From NCBI RefSeq assembly GCF_002868735.1, contig NZ_CP025611.1:1234501-1298500 (forward strand): a DNA stretch of 64,000 bases, in the 5' to 3' direction. Each line of letters opens with the position of its first letter. The first letter of the stretch is position 1. Source of the stretch: Niveispirillum cyanobacteriorum (GTDB lineage Bacteria; Pseudomonadota; Alphaproteobacteria; Azospirillales; Azospirillaceae). The notes beneath the pieces were generated by a model, which saw only the letters and a program-made list of their open reading frames with translations, searched no databases and was not told the origin of the DNA. A program made the translations under genes and the position numbers. Of this stretch, positions 1 through 64,000 are shown piece by piece.

Positions 1-1878
1 TCCACCCTCTTCAAGGGAACCACTTGTCAGCACAGCGAGAGGGTCGTTCTCACGAAGTAAATCAAGATCATTAAGAACAAAATCGATATACTTTGCGTCT
101 AAATCCGGAGAAAACCGTAGCAACTTCTGCCGAAGTGCGTCACGCGGCTGCAACAAAATACCTCTCTTATAGTCCTCTTCCATGAGTTTCATAAACTCAT
201 CATCTTCAACTTTAGCATACTTTATATAATTACTCCGACGCTTAGCCATATTCATTACCTGGTGTCGTAAATGAAGATCAAAATTACAAGGATCCGGAAA
301 AAGCGTAATGAGTCCCTGCTCAATGAACGGCATGATCATCATGAACAGAAATACAGACTTTAAGAATTCTTGACGATACATATGGGGGTTTTCCGTAGGG
401 CTAAATTCCTTTTTCACCGCCCCTGGATGTATGAATGGATGTTCTATAAGCAATTCATCGAAATAAAAAGGAAGACCAAGTGCGCAGTTTGAAATTGCCT
501 GCGGGTGAAGAACTCCTGTATAAATTGCCCTCGCGACTCCATCGGGTTTTGGCAACATTTCAAGAAAATTTGTTTCGCGCGGCCATAACGCATCATAAAG
601 ACTATAAACATCTTTAATCTTATCATCATTAATCTCTTTACGAATTGTAACCCAGTCACGGACATCATTTATACCGAGAATGTTTGATATACCTGTAAAT
701 AGCATAATGTTGCGCTCTCGAATACTTAGCTCCTTCCAAGTTGGCCGAAGAGCGACAGATTTTAGATTGCAACAGTTACCAAATCTGCGACCCGATCCGC
801 ACCCACAAAGGTCACGGGCACGTGGTGGAGTAGACAAGGGTGCCTTTTTTAAAAAATCGCGTTCATGTTCGGTCCGGCCAAATGAATCCTGAAAATAAAC
901 ATCATTGTTTTGTAGTCTAACAAACATATCTCCGCCCATAAATAAAATTCCATCAGAAGGTGGTACAAATAACATGCGGAGGTCAGACCAAGGCTCAGAA
1001 GACTTTATTTCTGGATACAGCCACTCTTCTTTACCAGCTGCTATGTAGCGCTTTGCTCCAGATTTGATAACACGATTAACTCGAACAACCTCTTCACTTG
1101 TGAGCCTACGTGTGCGAATGAATGAGTCCGTGCGCACAAGAGAGTTTCGATAGTTTCCAGCAAAGGTGCGCTTTTTAAGCGGTTCAGTTGAATGATCTTT
1201 AGCATATTCAAGATTAGTCAAAATTAGGCAAAAGTCTCTATTCAATGGAAATATTGTTTGGGTACCTTTAAGCGCTATCGAAGGATCATTTGGATATCTA
1301 TTTCCCTTCACGCCAGGAGGCAGAGCGTAATTGTAAGTCGTAACTGGATGATCGCTGACGATGAACTTAGTTTCAGCATCCTGAGCCGATATTATCTCAC
1401 GCACCCCTTCCGTCCAGATTGTACAGTGCATCATCCGGATACCTTGCATCTCGAACATTAGTTCGTTTTGCGTAAGACGCGGATATTGTGCGCTTAACCA
1501 GTCAAGACCTTTTGGCGTGCGCAACTTCTGGATATCCAGATATTCAAAGAATGATGTAAAATGCTGCTGCCATTCCTTGGAGTCGTCGCTCACAAAGGCC
1601 CGCACTGCCGCGGCCCCACGACAGTCGAGATCACCAAAAAGTTTTCGCTCAATTTCATCGTTGGCAATCTCACCAAAAAAAGTAGAATAAAGATCAATCT
1701 GGCAGAATGCACGTGATGATGGCGAATTAAATTTTGATTTTTCGAATACAATATCACCATTATGAAGTGTTATTTTATTTGGATTGGTATCAAGATATGA
1801 GTATGTTCTTTTGCCAATCTCAAAAAAACCTTCTTGATACCAACGTGGTACGTAGTGATTATTGCGAGTTAATGTCAT
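1..1878 (-). CDS. DUF4238 protein with internal SEC-C zinc motif (C-terminus cut by window edge)
   Basis: Reading the minus strand from the ATG at 1876-1878 gives 626 codons without a stop, still open at base 1. The N-terminus has the DUF4238 signature (NNHYVPRWYQEGF, residues 6-18). Residues 358-370 form a SEC-C type zinc knuckle, CGCGSGRRFGNCC, with C358, C360, C369 and C370. The remaining 250 or more residues are unassigned. DUF4238 proteins have no established activity; SEC-C motifs bind zinc and occur in SecA and in many accessory proteins. Codon use is AT-rich, unlike the neighbouring genes, which suggests horizontal acquisition. The ribosome site is weak (a CGGGG about 13 bases upstream). 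The reading frame is certain and the family call fairly sure; the function is unknown. Confidence 0.8.
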   Translation of the reverse strand, partial: MTLTRNNHYVPRWYQEGFFEIGKRTYSYLDTNPNKITLHNGDIVFEKSKFNSPSSRAFCQIDLYSTFFGEIANDEIERKLFGDLDCRGAAAVRAFVSDDSKEWQQHFTSFFEYLDIQKLRTPKGLDWLSAQYPRLTQNELMFEMQGIRMMHCTIWTEGVREIISAQDAETKFIVSDHPVTTYNYALPPGVKGNRYPNDPSIALKGTQTIFPLNRDFCLILTNLEYAKDHSTEPLKKRTFAGNYRNSLVRTDSFIRTRRLTSEEVVRVNRVIKSGAKRYIAAGKEEWLYPEIKSSEPWSDLRMLFVPPSDGILFMGGDMFVRLQNNDVYFQDSFGRTEHERDFLKKAPLSTPPRARDLCGCGSGRRFGNCCNLKSVALRPTWKELSIRERNIMLFTGISNILGINDVRDWVTIRKEINDDKIKDVYSLYDALWPRETNFLEMLPKPDGVARAIYTGVLHPQAISNCALGLPFYFDELLIEHPFIHPGAVKKEFSPTENPHMYRQEFLKSVFLFMMIMPFIEQGLITLFPDPCNFDLHLRHQVMNMAKRRSNYIKYAKVEDDEFMKLMEEDYKRGILLQPRDALRQKLLRFSPDLDAKYIDFVLNDLDLLRENDPLAVLTSGSLEEGG

Positions 1879-2185
1879 TTATTTAAATACCCCGTACTCC
1901 AATGGAAGTGGTAATAGTAACCTACAATCTGTCGGACGGCAATCCGAACAAGCTTTTAGCCGGGTGTCTTTCACGGCCGACAACTCATCGGCGTATCTGC
2001 TAATTGGCCTTAATGAGCGCGCGAAAAAGACCACAATAGAGCGTAGATAGCGCGCCCATCTGAATTTGCATCAACACCACTTTAAATCTAATTGCAATCG
2101 TTTGCAAAACCCCAAAACCCAGCGTATGATCCCCTCAACATCGGGCGAAACCGCCCCTATAAGTCGATCCGGGGAGGATACGGGC
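1879..2185. promoter_or_regulatory. Divergent intergenic region between the DUF4238 gene and the symporter
   Basis: About 300 bases without a convincing gene. The left part is AT-rich and should hold the promoter of the leftward DUF4238 gene. The right part carries the LacI-type operator (2092-2107) and the ribosome site GGGGAGGA (2171-2178) of the symporter. Short frames here look random. Confidence 0.6.
2092..2107 (+). promoter_or_regulatory. LacI-family operator
   Basis: TTGCAATCGTTTGCAA is a near-perfect 16-base palindrome with a central CG: arms TTGCAA/TTGCAA, only the bases flanking CG break symmetry. This is the classic form of LacI/GalR-family operators. It lies about 80 bases before the symporter start and the adjacent gene encodes a LacI-family protein, so local repression relieved by a sugar is the natural inference. 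Confidence 0.8.
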
Positions 2186-3778
2186 ATGAGTGACGGGTTT
2201 GGGCAGCTCTCGGGGCTGGATGCGGCCATTATCGGGCTGTATCTGGTGGCCATTGTGGTGCTGGGGCTGTATGCCTCGCGGCAATCGACGACGGCGACCG
2301 ATTATTTCCTGGCGGCGCGCAGTTCGACCTGGCCCACCATCGGGCTGGCGCTGCTGGCGTCCAACATTTCCTCCACCACCCTGATCGGGTTGGCGGGGGC
2401 GGCCTATGCGACCGGTATTGCCGTCTATAATTATGAATGGATGGCCAGTGTCGTGCTGGTCTTCTTCTGCCTGTTCCTGCTGCCCGTCATCCTGCGCAGT
2501 CAGGTTTATACGATGCCGGAATTCCTGGAAAAGCGGTTCGACGGCTCCATCCGGCTGTATTTTTCCGGCCTGACCATCTTCCTGAACATCGTGGTGGATA
2601 CGGCCGGCACGCTGTTTGGCGGGGCCTTGATGTTCAAGCTGATCTTCCCCGGCGTGCCGCTGTGGCAGATCGCGGGCCTGCTGGCGCTGGCCGCCGGTGC
2701 CTATACGGCGGCGGGCGGGTTGAAGGCGGTGCTGGTCACCGAAGTGGTGCAGGCCGTGATCCTGTGCGGCGCGTCGGTCTTCGTAGCCGTCTTCGCCTTT
2801 GACAAGGCCGGCGGCTGGGATGCCGTGATGGCCGGGGTGGAGGCCCAGAAGATGAGCCTGATCCGCCCCGCCGATGACCCGTCCCTGCCCTGGACCGGGC
2901 TGATCACGGGCGTGCCCCTGATCGGGCTGTATTTCTGGTGCACCAACCAGTTCATGGTGCAGCGGGTTCTGTCGGCCAAGGACCTGAACCATGGCCGCTG
3001 GGGCAGCCTGTTTGCCGGGCTGTTGAAGCTGCCGGTGCTGTTCCTCATGGTGCTGCCCGGCTCGGCGGCCATCCTGATGTATCCCAATCTGGAACGCCCG
3101 GACCTTGTTTACCCCACCTTGATCTTCGACCTGTTGCCCGTGGGCGTCATCGGCATCGTGGTGGCGGGGTTCCTGGCGGCCATTATGTCGTCGATTGCCA
3201 GCACGTTTAATTCCGCCTCCACGCTCGTCACCATGGATTTCGTACGCCGCTTCCGGCCCGATGTGTCACAGGCCGCGCTGGTCCGCATCGGTCGCATCAC
3301 CACGCTGTGCTTCATGGTGCTGTCGGTCGCCTGGGTGCCCGTGGTGGAAAGCCTGACCGATACGCTGTGGCAGTATCTGCAGGCCGTTCTGGCCTATGCC
3401 GTGCCGCCCGTGGTGGCCCTGTTCCTGGCCGGCATCTTCTGGCGCCGCGCCAATGTGGCCGGCGCGCGGGCCGGCGTTCTGATGGGGCTGCTGGCCGGTG
3501 GTTACCTTTTCTATGGGGTGCAGGTGACAGGCTCAATCCACCTGCATTTCCTGCTGGCCGCCACCCTGCTGTTCGCGCTGTCGCTGGCCGCCGTCATCAT
3601 CGCCAGCCTGTTGACCGCCCCGCCGGCGGCGGACAAGACCGAAACCCTGATGTGGACCCGCGCCGATTTCGACGCCGAAACCCGGTCCCTGGCGGGCCAA
3701 CCCCTGTGGCAGAACTACCGCGTACAGGCCGTGGCCCTGCTTGCCCTGACGGCGGTGATTGTCTGGGTGTTCCGGTAA
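2186..3778 (+). CDS. Sodium:solute symporter (SSS family, sugar-type)
   Basis: A 530-residue inner-membrane protein with about 13-14 hydrophobic segments, matching the sodium:solute symporter family and closest in style to SGLT-like sugar carriers. It would import a solute with sodium. I chose the ATG at 2186, preceded by GGGGAGGA, rather than an in-frame TTG at 2066, because the longer start would place the LacI operator inside the coding region. The convergent neighbour is a LacI regulator, which points to a sugar or sugar derivative as substrate. A 13-base-pair hairpin follows the stop. Confidence 0.88.
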   Translation: MSDGFGQLSGLDAAIIGLYLVAIVVLGLYASRQSTTATDYFLAARSSTWPTIGLALLASNISSTTLIGLAGAAYATGIAVYNYEWMASVVLVFFCLFLLPVILRSQVYTMPEFLEKRFDGSIRLYFSGLTIFLNIVVDTAGTLFGGALMFKLIFPGVPLWQIAGLLALAAGAYTAAGGLKAVLVTEVVQAVILCGASVFVAVFAFDKAGGWDAVMAGVEAQKMSLIRPADDPSLPWTGLITGVPLIGLYFWCTNQFMVQRVLSAKDLNHGRWGSLFAGLLKLPVLFLMVLPGSAAILMYPNLERPDLVYPTLIFDLLPVGVIGIVVAGFLAAIMSSIASTFNSASTLVTMDFVRRFRPDVSQAALVRIGRITTLCFMVLSVAWVPVVESLTDTLWQYLQAVLAYAVPPVVALFLAGIFWRRANVAGARAGVLMGLLAGGYLFYGVQVTGSIHLHFLLAATLLFALSLAAVIIASLLTAPPAADKTETLMWTRADFDAETRSLAGQPLWQNYRVQAVALLALTAVIVWVFR

Positions 3779-3781
3779 ACA

Positions 3782-3811
3782 GTGGGGCTTCCGGCAAACC
3801 GGAAGCCCCAC
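3782..3811. terminator. Hairpin between symporter and lacI-type gene
   Basis: Perfect 13-base-pair stem GTGGGGCTTCCGG / CCGGAAGCCCCAC with loop CAAA, directly after the symporter stop and before the convergent regulator stop. It has no strong U-tract, so it may act as a weak or bidirectional terminator. Confidence 0.6.
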
Positions 3812-3854
3812 CGGCGGCGACCGCCGCCGCGCCGGCGTGTGAGGAACGTAGAAC

Positions 3855-4865
3855 CTAACTCCCGCACGATTTGCGGATGACCAGTTCCGCCGGCATGGTG
3901 GCGGAGGGCGTGTTCTCCCCCTCCATCCGGCGGAACAGCAGGTCGATCATCACCTTGGCCCCGCGCGCCAGGTCCTGGCGCACACTGGTCAGCGGCGGGT
4001 TCACATAGGCGGCGATGGTGATATCGTCGAACCCGACCACCGCCACATCGTCCGGCACGCGCAACCCGGCGGCGTTCAGCGCCTTGATAGCGGCAATGGC
4101 AATCACGTCCGACACGGCAAAAATGGCATCGAACGGCACCTTGCTGTCGATCAACCCGCGCACCGTGTCATAGGCGGTATCGACCGTGAAATGCGCGGGC
4201 GCCAGCAGGGCCGGGTCCTCCGCAATGCCGGCGGCGGCCAGGGCGCGGCGATAGCCGTCATAGCGCAACCCCACCTCCGGCAGGGACGGCACGCCCAGAA
4301 AGGCGATCCGCCGCCTTCCCTTCTGCACCAGATGCTCCACGGCCAGCCGCGCCCCGCCAATATTGTCCGACCCAACCGAACAATAAATCTGGCTGGGCAG
4401 ATGGGCACCCCAGACCACCAGCGGCAGATAGGTGCGGGCCACCGCATTCAACGCCTCATGCTGATCGCTCTGACCGATGACGATCAACCCGTCGGCCTTC
4501 TGCGACTGGATCAACCGGTCCTGCCAGCCCGGTTCCGGCCGCGCCACCTTGGTCAGCAGCACATTGTAATCGCGTGCCGTGATCTCATCGGCCAGCCGAC
4601 CCAGCAGCTCGATGAAGAACGGGTCGGAGATCAGCTGACCCACCTCATGGCCCAGCGGGATGACGATGCCGATGGTGCGGGTCTTCTTCAGGCGCAGGTT
4701 GCGGGCCTGTTCATTGATGACATAGCCCTGCGCCTGCGCCAGCGCCAGGATCTCCTCACGCTTGGCCTGCGGCACCAGGGCGCTTCCGGCCAGCGCGCGG
4801 GAAACCGTGGAAACCGACACACCCGCCATCCGGGCAATGTCCGCCATCTTGATCGGTGCCGCCAT
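3855..4865 (-). CDS. LacI-family transcriptional regulator
   Basis: A 336-residue regulator. Residues 7-28 (MADIARMAGVSVSTVSRALAG region) are the LacI-type helix-turn-helix with the hinge following; the rest is a periplasmic-binding-protein fold that senses a small molecule. Start taken at the ATG at 4863-4865; an upstream in-frame TTG would add 7 residues. It faces the symporter gene convergently and very likely controls it through the operator at 2092-2107. The effector is unknown, probably a sugar. Confidence 0.92.
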   Translation of the reverse strand: MAAPIKMADIARMAGVSVSTVSRALAGSALVPQAKREEILALAQAQGYVINEQARNLRLKKTRTIGIVIPLGHEVGQLISDPFFIELLGRLADEITARDYNVLLTKVARPEPGWQDRLIQSQKADGLIVIGQSDQHEALNAVARTYLPLVVWGAHLPSQIYCSVGSDNIGGARLAVEHLVQKGRRRIAFLGVPSLPEVGLRYDGYRRALAAAGIAEDPALLAPAHFTVDTAYDTVRGLIDSKVPFDAIFAVSDVIAIAAIKALNAAGLRVPDDVAVVGFDDITIAAYVNPPLTSVRQDLARGAKVMIDLLFRRMEGENTPSATMPAELVIRKSCGS

Positions 4866-4946
4866 CCCCACTGCCCTGCGCTTCAACCCAACCGGCGGCC
4901 AAGCTAGCAGAGGTGGGGACGAAGCGCCAATCCCCGCTGACAGGGC

Positions 4947-5647
4947 TCAATCGTCCGAACGGCTGCCCGCCGCCGCCGCCGCGGCCTCTAGTGTTTCATC
5001 CGCCGGGTCGGTGGTAAGGGCGGTGCGGATATAGATGCCGTAGAGGCTGTTCCCGGTACCAGTACAGCCAAAGGTGTCTTTGGCCAGGATGAACCCCGCC
5101 AACCAGCGCAAGGTGATGGTACATCCAGCAGACTTATAGACGACCTTGTTGCCCTTCGGAGCGGTCTCTACGTCAAAATCAGACAAATAGTAGGGGGGTG
5201 TGAAGGCTACACCTTTAATGTACAGCTTCCCCCCTCCTTCGCGTCTACCAGGAACCAGTTCTCTCCCGTGCGCCACCGACCCAACCAATCTTCCCGGGTC
5301 GGTGGCGCTGACGTCGCATCAATATTGAGTCTAGCGCGCGGCAACCACCCTGCCGTATCACGCTTCTTGCCGCGAAACATCGCACAGACATAGGGCCCCT
5401 TTTCATCCGCCAGAAACACACGGTCACCGGGCACCAGATAGGCCTTGGCCTGACAATCTGCCCCACCGGGACAATGTTCCGCCGAGCGCTGAAAGTATAG
5501 ACGCGGACCCGATTCATTCTTGAGAATGGCTGAATGCAGATTTTCGGCGTCGTATATATTGAGGTCGCTGCAATCCTGGGCAATTGTATCAGCCGTCACA
5601 AAGAGGTGGCTCAAAACGAGCAATGCCCACTTGAAACGATGTCTCAT
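4947..5647 (-). pseudogene. Secreted SH3-like protein, frameshifted at a G6 run
   Basis: Two overlapping minus-strand frames form one protein. The first (5647 down to 5207) starts MRHRFKWALLVLSHLF, a signal peptide, and includes an SH3-like stretch (LVPGDRVFLADEKGPYVC). It then leaves frame at a run of six C on the plus strand (5229-5234) and stops soon after. The second frame continues the same protein from KLYIKGVAF to 4947. One extra G, or two fewer, restores an open frame of about 230 residues. It could be a real inactivation, a phase-variable homopolymer, or a sequencing error. The function is unknown; it is probably periplasmic. Composition is AT-richer than the core genes. Confidence 0.65.
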
Positions 5648-5683
5648 AGCGTAAAAATTCCAATTCTCGATGAATTGTATAAA

Positions 5684-6625
5684 TCACTTTATTCTATCTA
5701 CGGGAAGGTACGCCTCTCCAGTCTCATCGGCATGCCGCCAAACAATATCTAGTATGTTTGTAATTTTTTGGCCAGGTATCATGGCGCGCATAAGATGAGC
5801 TCCATCTATGCACACGAATTTCAGAGCACCTTTTGCGCTCAAACTCTTTACTGCCTCAGGCGAATAACCATTGACTGAAACATACAAACCTCTAGTATCA
5901 GCCGTTTTCCCTTCAATTTTGTATAAAAATGCCCCAAAATCTGCACCAGCAACGGGCGTTTTAACCCACTTTGCCTCAAGAAAATTTGTCCGATTACGCC
6001 ACTGGAATGAACCATCTATCTGTTCACCAGTAATTTTGAACGAACCTCTCGGCGCCAGCTGCTCATAATCAAAAAATTCATTCAAAAATGACTCAAATAA
6101 ATACCCTCTAGTTTGTGCATTGGCTTCAGCCATCAAAGATATAAATCTATCCCCAAAATTTACCCGTACCTGTTCATCAGAAACGTATGCCGCCTCTTTA
6201 GCTTTTCTTTCTAATTCTCCCCTCTCAATCTCCGCAAGTCTTGTCTCTTCACGAATGCGCTGAGCCTCCTGCCGGTCAGTTGCAACCTGTTGACGTAAAC
6301 GTTCAATCGCTGCCAGCGACTCCGGATTAGCGTCGGGGAAGGAAACACGATTAAGCCCTGTTATAACGCCCGCAAACATCCGATCGCCACTGTCACCCAG
6401 TTCGGATACTATTATTATTAACTCCTTTACAACAACACGCTTTGGAGCCCGTGCAAAGCCACTATCTTTATTCTGATATTTTATGTCAGCCGCTGCACGC
6501 GCTTTAGCAATAATTTCATTCGGCACGCCCGATCTGCTTAAAAAGCTATCGAGTTGATTGTGATATTTATAACATCCCGACAAGGCTTCTTCTAGGTTAG
6601 TAAGAGTGGAAACGTCAAAAGGCAT
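5684..6625 (-). CDS. PD-(D/E)xK (Mrr-like) nuclease-domain protein
   Basis: A 313-residue protein. Residues about 1-110 are helical and unassigned; 110-150 are a charged coiled coil (Arg/Glu-rich). Residues 172-300 look like a restriction-endonuclease fold: RGYLFESFLNEFF (helix with E178), GEQIDGSF (D204) and LEAKW (E217, K219), i.e. D...ExK. Such domains cut DNA in Mrr-type and other defence proteins. Start taken at the ATG at 6625; an in-frame TTG 72 bases upstream overlaps the terminator of guaA and is less likely. The gene is AT-rich relative to guaA and has no obvious methylase partner, so a modification-dependent or stand-alone nuclease is possible. The nuclease call is fairly sure; the biological role is inference. 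Confidence 0.7.
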   Translation of the reverse strand: MPFDVSTLTNLEEALSGCYKYHNQLDSFLSRSGVPNEIIAKARAAADIKYQNKDSGFARAPKRVVVKELIIIVSELGDSGDRMFAGVITGLNRVSFPDANPESLAAIERLRQQVATDRQEAQRIREETRLAEIERGELERKAKEAAYVSDEQVRVNFGDRFISLMAEANAQTRGYLFESFLNEFFDYEQLAPRGSFKITGEQIDGSFQWRNRTNFLEAKWVKTPVAGADFGAFLYKIEGKTADTRGLYVSVNGYSPEAVKSLSAKGALKFVCIDGAHLMRAMIPGQKITNILDIVWRHADETGEAYLPVDRIK

Positions 6626-6689
6626 TTCGCTACCATTTTGTGCAAGTGGGTGTCGTCTTATGCTTTTTATAATGGTGCGGACCACACTT

Positions 6690-6725
6690 AACAACAAGGA
6701 GAGAATCGCAACCCTCCTTGTTGTT
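6690..6725 (-). terminator. guaA terminator
   Basis: Twelve-base-pair perfect stem AACAACAAGGAG (6690-6701) / CTCCTTGTTGTT (6714-6725), 12 bases after the guaA stop. The descending arm on the minus strand is T-rich (TTGTTGTT), consistent with Rho-independent termination. Confidence 0.75.
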
Positions 6726-6736
6726 GAACAAAAAGA

Positions 6737-8317
6737 TCACTCCCACTCAATCGTGCCCGGCGGCTTCGACGTGATGTCGTAGGTCACGCGGTTGATGCCG
6801 CGCACCTCGTTGATGATGCGGGTGGCGACATGGCCCAGGAAGCTGTGTTCGAACGGATAATAATCCGCCGTCATGCCATCGACCGAGGTCACGGCGCGCA
6901 GCGCGCAGGCATAATCATAGGTGCGGCCATCGCCCATCACGCCGACGGTGCGCACGGGCAGCAGCACGGCAAAGGCCTGCCAGATTTCATCATAAAGGCC
7001 TGCCTTGCGGATGGCGTCCAGATAGACGCTGTCGGCCTTGCGCAGAATGTCCAGCTTCTCGCGCGTGATCTCGCCCGGCACGCGGATGGCCAGACCGGGG
7101 CCGGGGAACGGGTGGCGACCGACAAAGCTGTGCGGCAGGCCCAGTTCACGGCCCAGTGCGCGCACCTCATCCTTGAACAGCTCGCGCAGCGGCTCCACCA
7201 GCTTCAGCTTCATGCGGTCGGGCAGGCCGCCGACATTGTGGTGCGACTTGATGGTGACGCTGGGGCCGCCGGTAAACGACACGCTCTCGATGACATCGGG
7301 ATACAGCGTGCCCTGGGCCAGGAATTCCGCGCCGCCGATCTTGGCGGCCTCGCCATCGAACACTTCGATGAACAGGCGACCGATAATCTTGCGCTTCTGC
7401 TCCGGGTCGGACACGCCCTCCAACTGCCCCAGGAACAGGTCGGCGGCGTCCACATGCACCAGCGGGATATTATAATGGTCGCGGAACAGGGTCACCACCT
7501 GTTCGGCCTCGCCCGACCGCATCAGGCCGGTATCCACGAAGATACAGGTCAGCTGGGCCCCGATCGCCTCGTGGATCAGAACAGCGGCGACGGAGCTGTC
7601 GACACCGCCCGAAAGGCCGCAGATCACCTTGGCGGAACCCACCTGCTCGCGAATTCGGGCCACGGCTTCGGCACGGAAGGCGGCCATGGTCCAATCGCCC
7701 TTCAGACCCGCCACCTTGAACAGGAAATTGCGGATCAGGGCGTCGCCATGCGGGGTATGCACCACTTCGGGGTGGAACTGTACCGCATAGAAGCGGCGGG
7801 TATCGTCGGCGATGATGGCATAGGGCGCGCCCTCGGACGTGGCGACGATGCGGAATCCTTCGGGCAGCTTGGTGACACGGTCGCCATGGCTCATCCACAC
7901 CTGCTCATGCGCGCCGATGCTCCACACGCCTTCGAACAGGGCGCAATCATCCTTGACGTCAACAAAGGCGCGGCCGAACTCGCGGGTCTCGCCCGGCTCC
8001 ACCTTGCCGCCCAGCTGCTCGCACATGGTCTGCTGGCCATAGCAGATGCCGAACACCGGCACGCCCAGGGTCCAGACCACGTCATTGGCGCGCGGGCTGC
8101 CCGCCTCCGTCACGCTGGCCGGGCCGCCCGACAGGATGATGGCCTTAGGCGCAAAGGCGCGAATGCGGCCCTCGTCCGCGCTATAGGGGATGATTTCGCA
8201 ATAAATGCCGGCCTCGCGCACACGGCGGGCGATCAGCTGCGTCACCTGCGATCCGAAATCCAGGATCAGGACACGGTCGGGATGGGCGGCGGGTGCGGTG
8301 GAAGAGGCGGCGGCCAT
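6737..8317 (-). CDS. guaA: GMP synthase (glutamine-hydrolysing)
   Basis: A 526-residue enzyme that converts XMP, ATP and glutamine to GMP in de novo purine synthesis. The N-terminal class-I amidotransferase has the GICYGQQ elbow with nucleophile C92 and the FHPEV motif. The ATP-pyrophosphatase domain has the PP-loop GLSGGVDSS, and the C-terminal dimer domain ends GTIEWE. Length and order are typical. The start ATG at 8315-8317 is preceded by AGGAAAA. The leader contains a hairpin immediately in front of the start codon. Transcription ends at the hairpin at 6690-6725. Confidence 0.98.
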
Positions 8318-8355
8318 GGCGCATTTTCCTGCGGGTCAGGGGCGGAGAATGCGCC
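8318..8355 (-). promoter_or_regulatory. Hairpin in the guaA leader next to the start codon
   Basis: Arms GGCGCATT (8318-8325) and AATGCGCC (8348-8355) pair perfectly. On the guaA mRNA the 3' arm ends at the base before ATG and the ribosome site AGGA lies at the edge of the loop, so the structure could limit ribosome access. It resembles no known purine riboswitch. Confidence 0.45.
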
Positions 8356-8458
8356 GCAACCTAACCAACCAAGCCCTTCCCGGCAACAGGCACCTCCGCA
8401 AGGCTGCCCCCTGTCTGAACCGGACCGCACGCGACGGGCGGCGGACCATAAATACCTA

Positions 8459-8494
8459 TTGACTCTTTCTTTCACCTGTAAGAAATACCTTACA
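8459..8494 (+). promoter_or_regulatory. Promoter and ArsR operator of the arsR-type operon
   Basis: A TTGACT -35-like box (8459-8464) is followed by the perfect inverted repeat TGTAAG-N6-CTTACA (8477-8494), which ends one base before the regulator start at 8496. The repeat covers the expected -10 and transcript start, the usual place for autorepression by ArsR-type proteins. The transcript may have almost no leader. Confidence 0.65.
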
Positions 8495-8495
8495 C

Positions 8496-8846
8496 ATGAA
8501 ATACGAACTTCAGATAGCCGGAACGGCGTGCGATGGGGAACAGGTCCTGGCGGCCCTGTCGGCGCTCGCCAACCCCCACCGCCTGCGCATCGTGGCCAGG
8601 CTGGCGGGCGGAGACCGGCATTATATCAGCCAGTTGGCCCGCGATCTGGGGATCAGCCGGCCCCTCCTGCATCTGCATGTGCAGAAATTGCAGGAAGCGG
8701 GACTGGTGACATCACAGCTGGAGTTGTCGGACGACGGCAAGGCCTTGAACTATCTACAACTGGCCCCCTTTCACCTGACCCTGACCGCAGAAAGCCTGCG
8801 TCAGGTGGCGGCGGGGCTTTCGGCGCACAGCGCTACAGGGAACTGA
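8496..8846 (+). CDS. ArsR-type winged-helix regulator
   Basis: A 116-residue winged-helix DNA-binding protein. The core (ALANPHRLRIVARL, then ISQLARDLGISRPLLHLHVQ) is the ArsR/HTH_20 fold, helices 2-4 plus wing. No clear Cys metal-binding pair is present, so this is probably not a metal sensor. It heads an operon with two small membrane proteins, and its own operator sits directly before its start. It probably represses its operon; the signal is unknown. Confidence 0.85.
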   Translation: MKYELQIAGTACDGEQVLAALSALANPHRLRIVARLAGGDRHYISQLARDLGISRPLLHLHVQKLQEAGLVTSQLELSDDGKALNYLQLAPFHLTLTAESLRQVAAGLSAHSATGN

Positions 8847-8855
8847 CAGGGGATA

Positions 8856-9116
8856 ATGATGGCGGATGATACCTTTCTCTTTGCGATTTTCTGGATGGTG
8901 GTGGGGGTCGTTTCGATCGTTGCTATCACGATGATCAGCAAGACCATACAGGCCAAGGCCAGGATGGCCGATGACGGCGCCTACCGCGCTCTTGCCGAAC
9001 GCGCCGTGGCGGCGCTGGAGGAACAGACGGGCACCATCAATGCCCTGCGCGCCGACCTGACCGCCGCCCGCACCACGCTGACCAATGTCGAAAAAATTCT
9101 GAAGCAGGTGGAATAA
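8856..9116 (+). CDS. Small membrane protein with cytoplasmic coiled coil
   Basis: An 86-residue protein with one N-terminal transmembrane helix (about residues 7-28), then a predicted coiled coil (residues 40-86) rich in Ala, Glu and Arg. The topology resembles phage-shock protein B, but homology is not asserted. Start ATG at 8856 with AGGGGA just upstream, 9 bases after the ArsR-type gene; its stop directly abuts the next start. It is probably a partner of the downstream membrane protein. Confidence 0.75.
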   Translation: MMADDTFLFAIFWMVVGVVSIVAITMISKTIQAKARMADDGAYRALAERAVAALEEQTGTINALRADLTAARTTLTNVEKILKQVE

Positions 9117-9512
9117 ATGATCGACGGTATTGCCGCATGGCGCCTGCATCTGCTGCGCGCCGTTTACCTTCTCATGGCGCTGGGGGCCGGGTACCTTAAC
9201 TGGTCCCAGATCATTGATCCGACCCAAAGCTGGAAGCTGATGGAAGGTGTAGTGGTAACCATGCTGGGTGCCATGTCAGCCCTGGCCCTGCTAGGCTTGC
9301 GCCACCCGCTGCGCATGCTGCCCCTGATGTTCTGGGAGATCGCCTGGAAACTGATCTGGCTGGCCCGCGTCGCCTTCCCGGCATGGCAGAACGACACGAT
9401 AGACGAAGGTATCGCTGCCAACATCGTCGCCACCGGCATGGTGGTGATCGTCATCGCAGTGGTACCGTGGGATTATGTCTGGCGGATTTATGTAAAGGGT
9501 GCGCCTTCGTAA
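9117..9512 (+). CDS. Four-helix membrane protein of unknown function
   Basis: A 131-residue, very hydrophobic protein with about four transmembrane helices (residues 12-30, 44-62, 67-88, 102-122). The start ATG immediately follows the TAA of the previous gene, and AGGTGG upstream serves as ribosome site, so the two are translationally linked. It is the last gene of the ArsR-led operon and converges with the next gene with 15 bases between stops. No function recognised. Confidence 0.78.
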   Translation: MIDGIAAWRLHLLRAVYLLMALGAGYLNWSQIIDPTQSWKLMEGVVVTMLGAMSALALLGLRHPLRMLPLMFWEIAWKLIWLARVAFPAWQNDTIDEGIAANIVATGMVVIVIAVVPWDYVWRIYVKGAPS

Positions 9513-9527
9513 CCCGCCCTACCCGCC

Positions 9528-10190
9528 CTATCCCTTCGTCGTCAGCACTGTATAGGCAACAGGTTGGCTGACCACCAGGACCGGGTTCTCCTTCACCAGC
9601 CCCTTGTCATTGGGCACATTGACCCGCCCCCGTTCATCGGCCTTAAGCACGCGCGCCCCCTTGGTGCCCTCCAGCGTCACCGTGCAATCCTTGCCGCAGA
9701 CAAGGCGCAGCGTCTTGGCCGATGGGGCCAGGAACGACACGGCCCCCGCCTCCTTCTCGATCAGCTTGTCGAACTGATCAAAGGCCGCCTTCACGTCGGC
9801 ATAGGCGATGCGGGTGGTGCCCGGTGTCACCTTCATGCCGATCTGCGCCTTCATCTTATAGGTGCCAGCCGCCTGATTGACGGTGACCATGGCCCCCGCC
9901 TGCACCCAGTCTGGACGGAATGGGATATCCACGGCATTGTCGGCATCGACGGACAGGTCCACCCGCCCCTCCGGCGCTGTCACCACAAGGGTGACGGGTG
10001 CGTCCAGCGGCTGCTTGTCATTGGTCGGCTGCACCGACAGGCGCAGTGCCAGATGATCATGCCCCTGACCATAGAACTTGACCATCTCGTCATGGAATTG
10101 CCTGTACGGCACGGTATGCGTGCCGACAGCGCTCCATGCCGTCGGTACGGCCAGCGACAGAACCAGGGCGGTGGTCAGGAACAGGCGCAT
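9528..10190 (-). CDS. Periplasmic protein of unknown function
   Basis: A 220-residue protein with a signal peptide (MRLFLTTALVLSLAVPTAWS, cleavage near A21). The mature part is beta-rich and includes GKDCTVTLEG. I chose the start at 10190, preceded by GAGGTTTGCACC; a longer frame reads through the upstream gene and is not real. It follows the class-II amidotransferase by 10 bases and is probably cotranscribed with it. It may belong to the DUF2987 group, which I cannot confirm. Probably periplasmic. Confidence 0.75.
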   Translation of the reverse strand: MRLFLTTALVLSLAVPTAWSAVGTHTVPYRQFHDEMVKFYGQGHDHLALRLSVQPTNDKQPLDAPVTLVVTAPEGRVDLSVDADNAVDIPFRPDWVQAGAMVTVNQAAGTYKMKAQIGMKVTPGTTRIAYADVKAAFDQFDKLIEKEAGAVSFLAPSAKTLRLVCGKDCTVTLEGTKGARVLKADERGRVNVPNDKGLVKENPVLVVSQPVAYTVLTTKG

Positions 10191-10200
10191 GGTGCAAACC

Positions 10201-11019
10201 TCAACCGAGCGGTTGGAACGGACTGACGGTGACGCGGCTACCTTCCGCCACAAGGAAAGAGCCCTCGGCCACCTCGTTCCAGTGGCTGGCATCCTCGTCC
10301 AGCGGTTCGGACAGGACCATGACGGAGTCTGTTCCGTCCTCCAGGCAGACGCGCCCGTCGCGGCAGCCATCGACATGGCCCTGGGTCCAGAACAGGCTGG
10401 GCGAGCGACCGTCACAGGACCAGCGGACGGCATAAAGCCGTTTGCCATCGGTACAGGCCGCCGTCATGCGGAACGGTTCCGTCACCCCTTCGCGCCGCAT
10501 CTTGCCCACGATCTGGGCGACGGTCAGGGCAAAGGCGCTGGCCGGGTCTTCCATCAGGCCATTGCCCAGCGCCAGATAGAAAAACGCCTCGCTGTCGGTC
10601 GATCCCTCGCGGTGGCGGTACAGGTCTTTGCGGATCATGCCCTCCACATCCTGGCGCACCAGCGGCCAGCCGCCGATCTGCCCGTTATGCATGAACAGCC
10701 AGTCGCCATAGCGGAACGGGTGACAGTTCAGCCGCGACGTCGCCGTGCCCGTAGACGCCCGCACATGCGCGAAGAACAGGGGCGAGCGAATCTGCTCGGC
10801 CAGCGAGCGCAGGTTGGCATCCGACCAGGCCGGCATCGTATCGCGGTAAAGCCCAGGCTTGGCAATGTCCCCGTACCAGCCCAGGCCGAAACCGTCGCCA
10901 TTGGTGGGGGCGACGCTACGCTGGGCCGACAGCGACTGCCGGATCAGCGAATTGCAGGGCTGGAACAGCAGCGTGTCCATCGCGATGAGAATACCGGCAT
11001 AGGCCAGCCAACGGCACAT
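10201..11019 (-). CDS. Class-II glutamine amidotransferase domain protein
   Basis: A 272-residue protein starting MCRWLAYAG; C2 becomes the N-terminal nucleophile after Met removal, the hallmark of Ntn-type glutamine amidotransferases (YafJ/EgtC style). Further conserved segments are NGDGFGLGWYG, RASTGT and the HNG motif in FMHNGQIGGW. It hydrolyses glutamine; the acceptor is not evident because there is no second catalytic domain and no ergothioneine gene nearby. Start taken at 11019 because the upstream extension would put the nucleophile inside the chain. Confidence 0.88.
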   Translation of the reverse strand: MCRWLAYAGILIAMDTLLFQPCNSLIRQSLSAQRSVAPTNGDGFGLGWYGDIAKPGLYRDTMPAWSDANLRSLAEQIRSPLFFAHVRASTGTATSRLNCHPFRYGDWLFMHNGQIGGWPLVRQDVEGMIRKDLYRHREGSTDSEAFFYLALGNGLMEDPASAFALTVAQIVGKMRREGVTEPFRMTAACTDGKRLYAVRWSCDGRSPSLFWTQGHVDGCRDGRVCLEDGTDSVMVLSEPLDEDASHWNEVAEGSFLVAEGSRVTVSPFQPLG

Positions 11020-11119
11020 CGAAACCACCTTATTACGGTTCAGCAAACAGATCAGGCCCCGAACCACGGCCCCTTACTGTTAAATCAGTCCCCCATGGCG
11101 GAACAAGGGCAAAGCAATG

Positions 11120-11144
11120 GCATTTTGAACATCGTTCGAAATGC
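11120..11144 (+). promoter_or_regulatory. 25-base palindrome upstream of csbD-like gene
   Basis: Arms GCATTTTGAAC and GTTCGAAATGC around ATC are complementary except for one pair. It lies about 108 bases before the csbD start and 100 bases before the divergent amidotransferase start. It could be an operator for either gene. Confidence 0.4.
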
Positions 11145-11251
11145 TACCGCCTGTGACCTTTCAAGGGCGGTCCGCAACCAAACCCCCTCCCCGCTGTTCT
11201 ATGCGTCGAAGCCGCCGGATCTGGCGGCCCTGAAAGACCAAGGAGAATTCC

Positions 11252-11431
11252 ATGAACACCGATACCATCAAGGGCAAGCTGAACGAAGCCAAGGGTGCGG
11301 TAAAGAAGGGGATCGGCAAGGCCACCGACGATCCCGCCCTGGAGCTGGAAGGTCGCGCCGATCAGGCCAAGGGCAAGGCCCAGCAGGTGAAGGGGCACCT
11401 GAAGGATGCGGTGCGCGACGCCACCCGCTGA
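11252..11431 (+). CDS. CsbD-family stress protein
   Basis: A 59-residue, highly charged Lys/Ala/Asp-rich protein starting MNTDTIKGKLNEAKGAVKKG, with the repeated KG-x-x-x-x-AKG-x-(V/A)K pattern that defines the CsbD family. CsbD proteins are small, abundant, general-stress-induced and of unknown mechanism. AGGAGAA lies 5 bases before the ATG. It stands alone between the amidotransferase and prs. I found no clear EcfG promoter in front. Confidence 0.9.
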   Translation: MNTDTIKGKLNEAKGAVKKGIGKATDDPALELEGRADQAKGKAQQVKGHLKDAVRDATR

Positions 11432-11584
11432 CGCCCCTGCCCGTCCCGTCCTTTCTTGTCCGGCCCCCCTCGCCCATGCCGTGGCCGCCTGTCACACCGT
11501 TGTAGGCTGCAACGGTCGCGGCGTTTACAGTTGGGGGGGCCGGGGTTATGGTGCGCCCGCCTTTGTGAAGGTTCGGTGTCGCCC

Positions 11585-11614
11585 CCAGGGGTGGCACCGC
11601 TCACCCCTGGTTTT
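11585..11614 (+). terminator. Hairpin plus T-tract in the prs leader
   Basis: Perfect nine-base-pair stem CCAGGGGTG / CACCCCTGG (11585-11593, 11602-11610) followed by TTTT. It ends 25 bases before the prs start codon. It may terminate csbD transcripts or act as an attenuator in the prs leader. Confidence 0.55.
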
Positions 11615-11638
11615 CCAACAAAGACGGGCAGCACGACC

Positions 11639-12571
11639 ATGAAGCTGATCGCCGGTAACAGCAATCAGCCGCTGGCTGAAGCCATTTCGACCTGCCTTGA
11701 GGTCCCGCTGACCAAGGCATCGATCCGCCGCTTCGCCGATAATGAGATTTTCGTTGAGATCAACGAGAATGTCCGCGGCGAGGATGTGTTCGTGATCCAA
11801 TCCACGTCGAAGCCGGCCAATGACCATCTGATGGAATTGCTGGTCATCATCGACGCGCTGCGCCGGGGTTCGGCCCGCCGCATTACCGCCGTGATCCCCT
11901 ATTACGGCTATGCCCGTCAGGATCGCAAGACCGGCCCCCGCACGCCGATTTCGGCGAAGCTGGTGGCCAACCTGATCACCACCGCTGGTGCTAACCGCGT
12001 CCTGACCATGGACCTGCATGCCGGTCAGATTCAGGGCTTCTTCGACATCCCCGTCGATAATCTGGTGGCCGGTGGCGAGTTCACCAAAGACATCCAGGAA
12101 CATGTCGGCAATGGCAAGCTGATGGTGGTATCGCCCGACGTGGGCGGTGTGGTCCGCGCCCGCGCCATTGCCAGCCGTCTGGAGGCCGATCTGGCCATCA
12201 TCGACAAGCGGCGTGAACGCGCCGGCGTGTCGGAGGTGATGAATGTCATCGGTGATGTGTCGGGCCGCGACTGTATCCTGATCGACGATATCGTGGACAG
12301 CGCCGGCACGCTGTGTAACGCCGCCGAGGCGTTGAAGGCCCGTGGCGCCACGTCGGTACGCGCCTATGTCACCCACGGCGTCCTGTCCGGCGGCGCCGTC
12401 GCCCGCGTCTCCGCCTCGCCGCTGGATGAGTTGGTGATCACCGACAGCATCGTGGCGACCGACGCCGTGAAGCAGGCCACCAATATCCGTCAGCGTTCCA
12501 TCGCCCGCCTGATGGCCGACGCCATCGACCGCATCAGCAATGAGCGTTCGGTGTCCAGCCTGTTCGTTTGA
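11639..12571 (+). CDS. prs: Ribose-phosphate pyrophosphokinase
   Basis: A 310-residue cytosolic enzyme that makes PRPP from ribose 5-phosphate and ATP, supplying purine, pyrimidine, histidine and NAD synthesis. It shows the N-terminal [12 protein letters not shown] segment, the pyrophosphate loop and [14 protein letters not shown], and the PRPP-binding [10 protein letters not shown]. The length is standard. I placed the start at the ATG at 11639; the frame is open further upstream but that stretch contains the leader hairpin and has no coding character. A strong bidirectional terminator follows. Confidence 0.97.
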
Positions 12572-12590
12572 TCCCTGACCCGATCAAAAT

Positions 12591-12623
12591 AAAAACGGCG
12601 CCGGTATCCCCGGCGCCGTTTTT
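12591..12623. terminator. Bidirectional terminator between prs and alaS
   Basis: Fourteen-base-pair stem AAAAACGGCGCCGG / CCGGCGCCGTTTTT with a five-base loop. The A-tract and T-tract at its two ends let it serve both convergent genes. Confidence 0.92.
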
Positions 12624-12678
12624 GTTTGTGGGGTAAGGCGGCGGAAAACTTTGGGATTTCCGCCGCCATCACCTTTTC

Positions 12679-15354
12679 TCAACCCGCCAGTGCCGCTTCC
12701 ACCGCGGCGATGGCATCAGCAGCCTTGTCACCATCGGGGCCGCCGGCCTGGGCCATGTCGGGGCGGCCGCCGCCACCCTTACCGCCCATGGCCGCAGCCG
12801 CGACGCGGACCAGATCGACGGCGCTGGCCTTGGCCACCGCATCCTCGGTCACGCCGACAACCACGGAAGCCTTGCCATCGGCCACGGCGATGGCGACGAC
12901 GACGCCGGTACCCACCTGCTTCTTCAGCTCATCGGCAAAGGGCTTAAGGTCCTTGGCCGGCAGGTCGGCGACGACGCGACCGATGAAGCCCAGACCATTG
13001 ATCTGCTTGACCTCTGCCGCACCGCCGGAACCGCCGCCGCCCAGCGCCACCTGACGGCGCAGGTCGGCCAGTTCCTTTTCCATCTTCCGGCGTTCGTCCA
13101 GCAGGCTGGTGACCTTGGCCACCACCTCACCCGCCGGCACCTTCAGCGCCTGGGCTGTATCCAGCAGACGGCCTTCCTGCTGTTCCAGATAGGCCAACGC
13201 ACCGGCACCGGTCAGCGCCTCGATACGGCGGATGCCGGCGGCGACGGCCCCTTCGGACACGATCTTGAACAGGCCAATATCGCCCGTCCGGCGGACATGG
13301 GTGCCGCCGCACAGTTCGACGGAGAATTCCTTGTTCCCGGCCTCGTCCACGCCACCCATGGAGACGACGCGCACCTCCTCCCCATACTTCTCCCCGAACA
13401 GGGCCATGGCGCCGACGGCGATGGCGGCGTCGGGGGTCATCAGGCGGGTGGTGACCTCGCTATTGCCACGGATGCGGGCATTCACCGCCGCTTCGACATC
13501 GGCGACATCATTCGCGGCCAAGGGCGTCGGCTGGGAAATGTCGAAACGCAGACGGTCGGCAGACACCAGCGAGCCCTTCTGCGTGACATGGTCACCCAGA
13601 CGGCGGCGCAGCGCCTCATGCAGCAGGTGGGTGGCGCTGTGGTTGGCGCGGATGGCGCCACGGCGGGTGCCATCGACCTTCAGTTCGACGGCATCGCCAA
13701 CGGCCAAGGTGCCTTTGGTGACCGTGCCGACATGGGCGAAGACCGCACCCAGCTTCTTCTGCACGTCACGGACCGTAACCTCCGCACCCTTGGCGGAAAT
13801 CATCACGCCAGCATCGCCAACCTGACCGCCGCTTTCGCCATAGAACGGGGTCTGGTTGACGACGACCAGGACCTCGGCCCCCTCGGCAGCACTGGTGACG
13901 CGGTTGCCTTCCTTGTCCAGGATGGCGGTCACCGCACCCTCGGCGGCCTCGGTGTCATAGCCCAGGAACTCGGTCGCCCCGACCTCGTCCTTCAGTTCGA
14001 ACCAGACGCGTTCCGTTGCGGCCTCGCCCGAGCCAGCCCAGGCGGCGCGCGCCTTCTTGCGCTGTTCTTCCATGGCGGCGTTGAAGCCGTCCACATCGAC
14101 CGGACGGTTGCGGGTGCGCAGCACGTCCTGGGTCAGGTCCAGCGGGAAGCCATAGGTGTCATACAGCGTGAAGGCGACATTGCCGGGCAGCGCCTGACCT
14201 TCGGCCAGCGGCGCCTCCGCCTCGTCCAACAGCTTCAGGCCACGGTCCAGCGTTTGCTTGAAGCGGGTTTCCTCCAGGCGCAGCGTTTCGGTGATCAGCG
14301 CCTGGGCGCGCACCAGTTCGGCATAATGGCCGCCCATCTCCCGCACCAGGGCCGGCACCAAACGGTGCATCACCGGGTCCTTGGCGCCCAACATGTGGGC
14401 ATGACGCATGGCGCGGCGCATGATGCGGCGCAGAACGTAACCACGCCCCTCGTTCGAGGGCATGACGCCATCGGCGATCAGGAACGAGCAGGAGCGCAGA
14501 TGGTCGGCGATGACGCGGTGGGAGGTGGCCTGCGGCCCCTTCAACGACGCGCCCGTCGCCTCTGCCGAGGCTTCCAGCAGGCCCTGGAACAGGTCGATAT
14601 CGTAATTGTCGTGGACGCCCTGCATGACGGCGGCCAGACGCTCCATGCCCATGCCGGTATCGATGGAGGGCTTGGGCAGGGGCACGCGTTCATACCCACC
14701 ATCCTTGGACGGCAGCTGTTCATACTGCATGAACACGAGATTCCAGATCTCGATGAAACGGTCGCCATCCTGATCCGGGCTGCCCGGCGGGCCGCCGGCG
14801 ATCTTGTCGCCATGATCGTAGAAGATTTCCGAGCAGGGGCCGCAGGGGCCGGTATCGCCCATCATCCAGAAATTGTCAGACGTCGGGATGCGGATGATGC
14901 GGTCATCCGGCAGGCCCGCGATCTTCTTCCACAGGTCAAACGCTTCGTCATCATTATGGAAGACGGTGGTCGTCAGCTTGGACGGGGAGATGCCAAATTC
15001 CTTGGTGATCAGGTTCCAGGCCAGCTCAATGGCGTCGGCCTTGAAATAATCGCCGAAGGAAAAGTTCCCCAGCATCTCAAAGAAGGTGTGGTGGCGCGCC
15101 GTGAAGCCGACATTGTCCAGGTCGTTATGCTTGCCACCCGCGCGCACGCATTTCTGCGAGGTGGTGGCGCGGTTATAGGGGCGCAGTTCCTGGCCCGTGA
15201 AGACGTTCTTGAACTGCACCATGCCGGCATTCGTGAACATCAGCGTCGGGTCATTGCGCGGGACCAGCGGCGAGCTGTCGACAATGGCGTGGCCGTTCTT
15301 CCCGAAATAGTCGAGGAAGGTGGAACGGATTTCGTTGACGGTCTTCTTGGACAT
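12679..15354 (-). CDS. alaS: Alanyl-tRNA synthetase
   Basis: An 891-residue enzyme that charges tRNA-Ala. The N-terminal class-II core begins [12 protein letters not shown] and contains [13 protein letters not shown] and the [14 protein letters not shown] loop. The editing domain has the zinc motif HSATHLLH with CGGTH, which clears mischarged Ser and Gly. The C-terminal region has the coiled coil and a Gly-rich [20 protein letters not shown]1 segment. Start at the ATG at 15352-15354; the longer frame upstream is not supported. It lies downstream of recA on the same strand, a common alphaproteobacterial order, but with the recA terminator between them. Confidence 0.98.
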
Positions 15355-15559
15355 GGGGACGGCCTGGCAGCTGCTTGGGTCGCGACAATATGGGGTGTGG
15401 GTTTTACCGTGGCCAGTGCCGCCCTGTCCATGCCCGCCTGCCCATGGGGGCCATGTTGGGGGGCAAAAACGCTCCAACGACGGCCAGATGCAACATCATG
15501 CAACACAAAAACAGGGGGTGTTGCACGGATCGTTGGGATCAAACCACCCTGAAAAGCAA

Positions 15560-15585
15560 AAGGGAGGCGGTTTCCCGCCTCCCTT
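15560..15585 (-). terminator. recA terminator
   Basis: Stem AAGGGAGGCGG / CCGCCTCCCTT with a four-base loop. On the minus strand it is followed by TTTGCTTTT, 30 bases after the recA stop. The rest of 15355-15615 should hold the alaS promoter; I see no gene in it. Confidence 0.88.
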
Positions 15586-15615
15586 GCTGAACATGCATTG
15601 CCATGCGGTCCGGGA

Positions 15616-16692
<1,077 letters not shown>

Positions 16693-16780
16693 TATTGTCC
16701 CCTTCCTTCTCGCACGGATGTGCATGCGCGTTCAACTGCACCTGTTGTACATTCTTTGTTCTCACCCGCCAAGCGCAAAT

Positions 16781-16795
16781 GTTCTCACTATGTTC
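16781..16795 (-). promoter_or_regulatory. LexA (SOS) box of recA
   Basis: GTTCTCACTATGTTC is an exact GTTC-N7-GTTC, the direct-repeat SOS box of Alphaproteobacteria. It lies about 90 bases upstream of recA, on whose strand it reads GAAC-N7-GAAC. Confidence 0.88.
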
Positions 16796-16841
16796 ACTTT
16801 TTGCCGTTGCGTTTCCGAAGGGAGAAGGGGGTGGTTCATAA

Positions 16842-16860
16842 ATATGAACAAAGTTCATAT
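16842..16860 (+). promoter_or_regulatory. 19-base perfect palindrome upstream of the secreted-protein operon
   Basis: ATATGAACAAAGTTCATAT is perfectly symmetrical around AAA. It lies about 50 bases before the start at 16909 and some 150 bases from recA. Its GAAC/GTTC half sites face each other, unlike the direct-repeat SOS box, so another regulator is likely. Confidence 0.5.
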
Positions 16861-16908
16861 GCGAAACCACAAGGAATCCCCTATGATGGTCCCCTTCATG
16901 GCCGTCCA

Positions 16909-17262
16909 ATGGTGCGCATCATGATCGTCACAAACGGGAATCGCGGGCTGTTCTGTCTGGCCCTTCTTGGACTGGCCCTTTTCTGCCCGCCGGCGGAGGC
17001 CCAGAACGCCAATCCGCCCGCACAGGCCAAAAAGCCCGACAGCCCGCCCATGGAACAGGAAGTGATCGTCACAGGCCGGCGCAACGGGGAGCCGGATTTT
17101 CAGGAACAGCAGGAATTCCATTATGAGGAATACCGCCGCCTGAAAGCCATCTATGATCCCGATCCCCTTCCCGTCATCCGCAGCGACCGTCTGGTCCGCA
17201 TGCCGGAGGCGATCAGCAGCACGGTACAGGGCAAGCCGACCCTGACGGAGAAACAATGGTGA
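16909..17262 (+). CDS. Small secreted protein with TonB-box-like motif
   Basis: A 117-residue protein with a signal peptide (about residues 1-30, ending PPAEAQ). The mature part is Pro/Gln-rich, then has QEVIVTGRR, which resembles the TonB box and plug start of TonB-dependent receptors, followed by a charged Glu/Tyr-rich segment. No barrel follows. Start taken at the ATG at 16909; the ATG at 16921 is also possible, and neither has a strong ribosome site. Its end overlaps the next gene by 7 bases (ATGGTGA), so translation is coupled. Function unknown; it may interact with TonB or copy a receptor N-terminus. Confidence 0.72.
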   Translation: MVRIMIVTNGNRGLFCLALLGLALFCPPAEAQNANPPAQAKKPDSPPMEQEVIVTGRRNGEPDFQEQQEFHYEEYRRLKAIYDPDPLPVIRSDRLVRMPEAISSTVQGKPTLTEKQW

Positions 17263-18593
17263 GCGTGGCAGATTTGGTCCAGGCGGCGGAAAAGGCGGCG
17301 GACCGGGGCGATGGGGCGACGGCCCTGACGCTGTGGCGACAGGTGCTGGATGCTGATCCCAACCATGTGGTCGCCCTGCTGACCCTGGGCGATGCCGCCC
17401 GTCGTGCCGGGCGGGTGGAACAGGCAGAGGCCCTGCTGCTGCGTGCGGTGGCCGTGGCACCCCGGCTGGTCCCCGCGCGCTGCGCCCTGGCCAATCTGCT
17501 GCTGCATACAGGGCGGGAGGCGGAGGCCGGTACGCATCTGGCCACGGCACAGGAGTACGGCCCCCATCATGCCTATGTCTGGCGCGATACCGGCCTGTGG
17601 CGGCGGGTGACGGGCGATGCGGCCGGTGCCCTGGCGGCGTTCGAGCGCTGCCTGTCGATCACGCCGGACGACACGTCGGCAAAGCTGGGCCGCGCCCTGG
17701 CCCTGCTGCGGCTGGGCCGCTGGGATGAAGGGTTCCGTGACTATCATCACCGCTGGTCCGTATCCGCCCGGCCACCCCGGCACCGGGACATTGCTCCCTG
17801 GCGGGGCCAGGATATCAGGGGCCGGCGTCTGCTGGTCTGGGATGAACAGGGGGCCGGCGATACCATCATGTGCGCGCGGCTGGTGCGCCCGCTGATCAAT
17901 GCCGGGGCGGAACTGGTTCTGGAGATGCCGGCGGCTCTGACGCCGCTGTTCGCCGATGGGCACCACGGCACTGTCGTGGCGCGCGGTCAGGCCCTGCCGC
18001 CGGTCGATATGCAGGTGCCCTTGCTGGACCTGCCCGGCATCCTGGGACTGACCCCGGCCACGATCCCCTGGAATGGCCCCTATATCAGTGTCGACGCGGC
18101 CCTGTCGGCCCGTTGGGCGGACGCACTGCCCCGCCGGCCAGGACGCATGCGGATCGGGTTCAGCTGGGCTGGCAATCCCGCCCATCCGGGTGATGTCTGG
18201 CGCTCCCCCGGCCTGTCCAACCTGCTGCCGCTGCTGACACGCACGGGGGCCGACTGGTACGCGCTACAGGTGGCCAGCGGGCGGGAAGAGATGGTAACCA
18301 CCCCCCTGCCCCACCATGTCACCGATCTGGGCGCGCGGATCACGGGCTGGGCGGATACTGCCGCGATCCTGACGCATCTGGACCTGCTGGTCACGCCCGA
18401 CAGCGCCCTGGCCCATCTGGCCGGTGCCATGGGCCGGTCCGTCTGGACGCTGATCGCCACCGATACCGACTGGCGCTGGCTGGACCAGGGAACGAAGACG
18501 GGATGGTATCCGTCCATGCGGCTGTTCCGGCAGCAGCGCTGCGGCGACTGGGCGGGTCTGCTGTCGCGCATCAGCGTGGCGTTGCCGGCTTGA
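17256..18593 (+). CDS. TPR protein with GT9-like glycosyltransferase domain
   Basis: A 445-residue protein. Residues about 5-170 form four to five tetratricopeptide repeats. Residues 190-445 resemble the family 9 (heptosyltransferase-like) C-terminal half: RRLLVWDEQGAGDTIMCARL, then RIGFSWAGNP and LVTPDSALAHLAGAMG. The latter is the nucleotide-sugar-binding motif of ADP-heptose:LPS transferases. Such TPR-GT proteins are common in Alphaproteobacteria and may modify proteins or polysaccharides. It overlaps the small secreted protein upstream and is followed 30 bases later by the hybrid kinase. Confidence 0.82.
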   Translation: MVSVADLVQAAEKAADRGDGATALTLWRQVLDADPNHVVALLTLGDAARRAGRVEQAEALLLRAVAVAPRLVPARCALANLLLHTGREAEAGTHLATAQEYGPHHAYVWRDTGLWRRVTGDAAGALAAFERCLSITPDDTSAKLGRALALLRLGRWDEGFRDYHHRWSVSARPPRHRDIAPWRGQDIRGRRLLVWDEQGAGDTIMCARLVRPLINAGAELVLEMPAALTPLFADGHHGTVVARGQALPPVDMQVPLLDLPGILGLTPATIPWNGPYISVDAALSARWADALPRRPGRMRIGFSWAGNPAHPGDVWRSPGLSNLLPLLTRTGADWYALQVASGREEMVTTPLPHHVTDLGARITGWADTAAILTHLDLLVTPDSALAHLAGAMGRSVWTLIATDTDWRWLDQGTKTGWYPSMRLFRQQRCGDWAGLLSRISVALPA

Positions 18594-18623
18594 TCGCGGC
18601 GACGCGCCGGGGCACCATCATGG

Positions 18624-21320
18624 GTGTTGACGACCCCGCCGCCGCCGGAGACGCGCTTGGACCTGGACAGCCTGACCACCGCGTTCGACATGCTGACCGA
18701 CGGTGTGGCCCTGTTCGATGCGCAGGAAAGGCTGGTGGTCGCCAATCCGGCCTTCAAGGCGCTGTTCCCGGTGACGGCGGCACGCATGGTCGCGGGGACA
18801 TCGTTTGAGGACCTGCTGCGCCATGGCATTGCGGCGGGTGATAATCTGCATGCCCAGGGCCGCGATCTGGAGGAATATGTCGCCGAGCGCATGTGGGCCT
18901 TCCGTAACCCCACGGGCCAGCCGGGTGAATTCCTGCTGTCGGACGGGCGCTGGATCAGGGTGCATGACCGGCATCTGCCCCAGGGCGGCACCCTGTGCGT
19001 ACGCACCGACATCACAGAGTTAAAACGCGGGGAGCAGCAGCTGCGCGACAGCGAACAGCGCTATCGCCAACTCGTGGATCTGTCGCCCGACGGCATCGCG
19101 GTGCATGACGCGACGGGGCGTGGGCGCTTCATCAACCGTGCGGGCCGCCTGATCCTGGGCATCGGTGCCGACGCGGATGCCGCCGGCTTCCACATAATGG
19201 ATGTGGTGACGGAGGAGACGCGACCACTGGCCGAAATGCTGCTGCGCCGGGTGGTGGGGGGTGAGCCCCTGCACCAGATGCGGATCGACCTGCGCTGCAT
19301 TGATGGGCGGGACATCACTGCCGAACTGTCGGCAGTGCCGTTCCAGGGCGGGGGCGAACGGCTGGTCATGTGCCTGTTCCGCGATGTCACGCATGAGGCC
19401 GCATCCAGTCTGCGCCTGCGGGAAAGCGAGGCGCGGGCCCGGTCAATCCTGGATACGGCACTGGATTGCATCGTCTCCATTGATGAGGACGGCCATATCC
19501 TGGAATTCAACCCCGCTGCCGAACGTACCTTTGGCTGGCAGCGGGCCGAGGCAATGGGCCGGCGCATGAGCGATATGATCGTGCCGCCCGTCCATCGCGA
19601 GGGGCATGACCATGGTCTGACGCGGCTGAAAACCGGCGGCGGCGGCACCATGCTGGGCCGGCGCGTGGAGACTGAGGCGCTGCGCCGCGACGGCACCGTT
19701 ATCCCCGTTGAACTGGCCATCACGGCAGTACCCCTGGGGCCGGGCAAGCGCTACACCGCCTATCTGCGCGACATTACCGATCGGCGCCAGGCCGAACGCG
19801 AGATTTGGGAGAAGACACGCATCCTCGACAGCATGATGGACAATGTCGGCATCGGCATCGAGGTCTATGACGCTGACGGCCATCTGCTGGTAGCCAACCG
19901 CATGGTGTCGGAACTGCTGGATATTCCGCCCGGCTTCATGGCGCCCGGCCTGAAGGACCGCGATCTTGTGCTGCTACTAGCCAAGCAGGGGGAATATCCG
20001 GGCGAAACGGTGGAGGAGAGCCTCGCCGATTATGACCGTATCCGCCGCGACGGCATCCATTTCGGCGAACGCCAGCGGCCCAACGGCACCTGGCTGCAGG
20101 TCCGGCACTTCCCCATGCCGGGTGGCGGCTTTGTCGTTCTGTTCGCCGATGTGACGGAACAGAAGAAGCTGGAAAGCCAGCTTCTCCAGGCCCAGAAGAT
20201 GGAGGCGCTGGGGCAGTTGGCCGGCGGCATCGCGCATGATTTCAATAATATCCTGTCGGTCATCGGCGGCTATGCCAGCATGGCCAAACAGGGCGTGCCG
20301 AAAGACGGGACGCAGGCGGGTTATCTGGCCAAGATCGGCCAGGGGGTGGACCGGGCCGCCGCCCTGACGCGTGAATTGCTGACCTTCTCCCGCCAGAAGG
20401 TGGCGCGGACAGAGGTGATCGACCTGGGTTCCGTGCTGCGCGGGCAGGAATTCCTGCTGAAACCGCTGCTGGGCGCCACCATTGATCTGTCGCTGGCGGT
20501 GCCGGACGATCCGGTTTGGGTCGCCATTGATCCCGACATGGCCGCCCAGGCCCTGCTGAACCTGGCCATCAATGCCCGCGACGCCATGCCGGGCGGTGGG
20601 CCGCTGACGGTGAGGCTGAGCAGAGCCGCCGAGGGGGCGACCCCGCCCGCCGGATTGTCCCCCAGCCATTATGCCATCCTGTCGGTCACCGACCGGGGGA
20701 CCGGCATGCCACCCGACCTGCTGGACCGCATCTTCGACCCGTTCTTCACGACAAAGCCGCCGGGCCAGGGGACAGGCCTGGGCCTTGCCATGGTCTATGG
20801 CACGGTGAAGCAGGCGGGCGGCGCCATCCTGGTGGACAGCCAACCGGGGCGCGGCACCTGCTTCTCCCTGTGGCTACCTTTGTCCCCCGCCCCGGCAATG
20901 ACCGTCACCCAGGCGCTTCCTGCGCGCGTCAGCAGCACGGGTGCCAAGCCGGCCACCATTCTGGTGGCGGAGGATGAGCCGGAACTGCTGACCCTGGTGT
21001 CGGGCTTCCTGGAACAGGATGGGCACGTCGTGCGCCGCGCCGCCGATGGGGTGGAGGCGCTGGAACGGTTTGAGGAGGGGGGCATCGACCTGCTGCTGAC
21101 CGATCTGGTCATGCCCGCACTGGGTGGCGTGCGGCTGGCACATCTTGTCATGGAACTGGATCCGTCGGTCGTGGTCCTGTTCATGACGGGTTATCCGGGC
21201 CGGGGCCATGTCGAGGTGGAGGATTTGCCACCTGGCATTCCCGTGCTTTACAAACCCATCGAACCTGAGACCCTGTGCCGGGCCGTGGCGGATGCCCTGG
21301 CCAACCGGAGACGCTCGTGA
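18624..21320 (+). CDS. Hybrid sensor histidine kinase with four PAS domains and a receiver
   Basis: An 898-residue cytoplasmic protein with no transmembrane helix. It has PAS-type domains at about 15-130, 140-255, 275-390 and 400-510, then a dimerisation/phosphoacceptor domain with [18 protein letters not shown] (H538). An HATPase domain follows ([46 protein letters not shown]), and a C-terminal receiver with phospho-acceptor D827 in [10 protein letters not shown]. The architecture resembles CckA-like soluble hybrid kinases. The start is a GTG at 18624 with a weak ribosome site; ATG codons lie further in. It overlaps the lone receiver gene (TGATG). Confidence 0.92.
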
Positions 21321-21733
21321 TGCGCATGTACATGCCGGAGGACCCGATCAAGTCGCTGCGCATCCTGGTGGTGGAGGATCAGCAGCAGACCCGCGTCTGG
21401 ATCGCCGACGTTCTGAAACAGATGGGCGTGCGCGAGGTGTTGACGGCCAATGACGGGGCGGAGGCGCTGGATGTGCTGCACCGCGACCTGGATGGTGTGG
21501 ATATCGTGATCTGCGACTGGGCCATGCCACGCATGAACGGCATGGATCTGCTGGCCGCCGTCCGTAGCCTGCGCCCCAACCTGCCCTTCATCATGGAGAC
21601 GGGCCACGGCACCAAGGACCATGTTCTGGCCGCCCGTGCCCAGGGCGTGGACGCCTTCATCGTCAAACCCTACAGCGCCGCCCAATTGGAAGTGCGCATC
21701 CGTACCCTGGTGAAGAATGGTCGGCCCAAATGA
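21320..21733 (+). CDS. Single-domain response regulator
   Basis: A 137-residue CheY-like receiver with no output domain. The acidic pocket is EDQ (E19, D20), the phospho-acceptor is D66 in VICDWAMPRMNG, the conserved Thr is in METG, and the Lys is in VKPYS. The ATG overlaps the TGA of the hybrid kinase, so the two are coupled and probably form a phosphorelay. Output is likely by protein-protein contact. Its stop overlaps the next gene by 4 bases. Confidence 0.92.
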   Translation: MRMYMPEDPIKSLRILVVEDQQQTRVWIADVLKQMGVREVLTANDGAEALDVLHRDLDGVDIVICDWAMPRMNGMDLLAAVRSLRPNLPFIMETGHGTKDHVLAARAQGVDAFIVKPYSAAQLEVRIRTLVKNGRPK

Positions 21734-22488
21734 CGCGTAATGACGAGACGCCACTTGGCCTGATCTGCGCCATCCCGGAGGAAAGGGCGGCCCTGGCCGG
21801 GCATTTCAGCGGGGTGGAGCAGGAAGAGGTGGCGGGTTTCGTCTTTACCAGGGGCCACCTGGACGGGCGGGCGGTGGTGCTGGTGGAGGCGGGGATCGGC
21901 AAGGTCAACGCGGCCATCGTGGGAACCCTGCTGCTGCACCGGTTCGCGGTGAACGGCCTGCTATTCTCCGGTGTGGCGGGGGGTCTGGACCCCGCGCTGG
22001 CGGTGGGCGACGTGGTGATCGCCGAGCGGTTGATCCAGCATGATTACGGTGCCTTGTCAGACGGGCGATTGAAGCCGTACCAGCCCGGCGTGCCGCCCTT
22101 GCCCGGCTTTGACGATACCCATGGTTACCCGCTGGCCGACGGCATGGCGGTGCGGATCGCGCAGGCCCTGGACGGCATCGCCCTGACGCCGATGCCAGGG
22201 GTGGCGCGCGCGCCGACATGGCGTTTCGGCACCGTCCTGACCGGGGATCATTTCCTGAATTGTGCCGTGACGCGTCAGGACCTGCATGCGCGGTTCCAGG
22301 CCCAGGCCGTGGAGATGGAGGGTGCTGCCCTGGCCCAGGTGGCGGCGCGGTTCGCGGTTCCCCTGGTGGTGGTGCGCGCCCTGTCGGATCTGGCCGGCAG
22401 CGACAGCCACCTGGATTTCCCGACCTTCGCCCGCAATGCCGCCCATAACGCCGCCGGCATCGTGCGGCGTCTGGTGGGTGTCCTGTAA
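21730..22488 (+). CDS. mtnN: 5'-methylthioadenosine/S-adenosylhomocysteine nucleosidase
   Basis: A 252-residue member of the PNP/UDP phosphorylase superfamily. Hallmarks are GLICAIPEE at the N-terminus, GIGKVNAA, SGVAGGLDPAL, the GDHFLN segment, VEMEGAALAQVA (substrate ribose binding) and VVRALSDLAGS with the catalytic Asp. It cleaves MTA and SAH to adenine plus the thioribose, recycling by-products of polyamine synthesis and methylation. The ATGA overlap with the receiver gene places it in the signalling operon, which is unusual for this enzyme. Confidence 0.9.
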   Translation: MTRNDETPLGLICAIPEERAALAGHFSGVEQEEVAGFVFTRGHLDGRAVVLVEAGIGKVNAAIVGTLLLHRFAVNGLLFSGVAGGLDPALAVGDVVIAERLIQHDYGALSDGRLKPYQPGVPPLPGFDDTHGYPLADGMAVRIAQALDGIALTPMPGVARAPTWRFGTVLTGDHFLNCAVTRQDLHARFQAQAVEMEGAALAQVAARFAVPLVVVRALSDLAGSDSHLDFPTFARNAAHNAAGIVRRLVGVL

Positions 22489-22572
22489 AATTCCGCAGGG
22501 ATTGCCGACAGGGTTCGCCGTGCCCGCCCGTTAAAGGGATGGGTCCGGCAAAACCCGTCAAGGAGCACTCCC

Positions 22573-23181
22573 ATGAGTATCAGCAGCATCAGTAGCAGCA
22601 GCACCTATGCCGCCGCGGGCGTAAGCCGCCAGCAGCGGGCGCAGGAGCGGTTTGAGGCCGCCGACACCGACAAATCCGGCGGATTGTCGCTGGAGGAGTT
22701 CCAGGCCGCCGGGCCGAAGGATGCCGACAAGGCAGGCCGTAGCGGCGGCAACCGCCCCAGCGCGGAGGAGATGTTCTCCCGCATGGACAGCGACGGCGAC
22801 GGTTCCCTGACCCAGACGGAGATGGAAACCGCGTTCCAGAGCATGCGGGCTGACACCAAGGGTGCCCTGCTGGCCGCACAAGAGGAAGCCGGTGGTGCCA
22901 CGGGTGGCCGTCCGCCCGGCCCGCCGCCGGGTGGTCCGGGTGGTCCCGGCGGTGCCGGTGGCCCCCCGCCGGGTCCGCCGCCGGGCGGGAATGGTGAAGA
23001 GGCGTCAGCCACAGACAGCACGGGCACCGGCAGTGATATTGCCAGCCTTCTGTCCGCGTCCGACACTTCCACCAGCAGCAGCGATGACGCGATCAGCACC
23101 CTGATCAGCCAGCTGCAAAGCGCTATCAGCAGCTATTCGCAGAAGAACAGTTCTAGCAGCACCACGGCCAAGGCCGCCTGA
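22573..23181 (+). CDS. EF-hand protein with Pro/Gly-rich linker
   Basis: A 202-residue protein with a Ser-rich N-terminus and two canonical EF-hand loops: DTDKSGGLSLEE (residues 31-42) and DSDGDGSLTQTE (72-83), each with the 1-3-5-7-9-12 ligand pattern. Residues about 105-145 are a low-complexity Gly/Pro tract (GGPPPGPP style repeats). The C-terminus is Ser/Thr-rich. There is no signal peptide. It probably binds calcium; whether it is secreted is unknown. It stands alone, 84 bases after mtnN, and a terminator follows. Confidence 0.85.
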   Translation: MSISSISSSSTYAAAGVSRQQRAQERFEAADTDKSGGLSLEEFQAAGPKDADKAGRSGGNRPSAEEMFSRMDSDGDGSLTQTEMETAFQSMRADTKGALLAAQEEAGGATGGRPPGPPPGGPGGPGGAGGPPPGPPPGGNGEEASATDSTGTGSDIASLLSASDTSTSSSDDAISTLISQLQSAISSYSQKNSSSSTTAKAA

Positions 23182-23278
23182 ATGGCAGGCTGACACCGTT
23201 GGCTCAGGTTTGGTCCGGCTGGGAATTCGCATGCCTTCAGCCGGCCCATACGGGGGGATGATATCCCCTTGAACCTTT

Positions 23279-23328
23279 GGGGGAGCGCCATACGCCTTCT
23301 GCGGCCTTTCGGCCTCCCCCATATTTTT
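23279..23328 (+). terminator. Terminator after the EF-hand gene
   Basis: Outer stem GGGGGAG (23279-23285) / CTCCCCC (23314-23320) with an inner GC-rich hairpin, then ATATTTTT. A smaller hairpin GGGGAT-GAT-ATCCCC lies just upstream. Confidence 0.7.
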
Positions 23329-23425
23329 CAAATGGTTATAGGACGATCCTCTCCTTGCATCCCCTTGGCTTTGCCGTCAGACTGACTATCTGATCTGGTG
23401 ACGACACGAGGAAGAGGCAAAGGAT

Positions 23426-23905
23426 ATGGCCAGCGCACCTGCCATCAATATCGGTATCTCCGATGATAACCGCGCCAAGATCGCGGACGGTCTCTCCCGG
23501 CTTCTGGCCGACAGCTACACGCTGTATCTGAAGACCCATAATTTCCATTGGAACGTCACCGGCCCGATGTTCAACACGCTGCACACCATGTTCATGGCGC
23601 AGTATACGGAGTTGCACACGGCTGTTGACGATATCGCCGAACGTATCCGCGCGCTCGGCTTCCACGCCCCCGGCAGCTACAGCCAGTTTGCCAAGCTGAC
23701 CAGCGTGGCCGAAGAAACCGGCGTGCCCAAGGCACAGGATATGATCCGCCAGTTGGTGGAAGGGCATGAAACCGTCGCCCGTACCGCCCGGTCCATCTTC
23801 CCCATCGTTGACGATGCGGGGGACGAGCCGTCGGCCGACCTTCTGACCCAGCGCATGCAGATCCATGAGAAGACCGCCTGGATGCTGCGTTCCCTGCTGG
23901 AATAG
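23426..23905 (+). CDS. dps: Dps-family ferritin-like protein
   Basis: A 159-residue four-helix protein of the Dps/bacterioferritin-like family, which stores iron using hydrogen peroxide and protects DNA. Conserved ferroxidase residues are visible in [12 protein letters not shown] and [11 protein letters not shown]. The C-terminal helix ends [12 protein letters not shown]. The length is standard. The ribosome site AGAGGCAAAGG is close to the ATG. It is monocistronic or weakly linked to the DUF481 gene 18 bases downstream. No clear OxyR or EcfG site was found in front. Confidence 0.92.
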
Positions 23906-23923
23906 TCGGAGACCGAACGACAA

Positions 23924-24865
23924 ATGGGTATGTTCAAGACAGCGCCGCATGTTGCGGCGCTGGCCTTTTCAGGCCTTATCGCGGTGGCCCTCTCCCCGGC
24001 TGCTCATTCCCAGGATGCCCTGCCGGCCGGCGTGGAGGCGATGCTGCGACAGGCGGCAGGCCGCGATGCCGCCGCCCTGGACCTTGCCGAATCCCTGGCG
24101 CGGGATGCCTTTCCCGATCAGGCGGAACCCATTGCGGCCCTGGCCGGCTCCCTGCGCAAGGATAAGAAGGAGGCGGAGCGTGCCGTGAAGCGGCAGGCGG
24201 CGTCCAACATCCTGGCGGGCTGGTCCGGGGAGGCAGAGGCGGGTGCCGCCCTGTCAACGGGCAACAGCGATGACCGCACCCTGTCCCTGCGCGTCGACCT
24301 GTTGAAGGAGACGGTGAAGTGGCGGCACGAGGTGACGGCAGGTGCCGACCTGCAACGCGCCGACGGACAGAATTCCAAGGAACGGTTCGAAGCCGGGTAT
24401 GAAGCTAATTACTTCATCAGCCCGCGTTTCTATGCCGCCGGGGAGTTCGGCTGGGAACGCGACACCTTTGCCGGCTATCGCCACCGCCTGACCGAAACGG
24501 TCGGTGCCGGTTATGTGGTGATCGACGGCGATGGCACCCGACTGTCGGTGGAAGGGGGCCCCGGTGCCCGCCACACCTTCATCGTGGACACGCCGGGCGA
24601 GGCGGGCGAACAGCACGAATTCGTGTTCCGCGCCGCCGCCGACTTCACCCAGGACCTGTCCGACAGTGCCAAGTTCGCGCAAAGCCTGAAGACGCTGGTA
24701 GGTGCGAAGAACACCACGGTTGAGGCGACAAGCAGCCTGACGGCCCGCATCAACGCCCTGTTCTCCGCCCGCGTCGCCTTCACGCTTCGCCATGAAACCG
24801 ACCCGCCCGACGACCGCAAGGCAACGGACACATTGAGCCGGGCGACGCTGGTCTATAGTTTCTAA
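23924..24865 (+). CDS. DUF481-family outer-membrane beta-barrel protein
   Basis: A 313-residue exported protein with a signal peptide (ending AAHSQ, about residue 30), a helical charged segment to residue 100, and a beta-barrel of the DUF481/YdiY family. Typical segments are GWSGEAEAGAALSTGNSDDRTLSL, alternating hydrophobic strands, and a C-terminal aromatic Phe (TLVYSF) used for BAM-dependent insertion. Function unknown; probably a small outer-membrane channel or salt-stress protein. Confidence 0.85.
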   Translation: MGMFKTAPHVAALAFSGLIAVALSPAAHSQDALPAGVEAMLRQAAGRDAAALDLAESLARDAFPDQAEPIAALAGSLRKDKKEAERAVKRQAASNILAGWSGEAEAGAALSTGNSDDRTLSLRVDLLKETVKWRHEVTAGADLQRADGQNSKERFEAGYEANYFISPRFYAAGEFGWERDTFAGYRHRLTETVGAGYVVIDGDGTRLSVEGGPGARHTFIVDTPGEAGEQHEFVFRAAADFTQDLSDSAKFAQSLKTLVGAKNTTVEATSSLTARINALFSARVAFTLRHETDPPDDRKATDTLSRATLVYSF

Positions 24866-24894
24866 AGGGTACTGCCGCCACAAGGCCACCCTGG

Positions 24895-25755
24895 ATGCTG
24901 ACGCTATTTCTGCTCCTGCTGTTGATCTGGATCGCCTATGCCGTCTGGTTCCGGCAGGGGCAGGAAAAACTGCTGCTGCGGCCTGATCCGCGCCCCCTGG
25001 TCCTGGCCGATGCCGGCCTGGGGGATTTCCGTACCGTCTGGGTCCAGACGGCGGATGGTCTGTCGCTGGAAGGCTGGCATCGCCGGGCCGACGGGTTCAC
25101 GAAGCCGACGGTCCTGATCCTGAATGGCCGCCGTCGTCATCCGGGCGCGCACGCGCCCCTGGCACGTCTGCTGGCCGATGCTGGCTTTGGCGTGCTGCTG
25201 GCGGGCCTGCGCGGACAGGCGGGCAATCCGGGCCAGGGCGGCGAGGCCGGATGGATGATCGATGCCCGCACCTGGGCAGACCATCTGGTGGGCCAGGGAA
25301 TTTCCGGCGGACGACTGATCCTTTATGGCGAAGAGACCGGTGCGTTCCTGGCCGCCAATCTGGCCGCAGAACGGGCCGTTGCCCGGCTGGTGCTGGAAGC
25401 CCCCTTCCCCAGCTTGGCCGATCTGCTGTCCCGCCGCTTTCCGCTGCTGCCGTTGCGGGCGCTGCTGCGCCACCAGTTTGAGATCACGCCCGCTCTGGCG
25501 CAGGTGCGGGCACCGGTCCTGCTGCTGCATGCTGGCGCCGATACCGGCGTGCCTGTGGCCTTGGGCCAACGCCTGGAGCGCCTGATCAATCCCAGCCCCC
25601 GAACATTCCGCCCATCCGGCACCAAGCCGGAAGACCTGTTGAAAGAGGGGGGGGATGAGGTACTGCTATCCTTTCTGGAAGGCGCCACCAAACCCCTTCC
25701 CACCCTGGATCATGAGGCACCGTCGGGCGGTCGGGCCTTGATTGTCCGACCGTGA
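24895..25755 (+). CDS. Alpha/beta-hydrolase-fold protein lacking the catalytic serine
   Basis: A 286-residue protein with an N-terminal transmembrane helix (residues 2-19), then a hydrolase fold of the BEM46/ABHD13 type. The strand-turn-helix that normally reads G-x-S-x-G is LILYGEETGAFLA, so the nucleophile position is E147. The acid-loop region LLLHAGADTGVP is kept. It is probably not a hydrolase, or it uses another chemistry; it could be a regulatory pseudoenzyme. It lies 29 bases after the DUF481 gene and may be cotranscribed. Confidence 0.8.
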   Translation: MLTLFLLLLLIWIAYAVWFRQGQEKLLLRPDPRPLVLADAGLGDFRTVWVQTADGLSLEGWHRRADGFTKPTVLILNGRRRHPGAHAPLARLLADAGFGVLLAGLRGQAGNPGQGGEAGWMIDARTWADHLVGQGISGGRLILYGEETGAFLAANLAAERAVARLVLEAPFPSLADLLSRRFPLLPLRALLRHQFEITPALAQVRAPVLLLHAGADTGVPVALGQRLERLINPSPRTFRPSGTKPEDLLKEGGDEVLLSFLEGATKPLPTLDHEAPSGGRALIVRP

Positions 25756-25762
25756 AGCGGCG

Positions 25763-26500
25763 TCAGCCCTTCATGCGGATCACGCGGTCGGCAGGGCGGT
25801 AGCCGCGCCGGTGCACAAAGATCACCTGATCGGGTGACATGATCCCCCGCCATTCACCGAAGATATGGATATCCTCTCGCGGGGCGGCATAGCGCTGTGC
25901 CAGAACCGAATAAATGCTCTGGTCATGACGGTGATTGGCACGGTCACCAAACACCGCACTCTTGATACAGGAATAGGTGAAGGCGTCGTTGATATAGCGC
26001 TGGTACCGCCCCCCAGGCTTGTACCCTTGCAGACCCGCGCAGATTTGCAGGCCGTTTTTCTCCTCCTCCGTGGCGTCCATGATGTGAAAGCACATATCGT
26101 GCGTCCAATCCTTGTTCACATGCCGGTCGCCAACCAGGAAAATGTCATTCTCTTCAATCCGGTCATAGACGATCTTCAGATCCTTCAGCGCCATGGCCCC
26201 GGAATCCAGATAGAAAACCCGATCGCCATAGGACCCCGCATCCTTGATGGCGAAAGGCTTCCAGGCATATTGTTTGGGGAAAAGATAGCCTGGATAGATG
26301 CGCGCCGCCCAATCCGGGAACTGCACCACGTCCACCTTGTGGCAGGCGTTCAGATACCGCACCTCCTCCTCTTCCAGACCCAGATCGTACACAAGGATGC
26401 GATCCACCGTCGCATCACTCGTCTGCTGGATGCTGGCAATCAGGGTCAGGCAGGAATCAAAGAAAGCAGACGAACAGGACGTCGCCAATATGTTGGTCAT
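25763..26500 (-). CDS. Glycosyltransferase-like protein
   Basis: A 245-residue protein with a nucleotide-diphospho-sugar-transferase-like fold. NILATSCSSAFFDSCLTLIASI forms the first strand/helix, VDRILVYDLGL the second, and VFYLDSGAMALKDL contains the DxD-like acidic site. I chose the ATG at 26500 because the 58 residues upstream of it look non-coding and that stretch holds a palindrome (26646-26658) suited to a divergent promoter; the frame is open to 26674. It heads the saccharide cluster, divergent from the methyltransferase gene. The acceptor is unknown. Confidence 0.7.
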   Translation of the reverse strand: MTNILATSCSSAFFDSCLTLIASIQQTSDATVDRILVYDLGLEEEEVRYLNACHKVDVVQFPDWAARIYPGYLFPKQYAWKPFAIKDAGSYGDRVFYLDSGAMALKDLKIVYDRIEENDIFLVGDRHVNKDWTHDMCFHIMDATEEEKNGLQICAGLQGYKPGGRYQRYINDAFTYSCIKSAVFGDRANHRHDQSIYSVLAQRYAAPREDIHIFGEWRGIMSPDQVIFVHRRGYRPADRVIRMKG

Positions 26501-26645
26501 GCCAGTGCCCCATTGATCATACCCACACCCATGCAGGGGCCCACCCGGACAGGTCCCGCCCGGTAACCAGGCCATGCCGCGATATGCATTCTGTGCTTTC
26601 TTGCCCTGGCCGATTGGAGTAGCGTTGATAGTATAAGTTTCATGT

Positions 26646-26658
26646 TGGAAAGTTTCCA
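26646..26658. promoter_or_regulatory. Palindrome in the divergent saccharide-cluster promoter region
   Basis: TGGAAAGTTTCCA is a perfect 13-base palindrome between the leftward glycosyltransferase and the rightward methyltransferase. The surrounding DNA is AT-rich. It is a candidate operator for both. Confidence 0.4.
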
Positions 26659-26691
26659 GAAATTGTATCGCCATCTAATCGGGGCTTGCGC

Positions 26692-27237
26692 GTGTCTATA
26701 AAATTCGATCTTGGCGAATATCTAAATGACGTCTTTGTTGAAACAGGCGTTGGTTCTGGTGGCAATATCTTGAAGGCCATTCGTGCCGGCTATCCCGAAA
26801 TCCACGGTATCGAGATTTCGGAAACATTGTATCATCAGAGCCATGGGAAAATCGCGGCGGAGATACAGAAACTGCCGCGCAGTCCCAGCGTCACCCTGTA
26901 TTGCGGTGATCCTGTTGCCGGTCTTGAGCAGTTATGCGCAACGATGCAGCACAAGCGCGTGACCTTCCTCCTTGATAGCTACACCGACGGTGAACATTTA
27001 TCGGATGCCGATCGTCCCATTATCACCGAAATCAGCGTTATCCGACGCTGGTTTCAGGACAACTTGATTCAACCGATCATCATGGTGGGCGGATTAAGGC
27101 AGAGTGCGGCGCTGATGACCGATATCCTGAATGCCGTGCTGGATATTGATGCGGATTACCAGTTCCGGGTTCTGGATGACCATGTCAGCCGGAACGTCCT
27201 GGTCGCGCTACCCCCGACCTGGGTCCAGGCGCAATGA
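26692..27237 (+). CDS. Class-I SAM-dependent methyltransferase-like protein
   Basis: A 181-residue protein whose N-terminus FVETGVGSGGNI is a SAM-binding motif I, followed by GIEISE (acidic end of strand 2) and LLDSYTDGEHL (a strand-4-type acidic loop). It is compact, as in sugar or small-molecule methyltransferases. I chose GTG at 26692, with GGGG 7 bases upstream, over the TTG at 26686. It belongs to the lower-GC cluster with glycosyltransferases on both sides, so a glycan methylation role is plausible. Confidence 0.68.
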   Translation: MSIKFDLGEYLNDVFVETGVGSGGNILKAIRAGYPEIHGIEISETLYHQSHGKIAAEIQKLPRSPSVTLYCGDPVAGLEQLCATMQHKRVTFLLDSYTDGEHLSDADRPIITEISVIRRWFQDNLIQPIIMVGGLRQSAALMTDILNAVLDIDADYQFRVLDDHVSRNVLVALPPTWVQAQ

Positions 27238-27284
27238 ACAGTCATCCCGCCACCAGAAGATCGATTTAGCCAGGGTCGGGGTGA

Positions 27285-28076
27285 ATGATGCTCGCCGAGA
27301 CGTTTGGTTGTGAATGGATGCATATCAGCCTGCCATTCGCCTGCGAAATTCATTGGTGCCAGCCACGGCGGATGGAGGAGAATGGCAATTACAAGGTGCT
27401 GATGATCTATACGGAGCCGGTGGAAAGCCTGATATCCGTGGATGACCTGAAATCCGTCTATCATTTCTTCGATCTGATCATCGCCGCTGACCCGCGCTAT
27501 GGCATCTTCCCGAACTGCATCATCCGGCCGTTCGGCTCTCTGTGGGCCACGAAGATGCCGCCCGCCAAGGACTTCTCCGTCAGCTTCCTGTTCAGCCTTG
27601 GCGCCTTGCGTGAGACGCGGCCAGGTTATCAGGAACGGATCAAGGTTGTGCAGGAGATGCAGCGGGCCACCGTTCCCCTGCGCGTCTTTAAGGGGCGGAT
27701 GTTCGCGACCCAGACACAGATCGCACTGCCGCTGCTGCCCGACGACAGCAAGAACAGCCTGTTCAATTCGATGTTCCATATCGCCATCGAAAACTCATTC
27801 GATACCAACTACTTCACGGAAAAGCTCGTCGACTGTCTGATGACCTACACCGTCCCGATCTATATGGGCTGTCCCAATATTGCCGATTATTTTGATACCG
27901 ATGGCATGATCCTGGTGCCGCCGGGCGGGTCCATCATCGATGTTGTCAACCGTTTGACCATTAACGACTATTGGAACCGGGCCGCCATCATCGGCGAGAA
28001 TGCGAAGCGATCCCGCAAATATGCCGATTTTCAGGTTGCGCTTCGTAAAGCCATCATGGATGCATCGGGATACTAG
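27285..28076 (+). CDS. Family GT10 (fucosyltransferase-like) glycosyltransferase
   Basis: A 263-residue protein. The C-terminal half carries the GT10 signature: FHIAIENSF, then YFTEKLVDCL and VPIYMGCPNIADYF, the alpha-1,3/4-fucosyltransferase donor-binding region. The N-terminal half is shorter than in eukaryotic members. GGGGTGA precedes the tandem ATG. Bacterial GT10 enzymes decorate O-antigens or capsules with fucose or related deoxysugars. It lies within the saccharide cluster. Confidence 0.85.
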   Translation: MMLAETFGCEWMHISLPFACEIHWCQPRRMEENGNYKVLMIYTEPVESLISVDDLKSVYHFFDLIIAADPRYGIFPNCIIRPFGSLWATKMPPAKDFSVSFLFSLGALRETRPGYQERIKVVQEMQRATVPLRVFKGRMFATQTQIALPLLPDDSKNSLFNSMFHIAIENSFDTNYFTEKLVDCLMTYTVPIYMGCPNIADYFDTDGMILVPPGGSIIDVVNRLTINDYWNRAAIIGENAKRSRKYADFQVALRKAIMDASGY

Positions 28077-28120
28077 TCGCGCCTGCTGATCCGGTGACTG
28101 CCAGGAAAGGTCTTGCAACG

Positions 28121-28882
28121 ATGTCTAAGCGCTATTGCGTGGTCACGCCCTATTACAAGGAAGACCGGGAAATCATTGAGCGCTGCCTGGTGAGCGTACG
28201 GAATCAGACGGTGCCAGCCGACCATATCATTGTGGCCGATGGCCATCCGCAGGACTGGCTGGACGGCGAGCCTGTGCGACACATCAAGCTGGACCGGTCC
28301 CATGCCGATTACGGCAATACGGCCCGCGGCATCGGCGCCCTAATGGCCGTGGCGGAAAAATATGATGCCATCACCTTCCTGGATGCCGACAACTGGTACG
28401 ATCTGGATCATATCGAGGTTTGTCTCGCCGCCGCTGCCGCCGCAGCCGGTGGTGAAGACAAACCGGATATCGTCCTTGCCCAACGCCGGTATGTTCGCCC
28501 GGATGGCAGCTGGATGAACCTGACGCCACCCGACAAACCGATTGGCGAAACGACGGACACAAACTGTTACTTCTTCCTGCCCCGGTCATATTACACGATT
28601 GGCCGCTGGTGCATCATGCCGCAAGAAATGTCGCAGCATGGCGATCAGCTTTTCTACTATTACTGCAAGTCGGAGAGGATGAACTTCGCCCTTACCGAGG
28701 CACGCACGGTTAACTACACCTGCATGTTTGCGTCCTGCTACCGCGACCTGAATGAGGAACCGCCGCCCGGCGCAAAGGGGCCGGTGGACTGGTACAAGAC
28801 CCAGGATTGGCTGAAATCCCTGTCGGCGGAGGAATTACTGATCATGCGGCGGCGCACGGGCCTCCATCTGCGCGAGGATTGA
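28121..28882 (+). CDS. Family 2-type glycosyltransferase
   Basis: A 253-residue GT-A fold protein starting MSKRYCVVTPYYKED. The donor-site acidic motif is FLDADNWY, and the nucleotide loop VRNQTVPADHIIVADG is typical. I chose the ATG at 28121, preceded by AGGAAAGG; an upstream frame extends to 28094 without a ribosome site. It is the last rightward gene of the saccharide cluster. Acceptor and sugar unknown. Confidence 0.82.
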   Translation: MSKRYCVVTPYYKEDREIIERCLVSVRNQTVPADHIIVADGHPQDWLDGEPVRHIKLDRSHADYGNTARGIGALMAVAEKYDAITFLDADNWYDLDHIEVCLAAAAAAAGGEDKPDIVLAQRRYVRPDGSWMNLTPPDKPIGETTDTNCYFFLPRSYYTIGRWCIMPQEMSQHGDQLFYYYCKSERMNFALTEARTVNYTCMFASCYRDLNEEPPPGAKGPVDWYKTQDWLKSLSAEELLIMRRRTGLHLRED

Positions 28883-28894
28883 CGGCGGTCCGCA

Positions 28895-29278
28895 CTATAC
28901 CCGCGAACTCCGCATCCCGGGTCGCTTCGTGATTGCCGGATCGGCCAACATCCGCGCATAGTCGGGGCTTTCCACCGGCACCAGCGCCACGCGGCCCGCC
29001 GCGTCATGGTGCAGGCCATAGCCGTGCTTCTTCACAAGTGGGGAGGCACGCAGGCAGGCCTGGGGTTTGGTGAAGAAGCTCTCAGCCGTTACCAGCCCCT
29101 TGCGGTCGCACTCAACGGCCAACAGCAGTTCATCAGAGGTCATGCCATAAGGGGCTGCGCGCAGCAGGGCGTATTGCCGCTCGGCCACGGTGCCCGGCTT
29201 GGCCGGTGGGGTGCCGACCGCGACGGGGCAGTCGGGGGAGACGGTGATCAGGGTGTTGGTGTAGTTGGTGGTGTGCAC
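28895..29278 (-). CDS. DUF6157-family protein
   Basis: A 127-residue protein starting at GTG (MHTTNYTNTLITVSPDCP) and containing the conserved ERQYALLRAAPYGMTSDELL, FFTKPQACLRASPLVKKHGYGLHHD and KRPGMRSSR, which together identify the DUF6157 family. GGGGGG lies just upstream. The family is widespread but has no known function; it is compact and cytosolic. Confidence 0.85.
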   Translation of the reverse strand: MHTTNYTNTLITVSPDCPVAVGTPPAKPGTVAERQYALLRAAPYGMTSDELLLAVECDRKGLVTAESFFTKPQACLRASPLVKKHGYGLHHDAAGRVALVPVESPDYARMLADPAITKRPGMRSSRV

Positions 29279-29297
29279 GGTGCCCCCCTGCCCGCGC

Positions 29298-30266
29298 TCA
29301 CTTCCCGTCCGGTACCAGGAAGATCTGTCCCGGATAGATCAGGTCGGGGTCGCGGATCTGGCCCTGGTTGGCCTCAAAAATCACCGTGTATCGGATGCCC
29401 TCGCCATAGGAACGCCGCGCAATGGCCCAGAGATTGTTACCAGGCACCACGACCACGGCACGACCGGCCAGGGCCTGTTCGGGGATGGGCAATTTGCTGA
29501 AGTTCACCTCGGCCCGGCTGATCACCTTGCTGTCGGGGCCGACCTGATCGATGCGCAGGCTGTATTGGCCATCATCGAACACGCGGTCAGGCGTGATGGA
29601 CCAGCGGCCATCGTCGCCCACCTTGGCGCGACCAACCAGGGAATTCTGGAGGTACAGCATCACCTCCGTTCCGGGCTTGGCCTGACCGCCCACGCTGACC
29701 TTGCCGCCGCGATCATAATCAACGGTGTCGATGGTGACCTCCCCCGCCGGGCGCGGCGCGCCACCCTGCGACAGGCTGCGCGGGGCCTGCAGTACGCGGC
29801 TGCCGTCCTTGCCGGACAGCACGGCCAGGGCGTCGCCATCGCCCTTGCGGCCCGCCAGATCGCGGTCACGTTCCGGCACGGCCAGCACCACCGTCGCCTC
29901 CCCCTTGGTCACGGTGCCGTCGCCCGCCACCTGTTCCAGGCGCAGCTCGCGCGCACCGGGCGGCAGCGCGTCGGGCGGCAGGAACACCCATTCGCCGCGC
30001 GCATCGGCGGTGACGCTGCCCAGCAGCTTGTCCCCATCCAGGATGTTCACCTTGGCGCCCGGCACGGCGCGGCCCGCGATCACGGCGGTCCCCGTCGGCT
30101 CCACCCGCACCACGTCAAAGGCCGGCAGGCTGGCCTTCTTGGCTGCCGGGGCCTGTGCCGTTGGCTTGGACGACCCGCCGGTGCCCGGTGCCTGTAGCTG
30201 CCATGCGGCAATGCCCACAATGGCGACGGCCAGAACGGCGATGGGGATCAGAAGCTTGCGGTTCAC
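29298..30266 (-). CDS. LysM-domain envelope protein
   Basis: A 322-residue protein with an N-terminal membrane anchor or signal (residues 4-24), a Pro/Ala-rich linker, two Ig-like beta-domains (about 50-130 and 170-255; GRAVPGAKVNILDG and GQAKPGTEVMLYLQ) and a C-terminal LysM domain (residues 270-320, VVVPGNNLWAIARRSYGEG...YPGQIFLVPDGK). LysM binds peptidoglycan, so it sits at the cell wall. The start is GTG at 30266. It is commonly annotated as a peptidoglycan-binding protein of unknown role. Confidence 0.88.
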   Translation of the reverse strand: MNRKLLIPIAVLAVAIVGIAAWQLQAPGTGGSSKPTAQAPAAKKASLPAFDVVRVEPTGTAVIAGRAVPGAKVNILDGDKLLGSVTADARGEWVFLPPDALPPGARELRLEQVAGDGTVTKGEATVVLAVPERDRDLAGRKGDGDALAVLSGKDGSRVLQAPRSLSQGGAPRPAGEVTIDTVDYDRGGKVSVGGQAKPGTEVMLYLQNSLVGRAKVGDDGRWSITPDRVFDDGQYSLRIDQVGPDSKVISRAEVNFSKLPIPEQALAGRAVVVVPGNNLWAIARRSYGEGIRYTVIFEANQGQIRDPDLIYPGQIFLVPDGK

Positions 30267-30329
30267 AGGAGGAAAACCTTTCTTGTGCCCCGGAACGGGA
30301 AAGGGCGCAGCAATGACGGGCCGTACTGG

Positions 30330-30983
30330 TCAGGCGTAGCGGACCAGCGCCCAGATGGCAGAGGCCGATATTGCCGCGACAAGGATGGCGCGGACAAGGG
30401 AAACGATCCGAGGTGCGGGAATGTTCCCCGGTAGTGCCGCCCGCCCCGTCAGCATGGGCCGCACCAGATCCAGCCGCTTGAACAGCGCATAGGACAGGAT
30501 GGCCGCGACATGCAGGCCGATCAGGATCAGCAGCAGATCGAAATTCTTCAGATGAATGGTACGGGCCAAGGCCGCGAAGGAGCCGCTGACATGTTCCACC
30601 AACGGCCCGTCGGTCAACACACCATCACTGGTGAAAAGGCCTGATCCCGCCTGCAACGCGACCAGTGCCAACAGGCCAAGGACCGCCAGCGCACCCAGCG
30701 CATTGTGGCCTGCATGCGGGGCCAGCCGACCGGGCCGGCGCAGCTCATCAATATGATGGCGAATGGCGGCAGGGCCACGCACGAAACTGGTAAACCGCGC
30801 CGTCTCGCTGCCCACCAGTCCCCAGATAAGGCGGAACAGCACCAGGGCCAGCACGGCATAGCCGAAACGCATGTGCCAATCATAGGCATCACGCTCGCCT
30901 GTGATCCAGGCACCGGCAATACAGATTACCAACAGCCAGTGGAACAGCCGCGTGGGCAAGTCCCAGACCAAAATCTTGCGCAT
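30330..30983 (-). CDS. Cytochrome b561-type membrane protein
   Basis: A 217-residue di-haem cytochrome b561 family protein with about five hydrophobic segments. Histidines are found in TRLFHWLLV, YDWHMRFGY, HAGHNALG and LIGLHVAAI. It transfers electrons in the inner membrane. It lies 71 bases downstream of the cytochrome c' gene on the same strand, the usual pairing of a membrane b561 with a periplasmic c-type partner, separated by a hairpin (31012-31043). Confidence 0.9.
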   Translation of the reverse strand: MRKILVWDLPTRLFHWLLVICIAGAWITGERDAYDWHMRFGYAVLALVLFRLIWGLVGSETARFTSFVRGPAAIRHHIDELRRPGRLAPHAGHNALGALAVLGLLALVALQAGSGLFTSDGVLTDGPLVEHVSGSFAALARTIHLKNFDLLLILIGLHVAAILSYALFKRLDLVRPMLTGRAALPGNIPAPRIVSLVRAILVAAISASAIWALVRYA

Positions 30984-31011
30984 GGGCCGATCTCCGCCGG
31001 CATTGCGGGAA

Positions 31012-31043
31012 CCGGCCCCTGTTCAATCACGAACGGGGGCCGG
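31012..31043 (-). terminator. Hairpin between cytochrome c' and b561 genes
   Basis: Stem CCGGCCCCTGTTC / GAACGGGGGCCGG with one wobble pair and loop AATCAC. It has no strong U-tract, so it may attenuate read-through or protect the upstream mRNA rather than fully terminate. Confidence 0.5.
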
Positions 31044-31054
31044 GCCGGACATCG

Positions 31055-31522
31055 TCAGTCGGCGCGGTAGGATTCGTGACACGTCTTGCAGGTACCGACC
31101 GTCTTACCAAACTGCGCACCGATGGCCGCCTTGTCACCACCGGCGGCAACCTTGACCAGGGCAGCGGCTTCGGTCTGGAACGCCACGGTCTTGGCCTTGA
31201 AATCGTCGGCCTTGGTCCAGATCTCGGGCTTCGCCTCGCTCTTGGCCACGCCCACGGCGGTGCCTGTCGGCCACCAGTTCGGGAAGGCCTTGGCAACGCC
31301 ATCAATGGTGGCAGCGGCGGCCTGAACATCGGCCACCGTGCCGGTGCCGTCCTTCAAGAAGGCGCCGATGGTCTTGGTGGCGCCGCCGGCCTTCTTCAAC
31401 TCGGCCTTGCGGGCGTCGATCACAGCCGTCGGGTCCTGGGCCTGGGCGGTAACCACGAAGCCAGTCAGGCTGGCCGCAGCGATGATACCGGCGGCCAGCG
31501 CGCCGAAACGATGATTGCTCAC
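31055..31522 (-). CDS. Cytochrome c'
   Basis: A 155-residue periplasmic four-helix-bundle cytochrome. The signal peptide ends near AQAQ (residue 29). The C-terminal haem site is CKTCH (C145, C148, H149), which places it in the c'/c556 class and not in the N-terminal-haem c class. It can bind NO and often accompanies b561. I chose GTG at 31522 because GGAGGA lies 6 bases upstream; the frame is open further upstream but lacks a start site and would bury the signal peptide. Confidence 0.92.
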   Translation of the reverse strand: MSNHRFGALAAGIIAAASLTGFVVTAQAQDPTAVIDARKAELKKAGGATKTIGAFLKDGTGTVADVQAAAATIDGVAKAFPNWWPTGTAVGVAKSEAKPEIWTKADDFKAKTVAFQTEAAALVKVAAGGDKAAIGAQFGKTVGTCKTCHESYRAD

Positions 31523-31772
31523 TCGAAATCCTCCATCAGATCGCCAGGGGCGCCAGAGACGGCCCGGGCCGGGGGTGACATGGGGCGCCGTCCGATGAAG
31601 GACGTCGCCTTTGGAGATGGGGTGCGCTTGTGTCCCGTCAACAGATGGTGTAGGGCCGAAGGGATCGACAGCGTACCCATTTCGCACGAAGCGGAGAGTG
31701 CCTGTTGTCGAGGTCCGTTTGCAAGCAGCACCACAGGGGTGCCGCCCGGTCAGGTCAGGAAAGTGTTCACCC

Positions 31773-32372
31773 ATGTCGTCCATTCAATCGGTCTGTGTTT
31801 ATTGCGGTTCCTCCGACTTCGTCGCCGACAGCTATAAGGACGCGGCGCGCCGCACCGGCGAGCAGTTGGCCGCCAACGGCTACGACATCGTCTATGGCGG
31901 TGGACGCGTCGGCCTGATGGGCATCGTCGCTGATGCCGGCCTGAAGGGTGGCGCCAAGGTCGTGGGCATCATCCCCGACCATATCAAGCGGTACGAGGTG
32001 GACCATACCGGCCTGACCGAACTGATCGTTGTGGAGAGCATGCATATCCGCAAGCAGATGATGGTGGAGCGGTCCGACGCCTTCATCATCCTGCCCGGTG
32101 GCATCGGCACGCTGGACGAGATGTTCGAGATCATCACCTGGCGGCAATTGCGCCTGCATGGCAAGCCGGTGGTCATCATCAATACCGACGGCTTCTGGAA
32201 CCCGCTGGTCGCCTTGATGGAGCACATGACCGAGACGGGCTTCATGCGCAAGCCGAACCTGCCCGGTGCCGACGACCGGCTGTACCACGTGGTGGACAGT
32301 GTGGAAGAAGCCGTCGATCTGCTTGCCCGCCTGAAGGAGGCGGCGCATAAGGTTCAAACTGATCGCATGTGA
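31773..32372 (+). CDS. LOG-family nucleoside 5'-monophosphate phosphoribohydrolase
   Basis: A 199-residue Rossmann-like protein of the LOG (Lonely Guy) family. YGGGRVGLMG, the SMHIRKQMM motif and LPGGIGTLDEMFE are the diagnostic elements. LOG enzymes remove ribose 5-phosphate from cytokinin nucleotides or, in bacteria, from AMP-like nucleotides. ATG at 31773 is preceded by AGGAAAG. The frame continues upstream into the divergent promoter region and was trimmed for that reason. The region 31523-31772 otherwise holds promoters of the two divergent genes. Confidence 0.92.
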   Translation: MSSIQSVCVYCGSSDFVADSYKDAARRTGEQLAANGYDIVYGGGRVGLMGIVADAGLKGGAKVVGIIPDHIKRYEVDHTGLTELIVVESMHIRKQMMVERSDAFIILPGGIGTLDEMFEIITWRQLRLHGKPVVIINTDGFWNPLVALMEHMTETGFMRKPNLPGADDRLYHVVDSVEEAVDLLARLKEAAHKVQTDRM

Positions 32373-32532
32373 GGGTGTGGGCATTGCCTTTGTCGCAGGC
32401 CAGCCCCGCATTCCGAACGAAAATTACCCGAGCAGGCCCGGTTGCGACCCTGTCGTGAATGGGCTTTATTGACACCGCCGGGCCGGACGCTGGATCGCCG
32501 CCGGTACCTTTCACCCCTGGGAGAGCGCCCCC

Positions 32533-33750
32533 ATGTCGAAGATCAAAGTCGTCAATCCGATCGTGGAAATTGATGGCGACGAAATGACCCGCGTGATCTG
32601 GCAGTTCATCAAGGACCGCCTGATCCTTCCGTACCTGGACGTGGACCTGAAATATTACGACCTGGGTGTCGAGCACCGTGATGCCACGGACGACAAGGTC
32701 ACCATCGAGTCCGCCGAGGCCATCAAGCATTACGGCGTGGGCGTGAAGTGCGCCACCATCACCCCCGACGAAGCGCGGGTGAAGGAATTCAATCTGAAGC
32801 AGATGTGGAAGTCGCCCAACGGCACCATCCGCAACATCCTGGGCGGCACGGTGTTCCGTGAGCCGATCATCTGCAAGAACGTGCCGCGCCTGGTGCCGGG
32901 CTGGACCCAGCCCATCGTCATCGGCCGTCACGCCTTCGGTGACCAGTACAAGGCCACGGACTTCATCATCCCTGGCGCGGGCCGCCTGTCCATCACCTTC
33001 ACCAGCGCCGACGGCACCAGCAACATCCGCCACACCGTGTTCGATTTCGACGGGCCGGGCGTTGCCATGGGCATGTACAATGTCGACGAATCGATCCGCG
33101 GCTTTGCGCGCGCCTGCATGAACTATGGCCTGCTGCGCGGCTACCCCGTGTACCTGTCCACCAAGAACACGATCCTGAAGGCCTATGACGGTCGCTTCAA
33201 GGACCTGTTCGAGGAAGTGTTCCAGGCTGAGTTCGTGGACAAGTTCAAGGAAGCCGGCATCACCTATGAACACCGCCTGATCGACGACATGGTGGCCTCG
33301 GCCCTCAAGTGGTCGGGTAACTTCCTGTGGGCCGCCAAGAACTATGACGGCGACGTGCAGTCGGATCTGGTGGCACAGGGCTTCGGCTCGCTGGGCCTGA
33401 TGACGTCTGTTCTGATGACCCCCGATGGCAAGACGGTCGAAGCGGAAGCCGCCCACGGCACCGTGACCCGTCACTATCGTGACCATCAGAAGGGCAAGCC
33501 GACCTCCACCAACCCGATCGCCAGCATCTTTGCCTGGACCCAGGGCCTGACCTATCGCGGCAAGTTCGACAACACCCCGGACGTCGTCGACTTCGCCAAG
33601 ACCCTGGAACGCGTCTGCGTGGAGACCGTGGAAGAAGGCTACATGACCAAGGACCTGGCCACCCTGATCGGCCCGGACCAGAAGTGGCTGACCACCCAGG
33701 ACTTCCTGGCCAAGCTGGACGACAACCTGAAGGCCGCCCGCGCCAAGTAA
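32533..33750 (+). CDS. icd: NADP-dependent isocitrate dehydrogenase
   Basis: A 405-residue enzyme of the eukaryote-like homodimeric type found in Alphaproteobacteria: [18 protein letters not shown] at the N-terminus, [19 protein letters not shown] (substrate loop), and [11 protein letters not shown] with the metal-binding Asp. It oxidises isocitrate to 2-oxoglutarate in the TCA cycle, producing NADPH. Flanked by a strong terminator. Confidence 0.97.
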
Positions 33751-33779
33751 GCGCAGGCGAATACAGGTTAGCGTGATGG

Positions 33780-33813
33780 AACCCCGGCCGTGGCAACGCG
33801 GCCGGGGTTTTCT
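33780..33813 (+). terminator. icd terminator
   Basis: Stem AACCCCGGCCG / CGGCCGGGGTT followed by TTCT, about 30 bases after the icd stop and touching the convergent nsrR stop. It may serve both. Confidence 0.88.
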
Positions 33814-34269
33814 TTATGCGGCCGGTCGGTTGGACGGCACGTCCAGCCCCAGCATCTGCATCATCCCAGCCGGTTGTACCAGCAGATCGGCCAGGGTGAC
33901 CTCGTCAAGCACTGCCAGGAACGCCGCAAGTGCCTTGCCCAGCACCTTTTGCAGGCGGCAGTCGCTGGTGATGGGGCAAGTGTTCCCCGTCTCAAAACAC
34001 TCCACCAGCGACATGTCATTTTCCAACTGACGCACCAATGCGCCCAGATTGATCTCCGCCGGCAGACGGCCCAGCGCCAGACCGCCATTGCGGCCCCGCA
34101 CCGTCCGCACATGGCCCAGCCGGCCCAACTCATTGACGATCTTAGTCAGGTGGTTTTCGGAAATGGCGTAGCGGTTGGCGATCTCGGGGATCGTGGACAG
34201 GCCCTCGCGCTTCATCCCCAGATAAAGCAGCACACGCAATCCGTAATCGGTGTAGCGGGTCAGCCGCAT
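33814..34269 (-). CDS. nsrR: NsrR, Rrf2-family nitric-oxide-sensing repressor
   Basis: A 151-residue Rrf2-family protein starting MRLTRYTDYGLRVLLYLG, with an N-terminal winged helix (IPEIANRYAISENHLTKIVNELG). The iron-sulphur Cys trio is C91, C98 and C104 in ECFETGNTCPITSDC, matching the NsrR pattern. NO destroys the cluster and releases DNA. I dropped the first 16 residues of the longer frame because the family begins at MRLT. It diverges from hmp, its classic target, with NsrR-like sites between. Confidence 0.93.
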   Translation of the reverse strand: MRLTRYTDYGLRVLLYLGMKREGLSTIPEIANRYAISENHLTKIVNELGRLGHVRTVRGRNGGLALGRLPAEINLGALVRQLENDMSLVECFETGNTCPITSDCRLQKVLGKALAAFLAVLDEVTLADLLVQPAGMMQMLGLDVPSNRPAA

Positions 34270-34369
34270 CGCCCCATCCCCCGTAATCAGAACGCCTTCC
34301 ATGCCATCCGCGCCCACGCCAGGACAAGCCGTGGCGGCGGGAGGGCTGACATGTCTGCGTCTGAAACAA

Positions 34370-34392
34370 AAGATACATTAAAAATATTGCTT
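34370..34392 (+). promoter_or_regulatory. NsrR-like site in front of hmp
   Basis: A 23-base imperfect palindrome with AAGATACATTA as left half and AATATTGCTT as right half, close to the NsrR consensus (AAGATGCATTT and its complement). It lies about 75 bases before the hmp start, between hmp and nsrR. A second NsrR-like core, AGATGCATCT (34423-34432), lies nearer hmp. Confidence 0.65.
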
Positions 34393-34422
34393 TTCAAGGT
34401 CGGGCGATTTAAGAGGCAATTC

Positions 34423-34432
34423 AGATGCATCT
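34423..34432 (+). promoter_or_regulatory. Second NsrR-like half site
   Basis: AGATGCATCT is a perfect 10-base palindrome containing the NsrR core ATGCAT, followed by TT. It is 35 bases before the hmp ATG, a position where a bound repressor would block initiation. Confidence 0.45.
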
Positions 34433-34466
34433 TTACCGTCCCGACCCTCTGTGAAGCGAGAACCCG

Positions 34467-35684
34467 ATGCTTTCCGCCCAAACCATCGCCATCGTGAAAT
34501 CCACCGCCCCCGTCATGCATCAGCATGGGGAGACGATCACCCGGCACATGTATGCGAAGCTGCTTCGTGATCCGGCCATCCGGGCCATTTTCGACCCCAC
34601 GCATCAGCGCAATGGCACCCAGGCCCGTGCCCTGGCCGGGGCCGTTGCCGCCTATGCCGACAATATCGACAATCTGGCGGCCCTGGGTCCGGCGGTGGAG
34701 CGCATTGCCGAACGCCATGTCAGCCTGCATGTGCAGCCCTATCACTATGACATTGTCGGCACCAACCTGCTGGGTTCTGTCGCCGAGGTGCTGGGTGCCG
34801 CCGCGACGCCCGCCATCCTGCATGCCTGGACCGAGGCCTGGATGGCGCTGCGCGACATTTTCGTGGGCGTGGAACAGGCCAAGTATCGCGACAGCGCCGG
34901 CGCGCCCGGCGGCTGGTACGGATGGCGCCGGTTCAAGGTGGTGGACGCCGTCACCGAAAGCCAAGTGATCCGCAGCCTGTATCTGGAGCCAGAGGATGGC
35001 GGCGCCATCCTGTCCTTCCGCCCTGGCCAGTACCTGACCCTGCGCCTGAACGTGCCGGGCCATGGATCGCTGTTGCGCCATTACAGCCTGTCGGGCGCAC
35101 CCAACGGCCGGTCTTACCGCATCTCGGTCAAGCATGAGACGGCACCCGATGTCGGTGTGCCCGACGGTCTTGGCTCCAGCTTCCTGCACCGCCATCTGTC
35201 GGTCGGCGATGTGGTGGAGGTGGCACCGCCGGCGGGCAGCTTCACGGCACCCGACGGGTCCAAGCCCCTGTTCCTGCTGGCCGGCGGGGTCGGCATCACG
35301 CCGATGCTGTCCGTTGTTGAAGCGGAACTGGCCGCCGGGTCCACACGCCCGCTGCACCTGTTCCAGGCCGTGCGCGACCGTGCCCATCATGCCTTCGGCC
35401 CCCGCTTGCGCGACCTGGCCCGCACCCATGCAAACCTGTCCGTCGGCATCTTTTATGAGCAGGTTGCGGAGGGCGACCGGATCGGCACCGACCACGACAT
35501 GGTGGGCCGCATCGACCCCGCCGCCATCGCCGCCCTGCCCCAGGCCCATGACGCCGACTTCATGGTCTGTGGCCCCAAAGGCTTCATGACCAGCATGATC
35601 AAGGGTTTGCGGGCCGCTGGGGTGCCGGCGGACCGGATTCGCTACGAGTTCTTTGGTTCCCACGAAGAAGAACTGCTTGACTGA
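34467..35684 (+). CDS. hmp: Flavohaemoprotein (nitric oxide dioxygenase)
   Basis: A 405-residue protein with a globin domain (residues 1-140; distal Y29, proximal H84 in AERHVSLHV), an FAD domain (RHYSLSG, residues about 150-265) and an NAD domain (LLAGGVGITPMLS, ending YEFFGS). It oxidises NO to nitrate using oxygen and NADH. The length is that of known Hmp proteins. Controlled by the divergent nsrR; a terminator hairpin follows. Confidence 0.96.
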   Translation: MLSAQTIAIVKSTAPVMHQHGETITRHMYAKLLRDPAIRAIFDPTHQRNGTQARALAGAVAAYADNIDNLAALGPAVERIAERHVSLHVQPYHYDIVGTNLLGSVAEVLGAAATPAILHAWTEAWMALRDIFVGVEQAKYRDSAGAPGGWYGWRRFKVVDAVTESQVIRSLYLEPEDGGAILSFRPGQYLTLRLNVPGHGSLLRHYSLSGAPNGRSYRISVKHETAPDVGVPDGLGSSFLHRHLSVGDVVEVAPPAGSFTAPDGSKPLFLLAGGVGITPMLSVVEAELAAGSTRPLHLFQAVRDRAHHAFGPRLRDLARTHANLSVGIFYEQVAEGDRIGTDHDMVGRIDPAAIAALPQAHDADFMVCGPKGFMTSMIKGLRAAGVPADRIRYEFFGSHEEELLD

Positions 35685-35741
35685 GGCGAATTCGTCGCAA
35701 AAGCACGCGTGCTGAAAAGCACGAAAGCGCAGTTTTCCTTT

Positions 35742-35776
35742 GCCCACGGTGTCAGCAGATGCCGTGGGCCTTTTTT
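35742..35776 (+). terminator. hmp terminator
   Basis: Stem GCCCACGG (35742-35749) / CCGTGGGC (35762-35769) and then CTTTTTT, 58 bases after the hmp stop. The palindrome AGCACGCGTGCT (35702-35713) lies between. Confidence 0.9.
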
Positions 35777-35900
35777 ATTCATGCGCCTGCATTTGAGGCA
35801 TATTGCCGATGTTAACAGGTTATGACAGCGTCAGGATACGGTAAGTGCGCAACACCAAAGCTGCGCCCCGATAAGAAGAACGCGTGGGAGGAGTTACAGA

Positions 35901-38330
35901 ATGTTCAGCCATACCAACGGACGCAGTGCGTCCGGCCGTCACCCGCTTGCCTTGTCCATCCTGCTGTGCGGTGCCGCCGCCATCGCCATGCCCGCCATGG
36001 GTCAGCAGGCACCTGCCCCTTCTTCCGGCGCCATGCTGGAGGAGATCATCGTCTCCGCCCGTAAGCGCGACGAAACCTTGAAGGATGTTCCCTTCTCCAT
36101 CAACGCCATGAGCGCGGATTCGATGAAGGATGCCGGCGCCACCAATATCGAGGATGTGTCGCGCAGCATCGTGGGCCTGTCGATCCAGAATCTGGGTCCG
36201 GGGCAAAGCCAGGTGGCCATCCGCGGCATCTCCGCAGGTCAGATCGTGCGTGACCAGCCGGGCGTGAAGGAACAGGTCGGCGTTTATCTGGACGAATCGG
36301 TGATCTCGCTGTCGCTGTTCACCCCCGATCTGGACCTGTATGACCTGGGCCGCGTGGAAGTGCTGCGCGGGCCGCAGGGCACGCTGTATGGCTCCGGCTC
36401 GCTGTCGGGCACCATCCGCTATATCACCAACAAGCCGGCGCAGGGCACCCAGGAAGGCACCACCGAACTGTCGGTCGAACAGATCGATGGCGGCGGCACC
36501 GGGTACAGCGCCAAGGCGATGGTCAATGTGCCGGTTACCGACACGCTGGCCCTTCGCGCCGTCGGCTATGGCACGCGCTATGCCGGCTTCATCGACGCGA
36601 TCCAGCCGAATGGCAGCGTGAAGAAGGACGTGAATGACGGCTTCCGCACGGGCCTGCGCCTGTCGCTGGGCTGGCAGCCGACCGAGAATGTCACCATCAC
36701 CCCGCGCGTCGTCTATCAGGAGATTGAGGCCAATGGCTTCAACCGCGAAGACGATTTCAACATCCTGGCCAACGAACTGGTAACCACGGGCAACCGCCTG
36801 TTCCAGTTCGGCAAGCGCCAGCAGTTCACGCAGCTGGAAGAGAAGTTCAAAGACAAGTTCATGCTGGCCGATCTGACGGTCGAGGTTGATCTCGGCGCCG
36901 TCACGGCCACGTCGGTCACCTCGGTCACCGACCGCGACCTGCTGGTCTATCGCGATGCCTCGCAGCTGACAGGTTCGATCACGGGTCAGCCGGGCGTGCT
37001 GTCGGCCACCGGCCTGTCGAAGCAGGTCTATACCCTGGACACCCCGCTGTCGGACGAAACCGACGTGAAGGTGTTCACGCAGGAAGCCCGCCTTGCCTCC
37101 AACGGCGATGGCCCGTTCCAGTGGGTGGCCGGCGCCTTCTATTCCAAGATCGACCGCAAATACGCCCAGACCCTGAATGTGGACGGGTTCGAAGCGATCA
37201 CCGGCATCGATAGCAACGGCCCCAATGCCCAGAACGGCCTGGATGAGCTGTACTGGTCCCGCATTCCGTATGATTTCAAGCAGGTTGCCCTGTTCGGTGA
37301 AGGCTCCTACGACCTGACCGAGCAACTGTCTGCCACGCTGGGCCTGCGCTATTTCGACTTCAAGGAAAAGCGCACCCTGAATTTCGATGGTATCTTCGCC
37401 GACCGTGCCCAGGGCGTGAAGGGTGAGACCAGCAGCAACGGCTTCTCCCCGCGCGCCATCCTGTCCTATGACGCCACAGAAGATGTGACGGTCAATGCGC
37501 AGGTGTCGAAGGGCTTCCGCCTGGGCGGCATTAACGATCCCCTCAACCTGCCGCTCTGCTCCGCCACCGACCGCACCACCTTTGGCGGACGTAACAATTT
37601 CGGTAATGAAAGCGTCTGGAACTATGAAATGGGCGCGAAGGTGAGCTTTGGCGGTGGCCGTGGTTCGCTGAATATCGCCGGGTACTACACCGACATTTCC
37701 AACCTCCAGGTCACGCTGGACGCTGGCACCTGCTCCTCACGCATCATCTTCAATGCCGATGCCCGCACCCGTGGCACCGAGGCGGAGTTCAGCTATCAGC
37801 TGACCGACGCGTTCAACCTGTCGCTGTCGGGCTCGTTCAATGATAGCGAGTTCACGGAAACCGTGACCTCGCGGGGTGCCGCCGGTGCCGCCAGCGTTGT
37901 GGGCGGCATCAAGAAGGGTAACCGCCTGCCCACCGTCCCGCGCTATCAGTTCAGCGCACAGACCAAATGGGAAGACGATATCGGCAACGACCTGACCGGC
38001 TTCGCCATCGGGACGTTCCAGCATATCGGTTCGCGCTTCACCCAGGCGGTGGATCAGGACCCGGCGGCTGTCGGCACCTTTACCCGCATCCCGATCGGCA
38101 CCCAGCCGAGCAGCAGCTTCACCTTCGATCCCAAGCTGCCTTCCTATAGCAGCGTCAATCTGCGCTTCGGCGTGAAGAAGGATGAGTGGGAGATGGCCGG
38201 CTACGTCAACAACCTGTTTGACGAGAACGCCAAGCTGTCGCTGGACCGCGAACGCGGCTTCCGCGCCCGCGTGGCCTATCAAGTCGCCAAGCCCCGCACC
38301 TTTGGCGCGCAGGTCAGCACCAAGTTCTAA
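35901..38330 (+). CDS. TonB-dependent outer-membrane receptor
   Basis: An 809-residue receptor with a long signal peptide (to about residue 36), a TonB-box region LEEIIVSARKRDETLKDVPFS, a plug domain (VYLDESVISLS; DLYDLGRVEVLRGPQGTLYG; SGTIRYITNKP) and a 22-strand barrel ending TFGAQVSTKF with terminal Phe. The DVPFS...EVLRGPQGTLYG pattern is typical of sphingomonad/caulobacter-type receptors. The ligand is unknown; there is no siderophore gene nearby. A long hairpin follows. Confidence 0.93.
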   Translation: MFSHTNGRSASGRHPLALSILLCGAAAIAMPAMGQQAPAPSSGAMLEEIIVSARKRDETLKDVPFSINAMSADSMKDAGATNIEDVSRSIVGLSIQNLGPGQSQVAIRGISAGQIVRDQPGVKEQVGVYLDESVISLSLFTPDLDLYDLGRVEVLRGPQGTLYGSGSLSGTIRYITNKPAQGTQEGTTELSVEQIDGGGTGYSAKAMVNVPVTDTLALRAVGYGTRYAGFIDAIQPNGSVKKDVNDGFRTGLRLSLGWQPTENVTITPRVVYQEIEANGFNREDDFNILANELVTTGNRLFQFGKRQQFTQLEEKFKDKFMLADLTVEVDLGAVTATSVTSVTDRDLLVYRDASQLTGSITGQPGVLSATGLSKQVYTLDTPLSDETDVKVFTQEARLASNGDGPFQWVAGAFYSKIDRKYAQTLNVDGFEAITGIDSNGPNAQNGLDELYWSRIPYDFKQVALFGEGSYDLTEQLSATLGLRYFDFKEKRTLNFDGIFADRAQGVKGETSSNGFSPRAILSYDATEDVTVNAQVSKGFRLGGINDPLNLPLCSATDRTTFGGRNNFGNESVWNYEMGAKVSFGGGRGSLNIAGYYTDISNLQVTLDAGTCSSRIIFNADARTRGTEAEFSYQLTDAFNLSLSGSFNDSEFTETVTSRGAAGAASVVGGIKKGNRLPTVPRYQFSAQTKWEDDIGNDLTGFAIGTFQHIGSRFTQAVDQDPAAVGTFTRIPIGTQPSSSFTFDPKLPSYSSVNLRFGVKKDEWEMAGYVNNLFDENAKLSLDRERGFRARVAYQVAKPRTFGAQVSTKF

Positions 38331-38364
38331 AGCGCCCTCCTTCATGGGCAAATGACACAAAAGA

Positions 38365-38392
38365 CCCCCGGCGGAAGCGATTCCGCCGGGGG
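38365..38392. terminator. Bidirectional terminator after the TonB receptor gene
   Basis: Twelve-base-pair stem CCCCCGGCGGAA / TTCCGCCGGGGG with GCGA tetraloop, 34 bases after the receptor stop. Read on the minus strand it is followed by TCTTTTGT, so it also ends the leftward operon stopping at 38451. Confidence 0.9.
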
Positions 38393-38450
38393 TTGGTCAT
38401 TTGGGGGACCCAGTTGAACGGGGGGCAAAACGGGGAGGATAGAAACGGGG

Positions 38451-38711
38451 TCAGTGACGCCGTTCCTGATCCGCCTCCAGATGGCGCCGGTTTTTCTGGG
38501 CCTGCGCCTTCTGTTCGTCGGTCGGTGTGGGCAGGACACCTTGATCCTGGCCGGTGCCATCGGTGCGCGGGGGCGGCTTGGCCGTCACGCGCTGTTCCGA
38601 TGCGACCGGGTCGCTGGCCGGAAAGCTATTGTCCAGGTCGCGGTCCAGCTCCCGTTCGGTGGGCTGGCGCGGCTGTTTGGACGTGGTGGGATACTGGGTC
38701 TGGTTGGGCAT
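38451..38711 (-). CDS. Small hydrophilic protein with FPASDP motif
   Basis: An 86-residue protein rich in Gln, Asp, Pro and Arg, with DRDLDNSFPASDPVAS (residues 22-37). The FPASDP motif recurs in short alphaproteobacterial proteins, but no function is established. It is probably disordered. It lies 27 bases downstream of the PRC-barrel gene on the same strand, so they form a small operon with the EcfG-like promoter upstream. A stress role is inferred. Confidence 0.72.
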   Translation of the reverse strand: MPNQTQYPTTSKQPRQPTERELDRDLDNSFPASDPVASEQRVTAKPPPRTDGTGQDQGVLPTPTDEQKAQAQKNRRHLEADQERRH

Positions 38712-38738
38712 GTCTTTTCCTCCCGATGGGGATGGTGA

Positions 38739-39113
38739 TCACATCCAATAGGGCGGGACGTTCCAGTAGGTGGAAACCGGCTCCCGCCAACGGCGGTCAT
38801 CGGGACCCAGCTCCTGTTCGGAATAGGACGGGGCGTTTTCCAGGCGTGCCCGGTCCAGCGGCACCACATAGCCGCCCATGTCCGGATCATATTTCAGCAC
38901 CGACCAGGGCAGCGGGTGATAGCGCTCGCCAATGCCGAGGAAGCCGCCGAACGCCATGATGGCATAGGCGACATTGCCTGTGCGCTTGTTCAGCATCACG
39001 TCCTCGACATGGCCGATCTTGTCGCCATTGACGCCATAGACATTGGTGCCGTTCACCTTGCCGGCACTGATGCAGCTATTGGTCTCGCTACGCGCGACAT
39101 CACTGATGGCCAT
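38739..39113 (-). CDS. PRC-barrel domain protein
   Basis: A 124-residue protein with a PRC-barrel (residues about 12-75: GTNVYGVNGDKIGHVEDVMLNKRTG region), the same fold as RimM and photosynthetic reaction-centre H. It is followed by RYHPLPWSVLKYD and a C-terminal Tyr/Trp-rich tail. Small PRC-barrel proteins of Alphaproteobacteria are often general-stress-induced. I chose the ATG at 39113 (MAISDVARSETNSC), preceded by AGGAAGGAA. The EcfG-like promoter lies about 37 bases upstream. Confidence 0.85.
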   Translation of the reverse strand: MAISDVARSETNSCISAGKVNGTNVYGVNGDKIGHVEDVMLNKRTGNVAYAIMAFGGFLGIGERYHPLPWSVLKYDPDMGGYVVPLDRARLENAPSYSEQELGPDDRRWREPVSTYWNVPPYWM

Positions 39114-39149
39114 GATGGGGTTCCTTCCTGTCGTGGTTGGCAAAATGGA

Positions 39150-39175
39150 AACACCCAAGACAAGGAAAAGGTTCC
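39150..39175 (-). promoter_or_regulatory. EcfG-like general-stress promoter of the PRC-barrel operon
   Basis: On the minus strand GGAAC (39175-39171) and TGTT (39153-39150) are separated by 17 bases. This matches the alphaproteobacterial EcfG pattern GGAAC-N16/17-CGTT except for the first base of the -10. The spacing to the start codon is suitable. Confidence 0.5.
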
Positions 39176-39212
39176 GGTCAGGTCGCAGGTTTGACGCGCC
39201 GTTGACAAAAGA

Positions 39213-39241
39213 AAACCCCGATGCGACGGGCACCGGGGTTT
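39213..39241 (-). terminator. potGHI terminator
   Basis: Stem AAACCCCG / CGGGGTTT; on the minus strand it is followed by TTCTTTTG, 27 bases after the potI stop. Confidence 0.8.
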
Positions 39242-39267
39242 GCGTAACGGATAGATTGGACGGGTAA

Positions 39268-40101
39268 TCAGCCGCCCTGCTGCGCCATCTGTTCGTCCCG
39301 CTGCCGGGCCTTTTCCTGGCGCGCATTATAGATGCCGGCGCAGATGATGCCGATGGCCACGATGGTCACCACGATGGTGGCCAGCGCATTCACCTTGGGC
39401 GACAGGCCCAGACGCACCGAAGAGAACACGATCTGCGGCAGGGTCGTGGAACCGGGGCCGGACACGAAGCTGGTGATGACCAGATCATCCAGCGAGAGCG
39501 TGAAGGCCAGCAGCCAGCCCGAGACAATGGCCGGTGCGATCAGCGGCAGGGTGATGACGAAGAACACCTTGGCGGGTCGCGCCCCCAGATCCATCGCCGC
39601 CTCTTCCAGGCTGGCATCCATGGAGACCAACCGCGACTGCACCACCACCGTCACAAAAGACATGGTGAAGGTGATATGGGCCAGAATGATAGTCAGCATC
39701 CCGCGCCCTTCGGGCCAGCCCAACACCTGTTCCATGCTGACAAACAGCAGCAGCAGCGACAGGCCCATGATCACTTCCGGCATGACCAGCGGGGCCGACA
39801 CCATGCCAGAGAACAGGGCACGCCCCTTGAACGCGCCGAACCGGGCCAGCATCATGCCCGCCAGCGTGCCCAGCACCACGGCAAAGCTGGCTGAGATGAA
39901 GGCCACGCGCACCGACAGCCAGGCCGCCGACAGCAACTGATCATCGCGCATCAGCTCCCCGTACCAGCGGAAGGAGAATTCCGACCAGACGGAGACAGAG
40001 CGGTTGTCGTTGAAGGACAGCACGATCAACAGGATGATCGGGATGTAGAGGAACAGCAGGCCCGTGATCAGGCCGAAGCGCAGGAACCAGGATTTCGGCA
40101 T
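39268..40101 (-). CDS. potI: Putrescine ABC transporter permease PotI
   Basis: A 277-residue inner-membrane permease with six hydrophobic segments and the cytoplasmic EAA loop (EEAAMDLGARPAKVFFVITLPLI) that docks onto the ATPase. It pairs with PotH to form the channel for putrescine or spermidine. It overlaps the potH stop by one base (TAATG). The closest family is PotC/PotI. Confidence 0.93.
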   Translation of the reverse strand: MPKSWFLRFGLITGLLFLYIPIILLIVLSFNDNRSVSVWSEFSFRWYGELMRDDQLLSAAWLSVRVAFISASFAVVLGTLAGMMLARFGAFKGRALFSGMVSAPLVMPEVIMGLSLLLLFVSMEQVLGWPEGRGMLTIILAHITFTMSFVTVVVQSRLVSMDASLEEAAMDLGARPAKVFFVITLPLIAPAIVSGWLLAFTLSLDDLVITSFVSGPGSTTLPQIVFSSVRLGLSPKVNALATIVVTIVAIGIICAGIYNARQEKARQRDEQMAQQGG

Positions 40102-41045
40102 TACGGGTGCCCCCCCTGCTTACCCTGCACGTTCTGGAAGATCATGATGGGCACGACCAGGAACAACAGCAAGGCGACCGCCACGGCGGACGCCAGCGGC
40201 CAGTCACGGTTATTGAAGAATTCCGTCCACAAGGTGCGCCCGATCATCAGCGTGTCAGGCCCGCCCAGCAGCTCCGGGATCACGAATTCACCGGTAGCCG
40301 GAATGAAGACCAGCAGCGCGCCGGCGATCATGCCGGGAATCGACAGCGGCAGGGTGATGGTCAAAAACGCCTTCCAAGGCGGGCAGCCCAGATCGGCCGC
40401 CGCCTCCAGCAGGGTATTGTCCAGCTTCTCCAGCGTCGAATAGAGCGGCAGGATCATGAAGGGCAAGTAGGAATAGGTGATGCCGATATAGGTGGCGACG
40501 GGCGTGTAGAGAATCTGCAAGGGCTGATCGATGATGCCCAGCCACATCAGCACGTTATTCAGCACGCCATTGTTGGACAGGATGCCGATCCAGGCATAGA
40601 CGCGGATCAGGAACGACGTCCAGAAGGGCAGGATCACCAGCATCAGCAGGGGGGCACGCCATTTCGGGTCGGCCTTGGCGATGGCATAGGCGACCGGATA
40701 GCCCAGCAGCAGACAGCATATCGTGGAGATGAAGGCGATCTTCAGGCTGTTCAGATAGGCGACGATGTAGAGATCGTCGGTCACCATATAATGGAAATTA
40801 TAGAAGGTGACGGTGATCTGGTACTTCAGATCCTCCACATTCTCGATCAGCGAGGTGAAGGGCGGGATCGCCATCTGGCTTTCGGCCAGCGCGATCTTCA
40901 GCACGATCAGGAACGGCACCAGAAAGAACAGCAGCAGCCAGGCATAGGGCACGGACACCACCAGTGCCCGGCCCGACAGGCCCACCCGCTGCAACAGGCC
41001 CAGAAAGCCCGTATGCCGCATTTCGCTTTGAACCGTTTCGGCCAT
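40101..41045 (-). CDS. potH: Putrescine ABC transporter permease PotH
   Basis: A 314-residue permease with six transmembrane segments, an EAA loop (EAAADLGCPPWKAFLTITLPL) and the typical N-terminal extension of PotB/PotH proteins. It forms the other half of the channel with PotI. It lies 25 bases after potG. Polyamine specificity is inferred from the complete potFGHI set. Confidence 0.93.
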   Translation of the reverse strand: MAETVQSEMRHTGFLGLLQRVGLSGRALVVSVPYAWLLLFFLVPFLIVLKIALAESQMAIPPFTSLIENVEDLKYQITVTFYNFHYMVTDDLYIVAYLNSLKIAFISTICCLLLGYPVAYAIAKADPKWRAPLLMLVILPFWTSFLIRVYAWIGILSNNGVLNNVLMWLGIIDQPLQILYTPVATYIGITYSYLPFMILPLYSTLEKLDNTLLEAAADLGCPPWKAFLTITLPLSIPGMIAGALLVFIPATGEFVIPELLGGPDTLMIGRTLWTEFFNNRDWPLASAVAVALLLFLVVPIMIFQNVQGKQGGHP

Positions 41046-41070
41046 GGGTCAGCCCCCCCTTCCCGTCCGG

Positions 41071-42225
41071 TCAGTTGGTCAGGACGCTGCCGGCGAACGG
41101 CCGCCAGGACAGGTACACCCGGTCTTCCCAGGTAATGGGCATTTCGGTGCGGCGCGTCACCATGGGTGCGGTCACCCGCACCCGCTTGCCGGTATCCAGG
41201 AGGATTTCATAGATGGAGACATCGCCCAGATAGGCGATTTCCTTCACCACGCCGGTGGCCTGATTGCGGCCATCGCTGCCCGCCGGCGCATCCTTGGAAA
41301 TCGTCACCTTCTCCGGCCGCACCGCCACCCAGCATTCGGTGCCGGGTGCCAGATGGCCGGGATGGGAGACATAGAGGTCGCAATTCGCCTCATCCGAGCG
41401 GATCAGGGAATGGTCGGGCTCGCTCTCCACCACGCGGCCATGGAACATGTTGACCGAGCCGATAAACTCCGCCGTGAAGCGGCTGTTGGGATATTCGTAA
41501 ATCTCGGTGGGCGTGCCAATCTGCGCGATGTAACCGCGGTTCATCACCGCGATGCGCGAGGACATGGTCATCGCCTCTTCCTGGTCATGGGTCACGACCA
41601 CGAAGGTGATGCCCACCTTCTCCTGAATGTTCACCAGTTCGAACTGCGTCTGTTCGCGCAGCTTCTTGTCGAGCGCCCCAAGCGGCTCGTCCAGCAGCAG
41701 CAGCTTGGGCCGCTTCACCAGGGCGCGGGCCAGCGCCACGCGCTGCCGCTGCCCGCCGGAAAGCTGATGCGGCTTGCGCTTGCCGAACTGTCCCAACTGC
41801 ACAAGGTTCAGGGCGTCTGCTACCCGCTCCGCGATCTCGGCCTTGCCCACCTTGTCCTGATGCAGGCCGAAGGCGATGTTGGCCTCCACGCTCATATGCG
41901 GGAACAGGGCGTAGGATTGGAACATCATGTTCACGGGCCGCTCATAGGGCGGCACGTTCGACATATCAACGCCGTCGATGAAGATCTTGCCTTCGGTCGG
42001 ACGCTCAAACCCGGCCAGCATGCGCAGCAAGGTGGTCTTGCCCGATCCGGACCCTCCCAGCAAGGAGAAGAATTCACCGCGATAGATCGACAAGGAAACA
42101 TCATCGACGGCGGTGAAATCGCCGAACTTCTTCGTCACCTTCTCGATACGGACATAGGGCTTCTCATTCGGGTCCCGCCAAGGTTCCAGCTTGGTCTGGG
42201 TCCGCGAGGGCTGCGCATTGGCCAT
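41071..42225 (-). CDS. potG: Putrescine ABC transporter ATP-binding protein PotG
   Basis: A 384-residue ATPase with Walker A (GGSGSGKTT), the ABC signature LSGGQRQR, Walker B (LLLLDEPLGALD) and the H-loop THDQEEA. The C-terminal TOBE-type domain is typical of PotA/PotG. It energises the PotHI channel. It is the first gene of the potGHI unit; potF lies 2.6 kb away. Confidence 0.95.
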   Translation of the reverse strand: MANAQPSRTQTKLEPWRDPNEKPYVRIEKVTKKFGDFTAVDDVSLSIYRGEFFSLLGGSGSGKTTLLRMLAGFERPTEGKIFIDGVDMSNVPPYERPVNMMFQSYALFPHMSVEANIAFGLHQDKVGKAEIAERVADALNLVQLGQFGKRKPHQLSGGQRQRVALARALVKRPKLLLLDEPLGALDKKLREQTQFELVNIQEKVGITFVVVTHDQEEAMTMSSRIAVMNRGYIAQIGTPTEIYEYPNSRFTAEFIGSVNMFHGRVVESEPDHSLIRSDEANCDLYVSHPGHLAPGTECWVAVRPEKVTISKDAPAGSDGRNQATGVVKEIAYLGDVSIYEILLDTGKRVRVTAPMVTRRTEMPITWEDRVYLSWRPFAGSVLTN

Positions 42226-42385
42226 GTCCGTATATGTCCCTGTCCGGTTGGCGATATCGGTAGGTGGCGTGGCTTTTCACGCACCGCACAATTCTACACG
42301 CGACGATAGCCATACGGATAGGGGAACGATGCGGGTGACGGCACTTTTCACGAAAGTTCGCTACAGGAACGCCACCCGCGTGGGG

Positions 42386-42784
42386 TCAAACCGTTCCCTC
42401 GAAGCTGAACCCCTCGTCGGCCCAGCCGGTCATGCCGCCGATCATCAGCTTTACGGGCCGGCCCAGCCCGGCCAGCCGCAGCGCACCCTTGTCGGCACCG
42501 TTGCAATGCGGGCCGGCGCAATAGACGACGAACAGCGTGTCGGCAGGATATGCCGCCAGCCGCTTTTCCGTCAGGTCCATGACAGGGATGTTGATGGCAC
42601 CCGGCACATGCGACGCGGCAAAGGCCTTGCGCCCGCGCACATCGACCAGGACGAATCCGGGACTGCCCGTCGCAAAGGCGGCAAAGACATCGGCGCAGTC
42701 GGTTTCAAGCGACAGACGCTTCTGGAAATGGGCGATGGCGTCGGGCGATGGGGCGGCTTGGATACGGGTCACTTCGTTCGACAT
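42386..42784 (-). CDS. Rhodanese-like sulfurtransferase
   Basis: A 132-residue single rhodanese domain. VLVDVRGRKAFAASHVPGAINIP is the CH2A region and VVYCAGPHCNGADKGA the active loop with C89 (and C94). It is trimmed to MSNEVTR at 42784. It diverges from ftrA, and this ftrA-rhodanese pairing is common in Proteobacteria, so FtrA probably controls it. Possible roles are thiosulfate or persulfide handling. Confidence 0.88.
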   Translation of the reverse strand: MSNEVTRIQAAPSPDAIAHFQKRLSLETDCADVFAAFATGSPGFVLVDVRGRKAFAASHVPGAINIPVMDLTEKRLAAYPADTLFVVYCAGPHCNGADKGALRLAGLGRPVKLMIGGMTGWADEGFSFEGTV

Positions 42785-42796
42785 GGGATCAACCTG

Positions 42797-42821
42797 TCCT
42801 GCGGTTTCGATGGACGCAGGA
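42797..42821. promoter_or_regulatory. Inverted repeat between rhodanese and ftrA genes
   Basis: TCCTGCG (42797-42803) / CGCAGGA (42815-42821), nested inside GGGATC/GATCCC (42785-42790, 42829-42834), within the 91-base divergent gap. A candidate FtrA operator. Confidence 0.45.
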
Positions 42822-42875
42822 TGGCGTCGATCCCCCCTTCGCAAAACACGCACCCTGCCATAAAATGTCGAAATC

Positions 42876-43904
42876 ATGCCAAAGCAGATACACCCCGCCG
42901 ACCCGCCCAACCGCACCGTCGCCATCCTGGCCTATGACGGTCTGTGCACGTTCGAATTCGGGATCGCGGTGGAGGTGTTCGCCCTGCCCAGGCCTGAACT
43001 GGGTCCCGACTGGTACCGTTCCATGGTGGTGGCGGTGGAGCCGGGGCCCCTGTCGGCCATGGGGGGTATCCGCGTCACAGCGGATGGCGACTTGTCGCTG
43101 CTGGAAGGGGCCGGGACGATCATCGTGCCCGGTTGGCGATCGGCGGGCGCGCCGGTGCCAGAGGCCTTGTGCATGGCCTTGCGCGCGGCCCATGCAAGGG
43201 GGGCGCGGCTGGTGTCGATCTGCTCCGGCGCTTTCGTGCTGGCGGCGGCGGGCCTTTTATCCGGGCGGGATGCCACCACCCATTGGCGGTACGAGGCGAT
43301 CCTGGCCGAACGCCATCCCGACATCCGTTACCGCCCCGGTCTTCTCTATGTCGATCATGGCGATGTGCTGACCTCCGCCGGGTCGGCGGCGGGTCTGGAT
43401 CTGTGCCTGCATATCGTACGCAAGGATTTCGGGGCGACCATCGCCAATCAGGTGGCGCAGCGTCTGGTCCTGTCATCCCACCGTGATGGCGCGCAGAAGC
43501 AGGTGCTGGAAAGGCCTGTTCCGACATCATTTGAGGGACCGCGCCTGTCTCCGCTGCTGGACCGGGTGCGCCGGGAACTGGACCGTGATCACGCGCTACG
43601 CGATCTGGCCGACAGCGTGGGCATGAGCCTGCGCACCTTCATCCGCCGGTTCCAGGACATGACCGGCCTGTCACCGGGCGAATGGCTGCTGCGGGAACGG
43701 GTGGCGCGGGCCGAACAGATGCTGACCGAGACGACGGCCAGTGTGGAGGATGTGGCGACGGCCTGTGGCTTCCCCACCGCTGCCGCCCTTCGCTACCATT
43801 TCCGCAACCGGCTTGGGGTGGCCCCAGCGCGGTACCGCCGGGACCAGGGCGGTGGCACGGTCAATCCGCCCCGGTCAGACGCCGGTAGTAATGCTCTGCC
43901 GTGA
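42876..43904 (+). CDS. ftrA: FtrA-type transcriptional activator (GATase1-like plus AraC HTH)
   Basis: A 342-residue regulator. Residues 14-190 are a DJ-1/PfpI (class-I amidotransferase-like) domain with the elbow VSICSGAFVLAAAG. Residues 220-325 are two AraC-type helix-turn-helices (LRDLADSVGMSLRTFIRRFQ and VEDVATACGFPTAAALRYHFRNRLG). Matches the FtrA group that activates the adjacent rhodanese gene. Its 3' end overlaps the convergent FkbM gene by 44 bases. Confidence 0.85.
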   Translation: MPKQIHPADPPNRTVAILAYDGLCTFEFGIAVEVFALPRPELGPDWYRSMVVAVEPGPLSAMGGIRVTADGDLSLLEGAGTIIVPGWRSAGAPVPEALCMALRAAHARGARLVSICSGAFVLAAAGLLSGRDATTHWRYEAILAERHPDIRYRPGLLYVDHGDVLTSAGSAAGLDLCLHIVRKDFGATIANQVAQRLVLSSHRDGAQKQVLERPVPTSFEGPRLSPLLDRVRRELDRDHALRDLADSVGMSLRTFIRRFQDMTGLSPGEWLLRERVARAEQMLTETTASVEDVATACGFPTAAALRYHFRNRLGVAPARYRRDQGGGTVNPPRSDAGSNALP

Positions 43905-44715
43905 TGGAGCCGGTGCGGCGGTCGTATTCGTAGAGGAAGCGCAGGCAGAGATCGATAGAGTTGTAGCAATTATGGACGATGGAAGCGGCCGCCAGAAGCT
44001 GGCGATCCGAATATCCCTCCAGGGAGATGAAATCCCGGACAAAGACGGCATCGGCATAGACCAGTTGGCTCAACCCGCCATACATGCTGCCATTGACCAT
44101 CGCGGGTTGCAGGATGCGGCTTTCCAATGGGAAGAAGCGGTGGAATATAAAGCCCTGTGAGCGCAGGAATTGTTCCACCTCACTAAACAAGGGCTGATCC
44201 TTGTATAGGGGCAGGAACTCCACCTCTGTCTGGATCACCACCACGTCGCGCAACCGCTCGATCCCGCTGCGAAGCGCCATCAGCTCCCCGCCCTGGATAT
44301 CGATCTTGATCATGTCGGCACCGGCGGTTTGCGGCACGTCATCCAGCCGAACCGTATCCAGCTCCGCCCGGGCCACCACTTCCGCCCAGATGGGAAAACC
44401 GTGGAACAGGGACAGGACACGCTGATCCGGCTCCAACAGAGAGGTCATGCCGGGGGCCTGACAAAGGCGCAGGACATGGCGACCGCCGTCGCCCACCGCA
44501 TCCGGCAGATAGGTTTCGTCCGGCCCCATCTTTTCCAGCAAGGTCGCAAGGGCGCTGGGATTGGGCTCAAATCCCACGATCTCTGCGTGGCCACGCTTCA
44601 GCATCGGAAGATAGGGCGGATCACTGTCGATCGGATTCGCCCCGATATCCACCACCTTGACCTTAACGTCGGTCCCCGTCAGGTCGTTGAACAGGCGAAC
44701 ACCCTGAACCGTCAT
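43861..44715 (-). CDS. FkbM-family methyltransferase
   Basis: A 284-residue protein. VKVVDIGANPID is motif I, IVGFEPNP the acidic end of strand 2, and ADMIKIDIQGGELMALRSG the FkbM-domain signature. These enzymes O-methylate sugars or other small molecules. I trimmed to MTVQG at 44715, with GGAGAT upstream. It overlaps the ftrA 3' end by 44 bases and separates ftrA from potF. A second FkbM protein lies on the other side of potF. Confidence 0.85.
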   Translation of the reverse strand: MTVQGVRLFNDLTGTDVKVKVVDIGANPIDSDPPYLPMLKRGHAEIVGFEPNPSALATLLEKMGPDETYLPDAVGDGGRHVLRLCQAPGMTSLLEPDQRVLSLFHGFPIWAEVVARAELDTVRLDDVPQTAGADMIKIDIQGGELMALRSGIERLRDVVVIQTEVEFLPLYKDQPLFSEVEQFLRSQGFIFHRFFPLESRILQPAMVNGSMYGGLSQLVYADAVFVRDFISLEGYSDRQLLAAASIVHNCYNSIDLCLRFLYEYDRRTGSITAEHYYRRLTGAD

Positions 44716-44793
44716 GCATATCTCCAGTACCACCGGCCCCCGCCCGATGGCGTGCCGGATGCCAGCATCGTGGAATATCACCAGAAATGCAAA

Positions 44794-44822
44794 GGGCGCC
44801 GCCGGTGAACCCGTCGACGCCC
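44794..44822 (-). terminator. potF terminator
   Basis: Stem GGGCGCCG / CGACGCCC with one mismatch. On the minus strand it is followed by TTTGCATTTC, 31 bases after the potF stop. Confidence 0.55.
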
Positions 44823-44853
44823 TAGGGCATTCAGTCCAGAGACCGTTATGCGA

Positions 44854-45948
44854 TCAACGGCCCGTCTTGATCTTGGTCCAGGCGCGGGTGCGTTCACGCT
44901 CCGCCTTCTGGTTGATCTGCTTCACGGTAAAGAACTTGGCCATCACATCCTTGGTCGGGAAGATGGCCGGGTTCTTGGCAATCTCCTGATCCATCAGCGG
45001 CCAGGAAGCCGGGACGGCATTGGCATAGGCCACGAAGTCGGAGATGCCGGCCATGGCCTTAGGCTCCAGCACGTAATTGATGAAGGCGCTGGCGGTGGCG
45101 ACATTGGCGCCTGCCGGGATCGTCATCATGTCGAACCAGACCTGGGCGCCTTCCTTGGGGATGGCATAGGCGATGCTGAACTTGGCCTTGGCCTCTTCCG
45201 CACGGGCGGCGGCCTGGAACACGTCACCCGAGTAACCGACGGCGACGCAGGCGTCACCAGTGGCCAGCGGATCGATCACCGACGGCACGAAGGTCTTGAT
45301 ATAGGGGCGGATGGCCAGCATGGCCGCTTCAGCCTTCTTGGTATCATCCGGGCTTTCGGAATTCGGGTCCAGCCCCTGCGACTTGAAGACAGACGGCAGG
45401 ATGTCGGTCTGGCTGTCCAGGAAGACGATGCCGCAGGCGGCCAGCTTCTTGGCGTTCTCCGGCTTGAAGACCACATCCCAGCTATCGATATTCACGCCGG
45501 GCAGTACTTCCTTCACCTTCTCGACATTATAGCCGATGCCGATGGTGCCCCACTGATAGATGATGCCATATTCATTGCCCGGGTCGGTCGATTCGACCAG
45601 TTTCATCAGGGCCGGATCAACATTCTTCAGATTGGGGATCTTCGACTTGTCCAGCTTCTGGATGGCCTTGGCCTGGATCAGCTTGCGCATCGTCGGTTCC
45701 GCCGACGGCACGGCCACATCGTAACCGGAATTGCCGACCAGCAGCTTCGATTCCAGGGTTTCCAGATCGGTGAAGACGTCATACTGCGTCTTAACCCCGG
45801 TCGCCTTGGTGAAGTCGTCCAGCGTGGTCTCGCCGATATAATCGGCCCAGTTATAGATGTTGACCTTCTTTTCCTGGGCCATGGCCGTATGGCCGACGGC
45901 GATGGCGGCAACCATGCCGATGGCGCCGATCACGTGCTTCAGCTTCAT
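44854..45948 (-). CDS. potF: Putrescine-binding periplasmic protein PotF
   Basis: A 364-residue periplasmic substrate-binding protein with a signal peptide ending HTAMAQ. The mature start KVNIYNWADYIGETT is diagnostic for PotD/PotF polyamine binders; further conserved parts are DVAVPSAEPTMRKLIQ and VAVGYSGDVFQA. It presents putrescine to PotHI. It is separated from potGHI by three genes and is the only gene between two FkbM methyltransferases. I chose the ATG at 45948; the longer frame is non-coding. Confidence 0.95.
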   Translation of the reverse strand: MKLKHVIGAIGMVAAIAVGHTAMAQEKKVNIYNWADYIGETTLDDFTKATGVKTQYDVFTDLETLESKLLVGNSGYDVAVPSAEPTMRKLIQAKAIQKLDKSKIPNLKNVDPALMKLVESTDPGNEYGIIYQWGTIGIGYNVEKVKEVLPGVNIDSWDVVFKPENAKKLAACGIVFLDSQTDILPSVFKSQGLDPNSESPDDTKKAEAAMLAIRPYIKTFVPSVIDPLATGDACVAVGYSGDVFQAAARAEEAKAKFSIAYAIPKEGAQVWFDMMTIPAGANVATASAFINYVLEPKAMAGISDFVAYANAVPASWPLMDQEIAKNPAIFPTKDVMAKFFTVKQINQKAERERTRAWTKIKTGR

Positions 45949-46114
45949 CAAGGACCCCCAATCAGATCGGACGCCCGCTTGGCACGGGACCGCCCCGGTA
46001 GGTGGGCACTGCTGCCCGCAGCACCCTGGACAGCGGGCATTGCACATAGGCGCCGGTGCCTTGTCAATGACGATGGATTTGCCTTGTGTCGTAAGGGGAT
46101 GCGACATCCTATAC

Positions 46115-46127
46115 CTTATGGCATAAG
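46115..46127. promoter_or_regulatory. Palindrome between potF and the FkbM gene
   Basis: CTTATGGCATAAG is a 13-base palindrome centred on one G in the 232-base divergent gap. A candidate operator for potF or the divergent gene. Confidence 0.4.
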
Positions 46128-46180
46128 CGTGCCGCCGATGCCCTTTCAGGGGGCAGTTTCCGCTGTCTGGAGGTCATGTT

Positions 46181-47002
46181 TTGCGCAATGTACAGGAACC
46201 GCCGTTTGGCACCCACGCCCCCAGCACCCTGCCCCGGCTGCTGACCGACCTCTGCCAGGGATTGCCCGTCACACCGACAGGCCGGCGTCTGGCACTGTGG
46301 CTGCGCAAGGTGGCGATGGTCCTGCAAGGCCCAGTGTTCGATGTGGCGGTGCGCGGTATCCATCTGCGTCTCCATCCCGGTGACAATGTCGGGGAACGCA
46401 AGTTCCTGTTCATGCCGCAATTCTTCGACCCCGAAGAGATGGAACTGCTGGCCACGCGTCTGCCGCGCGGCGGCACCTTTGTCGATATCGGGGCCAATGT
46501 CGGTCTCTACACGCTGAACGCCGCCCGTTTCCTGGGGCCTGCCGGGCGCATCCTGGCGGTGGAACCGGGGCCGGAGGCCGCGCGCCGCCTGCGCTTCAAT
46601 CTATCGCTCAACCGCACGGACGCCGCCATCACCCATGCGGACTGTGCCATCGGGGCGGAAGAAGGGGTGATGGGGCTGTATCTGGATGACAGCAACCTGG
46701 GCGGATCGTCGCTGGTGCGCGACCATGGCGGCAAATCCACGCCCGTGCGCGTGCGCCCCCTGGTCGATGTGCTGGCAGAGGCAGGCATCACCCGCATCGA
46801 CATGCTGAAGATCGATATCGAGGGGGCGGAGGACAAAGCCCTGCTGCCCTTCTTCGATCAGGCGCCGGAAGATTTGTGGCCGCGCGTGATCATCATCGAA
46901 CGGTCAGAGGAAAGCTGGGCCGGCGACCTGCTGGGCCGTTTCACGGCAGCAGGATACCGGGCCTTTGGCAGCAGCAAGATGAACTGGCTGTTTGAACGGT
47001 GA
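46181..47002 (+). CDS. FkbM-family methyltransferase
   Basis: A 273-residue protein. FVDIGANVGLYTLNAARFLG is motif I, ILAVEPGPEAARRL the motif II region, and IDMLKIDIEGAEDKAL the FkbM signature. It starts at TTG (46181) with GGAGG 7 bases upstream, a good ribosome site. It is not close in sequence to the other FkbM protein here, so recent duplication is unlikely. A perfect hairpin follows. Confidence 0.85.
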   Translation: MRNVQEPPFGTHAPSTLPRLLTDLCQGLPVTPTGRRLALWLRKVAMVLQGPVFDVAVRGIHLRLHPGDNVGERKFLFMPQFFDPEEMELLATRLPRGGTFVDIGANVGLYTLNAARFLGPAGRILAVEPGPEAARRLRFNLSLNRTDAAITHADCAIGAEEGVMGLYLDDSNLGGSSLVRDHGGKSTPVRVRPLVDVLAEAGITRIDMLKIDIEGAEDKALLPFFDQAPEDLWPRVIIIERSEESWAGDLLGRFTAAGYRAFGSSKMNWLFER

Positions 47003-47006
47003 GGAT

Positions 47007-47040
47007 GGTCCCGGCGGCGAGCACGACCGCCGCCGGGACC
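47007..47040. terminator. Hairpin between convergent FkbM and TonB-receptor genes
   Basis: Perfect 13-base-pair stem GGTCCCGGCGGCG / CGCCGCCGGGACC, 5 bases after the FkbM stop and 11 before the receptor stop. No U-tract. Confidence 0.6.
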
Positions 47041-47050
47041 GGCCCGTTGG

Positions 47051-49483
47051 TTACCAGGTCACCTTGACCTTGGCATAGTAGAAACCGCCGTTGAAACCGA
47101 ACGGCGAGAAGTTGGAATACTGGGCAAAGCCGTTCGGGTTGGCGCCGGGAATCACCAGATCGGTGTAATTGTCGAACACGTTGTTCACACCGGCAGAGAT
47201 CGAAAGATTCTCCGTCAGGTCGTACCCAACATCGAGATCGACCACCCATTCAGCCCCGAAGGTCTGATCCAGCGCGGCATTGGCATTGCGCGAGGTGAAC
47301 TTGCCATAGCGCGTGCCGCGGACCGTCAGATTGAAGTCTTCATACTGCCAGCTGGCCGACAGATTGATCTTGTTCTCCGGCTGGGCTTCCTCGAACCGCC
47401 CTTCCTCCACGCGGGAGAAGCGGGTCAGCTGCAAACCGACGGTCGCCAGGGTGGACGGGTTGGGCTTCACATTCAACGTCTTGGTATCGTTGAAATTGAT
47501 GCCCGCCGTCAGGTTCAGGGTGCCGGCCGTGTCCAGATCGGCGCGATAGGTGCCGACAATATCGACGCCGCGCGTGCGGGTATCGATGGCGTTGGTGAAG
47601 AAGCGCCCGCCGGTCACACCGGCAAAGCCGCGCGCCGTCAGGAAATTCTGCACCGCCGTGCCCGTCAGGTTCTCCGACAGCACGATACGGTCATCGATAC
47701 GGATCTGATAGGCATCGACCGTCAGGCTGGCACCTTCAAACGGGTTGGAGGTGAAGCCCAGGCTGTAATTGATCGACTTTTCCGGCTTCAGATCTTCGGC
47801 GCCCAGCGCCCGGGCGGCCGGGTCATTAACGCGGAAGGTGCGGATTTCGAACGGCACGCCGCCGATGAAGTTGGTGGCGGTGGAGGAGAAATAGCTCTGC
47901 TGCAAGGACGGCGCGCGGAAGCCGTTGGACACCGCACCGCGCAGGCCGAACGCATCCGTCACATCATACTTGAAGGCGAACTTGCCCGACCCGGTCCAGC
48001 CGAAGTCGGAATAATGTTCGACACGGCCCGCCACACTGACCAGCAGCGCATCGGACAGCTTGGTTTCCATGTCGAGATATGCCGCATAGCTGTGGCGATC
48101 GACATCGACCTCATCGCTGGGCCGGAAGCCGGGGAAGCCCTGGGCGCCGGGGGCCGGCTGGGCACCGATGGCGCTGGTGGAGCCGCTATCCAGCACCTTC
48201 ACGCCGCCATCCTTCCAGCTATCCTCGTCGCCTGCCCCCAGCTCATAGCCTTCGGTGCGGTATTCCAGACCTGCAGAGACGCTGAGCGAGGAAGGCAGGC
48301 CGATATCAACGTCGCGCGATGCGTCGGCATTGATCACGCCCTGGGTATAGAGCAGATCACCGGCATAGAAACTGCGGCGGCTATTGGTGCCATAGGTGGC
48401 GTTCAGGGTGTTTTCCACGCTGAACGGGAAGTCGTTGCGGCCATAGGTGCCGGAAATGTCATAACGGGTTTCGCCGGCATCACCCTTCACGCCGACGGCC
48501 ACCGACATGTCGTCAATGTCGGACGTGATGAAGGGCAGGAAGCCGTCGGGATAGATGGCGCGGACATTGTTGGGGTCGCGCGGACGGCGCCAGGTGGCCC
48601 CGGCCTTGCCTTCGCGCTTGTTGTAATTGCCGAAGGAGTAGAGTTCGGCACCGCCCAGCGGCAGGCCCAGATTGTAGACGACGTTATAGTCGGTGACGTC
48701 GCTGTCGCCGTACCAGAAATTGTCGGTCCGGTTGATGGTTGCCTCGCGCGGGTCGGCGGCACCACCGGCAAGATTATTGTACTGCTGGCGGATATCGGCG
48801 GCCTGACGGTTGGTATGGGCGCGGTCGCGATATTCGGCGGTCAGGTTCAGATAGCCACCATCGCCGATGGTGACGCCGGCGTTGGAGGCGAAGTGATAGA
48901 CATCGCCATCGCCCTCATAGGTCTGGCCATAGGAACCGAAGGCCGAGCCACCGGAATTATTGTCTTTCAGAATGATGTTGATCACGCCCGCGATGGCGTC
49001 CGACCCGTACTGTGCCGCCGCCCCATCGCGCAGCACCTCAACCCGGCGGATGGCCGATGCGGGAATGGAGTTCAGGTCCGCACCCGTGGAACCGCGCCCG
49101 ACAGAGCCGTTCAGGTTCAGCAACGCCGTATTGTGACGCCGCTTGCCATTGATCAGGACCAGCGTGTGGTCGGGCGACAGGCCGCGCAGCGTGGCAGGCC
49201 GGATATGGTCGGTGCCATCGGTGATGGTCGGCTGTGGGAAGTTGAAGGAAGGCACAAGGGCGTTCAGAACCTTGTTGACCTCGCCCAGCCCCGACCGTTC
49301 CAGTTCGCCCGCATTGATCACGTCCACCGGCACCGGCGATTCCGCCAGGGTGCGGTCGGCACGGCGCGTACCCGTCACCACGATTTCTTCGACATCGCCG
49401 GCGGGCTGCTGAGCCTGGGCGCCCCCCGCCACGGTCAGGAACCCGGCCAATGCCGTACCAACCTTAAGCCACTGCTTCCCCAT
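47051..49483 (-). CDS. TonB-dependent outer-membrane receptor
   Basis: An 810-residue receptor. Signal peptide to about residue 25 (GGAQAQ), TonB box EEIVVTGTR, plug (TLVLINGKRRHNTALLN; SAIRRVEVLRDGAAAQYGSDAIAGVINI), then a barrel ending with an aromatic-rich terminal strand (GGFYYAKVKVTW). The LINGKRRH...AAAQYGSDAIAGVINI pattern is typical of receptors in sphingomonads and relatives, often for plant or carbohydrate ligands. The ligand is unknown. A palindrome (49543-49554) lies in its upstream region. Confidence 0.93.
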   Translation of the reverse strand: MGKQWLKVGTALAGFLTVAGGAQAQQPAGDVEEIVVTGTRRADRTLAESPVPVDVINAGELERSGLGEVNKVLNALVPSFNFPQPTITDGTDHIRPATLRGLSPDHTLVLINGKRRHNTALLNLNGSVGRGSTGADLNSIPASAIRRVEVLRDGAAAQYGSDAIAGVINIILKDNNSGGSAFGSYGQTYEGDGDVYHFASNAGVTIGDGGYLNLTAEYRDRAHTNRQAADIRQQYNNLAGGAADPREATINRTDNFWYGDSDVTDYNVVYNLGLPLGGAELYSFGNYNKREGKAGATWRRPRDPNNVRAIYPDGFLPFITSDIDDMSVAVGVKGDAGETRYDISGTYGRNDFPFSVENTLNATYGTNSRRSFYAGDLLYTQGVINADASRDVDIGLPSSLSVSAGLEYRTEGYELGAGDEDSWKDGGVKVLDSGSTSAIGAQPAPGAQGFPGFRPSDEVDVDRHSYAAYLDMETKLSDALLVSVAGRVEHYSDFGWTGSGKFAFKYDVTDAFGLRGAVSNGFRAPSLQQSYFSSTATNFIGGVPFEIRTFRVNDPAARALGAEDLKPEKSINYSLGFTSNPFEGASLTVDAYQIRIDDRIVLSENLTGTAVQNFLTARGFAGVTGGRFFTNAIDTRTRGVDIVGTYRADLDTAGTLNLTAGINFNDTKTLNVKPNPSTLATVGLQLTRFSRVEEGRFEEAQPENKINLSASWQYEDFNLTVRGTRYGKFTSRNANAALDQTFGAEWVVDLDVGYDLTENLSISAGVNNVFDNYTDLVIPGANPNGFAQYSNFSPFGFNGGFYYAKVKVTW

Positions 49484-49542
49484 GTGTTCTTCTCCCGACT
49501 ATCTTCAGTCGCCGCCCCATGTGGAACGACCGAGCACCCAGG

Positions 49543-49554
49543 AACGATATCGTT
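49543..49554 (-). promoter_or_regulatory. Palindrome upstream of the second TonB receptor
   Basis: AACGATATCGTT is a perfect 12-base palindrome about 60 bases before the receptor start, extended by GG/CC at the flanks. A candidate binding site for a LacI- or GntR-like regulator. Confidence 0.45.
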
Positions 49555-49637
49555 TCCCAGGCACTTGGGAAGGTGAGGATGGTTACCCGACTGTTAATAT
49601 TGCACTGGTGTGACGCAATAGGCGCAGGAAGCGTTCG

Positions 49638-50111
49638 CTAACCGCGCGCCCGCATCAGACGGGCCTTGTCGCGCTGCCAGTCGCGTTCCTTCTCCGTCTC
49701 GCGCTTGTCGCCTTTGTTCTTACCCTTTGCGACGCCGATCTCGACCTTCGCCTTGCCCCGGTCATTGAAATAGATCGACATGGGCACCAGGGTCATGCCC
49801 TGGCGGGCGATGGCGGCCAGCATCTTGACCAGCTCGCGCTTGCGGACCAGCAGCTTGCGCGGACGCTTGGGATCGTGCTGCAGCCAGGCACCGGCCTGGC
49901 CATATTCAGGGATGTAGGAATTGACCAGGAACAGCTCACCCCCGATCTCACCGGCATAGGCCTCCAGGATGGAGGCCTTGCCGCCGCGCAGGGACTTCAC
50001 CTCGGTACCGGTCAGCATGATGCCGGCCTCCACCGTATCCTCGATGAAGTAATCGAAGCGGGCCCGGCGGTTCTGTGCCGCCAATTTGCGCTCGGGCGCG
50101 TTGTTCGCCAT
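49638..50111 (-). CDS. smpB: SsrA-binding protein SmpB
   Basis: A 157-residue small basic protein that delivers tmRNA to stalled ribosomes. [28 protein letters not shown] is the conserved N-terminal strand set; [25 protein letters not shown] leads into the Lys/Arg-rich C-tail that enters the mRNA channel. The length is standard. The tmRNA gene itself is not seen in the window. It lies 82 bases downstream of dapA, with the dapA terminator between. Confidence 0.97.
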
Positions 50112-50141
50112 CGCCTGAAAAATCCAATCCGTAAAAACAAA

Positions 50142-50165
50142 CGTGCCCCCTGTTATGGGGGCACG
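50142..50165 (-). terminator. dapA terminator
   Basis: Perfect nine-base-pair stem CGTGCCCCC / GGGGGCACG with loop TGTTAT. On the minus strand it is followed by TTTGTTTTT, 28 bases after the dapA stop. Confidence 0.92.
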
Positions 50166-50193
50166 GGTTCACAAGTTCAATGGAATCAGCCAG

Positions 50194-51066
50194 TCAGATC
50201 AGGCCAGCCTTGCGCATCGCGGCCTCGACCACCGTCCGGCCCTCGGCGCTGCAGGGTACCAGCGGCAGACGCACATCCGGGGTGGCCTTGCCCAGCAAGC
50301 TGGCCGCGTATTTCACCGGGGCCGGGCTGGTCTCCACGAACATGGCCTGATGCAGGGGCAGCAGGATGTCGCGGATACGGGCCATTTCGACCAGATCGCC
50401 ACGCTGCCACGCCTCATGCAACTGCGAGCACAGCGCCGGGGCGATATTGGCCGTGACGGAGATGCAACCCACCCCACCCTGGGCCAGGAAGCCGGTAACG
50501 GTGGCATCCTCGCCCGAAAGCTGGCAGAAGTCCGGCCCGATCTCGACGCGGGTGCGCAAGGGGCGGGCCAGATCGGCCGTCGCGTCCTTCACACCCACGA
50601 TGTTGGGAAGCTTCGCCAGCCGCGCCATGGTTGCGACAGACATGTCGATGACGCTGCGGCCGGGGATGTTGTAGATGATGATGGGCAGATCGACGGCGTC
50701 ATGGATGGCCTTGTAATGCTGATAAAGACCTTCCTGCGACGGCTTGTTGTAATAAGGTGTGACCACCAGGGCGGCGTCGGCACCCGCCTCCTTGGCGTGG
50801 CGGGTGAGCGCGATGGCCTCTTCGGTCGAATTGGAACCGGTGCCGGCGATCACGGGCACCCGGCCCTTCGCCACCTCAACGGTCAGGGAGACGACCAGAC
50901 GATGTTCCTCATGGCTGAGCGTCGGCGATTCGCCGGTCGTACCCACGGGAACCACGCCGTGGGTCCCCTGTTTGATCTGCCAGTCCACGAAGTCCTTGAA
51001 CGCGACCGCATCCACCTTCCCCTCACGGAACGGCGTAATCAGTGCGACGATGGAACCCTTGAACAT
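50194..51066 (-). CDS. dapA: 4-hydroxy-tetrahydrodipicolinate synthase
   Basis: A 290-residue TIM-barrel enzyme condensing pyruvate and aspartate semialdehyde in lysine and diaminopimelate synthesis. [14 protein letters not shown], the catalytic Tyr in [11 protein letters not shown], and the Schiff-base Lys in IVGVKDAT are present. It starts only 24 bases from the divergent slt start, so their leaders and promoters must overlap. Confidence 0.96.
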
Positions 51067-51090
51067 GGCAAGACACTCCGGTCAGAACGA

Positions 51091-53196
51091 ATGAAGGCGC
51101 GAACCTTAAACAGCCGCAATCCCCGAAACAAGGCGGCAGGCCGTGCCCTGGCGGCGATGCTGCTCTGCCTGGGTATCGGGCTTGGCGGTGTCGGACTGGC
51201 ACGGGCCGCCGGTACGACAAGCGATGTTGGCATCTACAAGCAGGCCCTGCGCGCCGCCGACCAGGGTAAAATGGACGAGGCGCAGCGCCTTGTCCGCCGC
51301 GCGCCGGATGATCTGGCCTCACAGTTGATCTTGTGGATGACGCTGACCCAGGGTGGGACCGATGCCAGCTGGGACGCCATCACCGGCTTCATGAAGCGCC
51401 ATCCCGACTGGCCCAACCAGGCCGCTCTGCGCCGCAATGCCGAGGCGAAGATGCCGTCGGACATGCCCTACGCGCAGGTTCGGGAATGGTTTGAGAAGAA
51501 CCCACCGCTGACGCTGGTCGGGTTGGGCCGTTATGCCGATGCGCTGATGGAGACGGGATCGTCAGACAAGGCCATAGACCTGATCCGCGACCGCTACATC
51601 AACGGTAGCTTCGGCGCGCAGGAGGAGCGGGATTATCGACAGCGCTATGTCGGTCTGCTGCGCCCCGCCGACCATGCCGCTCGCCTGGATCAACTGATCT
51701 GGGCCGACAAGATCGACGAGGCCCGACGCGTCATGCCGCTGGTCGATCCAGGCCGCCAGGCGGTTGCAGAGGCGCGCATCGCCATGGCGGCGCAATCGCC
51801 CGGCGTCGATGGTGCCCTGCGCCGGGTGCCAGCCAGCCTGCAGAATGATCCCGGTCTTCAATATGACCGCACCCGCTGGCGCCGCCGCAAGGATATGGAT
51901 GACGGCGCCATGGAGGTGCTGGCCTCCAAGCCGGCAGAAGAACAGGCCCATGCCGCCGACTGGTGGGTCGAACGCCATATCCTGGCCCGCCGGCTGATGG
52001 AGAAGGAGCAATATGCCCGCGCTTATGAACTGGTGTCCGGCCACGCCACGAAGGATGGTCTGGGCTTTGCGCAGGCGGAGTTCCTGGCCGGCTGGCTGGC
52101 CCTGCGCAAGCTGAACCAGCCCGATCAGGCGTTGAAGCATTTCGAGGCCTTGTTCAGAGGCACCAGTTCCCCCGTCAGCCGTTCCCGGGGTGCCTATTGG
52201 GCGGGCCGTGCGCTGGATGCGATGGGCGACAAGGAACGCGCCGCCACCTGGTACGACACGGCCACCACCTACGGCGGCACCTTCTATGGCTTGCTGGCCG
52301 CCGACCACCTGGAACGGCCGCCCGGCAGTGCCCTGCCGGTGGAGCCAGAGCCGACGGACGAACAGCGCCGGGCCTTCGACAAGCGGGAAATGGTGCGGGT
52401 CACCCGGCTGCTGGCCCGGATCGAGGGGGCGGACAGCGACCGCACCACCCTGTTCATCCGCAAACTGTCGCTGGATGCCAAGACGGGCGAAGAATACCGG
52501 ATGGTAGGGGAGCTAGCCTTGGCGCTGAAGCGCAAGGATCTGGCCGTCACCACCTCCCGCGCGGCGTGGCAGGACGGTTTCGTGCTGCGCCATGCCGGCT
52601 TTCCGCTGCTGGACATGAAGCCGCCAGCACGGCCGGAAGCAGCCCTGATCCACGGCATCATCCGCCAGGAGAGTAATTTCGTGGCCGATGCCGTCAGCTC
52701 TGCTGGTGCGCGCGGCCTGATGCAGGTGATGCCAACCACGGCGGCCGGCGTGAACCGCGCCCCGGCCCCCACGAAACCTGCCGCCAAAACCACGAAGAAT
52801 GGCAAGCAGGACGCTAAGTCGAAGAAGCCGCCCGCCAAACAGCCCTCAAAGATCAACAGCACCGCCAACCGCCTGACCGCCGACCCCCGCTATAATGTGG
52901 AGACAGGTTCCACCTATCTGGCCGACCTCGTCGACCGGTTCGGCGGCTCCTACGTCCTGGCCATCGCCGCCTATAATGCCGGCCCTGGTCGTGTGGCCGG
53001 CTGGCTGCGTGATTATGGCGATCCGCGCGGGGCCGGAGTCGATATGATCGACTGGATCGAGACCATGCCGATCTATGAGACTCGGAACTACGTTCAGCGT
53101 GTTTTGGAAAATGTGCATCTGTACAGGGCCCGTTTAGGGCACCCATCGTTGCGGATGACCCTTGATCTGGGACGGGGCGCCGCCACCAACGGCTGA
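51091..53196 (+). CDS. slt: Soluble lytic murein transglycosylase with a Lys-rich insert
   Basis: A 701-residue exported protein. The signal peptide ends near ARAAG; residues about 45-480 are a superhelical U/L domain of Ala/Leu-rich helices; residues 510-690 are the SLT catalytic domain with E527 in IIRQESNF, then GARGLMQVMPTTAA and AIAAYNAGPGRVAGWL. Between GLMQVMPTTAAGV and LTADPRYNVETG it carries an extra Lys/Pro/Ala-rich stretch (about residues 557-590), unusual for the family. It cleaves peptidoglycan to anhydro-muropeptides. The frame upstream of 51091 reads through dapA and is spurious. Confidence 0.9.
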   Translation: MKARTLNSRNPRNKAAGRALAAMLLCLGIGLGGVGLARAAGTTSDVGIYKQALRAADQGKMDEAQRLVRRAPDDLASQLILWMTLTQGGTDASWDAITGFMKRHPDWPNQAALRRNAEAKMPSDMPYAQVREWFEKNPPLTLVGLGRYADALMETGSSDKAIDLIRDRYINGSFGAQEERDYRQRYVGLLRPADHAARLDQLIWADKIDEARRVMPLVDPGRQAVAEARIAMAAQSPGVDGALRRVPASLQNDPGLQYDRTRWRRRKDMDDGAMEVLASKPAEEQAHAADWWVERHILARRLMEKEQYARAYELVSGHATKDGLGFAQAEFLAGWLALRKLNQPDQALKHFEALFRGTSSPVSRSRGAYWAGRALDAMGDKERAATWYDTATTYGGTFYGLLAADHLERPPGSALPVEPEPTDEQRRAFDKREMVRVTRLLARIEGADSDRTTLFIRKLSLDAKTGEEYRMVGELALALKRKDLAVTTSRAAWQDGFVLRHAGFPLLDMKPPARPEAALIHGIIRQESNFVADAVSSAGARGLMQVMPTTAAGVNRAPAPTKPAAKTTKNGKQDAKSKKPPAKQPSKINSTANRLTADPRYNVETGSTYLADLVDRFGGSYVLAIAAYNAGPGRVAGWLRDYGDPRGAGVDMIDWIETMPIYETRNYVQRVLENVHLYRARLGHPSLRMTLDLGRGAATNG

Positions 53197-53294
53197 TCAC
53201 GAAGGGACTAATCCCTATTTTCGCGCGCCAAAAGCCGGGCGTCGGGCGATGATGGTCACAGCTTTGCCATCATTCCCGCCGTCCGGAGCCTTCA

Positions 53295-53516
53295 ATGCCG
53301 GCCCAGCCGATTACCCAGCATATCCGCGAGGCCGCCCTGGTCCATGCCCGCCTGCTCGACCGGTTGATCACCGAGACAGAGGCGGAAATTGCCAAAGAAC
53401 ACGGGCCTTTCGTGACCGAAAGCCTGCGTGAATGGCTGGGTGTCCTGCGTAGCGAACGGCGGGTCTACGGCATGGCCGCCACACTTCTGGTCAGCAATAT
53501 TGAAAATGCCGCTTGA
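53295..53516 (+). CDS. Small alpha-helical hypothetical protein
   Basis: A 73-residue protein with predicted helices (REAALVHARLLDRLITETEAEIAKE and TESLREWLGVLRSERRVYG). GGAG lies 10 bases before the ATG. Codon use fits coding sequence. It lies 98 bases after slt. Function not recognised. Confidence 0.6.
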   Translation: MPAQPITQHIREAALVHARLLDRLITETEAEIAKEHGPFVTESLREWLGVLRSERRVYGMAATLLVSNIENAA

Positions 53517-54089
53517 CTGTATCCACAGATTCCGGATTTTCATCACGGAAATTCGGTATAGAGACTGGGATGCGGCAAATCGGTTCAATCTCCGGATTCG
53601 CGAAGTTGGTTTATCGACAAACGGCACAGACGTGGTAGTATAATTGTCGTTCAATACCCGCAAGGGCCGAGAAGCCCCCGCCCTGGCAGTTCGCGTTGGA
53701 TATATTGCGGCGATTAGTTGCTTAATTGCCAGTCCAGAACAACCGAAGGGAGGTTTATCCTCTAGGATTTATGTGGCGTCGCGGTTTTGCTGTCCCTAAC
53801 TGCTCCATCAGATTCACTTATGTATGCCACAAACATACAAGTGATGGACAGTCGGGCCGAAATCGCTGATATTACCATACCATAGCATGACGGCACTTTG
53901 GGCCGCATACTTGCGTAAGCGGTTTTGGTCTGACCACCAACGGAAGCCTGATTGCAGTTTATGACCTCGGAGGCGCCATGCCGCCCCGATGTCGGGAAGA
54001 TGCAAAGAACGGTGATTGCCTGCCGCCACGGAACAGTTCGCGTGGCCAGGTGTTTCACAGGAACGCGGAATAGGGGGCAATAGAGTTCT
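53517..54089. other. 573-base region without a recognised gene
   Basis: Lower in GC than the surroundings, with no convincing frame on either strand. It contains a bulged inverted repeat at 53790-53852: CTGTCC pairs with GGACAG, TCACTT with AAGTGA, and GTATG with CATAC. It could be a structured RNA, a decayed mobile element, or the long leader of the XRE gene. No tRNA signature. Confidence 0.45.
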
Positions 54090-54743
54090 ATGCCGAGACG
54101 GAGCAAAAACGCAGCGGTTGCTGCCCTTGAGACAGTGATCGAGAACCATGTTGCCGGCCGTATAAGACTTCGTCGCGGCCTCTTAGGCATGAGCCAGTCT
54201 GACCTTGCAAAGGCCTTGGGCATTACCTTCCAGCAGGTTCAGAAGTACGAGCGCGGATCAAATCGCGTCTCGGTCGGGAAGCTCTATCGGCTTGCTGATA
54301 TTCTGGATGTTCCGCTGACATTCTTCTTCGACGGGCTGGACGTTCCTGATATGCGTCGGCCGCCGGAAAGCTTTGCCGCGACAGCCGAAGGCTCCTCCCC
54401 CATCCTGTCCCGCCGCGAACTCGACCTGCTGCGCGCCTGGAAATCGGCGCCGGAAGAAGTTGCGGATGCCGTCGGTTCGCTTCTGCGCGCGGTTTCCCCA
54501 AACGCTGGATATGATGAAGAAGCGGCCGCCGCGGCCGCCGCAAACCGTCAATATACGGCCCCCGCCGAAACGACGATCCCGACGCCTACGATTGAGGCGC
54601 CGCGCCGCCGTGGCCCCGTGCCCGGCAGCAAGCGTCAGCCAAAAGTCACCGACGATGCCGCCGCTGCTGGTGGTCGCCGCCGCCGCGGCGCAATCTGGGA
54701 CCCGGCTGATATCCGCGATTATGGCGAAGGCGAAGGCGACTGA
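54090..54743 (+). CDS. XRE-family regulator
   Basis: A 217-residue protein with an N-terminal helix-turn-helix (GRIRLRRGLLGMSQSDLAKALGITFQQVQKYERG spans residues about 23-56) typical of a large alphaproteobacterial XRE group. Its C-terminal 90 residues are low-complexity Ala/Arg/Pro with a final IWDPADIRDYGE. Target unknown. A strong terminator follows. Confidence 0.85.
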   Translation: MPRRSKNAAVAALETVIENHVAGRIRLRRGLLGMSQSDLAKALGITFQQVQKYERGSNRVSVGKLYRLADILDVPLTFFFDGLDVPDMRRPPESFAATAEGSSPILSRRELDLLRAWKSAPEEVADAVGSLLRAVSPNAGYDEEAAAAAAANRQYTAPAETTIPTPTIEAPRRRGPVPGSKRQPKVTDDAAAAGGRRRRGAIWDPADIRDYGEGEGD

Positions 54744-54762
54744 ACTTCCACAGCCACGTTCA

Positions 54763-54795
54763 GGCCCCGGCGACCATGTCGCCGGGGCCATTTTC
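54763..54795 (+). terminator. Terminator of the XRE gene
   Basis: Stem GGCCCCGGCGA / TCGCCGGGGCC with loop CCATG, followed by ATTTTCT, 20 bases after the stop. Confidence 0.9.
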
Positions 54796-54828
54796 TTGGA
54801 ACTAATCCCAATAAAACCCACGATGGAT

Positions 54829-54863
54829 ACTTACAATAAAACCAGCCCGGTTTCGTTGTAAGT
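54829..54863. other. Second hairpin in the XRE/PRMT intergenic region
   Basis: ACTTACAA pairs with TTGTAAGT, then a 2/2 internal loop, then AAACC with GGTTT around AGCCC. It lies 57 bases after the stop of the convergent TPR-PRMT gene, before the XRE terminator. Function uncertain, possibly a leftward terminator or a small RNA element. Confidence 0.35.
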
Positions 54864-54919
54864 CGATGCAACGAACCTCGCCGGACTCAGGTTGTTTCCC
54901 AAACGGACACCGTCGTCGA

Positions 54920-56242
54920 TCAGGGATGAAATGACATCCAGACATTGAAGCTGTCATGCAGCGCATCAATGGTGATCCCCTGCCCCCGTTTCACATCGAA
55001 CGGGCGGTCCGGCAGATAGAATCCTGGTTGCCAGCCACTGGCCGGGCTGTCGACAAACGGGCTGTTCTCAAATGTGACGCCGTCGCCGAAATCCAGCCAG
55101 ACCCACTGCGCCAGAGCCACACAACGGCCCTCAGTATTGGCGGGCAGAATGAAGCGCACCTGTTCTGACGCGGGAATCGGTCCACCCGTAAAATCAAACG
55201 TGAATGGATCTGCGGCGACGGACAATGCCACCGGCTGTACCAGTCTTGCGTCATAACGCACAGACCGGGGATAGAGGCGGTTGAAGGCCGACAAGTCGAA
55301 GCCGCTGGTCGGCCCCGTGAACAGATGCATTTCCAGTAGGGCGCCGCCCGCCAAGGCGCAGCGCACGCCGCCGCGTGCCGGCAGGATGCGGGCATCGGGC
55401 TTCAACAGGCGGGCACGCGCATCGGCCACCGCCGGGATGATCCGTTCCGACAGGAAGTCGCTGGCCACAATCTCCGACAAAAGCACGTCCGCCGGACGCG
55501 GCAGGACACCGCCGACCTGCAGCGCCGTGGACAGGGTGTTCACCACGGTGATCCTGTCCGACAGGCCATTTGCGGCGATCACCGCCCGCGCCGTCTCCGC
55601 GATCCAGGGCACCGCCTCGCAGGTCACGACCTGCGCGCCGGCCCGTGCTGCCATCATGGCCAGCAGGCCAGAGCCGGTGCCGATCTCCAGCACCAGATCG
55701 CCGGGCTTCACCTGAGCCTTGATCGCCGCCTCATAGGCGTCGTTGCGAGGCGCATCATTGACCATGGGCACATGCCAAAGCGGCAGCATGCGGGTGCGCA
55801 GTTTGGAGTGGAGAAGCTGCGCCTCGACAAAGTCGGGCTTCAGGGCCAGGGCTTGGCTCACCTGCTCCAGCGCTTCTTCCAGCTTGTCCTGCTCACGATA
55901 GGCGGCGGCCAGGTTGAAGCGTCCAACCGGGTCATCCGGCTCGATCGCCACGGATTTCTCAAAGGAAACCCGCGCCTCATCCATGCGGCCCAGCTTCTGG
56001 TGGCACAAACCGATATTGAAGTTCAGACCCCGAAAACTCGGATCGGCTTTTCCTGCCTTCTCAAAGGCTGTCAGGGCCTCGGCCCATTTCTCCTGCGCCT
56101 TCAGGACAAGGCCCAGATTCCAGGAAACCGGCGCCATGCCGGGGCGCAGCTTGTCGATCTGCCGGTACAGTTTCTCAGCCTCGGCCCAGCTTCCATCATT
56201 CTGGCGAGAAACGGCCTGGGCGAAGATGCGGTTGAGGTCCAT
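54920..56242 (-). CDS. TPR repeats fused to a PRMT-like methyltransferase
   Basis: A 440-residue protein. Residues 1-145 are about four TPR repeats (SWAEAEKLYRQ, KWAEALTAFEKAGKADP, RMDEARVSFEKSVAIEP, KLEEALEQVSQALALKP). Residues 150-440 resemble the protein-arginine methyltransferase class: WHVPMVNDAPRNDAY, LEIGTGSGLLAMMA (motif I) and a double-Glu-like loop LLSEIVASDFLSE. The WH-PM-ND pattern is close to the PRMT7/9 branch, and PRMT9 also has N-terminal TPRs. The substrate may be a protein or something else. I trimmed to MDLNRIFAQA at 56242. Confidence 0.82.
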   Translation of the reverse strand: MDLNRIFAQAVSRQNDGSWAEAEKLYRQIDKLRPGMAPVSWNLGLVLKAQEKWAEALTAFEKAGKADPSFRGLNFNIGLCHQKLGRMDEARVSFEKSVAIEPDDPVGRFNLAAAYREQDKLEEALEQVSQALALKPDFVEAQLLHSKLRTRMLPLWHVPMVNDAPRNDAYEAAIKAQVKPGDLVLEIGTGSGLLAMMAARAGAQVVTCEAVPWIAETARAVIAANGLSDRITVVNTLSTALQVGGVLPRPADVLLSEIVASDFLSERIIPAVADARARLLKPDARILPARGGVRCALAGGALLEMHLFTGPTSGFDLSAFNRLYPRSVRYDARLVQPVALSVAADPFTFDFTGGPIPASEQVRFILPANTEGRCVALAQWVWLDFGDGVTFENSPFVDSPASGWQPGFYLPDRPFDVKRGQGITIDALHDSFNVWMSFHP

Positions 56243-56384
56243 GGCAGCTGCTTTTGCATCAAGGGGATATGCGTGATTGTGGCTCAGGCGATGCCGGCCA
56301 ATCAACCATGATCGGCACTGGCATCACGCGGCGTTGCCGCTATGCTGCGCACCAACCCAATTCCCGAAACGGAAAGCCCCAGAG

Positions 56385-56600
56385 ATGCCCCTGCCCGACG
56401 CGCACCCGACCGTGAAGAAGCGGCGCAGCCAGTTGCTGAACCACCTGCTGGCCTATTTCTTCTTCGCGGTCATCATCGTGCCGGTGAACTTCTTCATCAC
56501 CCCGGACAAGGTGTGGTTCTTCTGGCCATTGGTCGGCTGGATGGGACCGCTGGCCCTGCACACCGCCTATGCCATGGGGATGTTCGACAAAAAGGATTAA
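56385..56600 (+). CDS. Two-transmembrane-helix protein
   Basis: A 71-residue protein with a basic N-terminus and two membrane helices (about residues 19-36 and 42-60), ending MGMFDKKD. It resembles the 2TM domain family of unknown function. The frame is open upstream; I took the ATG at 56385. It overlaps the convergent purD stop by 4 bases. Confidence 0.75.
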   Translation: MPLPDAHPTVKKRRSQLLNHLLAYFFFAVIIVPVNFFITPDKVWFFWPLVGWMGPLALHTAYAMGMFDKKD

Positions 56601-57892
56601 AGCCCGCGCGCCATGGCGCGCCAGGCGATATCGCGGCGGCAGAACCCTTCCTTCCAGTCGATGCGATCCACCGCCTCATAGGCCTTGGACCGGGCATCGG
56701 CCACGCGCGGCGCGATAGCGGTGACGCCCAGGACACGGCCGCCATTGGCCAGGATGGCGCCATCGGCCCCTTCCTTGGTGCCGGCATGGAAAATCTCCAC
56801 GCCATCCACCTGCCCGGCTGCCGGCAGGTTTCCGATGCGCGTGCCCTTCAGATAATCGCCGGGATAGCCCTCGGCGGCCATGACGACGCAGAGTGCTGCC
56901 TCGTCATGCCATTCCGGCTCCTGGCCCGACACATCGCCCTTGGCCGCGGACAGCAGCAGCGGCACCAGATCGGATTTCAAACGACGCATCAGCACCTGGC
57001 ATTCCGGATCGCCGAAGCGGACATTATATTCCAGCAGCTTCGGGACCGGCTGCCCGTCCGGCCCGGTCACCACCATGATGCCCGCAAACAGCACGCCGAT
57101 GAAGGGCTTACCCTCTGCCGCCATGCCCCGCACGGTCGGCAGGATCATCTTGTCCATGATCTGCGCCTCGATGGCCGGCGTCAGAACAGGGGCGGGGCTG
57201 TAGGTGCCCATGCCGCCGGTATTGGGGCCCTGGTCGCCATCATAGGCGCGCTTATGATCCTGCGCGCCGGCCAGGGCCACAGCATTGGTGCCGTCGCAGA
57301 TGGCGAAGAAGCTGGCCTCCTCCCCATCCAGGAATTCCTCGATCACCAGTTCGGCCCCGGCATCGCCGAAGCGGCGGCCGACCATGGCCTCCTCAATGGC
57401 GGCATAGGCCTCATCCACGCTCTGGCAGATGGTGACACCCTTGCCGGCGGCCAGACCGTCCGTCTTGACCACGATGGGGGCGCCGTGCCGGGCCACGAAT
57501 TCCTTGGCGGCACCCATGTCGGTGAAGCGGCCATAGGCGGCGGTGGGCACACCGAACCGGGCCACGGCATCCTTCATGAAGCCCTTGGACCCTTCCAGAG
57601 CCGCCGCCGCCTGCGACGGGCCGAAAGTGGGGATACCAGCGGCGCGCAGCGCATCGGCCAGACCCAGGACCAGCGGCTCCTCCGGCCCGACCACAACAAA
57701 GTCGACACCTTCCGCGGTCGCGAAGGCAGTGATGCCCGCCACGTCATTGGCCGACAGCGGCACCAGCGTCGCCACATCCCTGATCCCGGCATTGCCGGGG
57801 GCGCAGTACAGCGTGTCGCACAGGGGGGAACGCTTGATGGCCCAGCACAGCGCATGTTCGCGACCACCGGAACCCACGACCAGAATCTTCAT
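56597..57892 (-). CDS. purD: Phosphoribosylamine-glycine ligase
   Basis: A 431-residue ATP-grasp enzyme of purine synthesis. MKILVVGSGGREHALCWAI is the N-terminal domain; VVKTDGLAAGKGV is the ATP-binding Lys region; GDQGPNTGGMGTYSP and VRFGDPECQVLM are the conserved substrate/metal motifs. The length is standard. Confidence 0.97.
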   Translation of the reverse strand: MKILVVGSGGREHALCWAIKRSPLCDTLYCAPGNAGIRDVATLVPLSANDVAGITAFATAEGVDFVVVGPEEPLVLGLADALRAAGIPTFGPSQAAAALEGSKGFMKDAVARFGVPTAAYGRFTDMGAAKEFVARHGAPIVVKTDGLAAGKGVTICQSVDEAYAAIEEAMVGRRFGDAGAELVIEEFLDGEEASFFAICDGTNAVALAGAQDHKRAYDGDQGPNTGGMGTYSPAPVLTPAIEAQIMDKMILPTVRGMAAEGKPFIGVLFAGIMVVTGPDGQPVPKLLEYNVRFGDPECQVLMRRLKSDLVPLLLSAAKGDVSGQEPEWHDEAALCVVMAAEGYPGDYLKGTRIGNLPAAGQVDGVEIFHAGTKEGADGAILANGGRVLGVTAIAPRVADARSKAYEAVDRIDWKEGFCRRDIAWRAMARGL

Positions 57893-57985
57893 GGCTCAAT
57901 CCCCCTGCTGCTGCCGTTTGGCGGCGGTTGCTTAGCATGGGTTGGGGGACGGGTCACCCGGCGGTGTGGGATGGCGCCAATGCGT

Positions 57986-59077
57986 TCAGCCGCGTGCAAC
58001 GGTCAGCAGCCGGGCGAACCGGTCGGCAATGGCGTCCGGTTCGTGCGCCATCGTCGCGTCGCCCACCACCATCTCCGTACAGCAATGCCCCCGTACCGGC
58101 AGGGGGATGACACGGCCAAAGCACCAGATGCCTTCCACCCGCGCCATACGCTCCAGTGCGTTCGCCAGGGCCGGGGCCGCTACCGGCCAGACCAGCCGGA
58201 AGGAATTGCACATCACCCGGTCGGCGGCCCACGGGGCATCGCGGGTCGACAGCGCTTCGGCCAAGGCGGCGGCATGCGCGTGGTAATCGCCCATACGCGG
58301 CAGGAAATGACGCAACCCGTACAGCCCACCCAGCACATAAGGGAACGCCGTGTAAAGATTGCCCCCCATGCGCGACCGCCAGGGTTTCAGCGTGTCCAGA
58401 AACGCCGCCTCCCCCACGACCAAGGCTCCACCCGGCGCGCCCAGCCCTTTATACAGGCTGACATAGGCGCTGTCGGCCAGGGCCGCGATCTCCGCCAGTG
58501 AGCGGCCATAGAAGGGCTGCGTCTCCCACAGCCGCGCACCGTCCAGGTGGAAGGCGATCCCCTGTTCCCGGCACCAGGCAGACATGGCGACCAGGTCCTC
58601 CCACGACGGCGCGCGGAAGCCGGCATTGCGCAGCGGCAACTCCACAACCACGGCGGCCAGCGGTTCCTTAACCCCCTGAAGATCGGCCAGGGTAAAGGGT
58701 GCATCATCCGGCCCGATCCGCACCAGCCGCAGATCGGACAGCCGCTCCACCGCATCCGACTCGTCCGCCGCAATATGGCTTTTGGGATGAACGGCCACCA
58801 GCCGCCGGCCTGTGCGCTCCCGATGCGCAAACAGCACCGCCTGCTGCCCCACCACCGCCTTGTGGAAAAACAGGGCCGTCGGCTTGCCCAGCAGGCCCGC
58901 CACCTGCGCCTGCAACAGGTCGATGCCGGGACCGACATTATACTCATCGCCCGCCAGCTCAATCTCTGGCATGGCCAGCATCCGCTCCATCCAAACACGC
59001 GGTGTGATCGGCCCATTCCCATGCAGGAAGGTCTGGCAGGTCGCACGCAAGGCGCGGTCGATGATGATGGAGGTCAT
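57986..59077 (-). CDS. PLP-dependent beta-eliminating lyase / threonine aldolase-like
   Basis: A 363-residue fold-type-I PLP enzyme similar to low-specificity L-threonine aldolases. GKPTALFFHKAVVGQQAVL, FHLDGARLWE (PLP-pyridine Asp) and YVSLYKGLGAPGGALVVG (Schiff-base Lys in YKG) are visible. It would cleave threonine or a related beta-hydroxy amino acid to glycine plus aldehyde. It is not obviously part of the cob operon that follows. Start at CAT 59075-59077. Confidence 0.85.
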   Translation of the reverse strand: MTSIIIDRALRATCQTFLHGNGPITPRVWMERMLAMPEIELAGDEYNVGPGIDLLQAQVAGLLGKPTALFFHKAVVGQQAVLFAHRERTGRRLVAVHPKSHIAADESDAVERLSDLRLVRIGPDDAPFTLADLQGVKEPLAAVVVELPLRNAGFRAPSWEDLVAMSAWCREQGIAFHLDGARLWETQPFYGRSLAEIAALADSAYVSLYKGLGAPGGALVVGEAAFLDTLKPWRSRMGGNLYTAFPYVLGGLYGLRHFLPRMGDYHAHAAALAEALSTRDAPWAADRVMCNSFRLVWPVAAPALANALERMARVEGIWCFGRVIPLPVRGHCCTEMVVGDATMAHEPDAIADRFARLLTVARG

Positions 59078-59146
59078 GGGTTTGCTTCCTGCTGCTCAAT
59101 TGGCGGGCAGGATGGGCAATTGGCCCCGTGGTTTCAACATTGCCGG

Positions 59147-59169
59147 ATATGGCCAGATGCCCATATGAT
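59147..59169 (+). promoter_or_regulatory. Operator and -10 of the RES/Xre module
   Basis: ATATGG (59147-59152) / CCATAT (59161-59166) inverted repeat with an 8-base spacer. It overlaps TATGAT (59164-59169), a good -10, about 25 bases before the antitoxin start. This is expected for autorepression by the antitoxin-toxin complex. Confidence 0.55.
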
Positions 59170-59194
59170 AAAGGCAAATAGCCAGGAGCGTACG

Positions 59195-59605
59195 ATGCAG
59201 CCGGCGCGTGTTCAGGAAATAATCGGCGGATCAGGCGGCAGCGGCCTTCATCTGGTACGGATGATCCGCGACGGGCTGCCTGTGGATGCTATCGACCATG
59301 TCCTGAATGGCGGCTGGCTGAACGCGGTGGAGATGGACCGCATCATCCTTCCCCGCCGCACCCTGTCCAACCGGCGCAAGACGGGCCGGCTGACGGCGGA
59401 ACAATCGGACCGGCTGGTGCGTGTGGTCCGGCTTCTGGCGCTGTCGGCGGAGACGTTTGGCAATCGGGAAAAGGCAGCACGCTGGCTACGCCGCCCGACA
59501 TCGGCGCTGGGCGGGGAACAACCGCTGGACCTGCTGGACACCGATGAAGGGGCGCGGGCGGTGGAGAACCTGCTGGGCCGCATTGCCCATGGCATCGCTG
59601 CGTGA
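59195..59605 (+). CDS. Xre/MbcA/ParS-family antitoxin
   Basis: A 136-residue antitoxin. The N-terminal half is an HTH-like Xre segment (LPVDAIDHVLNGGWLNAVEM, RRTLSNRRKTGRLTAEQSDR), and residues 100-136 are the DUF2384 toxin-binding domain (AARWLRRPTSALGGEQPLDLLDT). AGGAGCG lies 5 bases before the ATG. Its stop overlaps the toxin start (GTGA). It neutralises the toxin and probably represses the operon. Confidence 0.88.
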   Translation: MQPARVQEIIGGSGGSGLHLVRMIRDGLPVDAIDHVLNGGWLNAVEMDRIILPRRTLSNRRKTGRLTAEQSDRLVRVVRLLALSAETFGNREKAARWLRRPTSALGGEQPLDLLDTDEGARAVENLLGRIAHGIAA

Positions 59606-60042
59606 CCAGCGGTTGGCGCATCTGCCGCGCGCCCTTTGCCGACCTGTCGGGCGAAGGGGCGCGGCTTTATGGCGGACGCTGGAACCAGCCCGGCCTGCCC
59701 CTTGTCTATCTTGCGGAAACAGCGGCGCTGGCTGTGCTGGAAGTGCGGGTGCATCTGGACCTGTCGCCCGATCTGCTACCCGATGATTATGTGTTGTGCG
59801 AGGTGTCCTTGACCGGTGTGCCGGTGGAGAGGGTGACCGAACTGCCAGCGGATACGGCGATTTTCGGCACGGACTGGCTGCGCTCCGCCCGCACTGCTGT
59901 CCTGTCCGTGCCGTCGCTGATCGTGCCGGAAAGCCGCAATCTGCTGCTGAACCCGGGCCATCCCGAAGCAAACGGCGCCCGCATCACCGGCAGCCGCGCT
60001 TTCAGCTTCGACCGCCGGCTGTGGGCGCCGTTCACGTCCTGA
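59602..60042 (+). CDS. RES-domain NAD+-degrading toxin
   Basis: A 146-residue toxin of the RES family (MbcT/ParT type), which depletes NAD+ or ADP-ribosylates targets in known members. GARLYGGRWNQPG with the conserved Arg and GGRWN, LVYLAETAALAVLE with the Glu, and a C-terminal FSFDRRLW are present. It starts at GTG 59602, overlapping the antitoxin by 4 bases. All expected active-site residues are intact. Confidence 0.9.
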   Translation: MTSGWRICRAPFADLSGEGARLYGGRWNQPGLPLVYLAETAALAVLEVRVHLDLSPDLLPDDYVLCEVSLTGVPVERVTELPADTAIFGTDWLRSARTAVLSVPSLIVPESRNLLLNPGHPEANGARITGSRAFSFDRRLWAPFTS

Positions 60043-61122
60043 TCAATGCACCGACCCGGCGGGCTTTTCGCCCTTGGCCGACACCCCGGCCTCGGCAAAG
60101 GTCGCCATGTTCAGGTGACAGGCAAGGGCAGAGCGCAGGACGGGGATGGTCAGGGCCGCACCCGATGCCTCGCCCAGGCGCATGTCGAATTCGAACAACG
60201 GGCGCTTGTTGATGGCGGTCAGCAGGCGGGCATGGCCCGGCTCCGCGCTGCGATGGGCAACAATGCAATGGTCCAGCGCCTTGGGATCGGCTTTGTACAG
60301 GACGGCAGCCGCAGCGGTGCAGGCAAACCCATCCAGGACGACCGGCACACGGGCCAGACGGCAGGCGATGATGGCACCCATGATGGCGGCCAGTTCCTGC
60401 CCGCCCAGGCAGCGCAGCGCCTCGAACGGGTCGGTCAGGGCCGTGGGGTTGGCGGCTAGCCCCGCCTCCACCGCCGCGATCTTGCGCTTGATGCCTTCGC
60501 TGTCCACGCCCGTACCGGGGCCGACCCAGTCGGACGCCGGGCCACCGAACAGGGCTGCGCACAAGGCGGCGGCTGATGTGGTGTTACCGATGCCCATTTC
60601 GCCCAGACACAGCAGGTGCAGGCCCGGTTCGATGGCCATCATGCCATAGGCGGCGGCGCGGGCGCAGACCTCCTCGCTCATCGCCGGGCCTTGGGTGAAG
60701 TCAGCCGTCGGATGGTCCAGGTCCATCTCATGCACGCGCAGGTCGGCATCATGCAGTTCAGCCAGCTGATTGATGGCGGCGTGACCATTGATGAAGGCCT
60801 GCACCATCTGTCCCGTCACCGCGGGCGGATAGGCCGACACGCCACGCTGCGCCACGCCATGGGCGCCGGCAAAGATCACGATGCGCGGATGGGTCAGCTC
60901 CGGCGGCGCCTTGCCCTGCCACGTGGCCAGCCATTGCACCAACTCCTCCAGCCGGCCCAGCGCGCCGGGTGGCTTCAGCAGGGTCTGCTCACGCTGCATC
61001 GCCGCCGTCGCGGACTCCAGGTCAGGACCCGGCAGGTCCGCTAGCACGCGGCGGATTTCCTCCAGGCTGGGCAGGCCTTCATCATCGTGGTGGTGATGGG
61101 AATGGTCGTGATGGCCGGACAT
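60043..61122 (-). CDS. cobT: Nicotinate-nucleotide-dimethylbenzimidazole phosphoribosyltransferase
   Basis: A 359-residue enzyme making alpha-ribazole phosphate for the lower ligand of cobalamin. RIVIFAGAHGVAQRGVSAYP, CLGEMGIGNTTSAAALCAAL and ALVVGLDGFACTAAA-like segments, including a catalytic Glu in GEASGAAL, identify the family. The N-terminus is unusual: MSGHHDHSHHHHDDEG is a His-rich tract that could bind metal. AGGAACG precedes the ATG at 61122. It is divergent from cobS. Confidence 0.93.
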   Translation of the reverse strand: MSGHHDHSHHHHDDEGLPSLEEIRRVLADLPGPDLESATAAMQREQTLLKPPGALGRLEELVQWLATWQGKAPPELTHPRIVIFAGAHGVAQRGVSAYPPAVTGQMVQAFINGHAAINQLAELHDADLRVHEMDLDHPTADFTQGPAMSEEVCARAAAYGMMAIEPGLHLLCLGEMGIGNTTSAAALCAALFGGPASDWVGPGTGVDSEGIKRKIAAVEAGLAANPTALTDPFEALRCLGGQELAAIMGAIIACRLARVPVVLDGFACTAAAAVLYKADPKALDHCIVAHRSAEPGHARLLTAINKRPLFEFDMRLGEASGAALTIPVLRSALACHLNMATFAEAGVSAKGEKPAGSVH

Positions 61123-61224
61123 GGGACGTTCCTGAAGCGATTGTATCATGGTTTCCGTCTGGCCCCCTGCGTGGGTGCCGGAACGGTGCTGGCGGTGAAA
61201 GCCACACTGGCCTATACCGATGTC

Positions 61225-62031
61225 ATGAGCGATGCAACAAAGCAGCACAGGCCCCAACCGCTCGCGGAATTCATGGCGGCCACCATCTTCCTGACCCGCC
61301 TGCCCCTGCGCTGGAAGGGCGACTGGCCGGACGACCTGAACCGGCGTGCCCTGTCGTGGTTCCCTATTGTGGGCTGCCTGATCGGGGTAGCCGGTGGTGT
61401 GCTCTACTGGGCACTAACTGTTGCGGGTCTGGCGCCGTTGCTGGCCGCCATCGTCACTGTCGCCGCCCTGACCTGGCTGACAGGGGCCCTGCATGAGGAT
61501 GGGCTGGCCGACGTCGCCGATGGATTCGGCGGTGGGCGGGATAAAGAGGCAAAGCTGTCCATCATGAAGGACAGCCGGGTCGGCACCTATGGTTCCATGG
61601 CCCTGATCCTGGTGGTGCTGGCCCGTGTCGGCGTGCTGGCCACGCTGGCCGATCCGCGCACGGTTGCACTGGCGCTGATCGGTGCGCATGCCTTCTCGCG
61701 CGGCCTGCTGCCGCTGGTGAAGCTGGCCCTGCCCGATGCCCGCCTGAAAGGTGTGTCGGCGGACCAAGGGCGGCCCGACAGCGCACGCGCTCTGGTCGCC
61801 CTGCTGATCGGCTTTACCCTGGCCGCCACGGCCCTAAACAAGTTGCATCTGGCTTCCGGCATGATCAGCCTGTCGGTCATGGCCATCTCCGCCGCCGCCG
61901 TGTGGGGCGTGGCACGACTGTCAAAGAAGCAGATCGGCGGCGTCACCGGTGACGTGCTGGGTGCCGGGCAGCAAATGGCCGAAATCGGCTTTCTTCTGGC
62001 CCTGGCCGCCGTCATTCCGGCCTCGACATGA
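61225..62031 (+). CDS. cobS: Cobalamin-5'-phosphate synthase
   Basis: A 268-residue membrane enzyme that joins GDP-cobinamide and alpha-ribazole (phosphate). FLTRLPLRW is the conserved N-terminus; TGALHEDGLADVADGFGGGRDKEAKLSIMKDSRVGTYG carries the acidic active-site cluster; the rest is transmembrane helices. Start at ATG 61225. It overlaps cobC by 4 bases (ATGA). Confidence 0.95.
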   Translation: MSDATKQHRPQPLAEFMAATIFLTRLPLRWKGDWPDDLNRRALSWFPIVGCLIGVAGGVLYWALTVAGLAPLLAAIVTVAALTWLTGALHEDGLADVADGFGGGRDKEAKLSIMKDSRVGTYGSMALILVVLARVGVLATLADPRTVALALIGAHAFSRGLLPLVKLALPDARLKGVSADQGRPDSARALVALLIGFTLAATALNKLHLASGMISLSVMAISAAAVWGVARLSKKQIGGVTGDVLGAGQQMAEIGFLLALAAVIPAST

Positions 62032-62660
62032 GCGTTGATGGCGCTGTCACCCGCTGGTGGTGGGTGCGCCATGCGCCCTTGTCGCTGCCGCCGGGCACCA
62101 TTGCCGGACAGATGGATGCGGATGTCGATCTTTCCGATACCGGAATGATTGAGGGCGCGCGATCCTGGCTGCCCGACAATGCCATCTGGCTGACCACACC
62201 CCTGTCACGCAGCGTGCAGTCGGCGGCTGCATTGACGCCCGATCAGCCTACCCTTGGCGTGCCCGACCTGACCGAACAGGATTTCGGGTCCTGGCATGGC
62301 CGTACCCATGCGGAAATCTGGGATAGCGAGCGGGCGACGGCCGAGCATTTCTGGCAGGATCCTGCCGGTAACGCCCCACCGGGTGGCGAAAGCTTTGCGG
62401 ACCTATGTGCGCGGGTGTCGGCCGCAATCATGCGCGAAACGGCGGCCCATCAAGGCCGCGACATCGTGATGGTTGGCCATGCCGGTCCTATCCGCGCCGC
62501 CATGGCGCTGGCGCTGGGCCTGTCGCCGGCGGGGGTGCTGTCGGTTGCCGTTGATCACTGGCACCTGTTCCGGATGGACCATCTGGCCCTGGGCCATGGG
62601 GACGGGCAATGGCGCCTTATCGGCGCCAATATTCCGCCATGTCGGGGCCGCTTGCTTTGA
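62028..62660 (+). CDS. cobC: Alpha-ribazole phosphatase-like histidine phosphatase
   Basis: A 210-residue histidine-phosphatase-superfamily protein. The phospho-His motif is VRHAP (RHA in place of the usual RHG). DLTEQDFGSWHG and VGHAGPIRAAMAL supply the remaining catalytic Glu, His and Arg. The overlap with cobS places it in cobalamin lower-ligand assembly. Confidence 0.85.
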   Translation: MSVDGAVTRWWWVRHAPLSLPPGTIAGQMDADVDLSDTGMIEGARSWLPDNAIWLTTPLSRSVQSAAALTPDQPTLGVPDLTEQDFGSWHGRTHAEIWDSERATAEHFWQDPAGNAPPGGESFADLCARVSAAIMRETAAHQGRDIVMVGHAGPIRAAMALALGLSPAGVLSVAVDHWHLFRMDHLALGHGDGQWRLIGANIPPCRGRLL

Positions 62661-62711
62661 TTAGGCATTGCGGGCATTGAGAGCATGTTCGCGAAATAAG
62701 GGAGCGGAGAA

Positions 62712-63386
62712 ATGAAGCGTTTCGTGATGGCCCTGTTCGGCCTGACCCTGGCGGTGTCCGCCCTGGTGCGCCCGGCCCAGGCCCTGACCGAACCGGAATT
62801 GATGGTGGAACGGGCGCGGGTCACGGCGCTGACCCTGCTGACCGATCCGCAATATAAGGACCTGAAGACCCTGGTGGGCCGGGCTCGCGCGGTCCTGATC
62901 CTACCCAATGTCATCCAGGCTGGATTCTTCGTGGGCGGCGGCGGCGGCACCGGCGTGATGGTGGCGCGCGGCGATGACGGGGCGTGGAGCGGTCCTGCCT
63001 TCTACACCCTGGCAGAGGCCAGCTTTGGTCTGCAATTCGGCGGGCAGGCGTCGGAAATGATGATGGTAATCATGACCCAGAAGGGTCTGGACGCGGTTAT
63101 CGACCGCAAGGTGAAGCTGGGGGCCGACGCCAATGTCGCCATTGGCGAACTGGGCACCGGCGTCGGCGCCTCCTACGGCGTCGGCCTGTCGGCGGACATC
63201 TATGTGTATGCCAAGACCAGCGGCCTGTTTGGCGGCATGGCCGTCGAAGGCTCGGTCATCGCCCCGCGGTCCGAGTTCAACGACAAGTTCTATGGCCAGA
63301 AGACCGAACCCCGCGCCATTCTGGTGGACCGGCATTTCTACCGGCCCGAGGCACAGGCGCTGGCGACGGCGCTGAGCGCGCAGTAA
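62712..63386 (+). CDS. SYLF/Ysc84-domain lipid-binding protein
   Basis: A 224-residue exported protein. The signal peptide ends ALVRPAQA. ARAVLILPNVIQAGFFVGGGGGTGVMVAR and SFGLQFGGQASEMMMVIMTQKGLDA are the SYLF (Ysc84-like) core; the DRHFYRPEAQAL tail is also typical. SYLF proteins bind phosphoinositides in eukaryotes; bacterial members are periplasmic or outer-membrane-linked and of unknown role. Confidence 0.9.
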   Translation: MKRFVMALFGLTLAVSALVRPAQALTEPELMVERARVTALTLLTDPQYKDLKTLVGRARAVLILPNVIQAGFFVGGGGGTGVMVARGDDGAWSGPAFYTLAEASFGLQFGGQASEMMMVIMTQKGLDAVIDRKVKLGADANVAIGELGTGVGASYGVGLSADIYVYAKTSGLFGGMAVEGSVIAPRSEFNDKFYGQKTEPRAILVDRHFYRPEAQALATALSAQ

Positions 63387-63390
63387 AAAC

Positions 63391-64000
63391 CTAGGCGACT
63401 GCCGCCCGCGCCACTGGTGTGCGGGCGGCCACCATGGCCTCTACATCCGACCGGCGCAGCAGCGGATAGCGGGTGCGGATCAGGCGGGTCAGCTCCGCCA
63501 TATCCCAGTCGGGCAGCGCCTGCGGATCGAAATGCAGGCCCAGATATTCATCCGCCGGCAACGCGCCTTCCATGGCCAGGAAGCGGATGCGCCGCACCTG
63601 TTCGGCGGCGGGCGTGCCATCATCCCCCTCCAGCGCCGGCAGACAGCGCCGTTCCAGTTCCAGAAGGGTTTCACGCCGCCGGTCCCCCTGCCACTGGCGC
63701 AGCAGCGACAGGATGCCGGCTAGGGCCGACATATCCTTCAAACCTGCGCATTGCCGGACCAGAAGGTCCAGCAGGTTGGCGGCCCGGATCAGGCCTTCAT
63801 CCAGATCGAAGATCACCGGCGAATGGCGCCGCACGTCCAGTTCCTGACAGACCAGGGGATGCACCGCCGACCGGTCGGCCAGATTGAACCAGACCTGTTC
63901 CAGCCAGGCCAGCGTGCGTTCCAGGCGCATATCGCCGCGCGGTGCGCGGATCACCTGCCCGATCAGCACCTGATCATCCAGCAATTCATCCGCCGTCGGC
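63391..64000 (-). CDS. Hypothetical protein, N-terminus beyond window edge
   Basis: An open frame of about 203 codons read leftward. It remains open at base 64000 with no clear start inside the window (the nearest is an unconvincing TTG at 63984). The visible part is helical and Leu/Arg-rich (LERTLAWLEQVWFNLAD; LLDLLVRQCAGL; LLRRSDVEAMVAART at the C-terminus). No domain recognised. Convergent with the SYLF gene, 4 bases between stops. Confidence 0.7.
   Translation of the reverse strand, partial: PTADELLDDQVLIGQVIRAPRGDMRLERTLAWLEQVWFNLADRSAVHPLVCQELDVRRHSPVIFDLDEGLIRAANLLDLLVRQCAGLKDMSALAGILSLLRQWQGDRRRETLLELERRCLPALEGDDGTPAAEQVRRIRFLAMEGALPADEYLGLHFDPQALPDWDMAELTRLIRTRYPLLRRSDVEAMVAARTPVARAAVA

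Follow-up and report, generated by a model that had tools for sequence, protein, structure and literature searches.

A putative anti-phage nuclease of a scattered Mrr-like family behind guaA in Niveispirillum cyanobacteriorum

A probably acquired gene at a variable site

Directly behind the guaA gene of Niveispirillum cyanobacteriorum lies a gene for a putative nuclease, and the question raised by this locus is whether the protein serves in the defence against phages and, if so, how it would be controlled. An earlier note, made from the sequence, had described it as a stand-alone PD-(D/E)xK nuclease with an unassigned helical N-terminus and had suggested an anti-phage or modification-dependent role. 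The window analysed here is the whole 64,000-nucleotide stretch (contig NZ_CP025611.1, positions 1,234,501 to 1,298,500), and positions refer to it unless another locus is named. The gene occupies positions 5684 to 6625 of the minus strand (ATG at 6625, stop at 5684) and encodes 313 amino acids in an intact frame, which upstream of the ATG remains open as far as a TTG at 6697. It is AT-rich, as had been remarked, with a GC content of 43.9% against 62.3% for the whole window, and a GC3 of 0.36 against 0.83 for guaA. Positions 1 to 2000, beside a transporter-like ORF at 2066, are likewise low in GC (42.1%) and contain no long ORF.

The neighbours of the nuclease gene are guaA (6737 to 8317, minus strand, GMP synthase by Pfam), a LacI-type regulator and a frameshifted gene. 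When five ORFs (the nuclease and four neighbours) were scanned in Pfam, only the GMP synthase and the LacI-type regulator were named; no integrase was found among them and no methylase, in agreement with the earlier note. The frameshift proposed for the adjoining gene was also confirmed: its 5′ part (5207 to 5647, minus strand) and its 3′ part (4947 to 5288, minus strand, in another frame) each match one half of a 261-aa ORF that is intact in a sister genome. The intact homologue of the broken gene (4947 to 5647) in sister locus L111 (3856 to 4641) is followed by an apparent partial tandem copy (4684 to 4974); no family match was obtained.

All 11 genomes of the genus contain guaA, whose 3′ flank behaves as a variable site. 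None of the ten sister guaA loci compared by blastn matched the nuclease-bearing stretch (about 5522 to 6734): similarity to the sisters ends exactly at the guaA stop codon and other DNA is found there in 10 of 10, with a GH108 gene in L111 and a phage-type integrase near guaA in two sisters (L115, and L110, where it is partial, 272 aa). The 3′ end of guaA holds GAGTGGGA (6741 to 6748 in the window), which all 8 sister loci that were scanned share, and which is the reported integration target of the guaA-targeting island GIsul2 (PMC9376610). No repeats were found around the nuclease gene, so that direct evidence of an insertion junction is lacking, and no second GAGTGGGA was found near it; the nuclease gene probably arrived at guaA by horizontal acquisition, a route that we infer.

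Two further features of this flank were observed. Right behind the guaA stop codon of the window (6685 to 6730) there is an inverted repeat, AACAACAAGGAG ... CTCCTTGTTGTT, which is not followed by a T-run on the coding strand and was not seen in the sister loci inspected for it. In addition, the sister locus L110 carries a small guaA island (351 to 4650) with the partial integrase, a nucleotidyltransferase-like gene (by our own reading), and an ATPase that matches PADLOC PDC-S06 (E 5e-73). The far end of the island also has a second GAGTGGGA (position 351), past both the integrase and the ATPase gene. This island looks like a compact defence island.

A conserved nuclease core and a helical N-terminal domain

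Taken alone, the nuclease protein gave no meaningful match in Pfam, PADLOC, NCBIfam or PHROGs, nor a meaningful sequence match among PDB chains. The window protein was then aligned with 33 relatives taken from 80 loci (34 members, alignment A3). R173, G174, E178, D204, E217 and W220 are invariant over the 34 aligned members and K219 is conserved in at least 90% of them, so that E178, D204 and the ExK pair, which the earlier note had picked out as a restriction-endonuclease motif at these very places, represent a conserved active site and not a chance occurrence. The profile search that had been proposed as a check gave Mrr_cat (PF04471) in 32 of the 34 members, each scanned singly (best E 1e-12), with the window protein outside these 32 and below the reach of that model. 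The PADLOC type IV model mREase_IV is weakly similar to 9 of the 34 (best E 1.3e-5).

The AlphaFold2 model of the full-length protein, built from a 45-row alignment, has a mean pLDDT of 92.1 and a pTM of 0.71. Its core comprises a helix (residues 170-187, with E178), three strands (193-199; 202-209, with D204; and 212-219, with E217 and K219), a second helix (228-238) and a further strand (245-250), i.e., the alpha-beta-beta-beta-alpha-beta order of the standard nuclease core. When this model was compared by VIA-align with Foldseek's best PDB chains, the highest scores were obtained with Nt.BspD6I (Z 11.0, 156 residues, 3.5 Å) and FokI (Z 10.1), followed by AF1548 (9.7), Shedu (7.7), MspJI (7.6), the nuclease domain of Avs4 (7.5) and NucC (7.2); since unrelated rows (acetyl-CoA carboxylase and RPB5) reach Z 7-8, weight is placed on the top rows only. 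EndoMS-type repair nucleases were also among the structural matches. Foldseek alone found nothing below E 0.001 in the PDB with the full-length model, its top match being MspJI (1.3e-3). On this model, and in line with conservation and profile, the C-terminal domain (about residues 170-312, positions 5690 to 6118, minus strand) is an ordinary restriction-endonuclease fold with a conserved nuclease core. DNA cleavage by the window protein is a putative activity, attributed to it from its family.

Ahead of this core the model places a single long helix (residues 101-165, positions 6131 to 6325, minus strand), a predicted coiled coil as the earlier note had expected, whose beginning coincides in part with helix six in the model of the N-terminal domain (residues 1-115, positions 6281 to 6625, minus strand). 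The claim that the first 110 residues match no known domain stood as regards profiles, because no credible domain match was obtained in Pfam, PADLOC, NCBIfam or PHROGs, and residues 1-115 matched nothing in Pfam at E up to 10; but this N-terminus is not peculiar to the window protein, as it belongs to a family common to other such nucleases. No Mrr_N, SRA or other methyl-reading domain was found in the Pfam searches of the nuclease.

The structure prediction that had been called for was carried out on the N-terminal domain alone (six sequences) and gave an all-helical model of six helices, without a winged beta hairpin (pLDDT 86.6, pTM 0.80). In the VIA comparison, death domains or CARDs accounted for 12 of the first 15 rows (Z 5.1-7.0), the other three being dGTPase (two) and a designed protein. 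The best row was RIPK1 (Z 7.0, 90 residues, 3.4 Å), and two bacterial proteins of Azospirillum, a death-like domain (8ss1; 92 residues, 3.6 Å) and a CARD (9cs7; 96 residues, 3.9 Å), both reached Z 6.3; the remaining death-fold rows were TNFR1, RAIDD, Apaf-1 (three rows), Fas/FADD (two rows), p84 and RIG-I/MAVS. By the tool's own caution, a Z below about 13 may reflect a common arrangement of helical bundles, and all of these values are at or below 7.0. With the same model, Foldseek gave RAIDD at best (E 1.6), and a BFVD search gave nothing significant, its third row being annotated as a viral MAVS protein. A sequence profile of the N-terminus found no death-domain chain in the PDB at E up to 10. 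From the predicted structure, the N-terminus may thus be called death-fold-like, a reading that we regard as evenly balanced or slightly favoured. A relation to EAD1 was considered as well and found no support (profile comparison probability 3.6%, with EAD1 represented by two sequences only).

The N-terminal domain appears to travel with the nuclease. Its profile matched 8 of 398 genomes of the phylum, its own included, and in all 8 the protein or the locus also has the catalytic domain of the nuclease; in its own genome the profile of the module (A10) found only the nuclease gene at E up to 10, without a second copy. One window-type relative (L124, 986 to 1926) is split across two reading frames. 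Among 99 homologues, the window protein included, N-terminal modules of type A (45), type B (37), the window type (9) and type C (6) were distinguished, and two were of other types. Profile comparison makes the window N-terminus a homologue of the type C module (probability 97.8%, E 8e-13) and detected no relation to types A or B. As judged from sequence comparison, the same catalytic domain carries at least three unrelated N-terminal modules. On a 47-row tree of the catalytic domain, seven changes of module are needed (minimum four); when the long-branch rows L003, L010, L011 and L123 were removed and the window type was merged with type C, the changes needed equalled the minimum of three. 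Repeated swapping of modules was therefore dropped as a conclusion, and the reduced tree speaks only for the existence of at least three modules. The window protein sits on a long branch, which makes its position in the tree uncertain.

Relatives and their defence-gene neighbours

Relatives of the nuclease are widespread and thinly scattered. By tblastn, 1397 of 72,556 plasmid records were matched, all below 60% identity and many annotated 'restriction endonuclease', and 0 of 50,697 phage GenBank records at E up to 0.1. Scans of genome contigs and viral contigs with the single sequence gave no relative; when an alignment of seven members (A2) was used as the query instead, 235 relatives were found in contigs of species genomes, of which 80 loci were kept, and eight in viral contigs. 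Their hosts include Pseudomonadota, Bacillota, Chloroflexota, Verrucomicrobiota, Ignavibacteriota and one archaeon (Methanosarcinales). The gene was matched in 4 of 82 genomes of the Azospirillaceae, the family of the window, at E 1e-3, and in 6 of 385 genomes at the class level at E 1e-5, its own included in both counts. It is thus an accessory gene, rare and patchily distributed, and not one fixed at a core-genome position. In one viral contig (L133, 5977 to 7152) the nuclease domain is N-terminal and is followed by an additional C-terminal part, which may resemble Shedu-type proteins.

With 16 representative defence proteins as queries, neighbours were matched in 19 of 44 dereplicated loci (53 of 103 loci overall), with no neighbour match in the other 25; because the representatives had been picked from the same neighbourhoods, this figure measures recurrence and does not amount to an independent enrichment. 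The 44 loci are the 46 dereplicated rows minus the window and L089, which has unread bases; L096 and a weak second match in L058 were left out before counting, and L015 was dropped at dereplication. Several of the loci are short (3.4-4 kb), and some of the neighbour matches lie several genes away. Two positive controls were matched and 0 of 15 control stretches, namely ten guaA loci (5.0-12.5 kb) and five window slices (12.8 kb), all from one genus. In the 44 loci, HamA was found in 7, HamB and AbiEii in 6 each, QatA, QatC, GajA and GajB in 3 each, RmrA in 2, and PDC-S01 and a TIR gene in 1 each. Within the 19, L032 is counted by its TIR gene only, L082 by a GajA-like match alone, and L027 by a UvrD-like, probably housekeeping gene. 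GajA and GajB occur together in 14 of the 103 loci, and L027, L069 and L129 have a GajB-like match only. Beside relatives, PADLOC identified GajA (E 2e-232 and 2e-209), GajB, HamA, HamB and RmrA; for a set of 86 immediate neighbours (E ≤ 1e-15), the 25 of 114 families listed include QatA and AbiEii.

The arrangement of these loci is often tight. In L060 (1887 to 6453) the gene order is GajA-GajB-nuclease, and L042 has the same order with one extra gene between, so that the nuclease may be the third gene in some Gabija loci such as L060. The nuclease is separated from HamA by 12-19 bases in several loci, and in L076 (5638 to 10803), as well as in L080, L083 and L090, it immediately precedes HamA-HamB, the genes being almost contiguous or overlapping; it is possibly the third gene of these Hachiman loci too. 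Such an arrangement with Gabija or Hachiman was not found described in the open-licence literature. Members of the window type have HamA/HamB (L003) or a TIR-like gene (L032) as neighbours, and one on a viral contig (L129, 5989 to 8829) lies beside a GajB-like helicase (PADLOC GajB, E 3e-49); further on, L129 has what we read as phage packaging genes. In the sister species G071, a type A relative (L009) lies between AbiEii-like and HamA-like genes.

The window gene has no such neighbour: none of the 16 representatives matched in the five slices covering the window, and a GajA search of its genome (run without a positive control) gave no match. The term stand-alone, applied to it earlier, thus describes the window gene itself but not many of its relatives, which closely adjoin defence systems of several genes. 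The anti-phage role proposed with it gained support from the defence genes near relatives, but not from the window gene, which has neither a defence neighbour nor a PADLOC match of its own, and its defence role is suggested by the neighbours of its relatives.

Explanations for the locus and comparison with known systems

We consider it somewhat probable that the gene encodes an anti-phage effector nuclease of a scattered Mrr-like family, whose control would run through an interaction domain at the N-terminus and the long coiled coil. The C-terminal domain would cut DNA with E178, D204 and the ExK at 217-219, residues to which conservation and model both point; the N-terminal six-helix domain would be an interaction module of the death-fold type, as the model suggests; and the 65-residue helix would dimerise the protein or act as a spacer. 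The N-terminal module may hold or recruit the nuclease until a partner or a phage signal leads to its release or clustering, upon which phage DNA would be degraded or, in an abortive infection, the DNA of the cell itself. For relatives, the neighbouring Gabija, Hachiman, Qat, AbiE or RmrA system is the probable partner. No such partner adjoins the window gene, so that its nuclease would act alone, would act through an unlinked partner, or would be an orphaned effector. A bolder version, which is possible and rather doubtful, would make Mrr-like nucleases interchangeable add-on effectors that join these five systems through N-terminal adaptors, the adaptor of the window type being a bacterial death fold; this would amount to a bacterial DNA endonuclease gated by a death domain, comparable to the way in which death domains gate effectors in animal immunity.

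Classical type IV (Mrr-like) restriction, in which the N-terminus reads modified DNA and the nuclease cuts modified phage DNA without a partner, would agree with the Mrr_cat catalytic domain, with the mREase_IV similarity, and with a solitary gene that has no methylase named in the neighbouring ORFs scanned. However, no reader domain was found, the N-terminus is all-helical and lacks the winged beta hairpin, and relatives have unrelated modules at that place and sit near multi-gene defence systems; we think this explanation unlikely. The modification-dependent activity suggested in the earlier note found no specific support, the weak type IV similarity being the one point in its favour. It is more unlikely still that the gene is orphaned cargo of a guaA-targeting island, kept by chance and now functionless. 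The lack of a second GAGTGGGA nearby and of an integrase in the scanned neighbours, the frameshift in the adjoining gene and the long branch in the catalytic tree would suit such a relic, but the frame is intact, the conserved active-site residues are retained, and the model is confident over the full length. A housekeeping nuclease of DNA repair or recombination, with no link to phages, could be suspected from the EndoMS-type matches; yet none of the 10 sister species has the gene at this site and most of the family lacks it, its composition is foreign, and its relatives occur on plasmids and viral contigs and near defence genes, which makes this role very improbable.

Compared with known systems, the anti-phage effector that we favour combines familiar and less familiar parts. 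Mrr-type nucleases are known, and the catalytic domain is like theirs, with E...D...ExK in the conserved places. The N-terminus of Mrr is a winged-helix DNA-binding domain, whereas that of the window protein is a helical bundle with a coiled coil. In structure comparison the core also resembles those of the PD-(D/E)xK nucleases of the defence proteins Shedu and Avs4, but these gave no sequence match among the PDB chains. The parts fused to the Shedu and Avs4 nucleases differ from those of the window protein. As in the EAD, bDLD and bacterial CARD systems, a six-helix fold may lie at one end of the putative effector, to judge from the model; restriction-endonuclease-fold effectors tied to EAD systems (PMC7159879 and PMC8195603) and bacterial CARD defence systems (PMC13236601) are already on record. 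Unlike EAD and bDLD, the window N-terminus has no sequence match to Pfam families or to death domains in the PDB, and, unlike in the published EAD systems, there is no second copy of the domain in its genome and no STAND or vWA partner was seen. Relatives form extra nuclease genes inside or alongside Gabija, Hachiman, Qat, AbiE and RmrA loci (for instance L060 and L076), but no signature gene of these systems lies next to the window copy. In the open-licence literature we found no description of a death-fold-like N-terminal family joined to an Mrr-like nuclease, nor of such nucleases packed against several named defence systems. Should the N-terminus prove to be a genuine death fold, the small set of bacterial families known to have one would gain a further member, tied to a DNA-cutting effector; the wider pattern is a third nuclease gene packed against the Gabija and Hachiman genes, and the family offers a handle on the many plasmid genes (1397 records matched) that are annotated merely as 'restriction endonuclease'.
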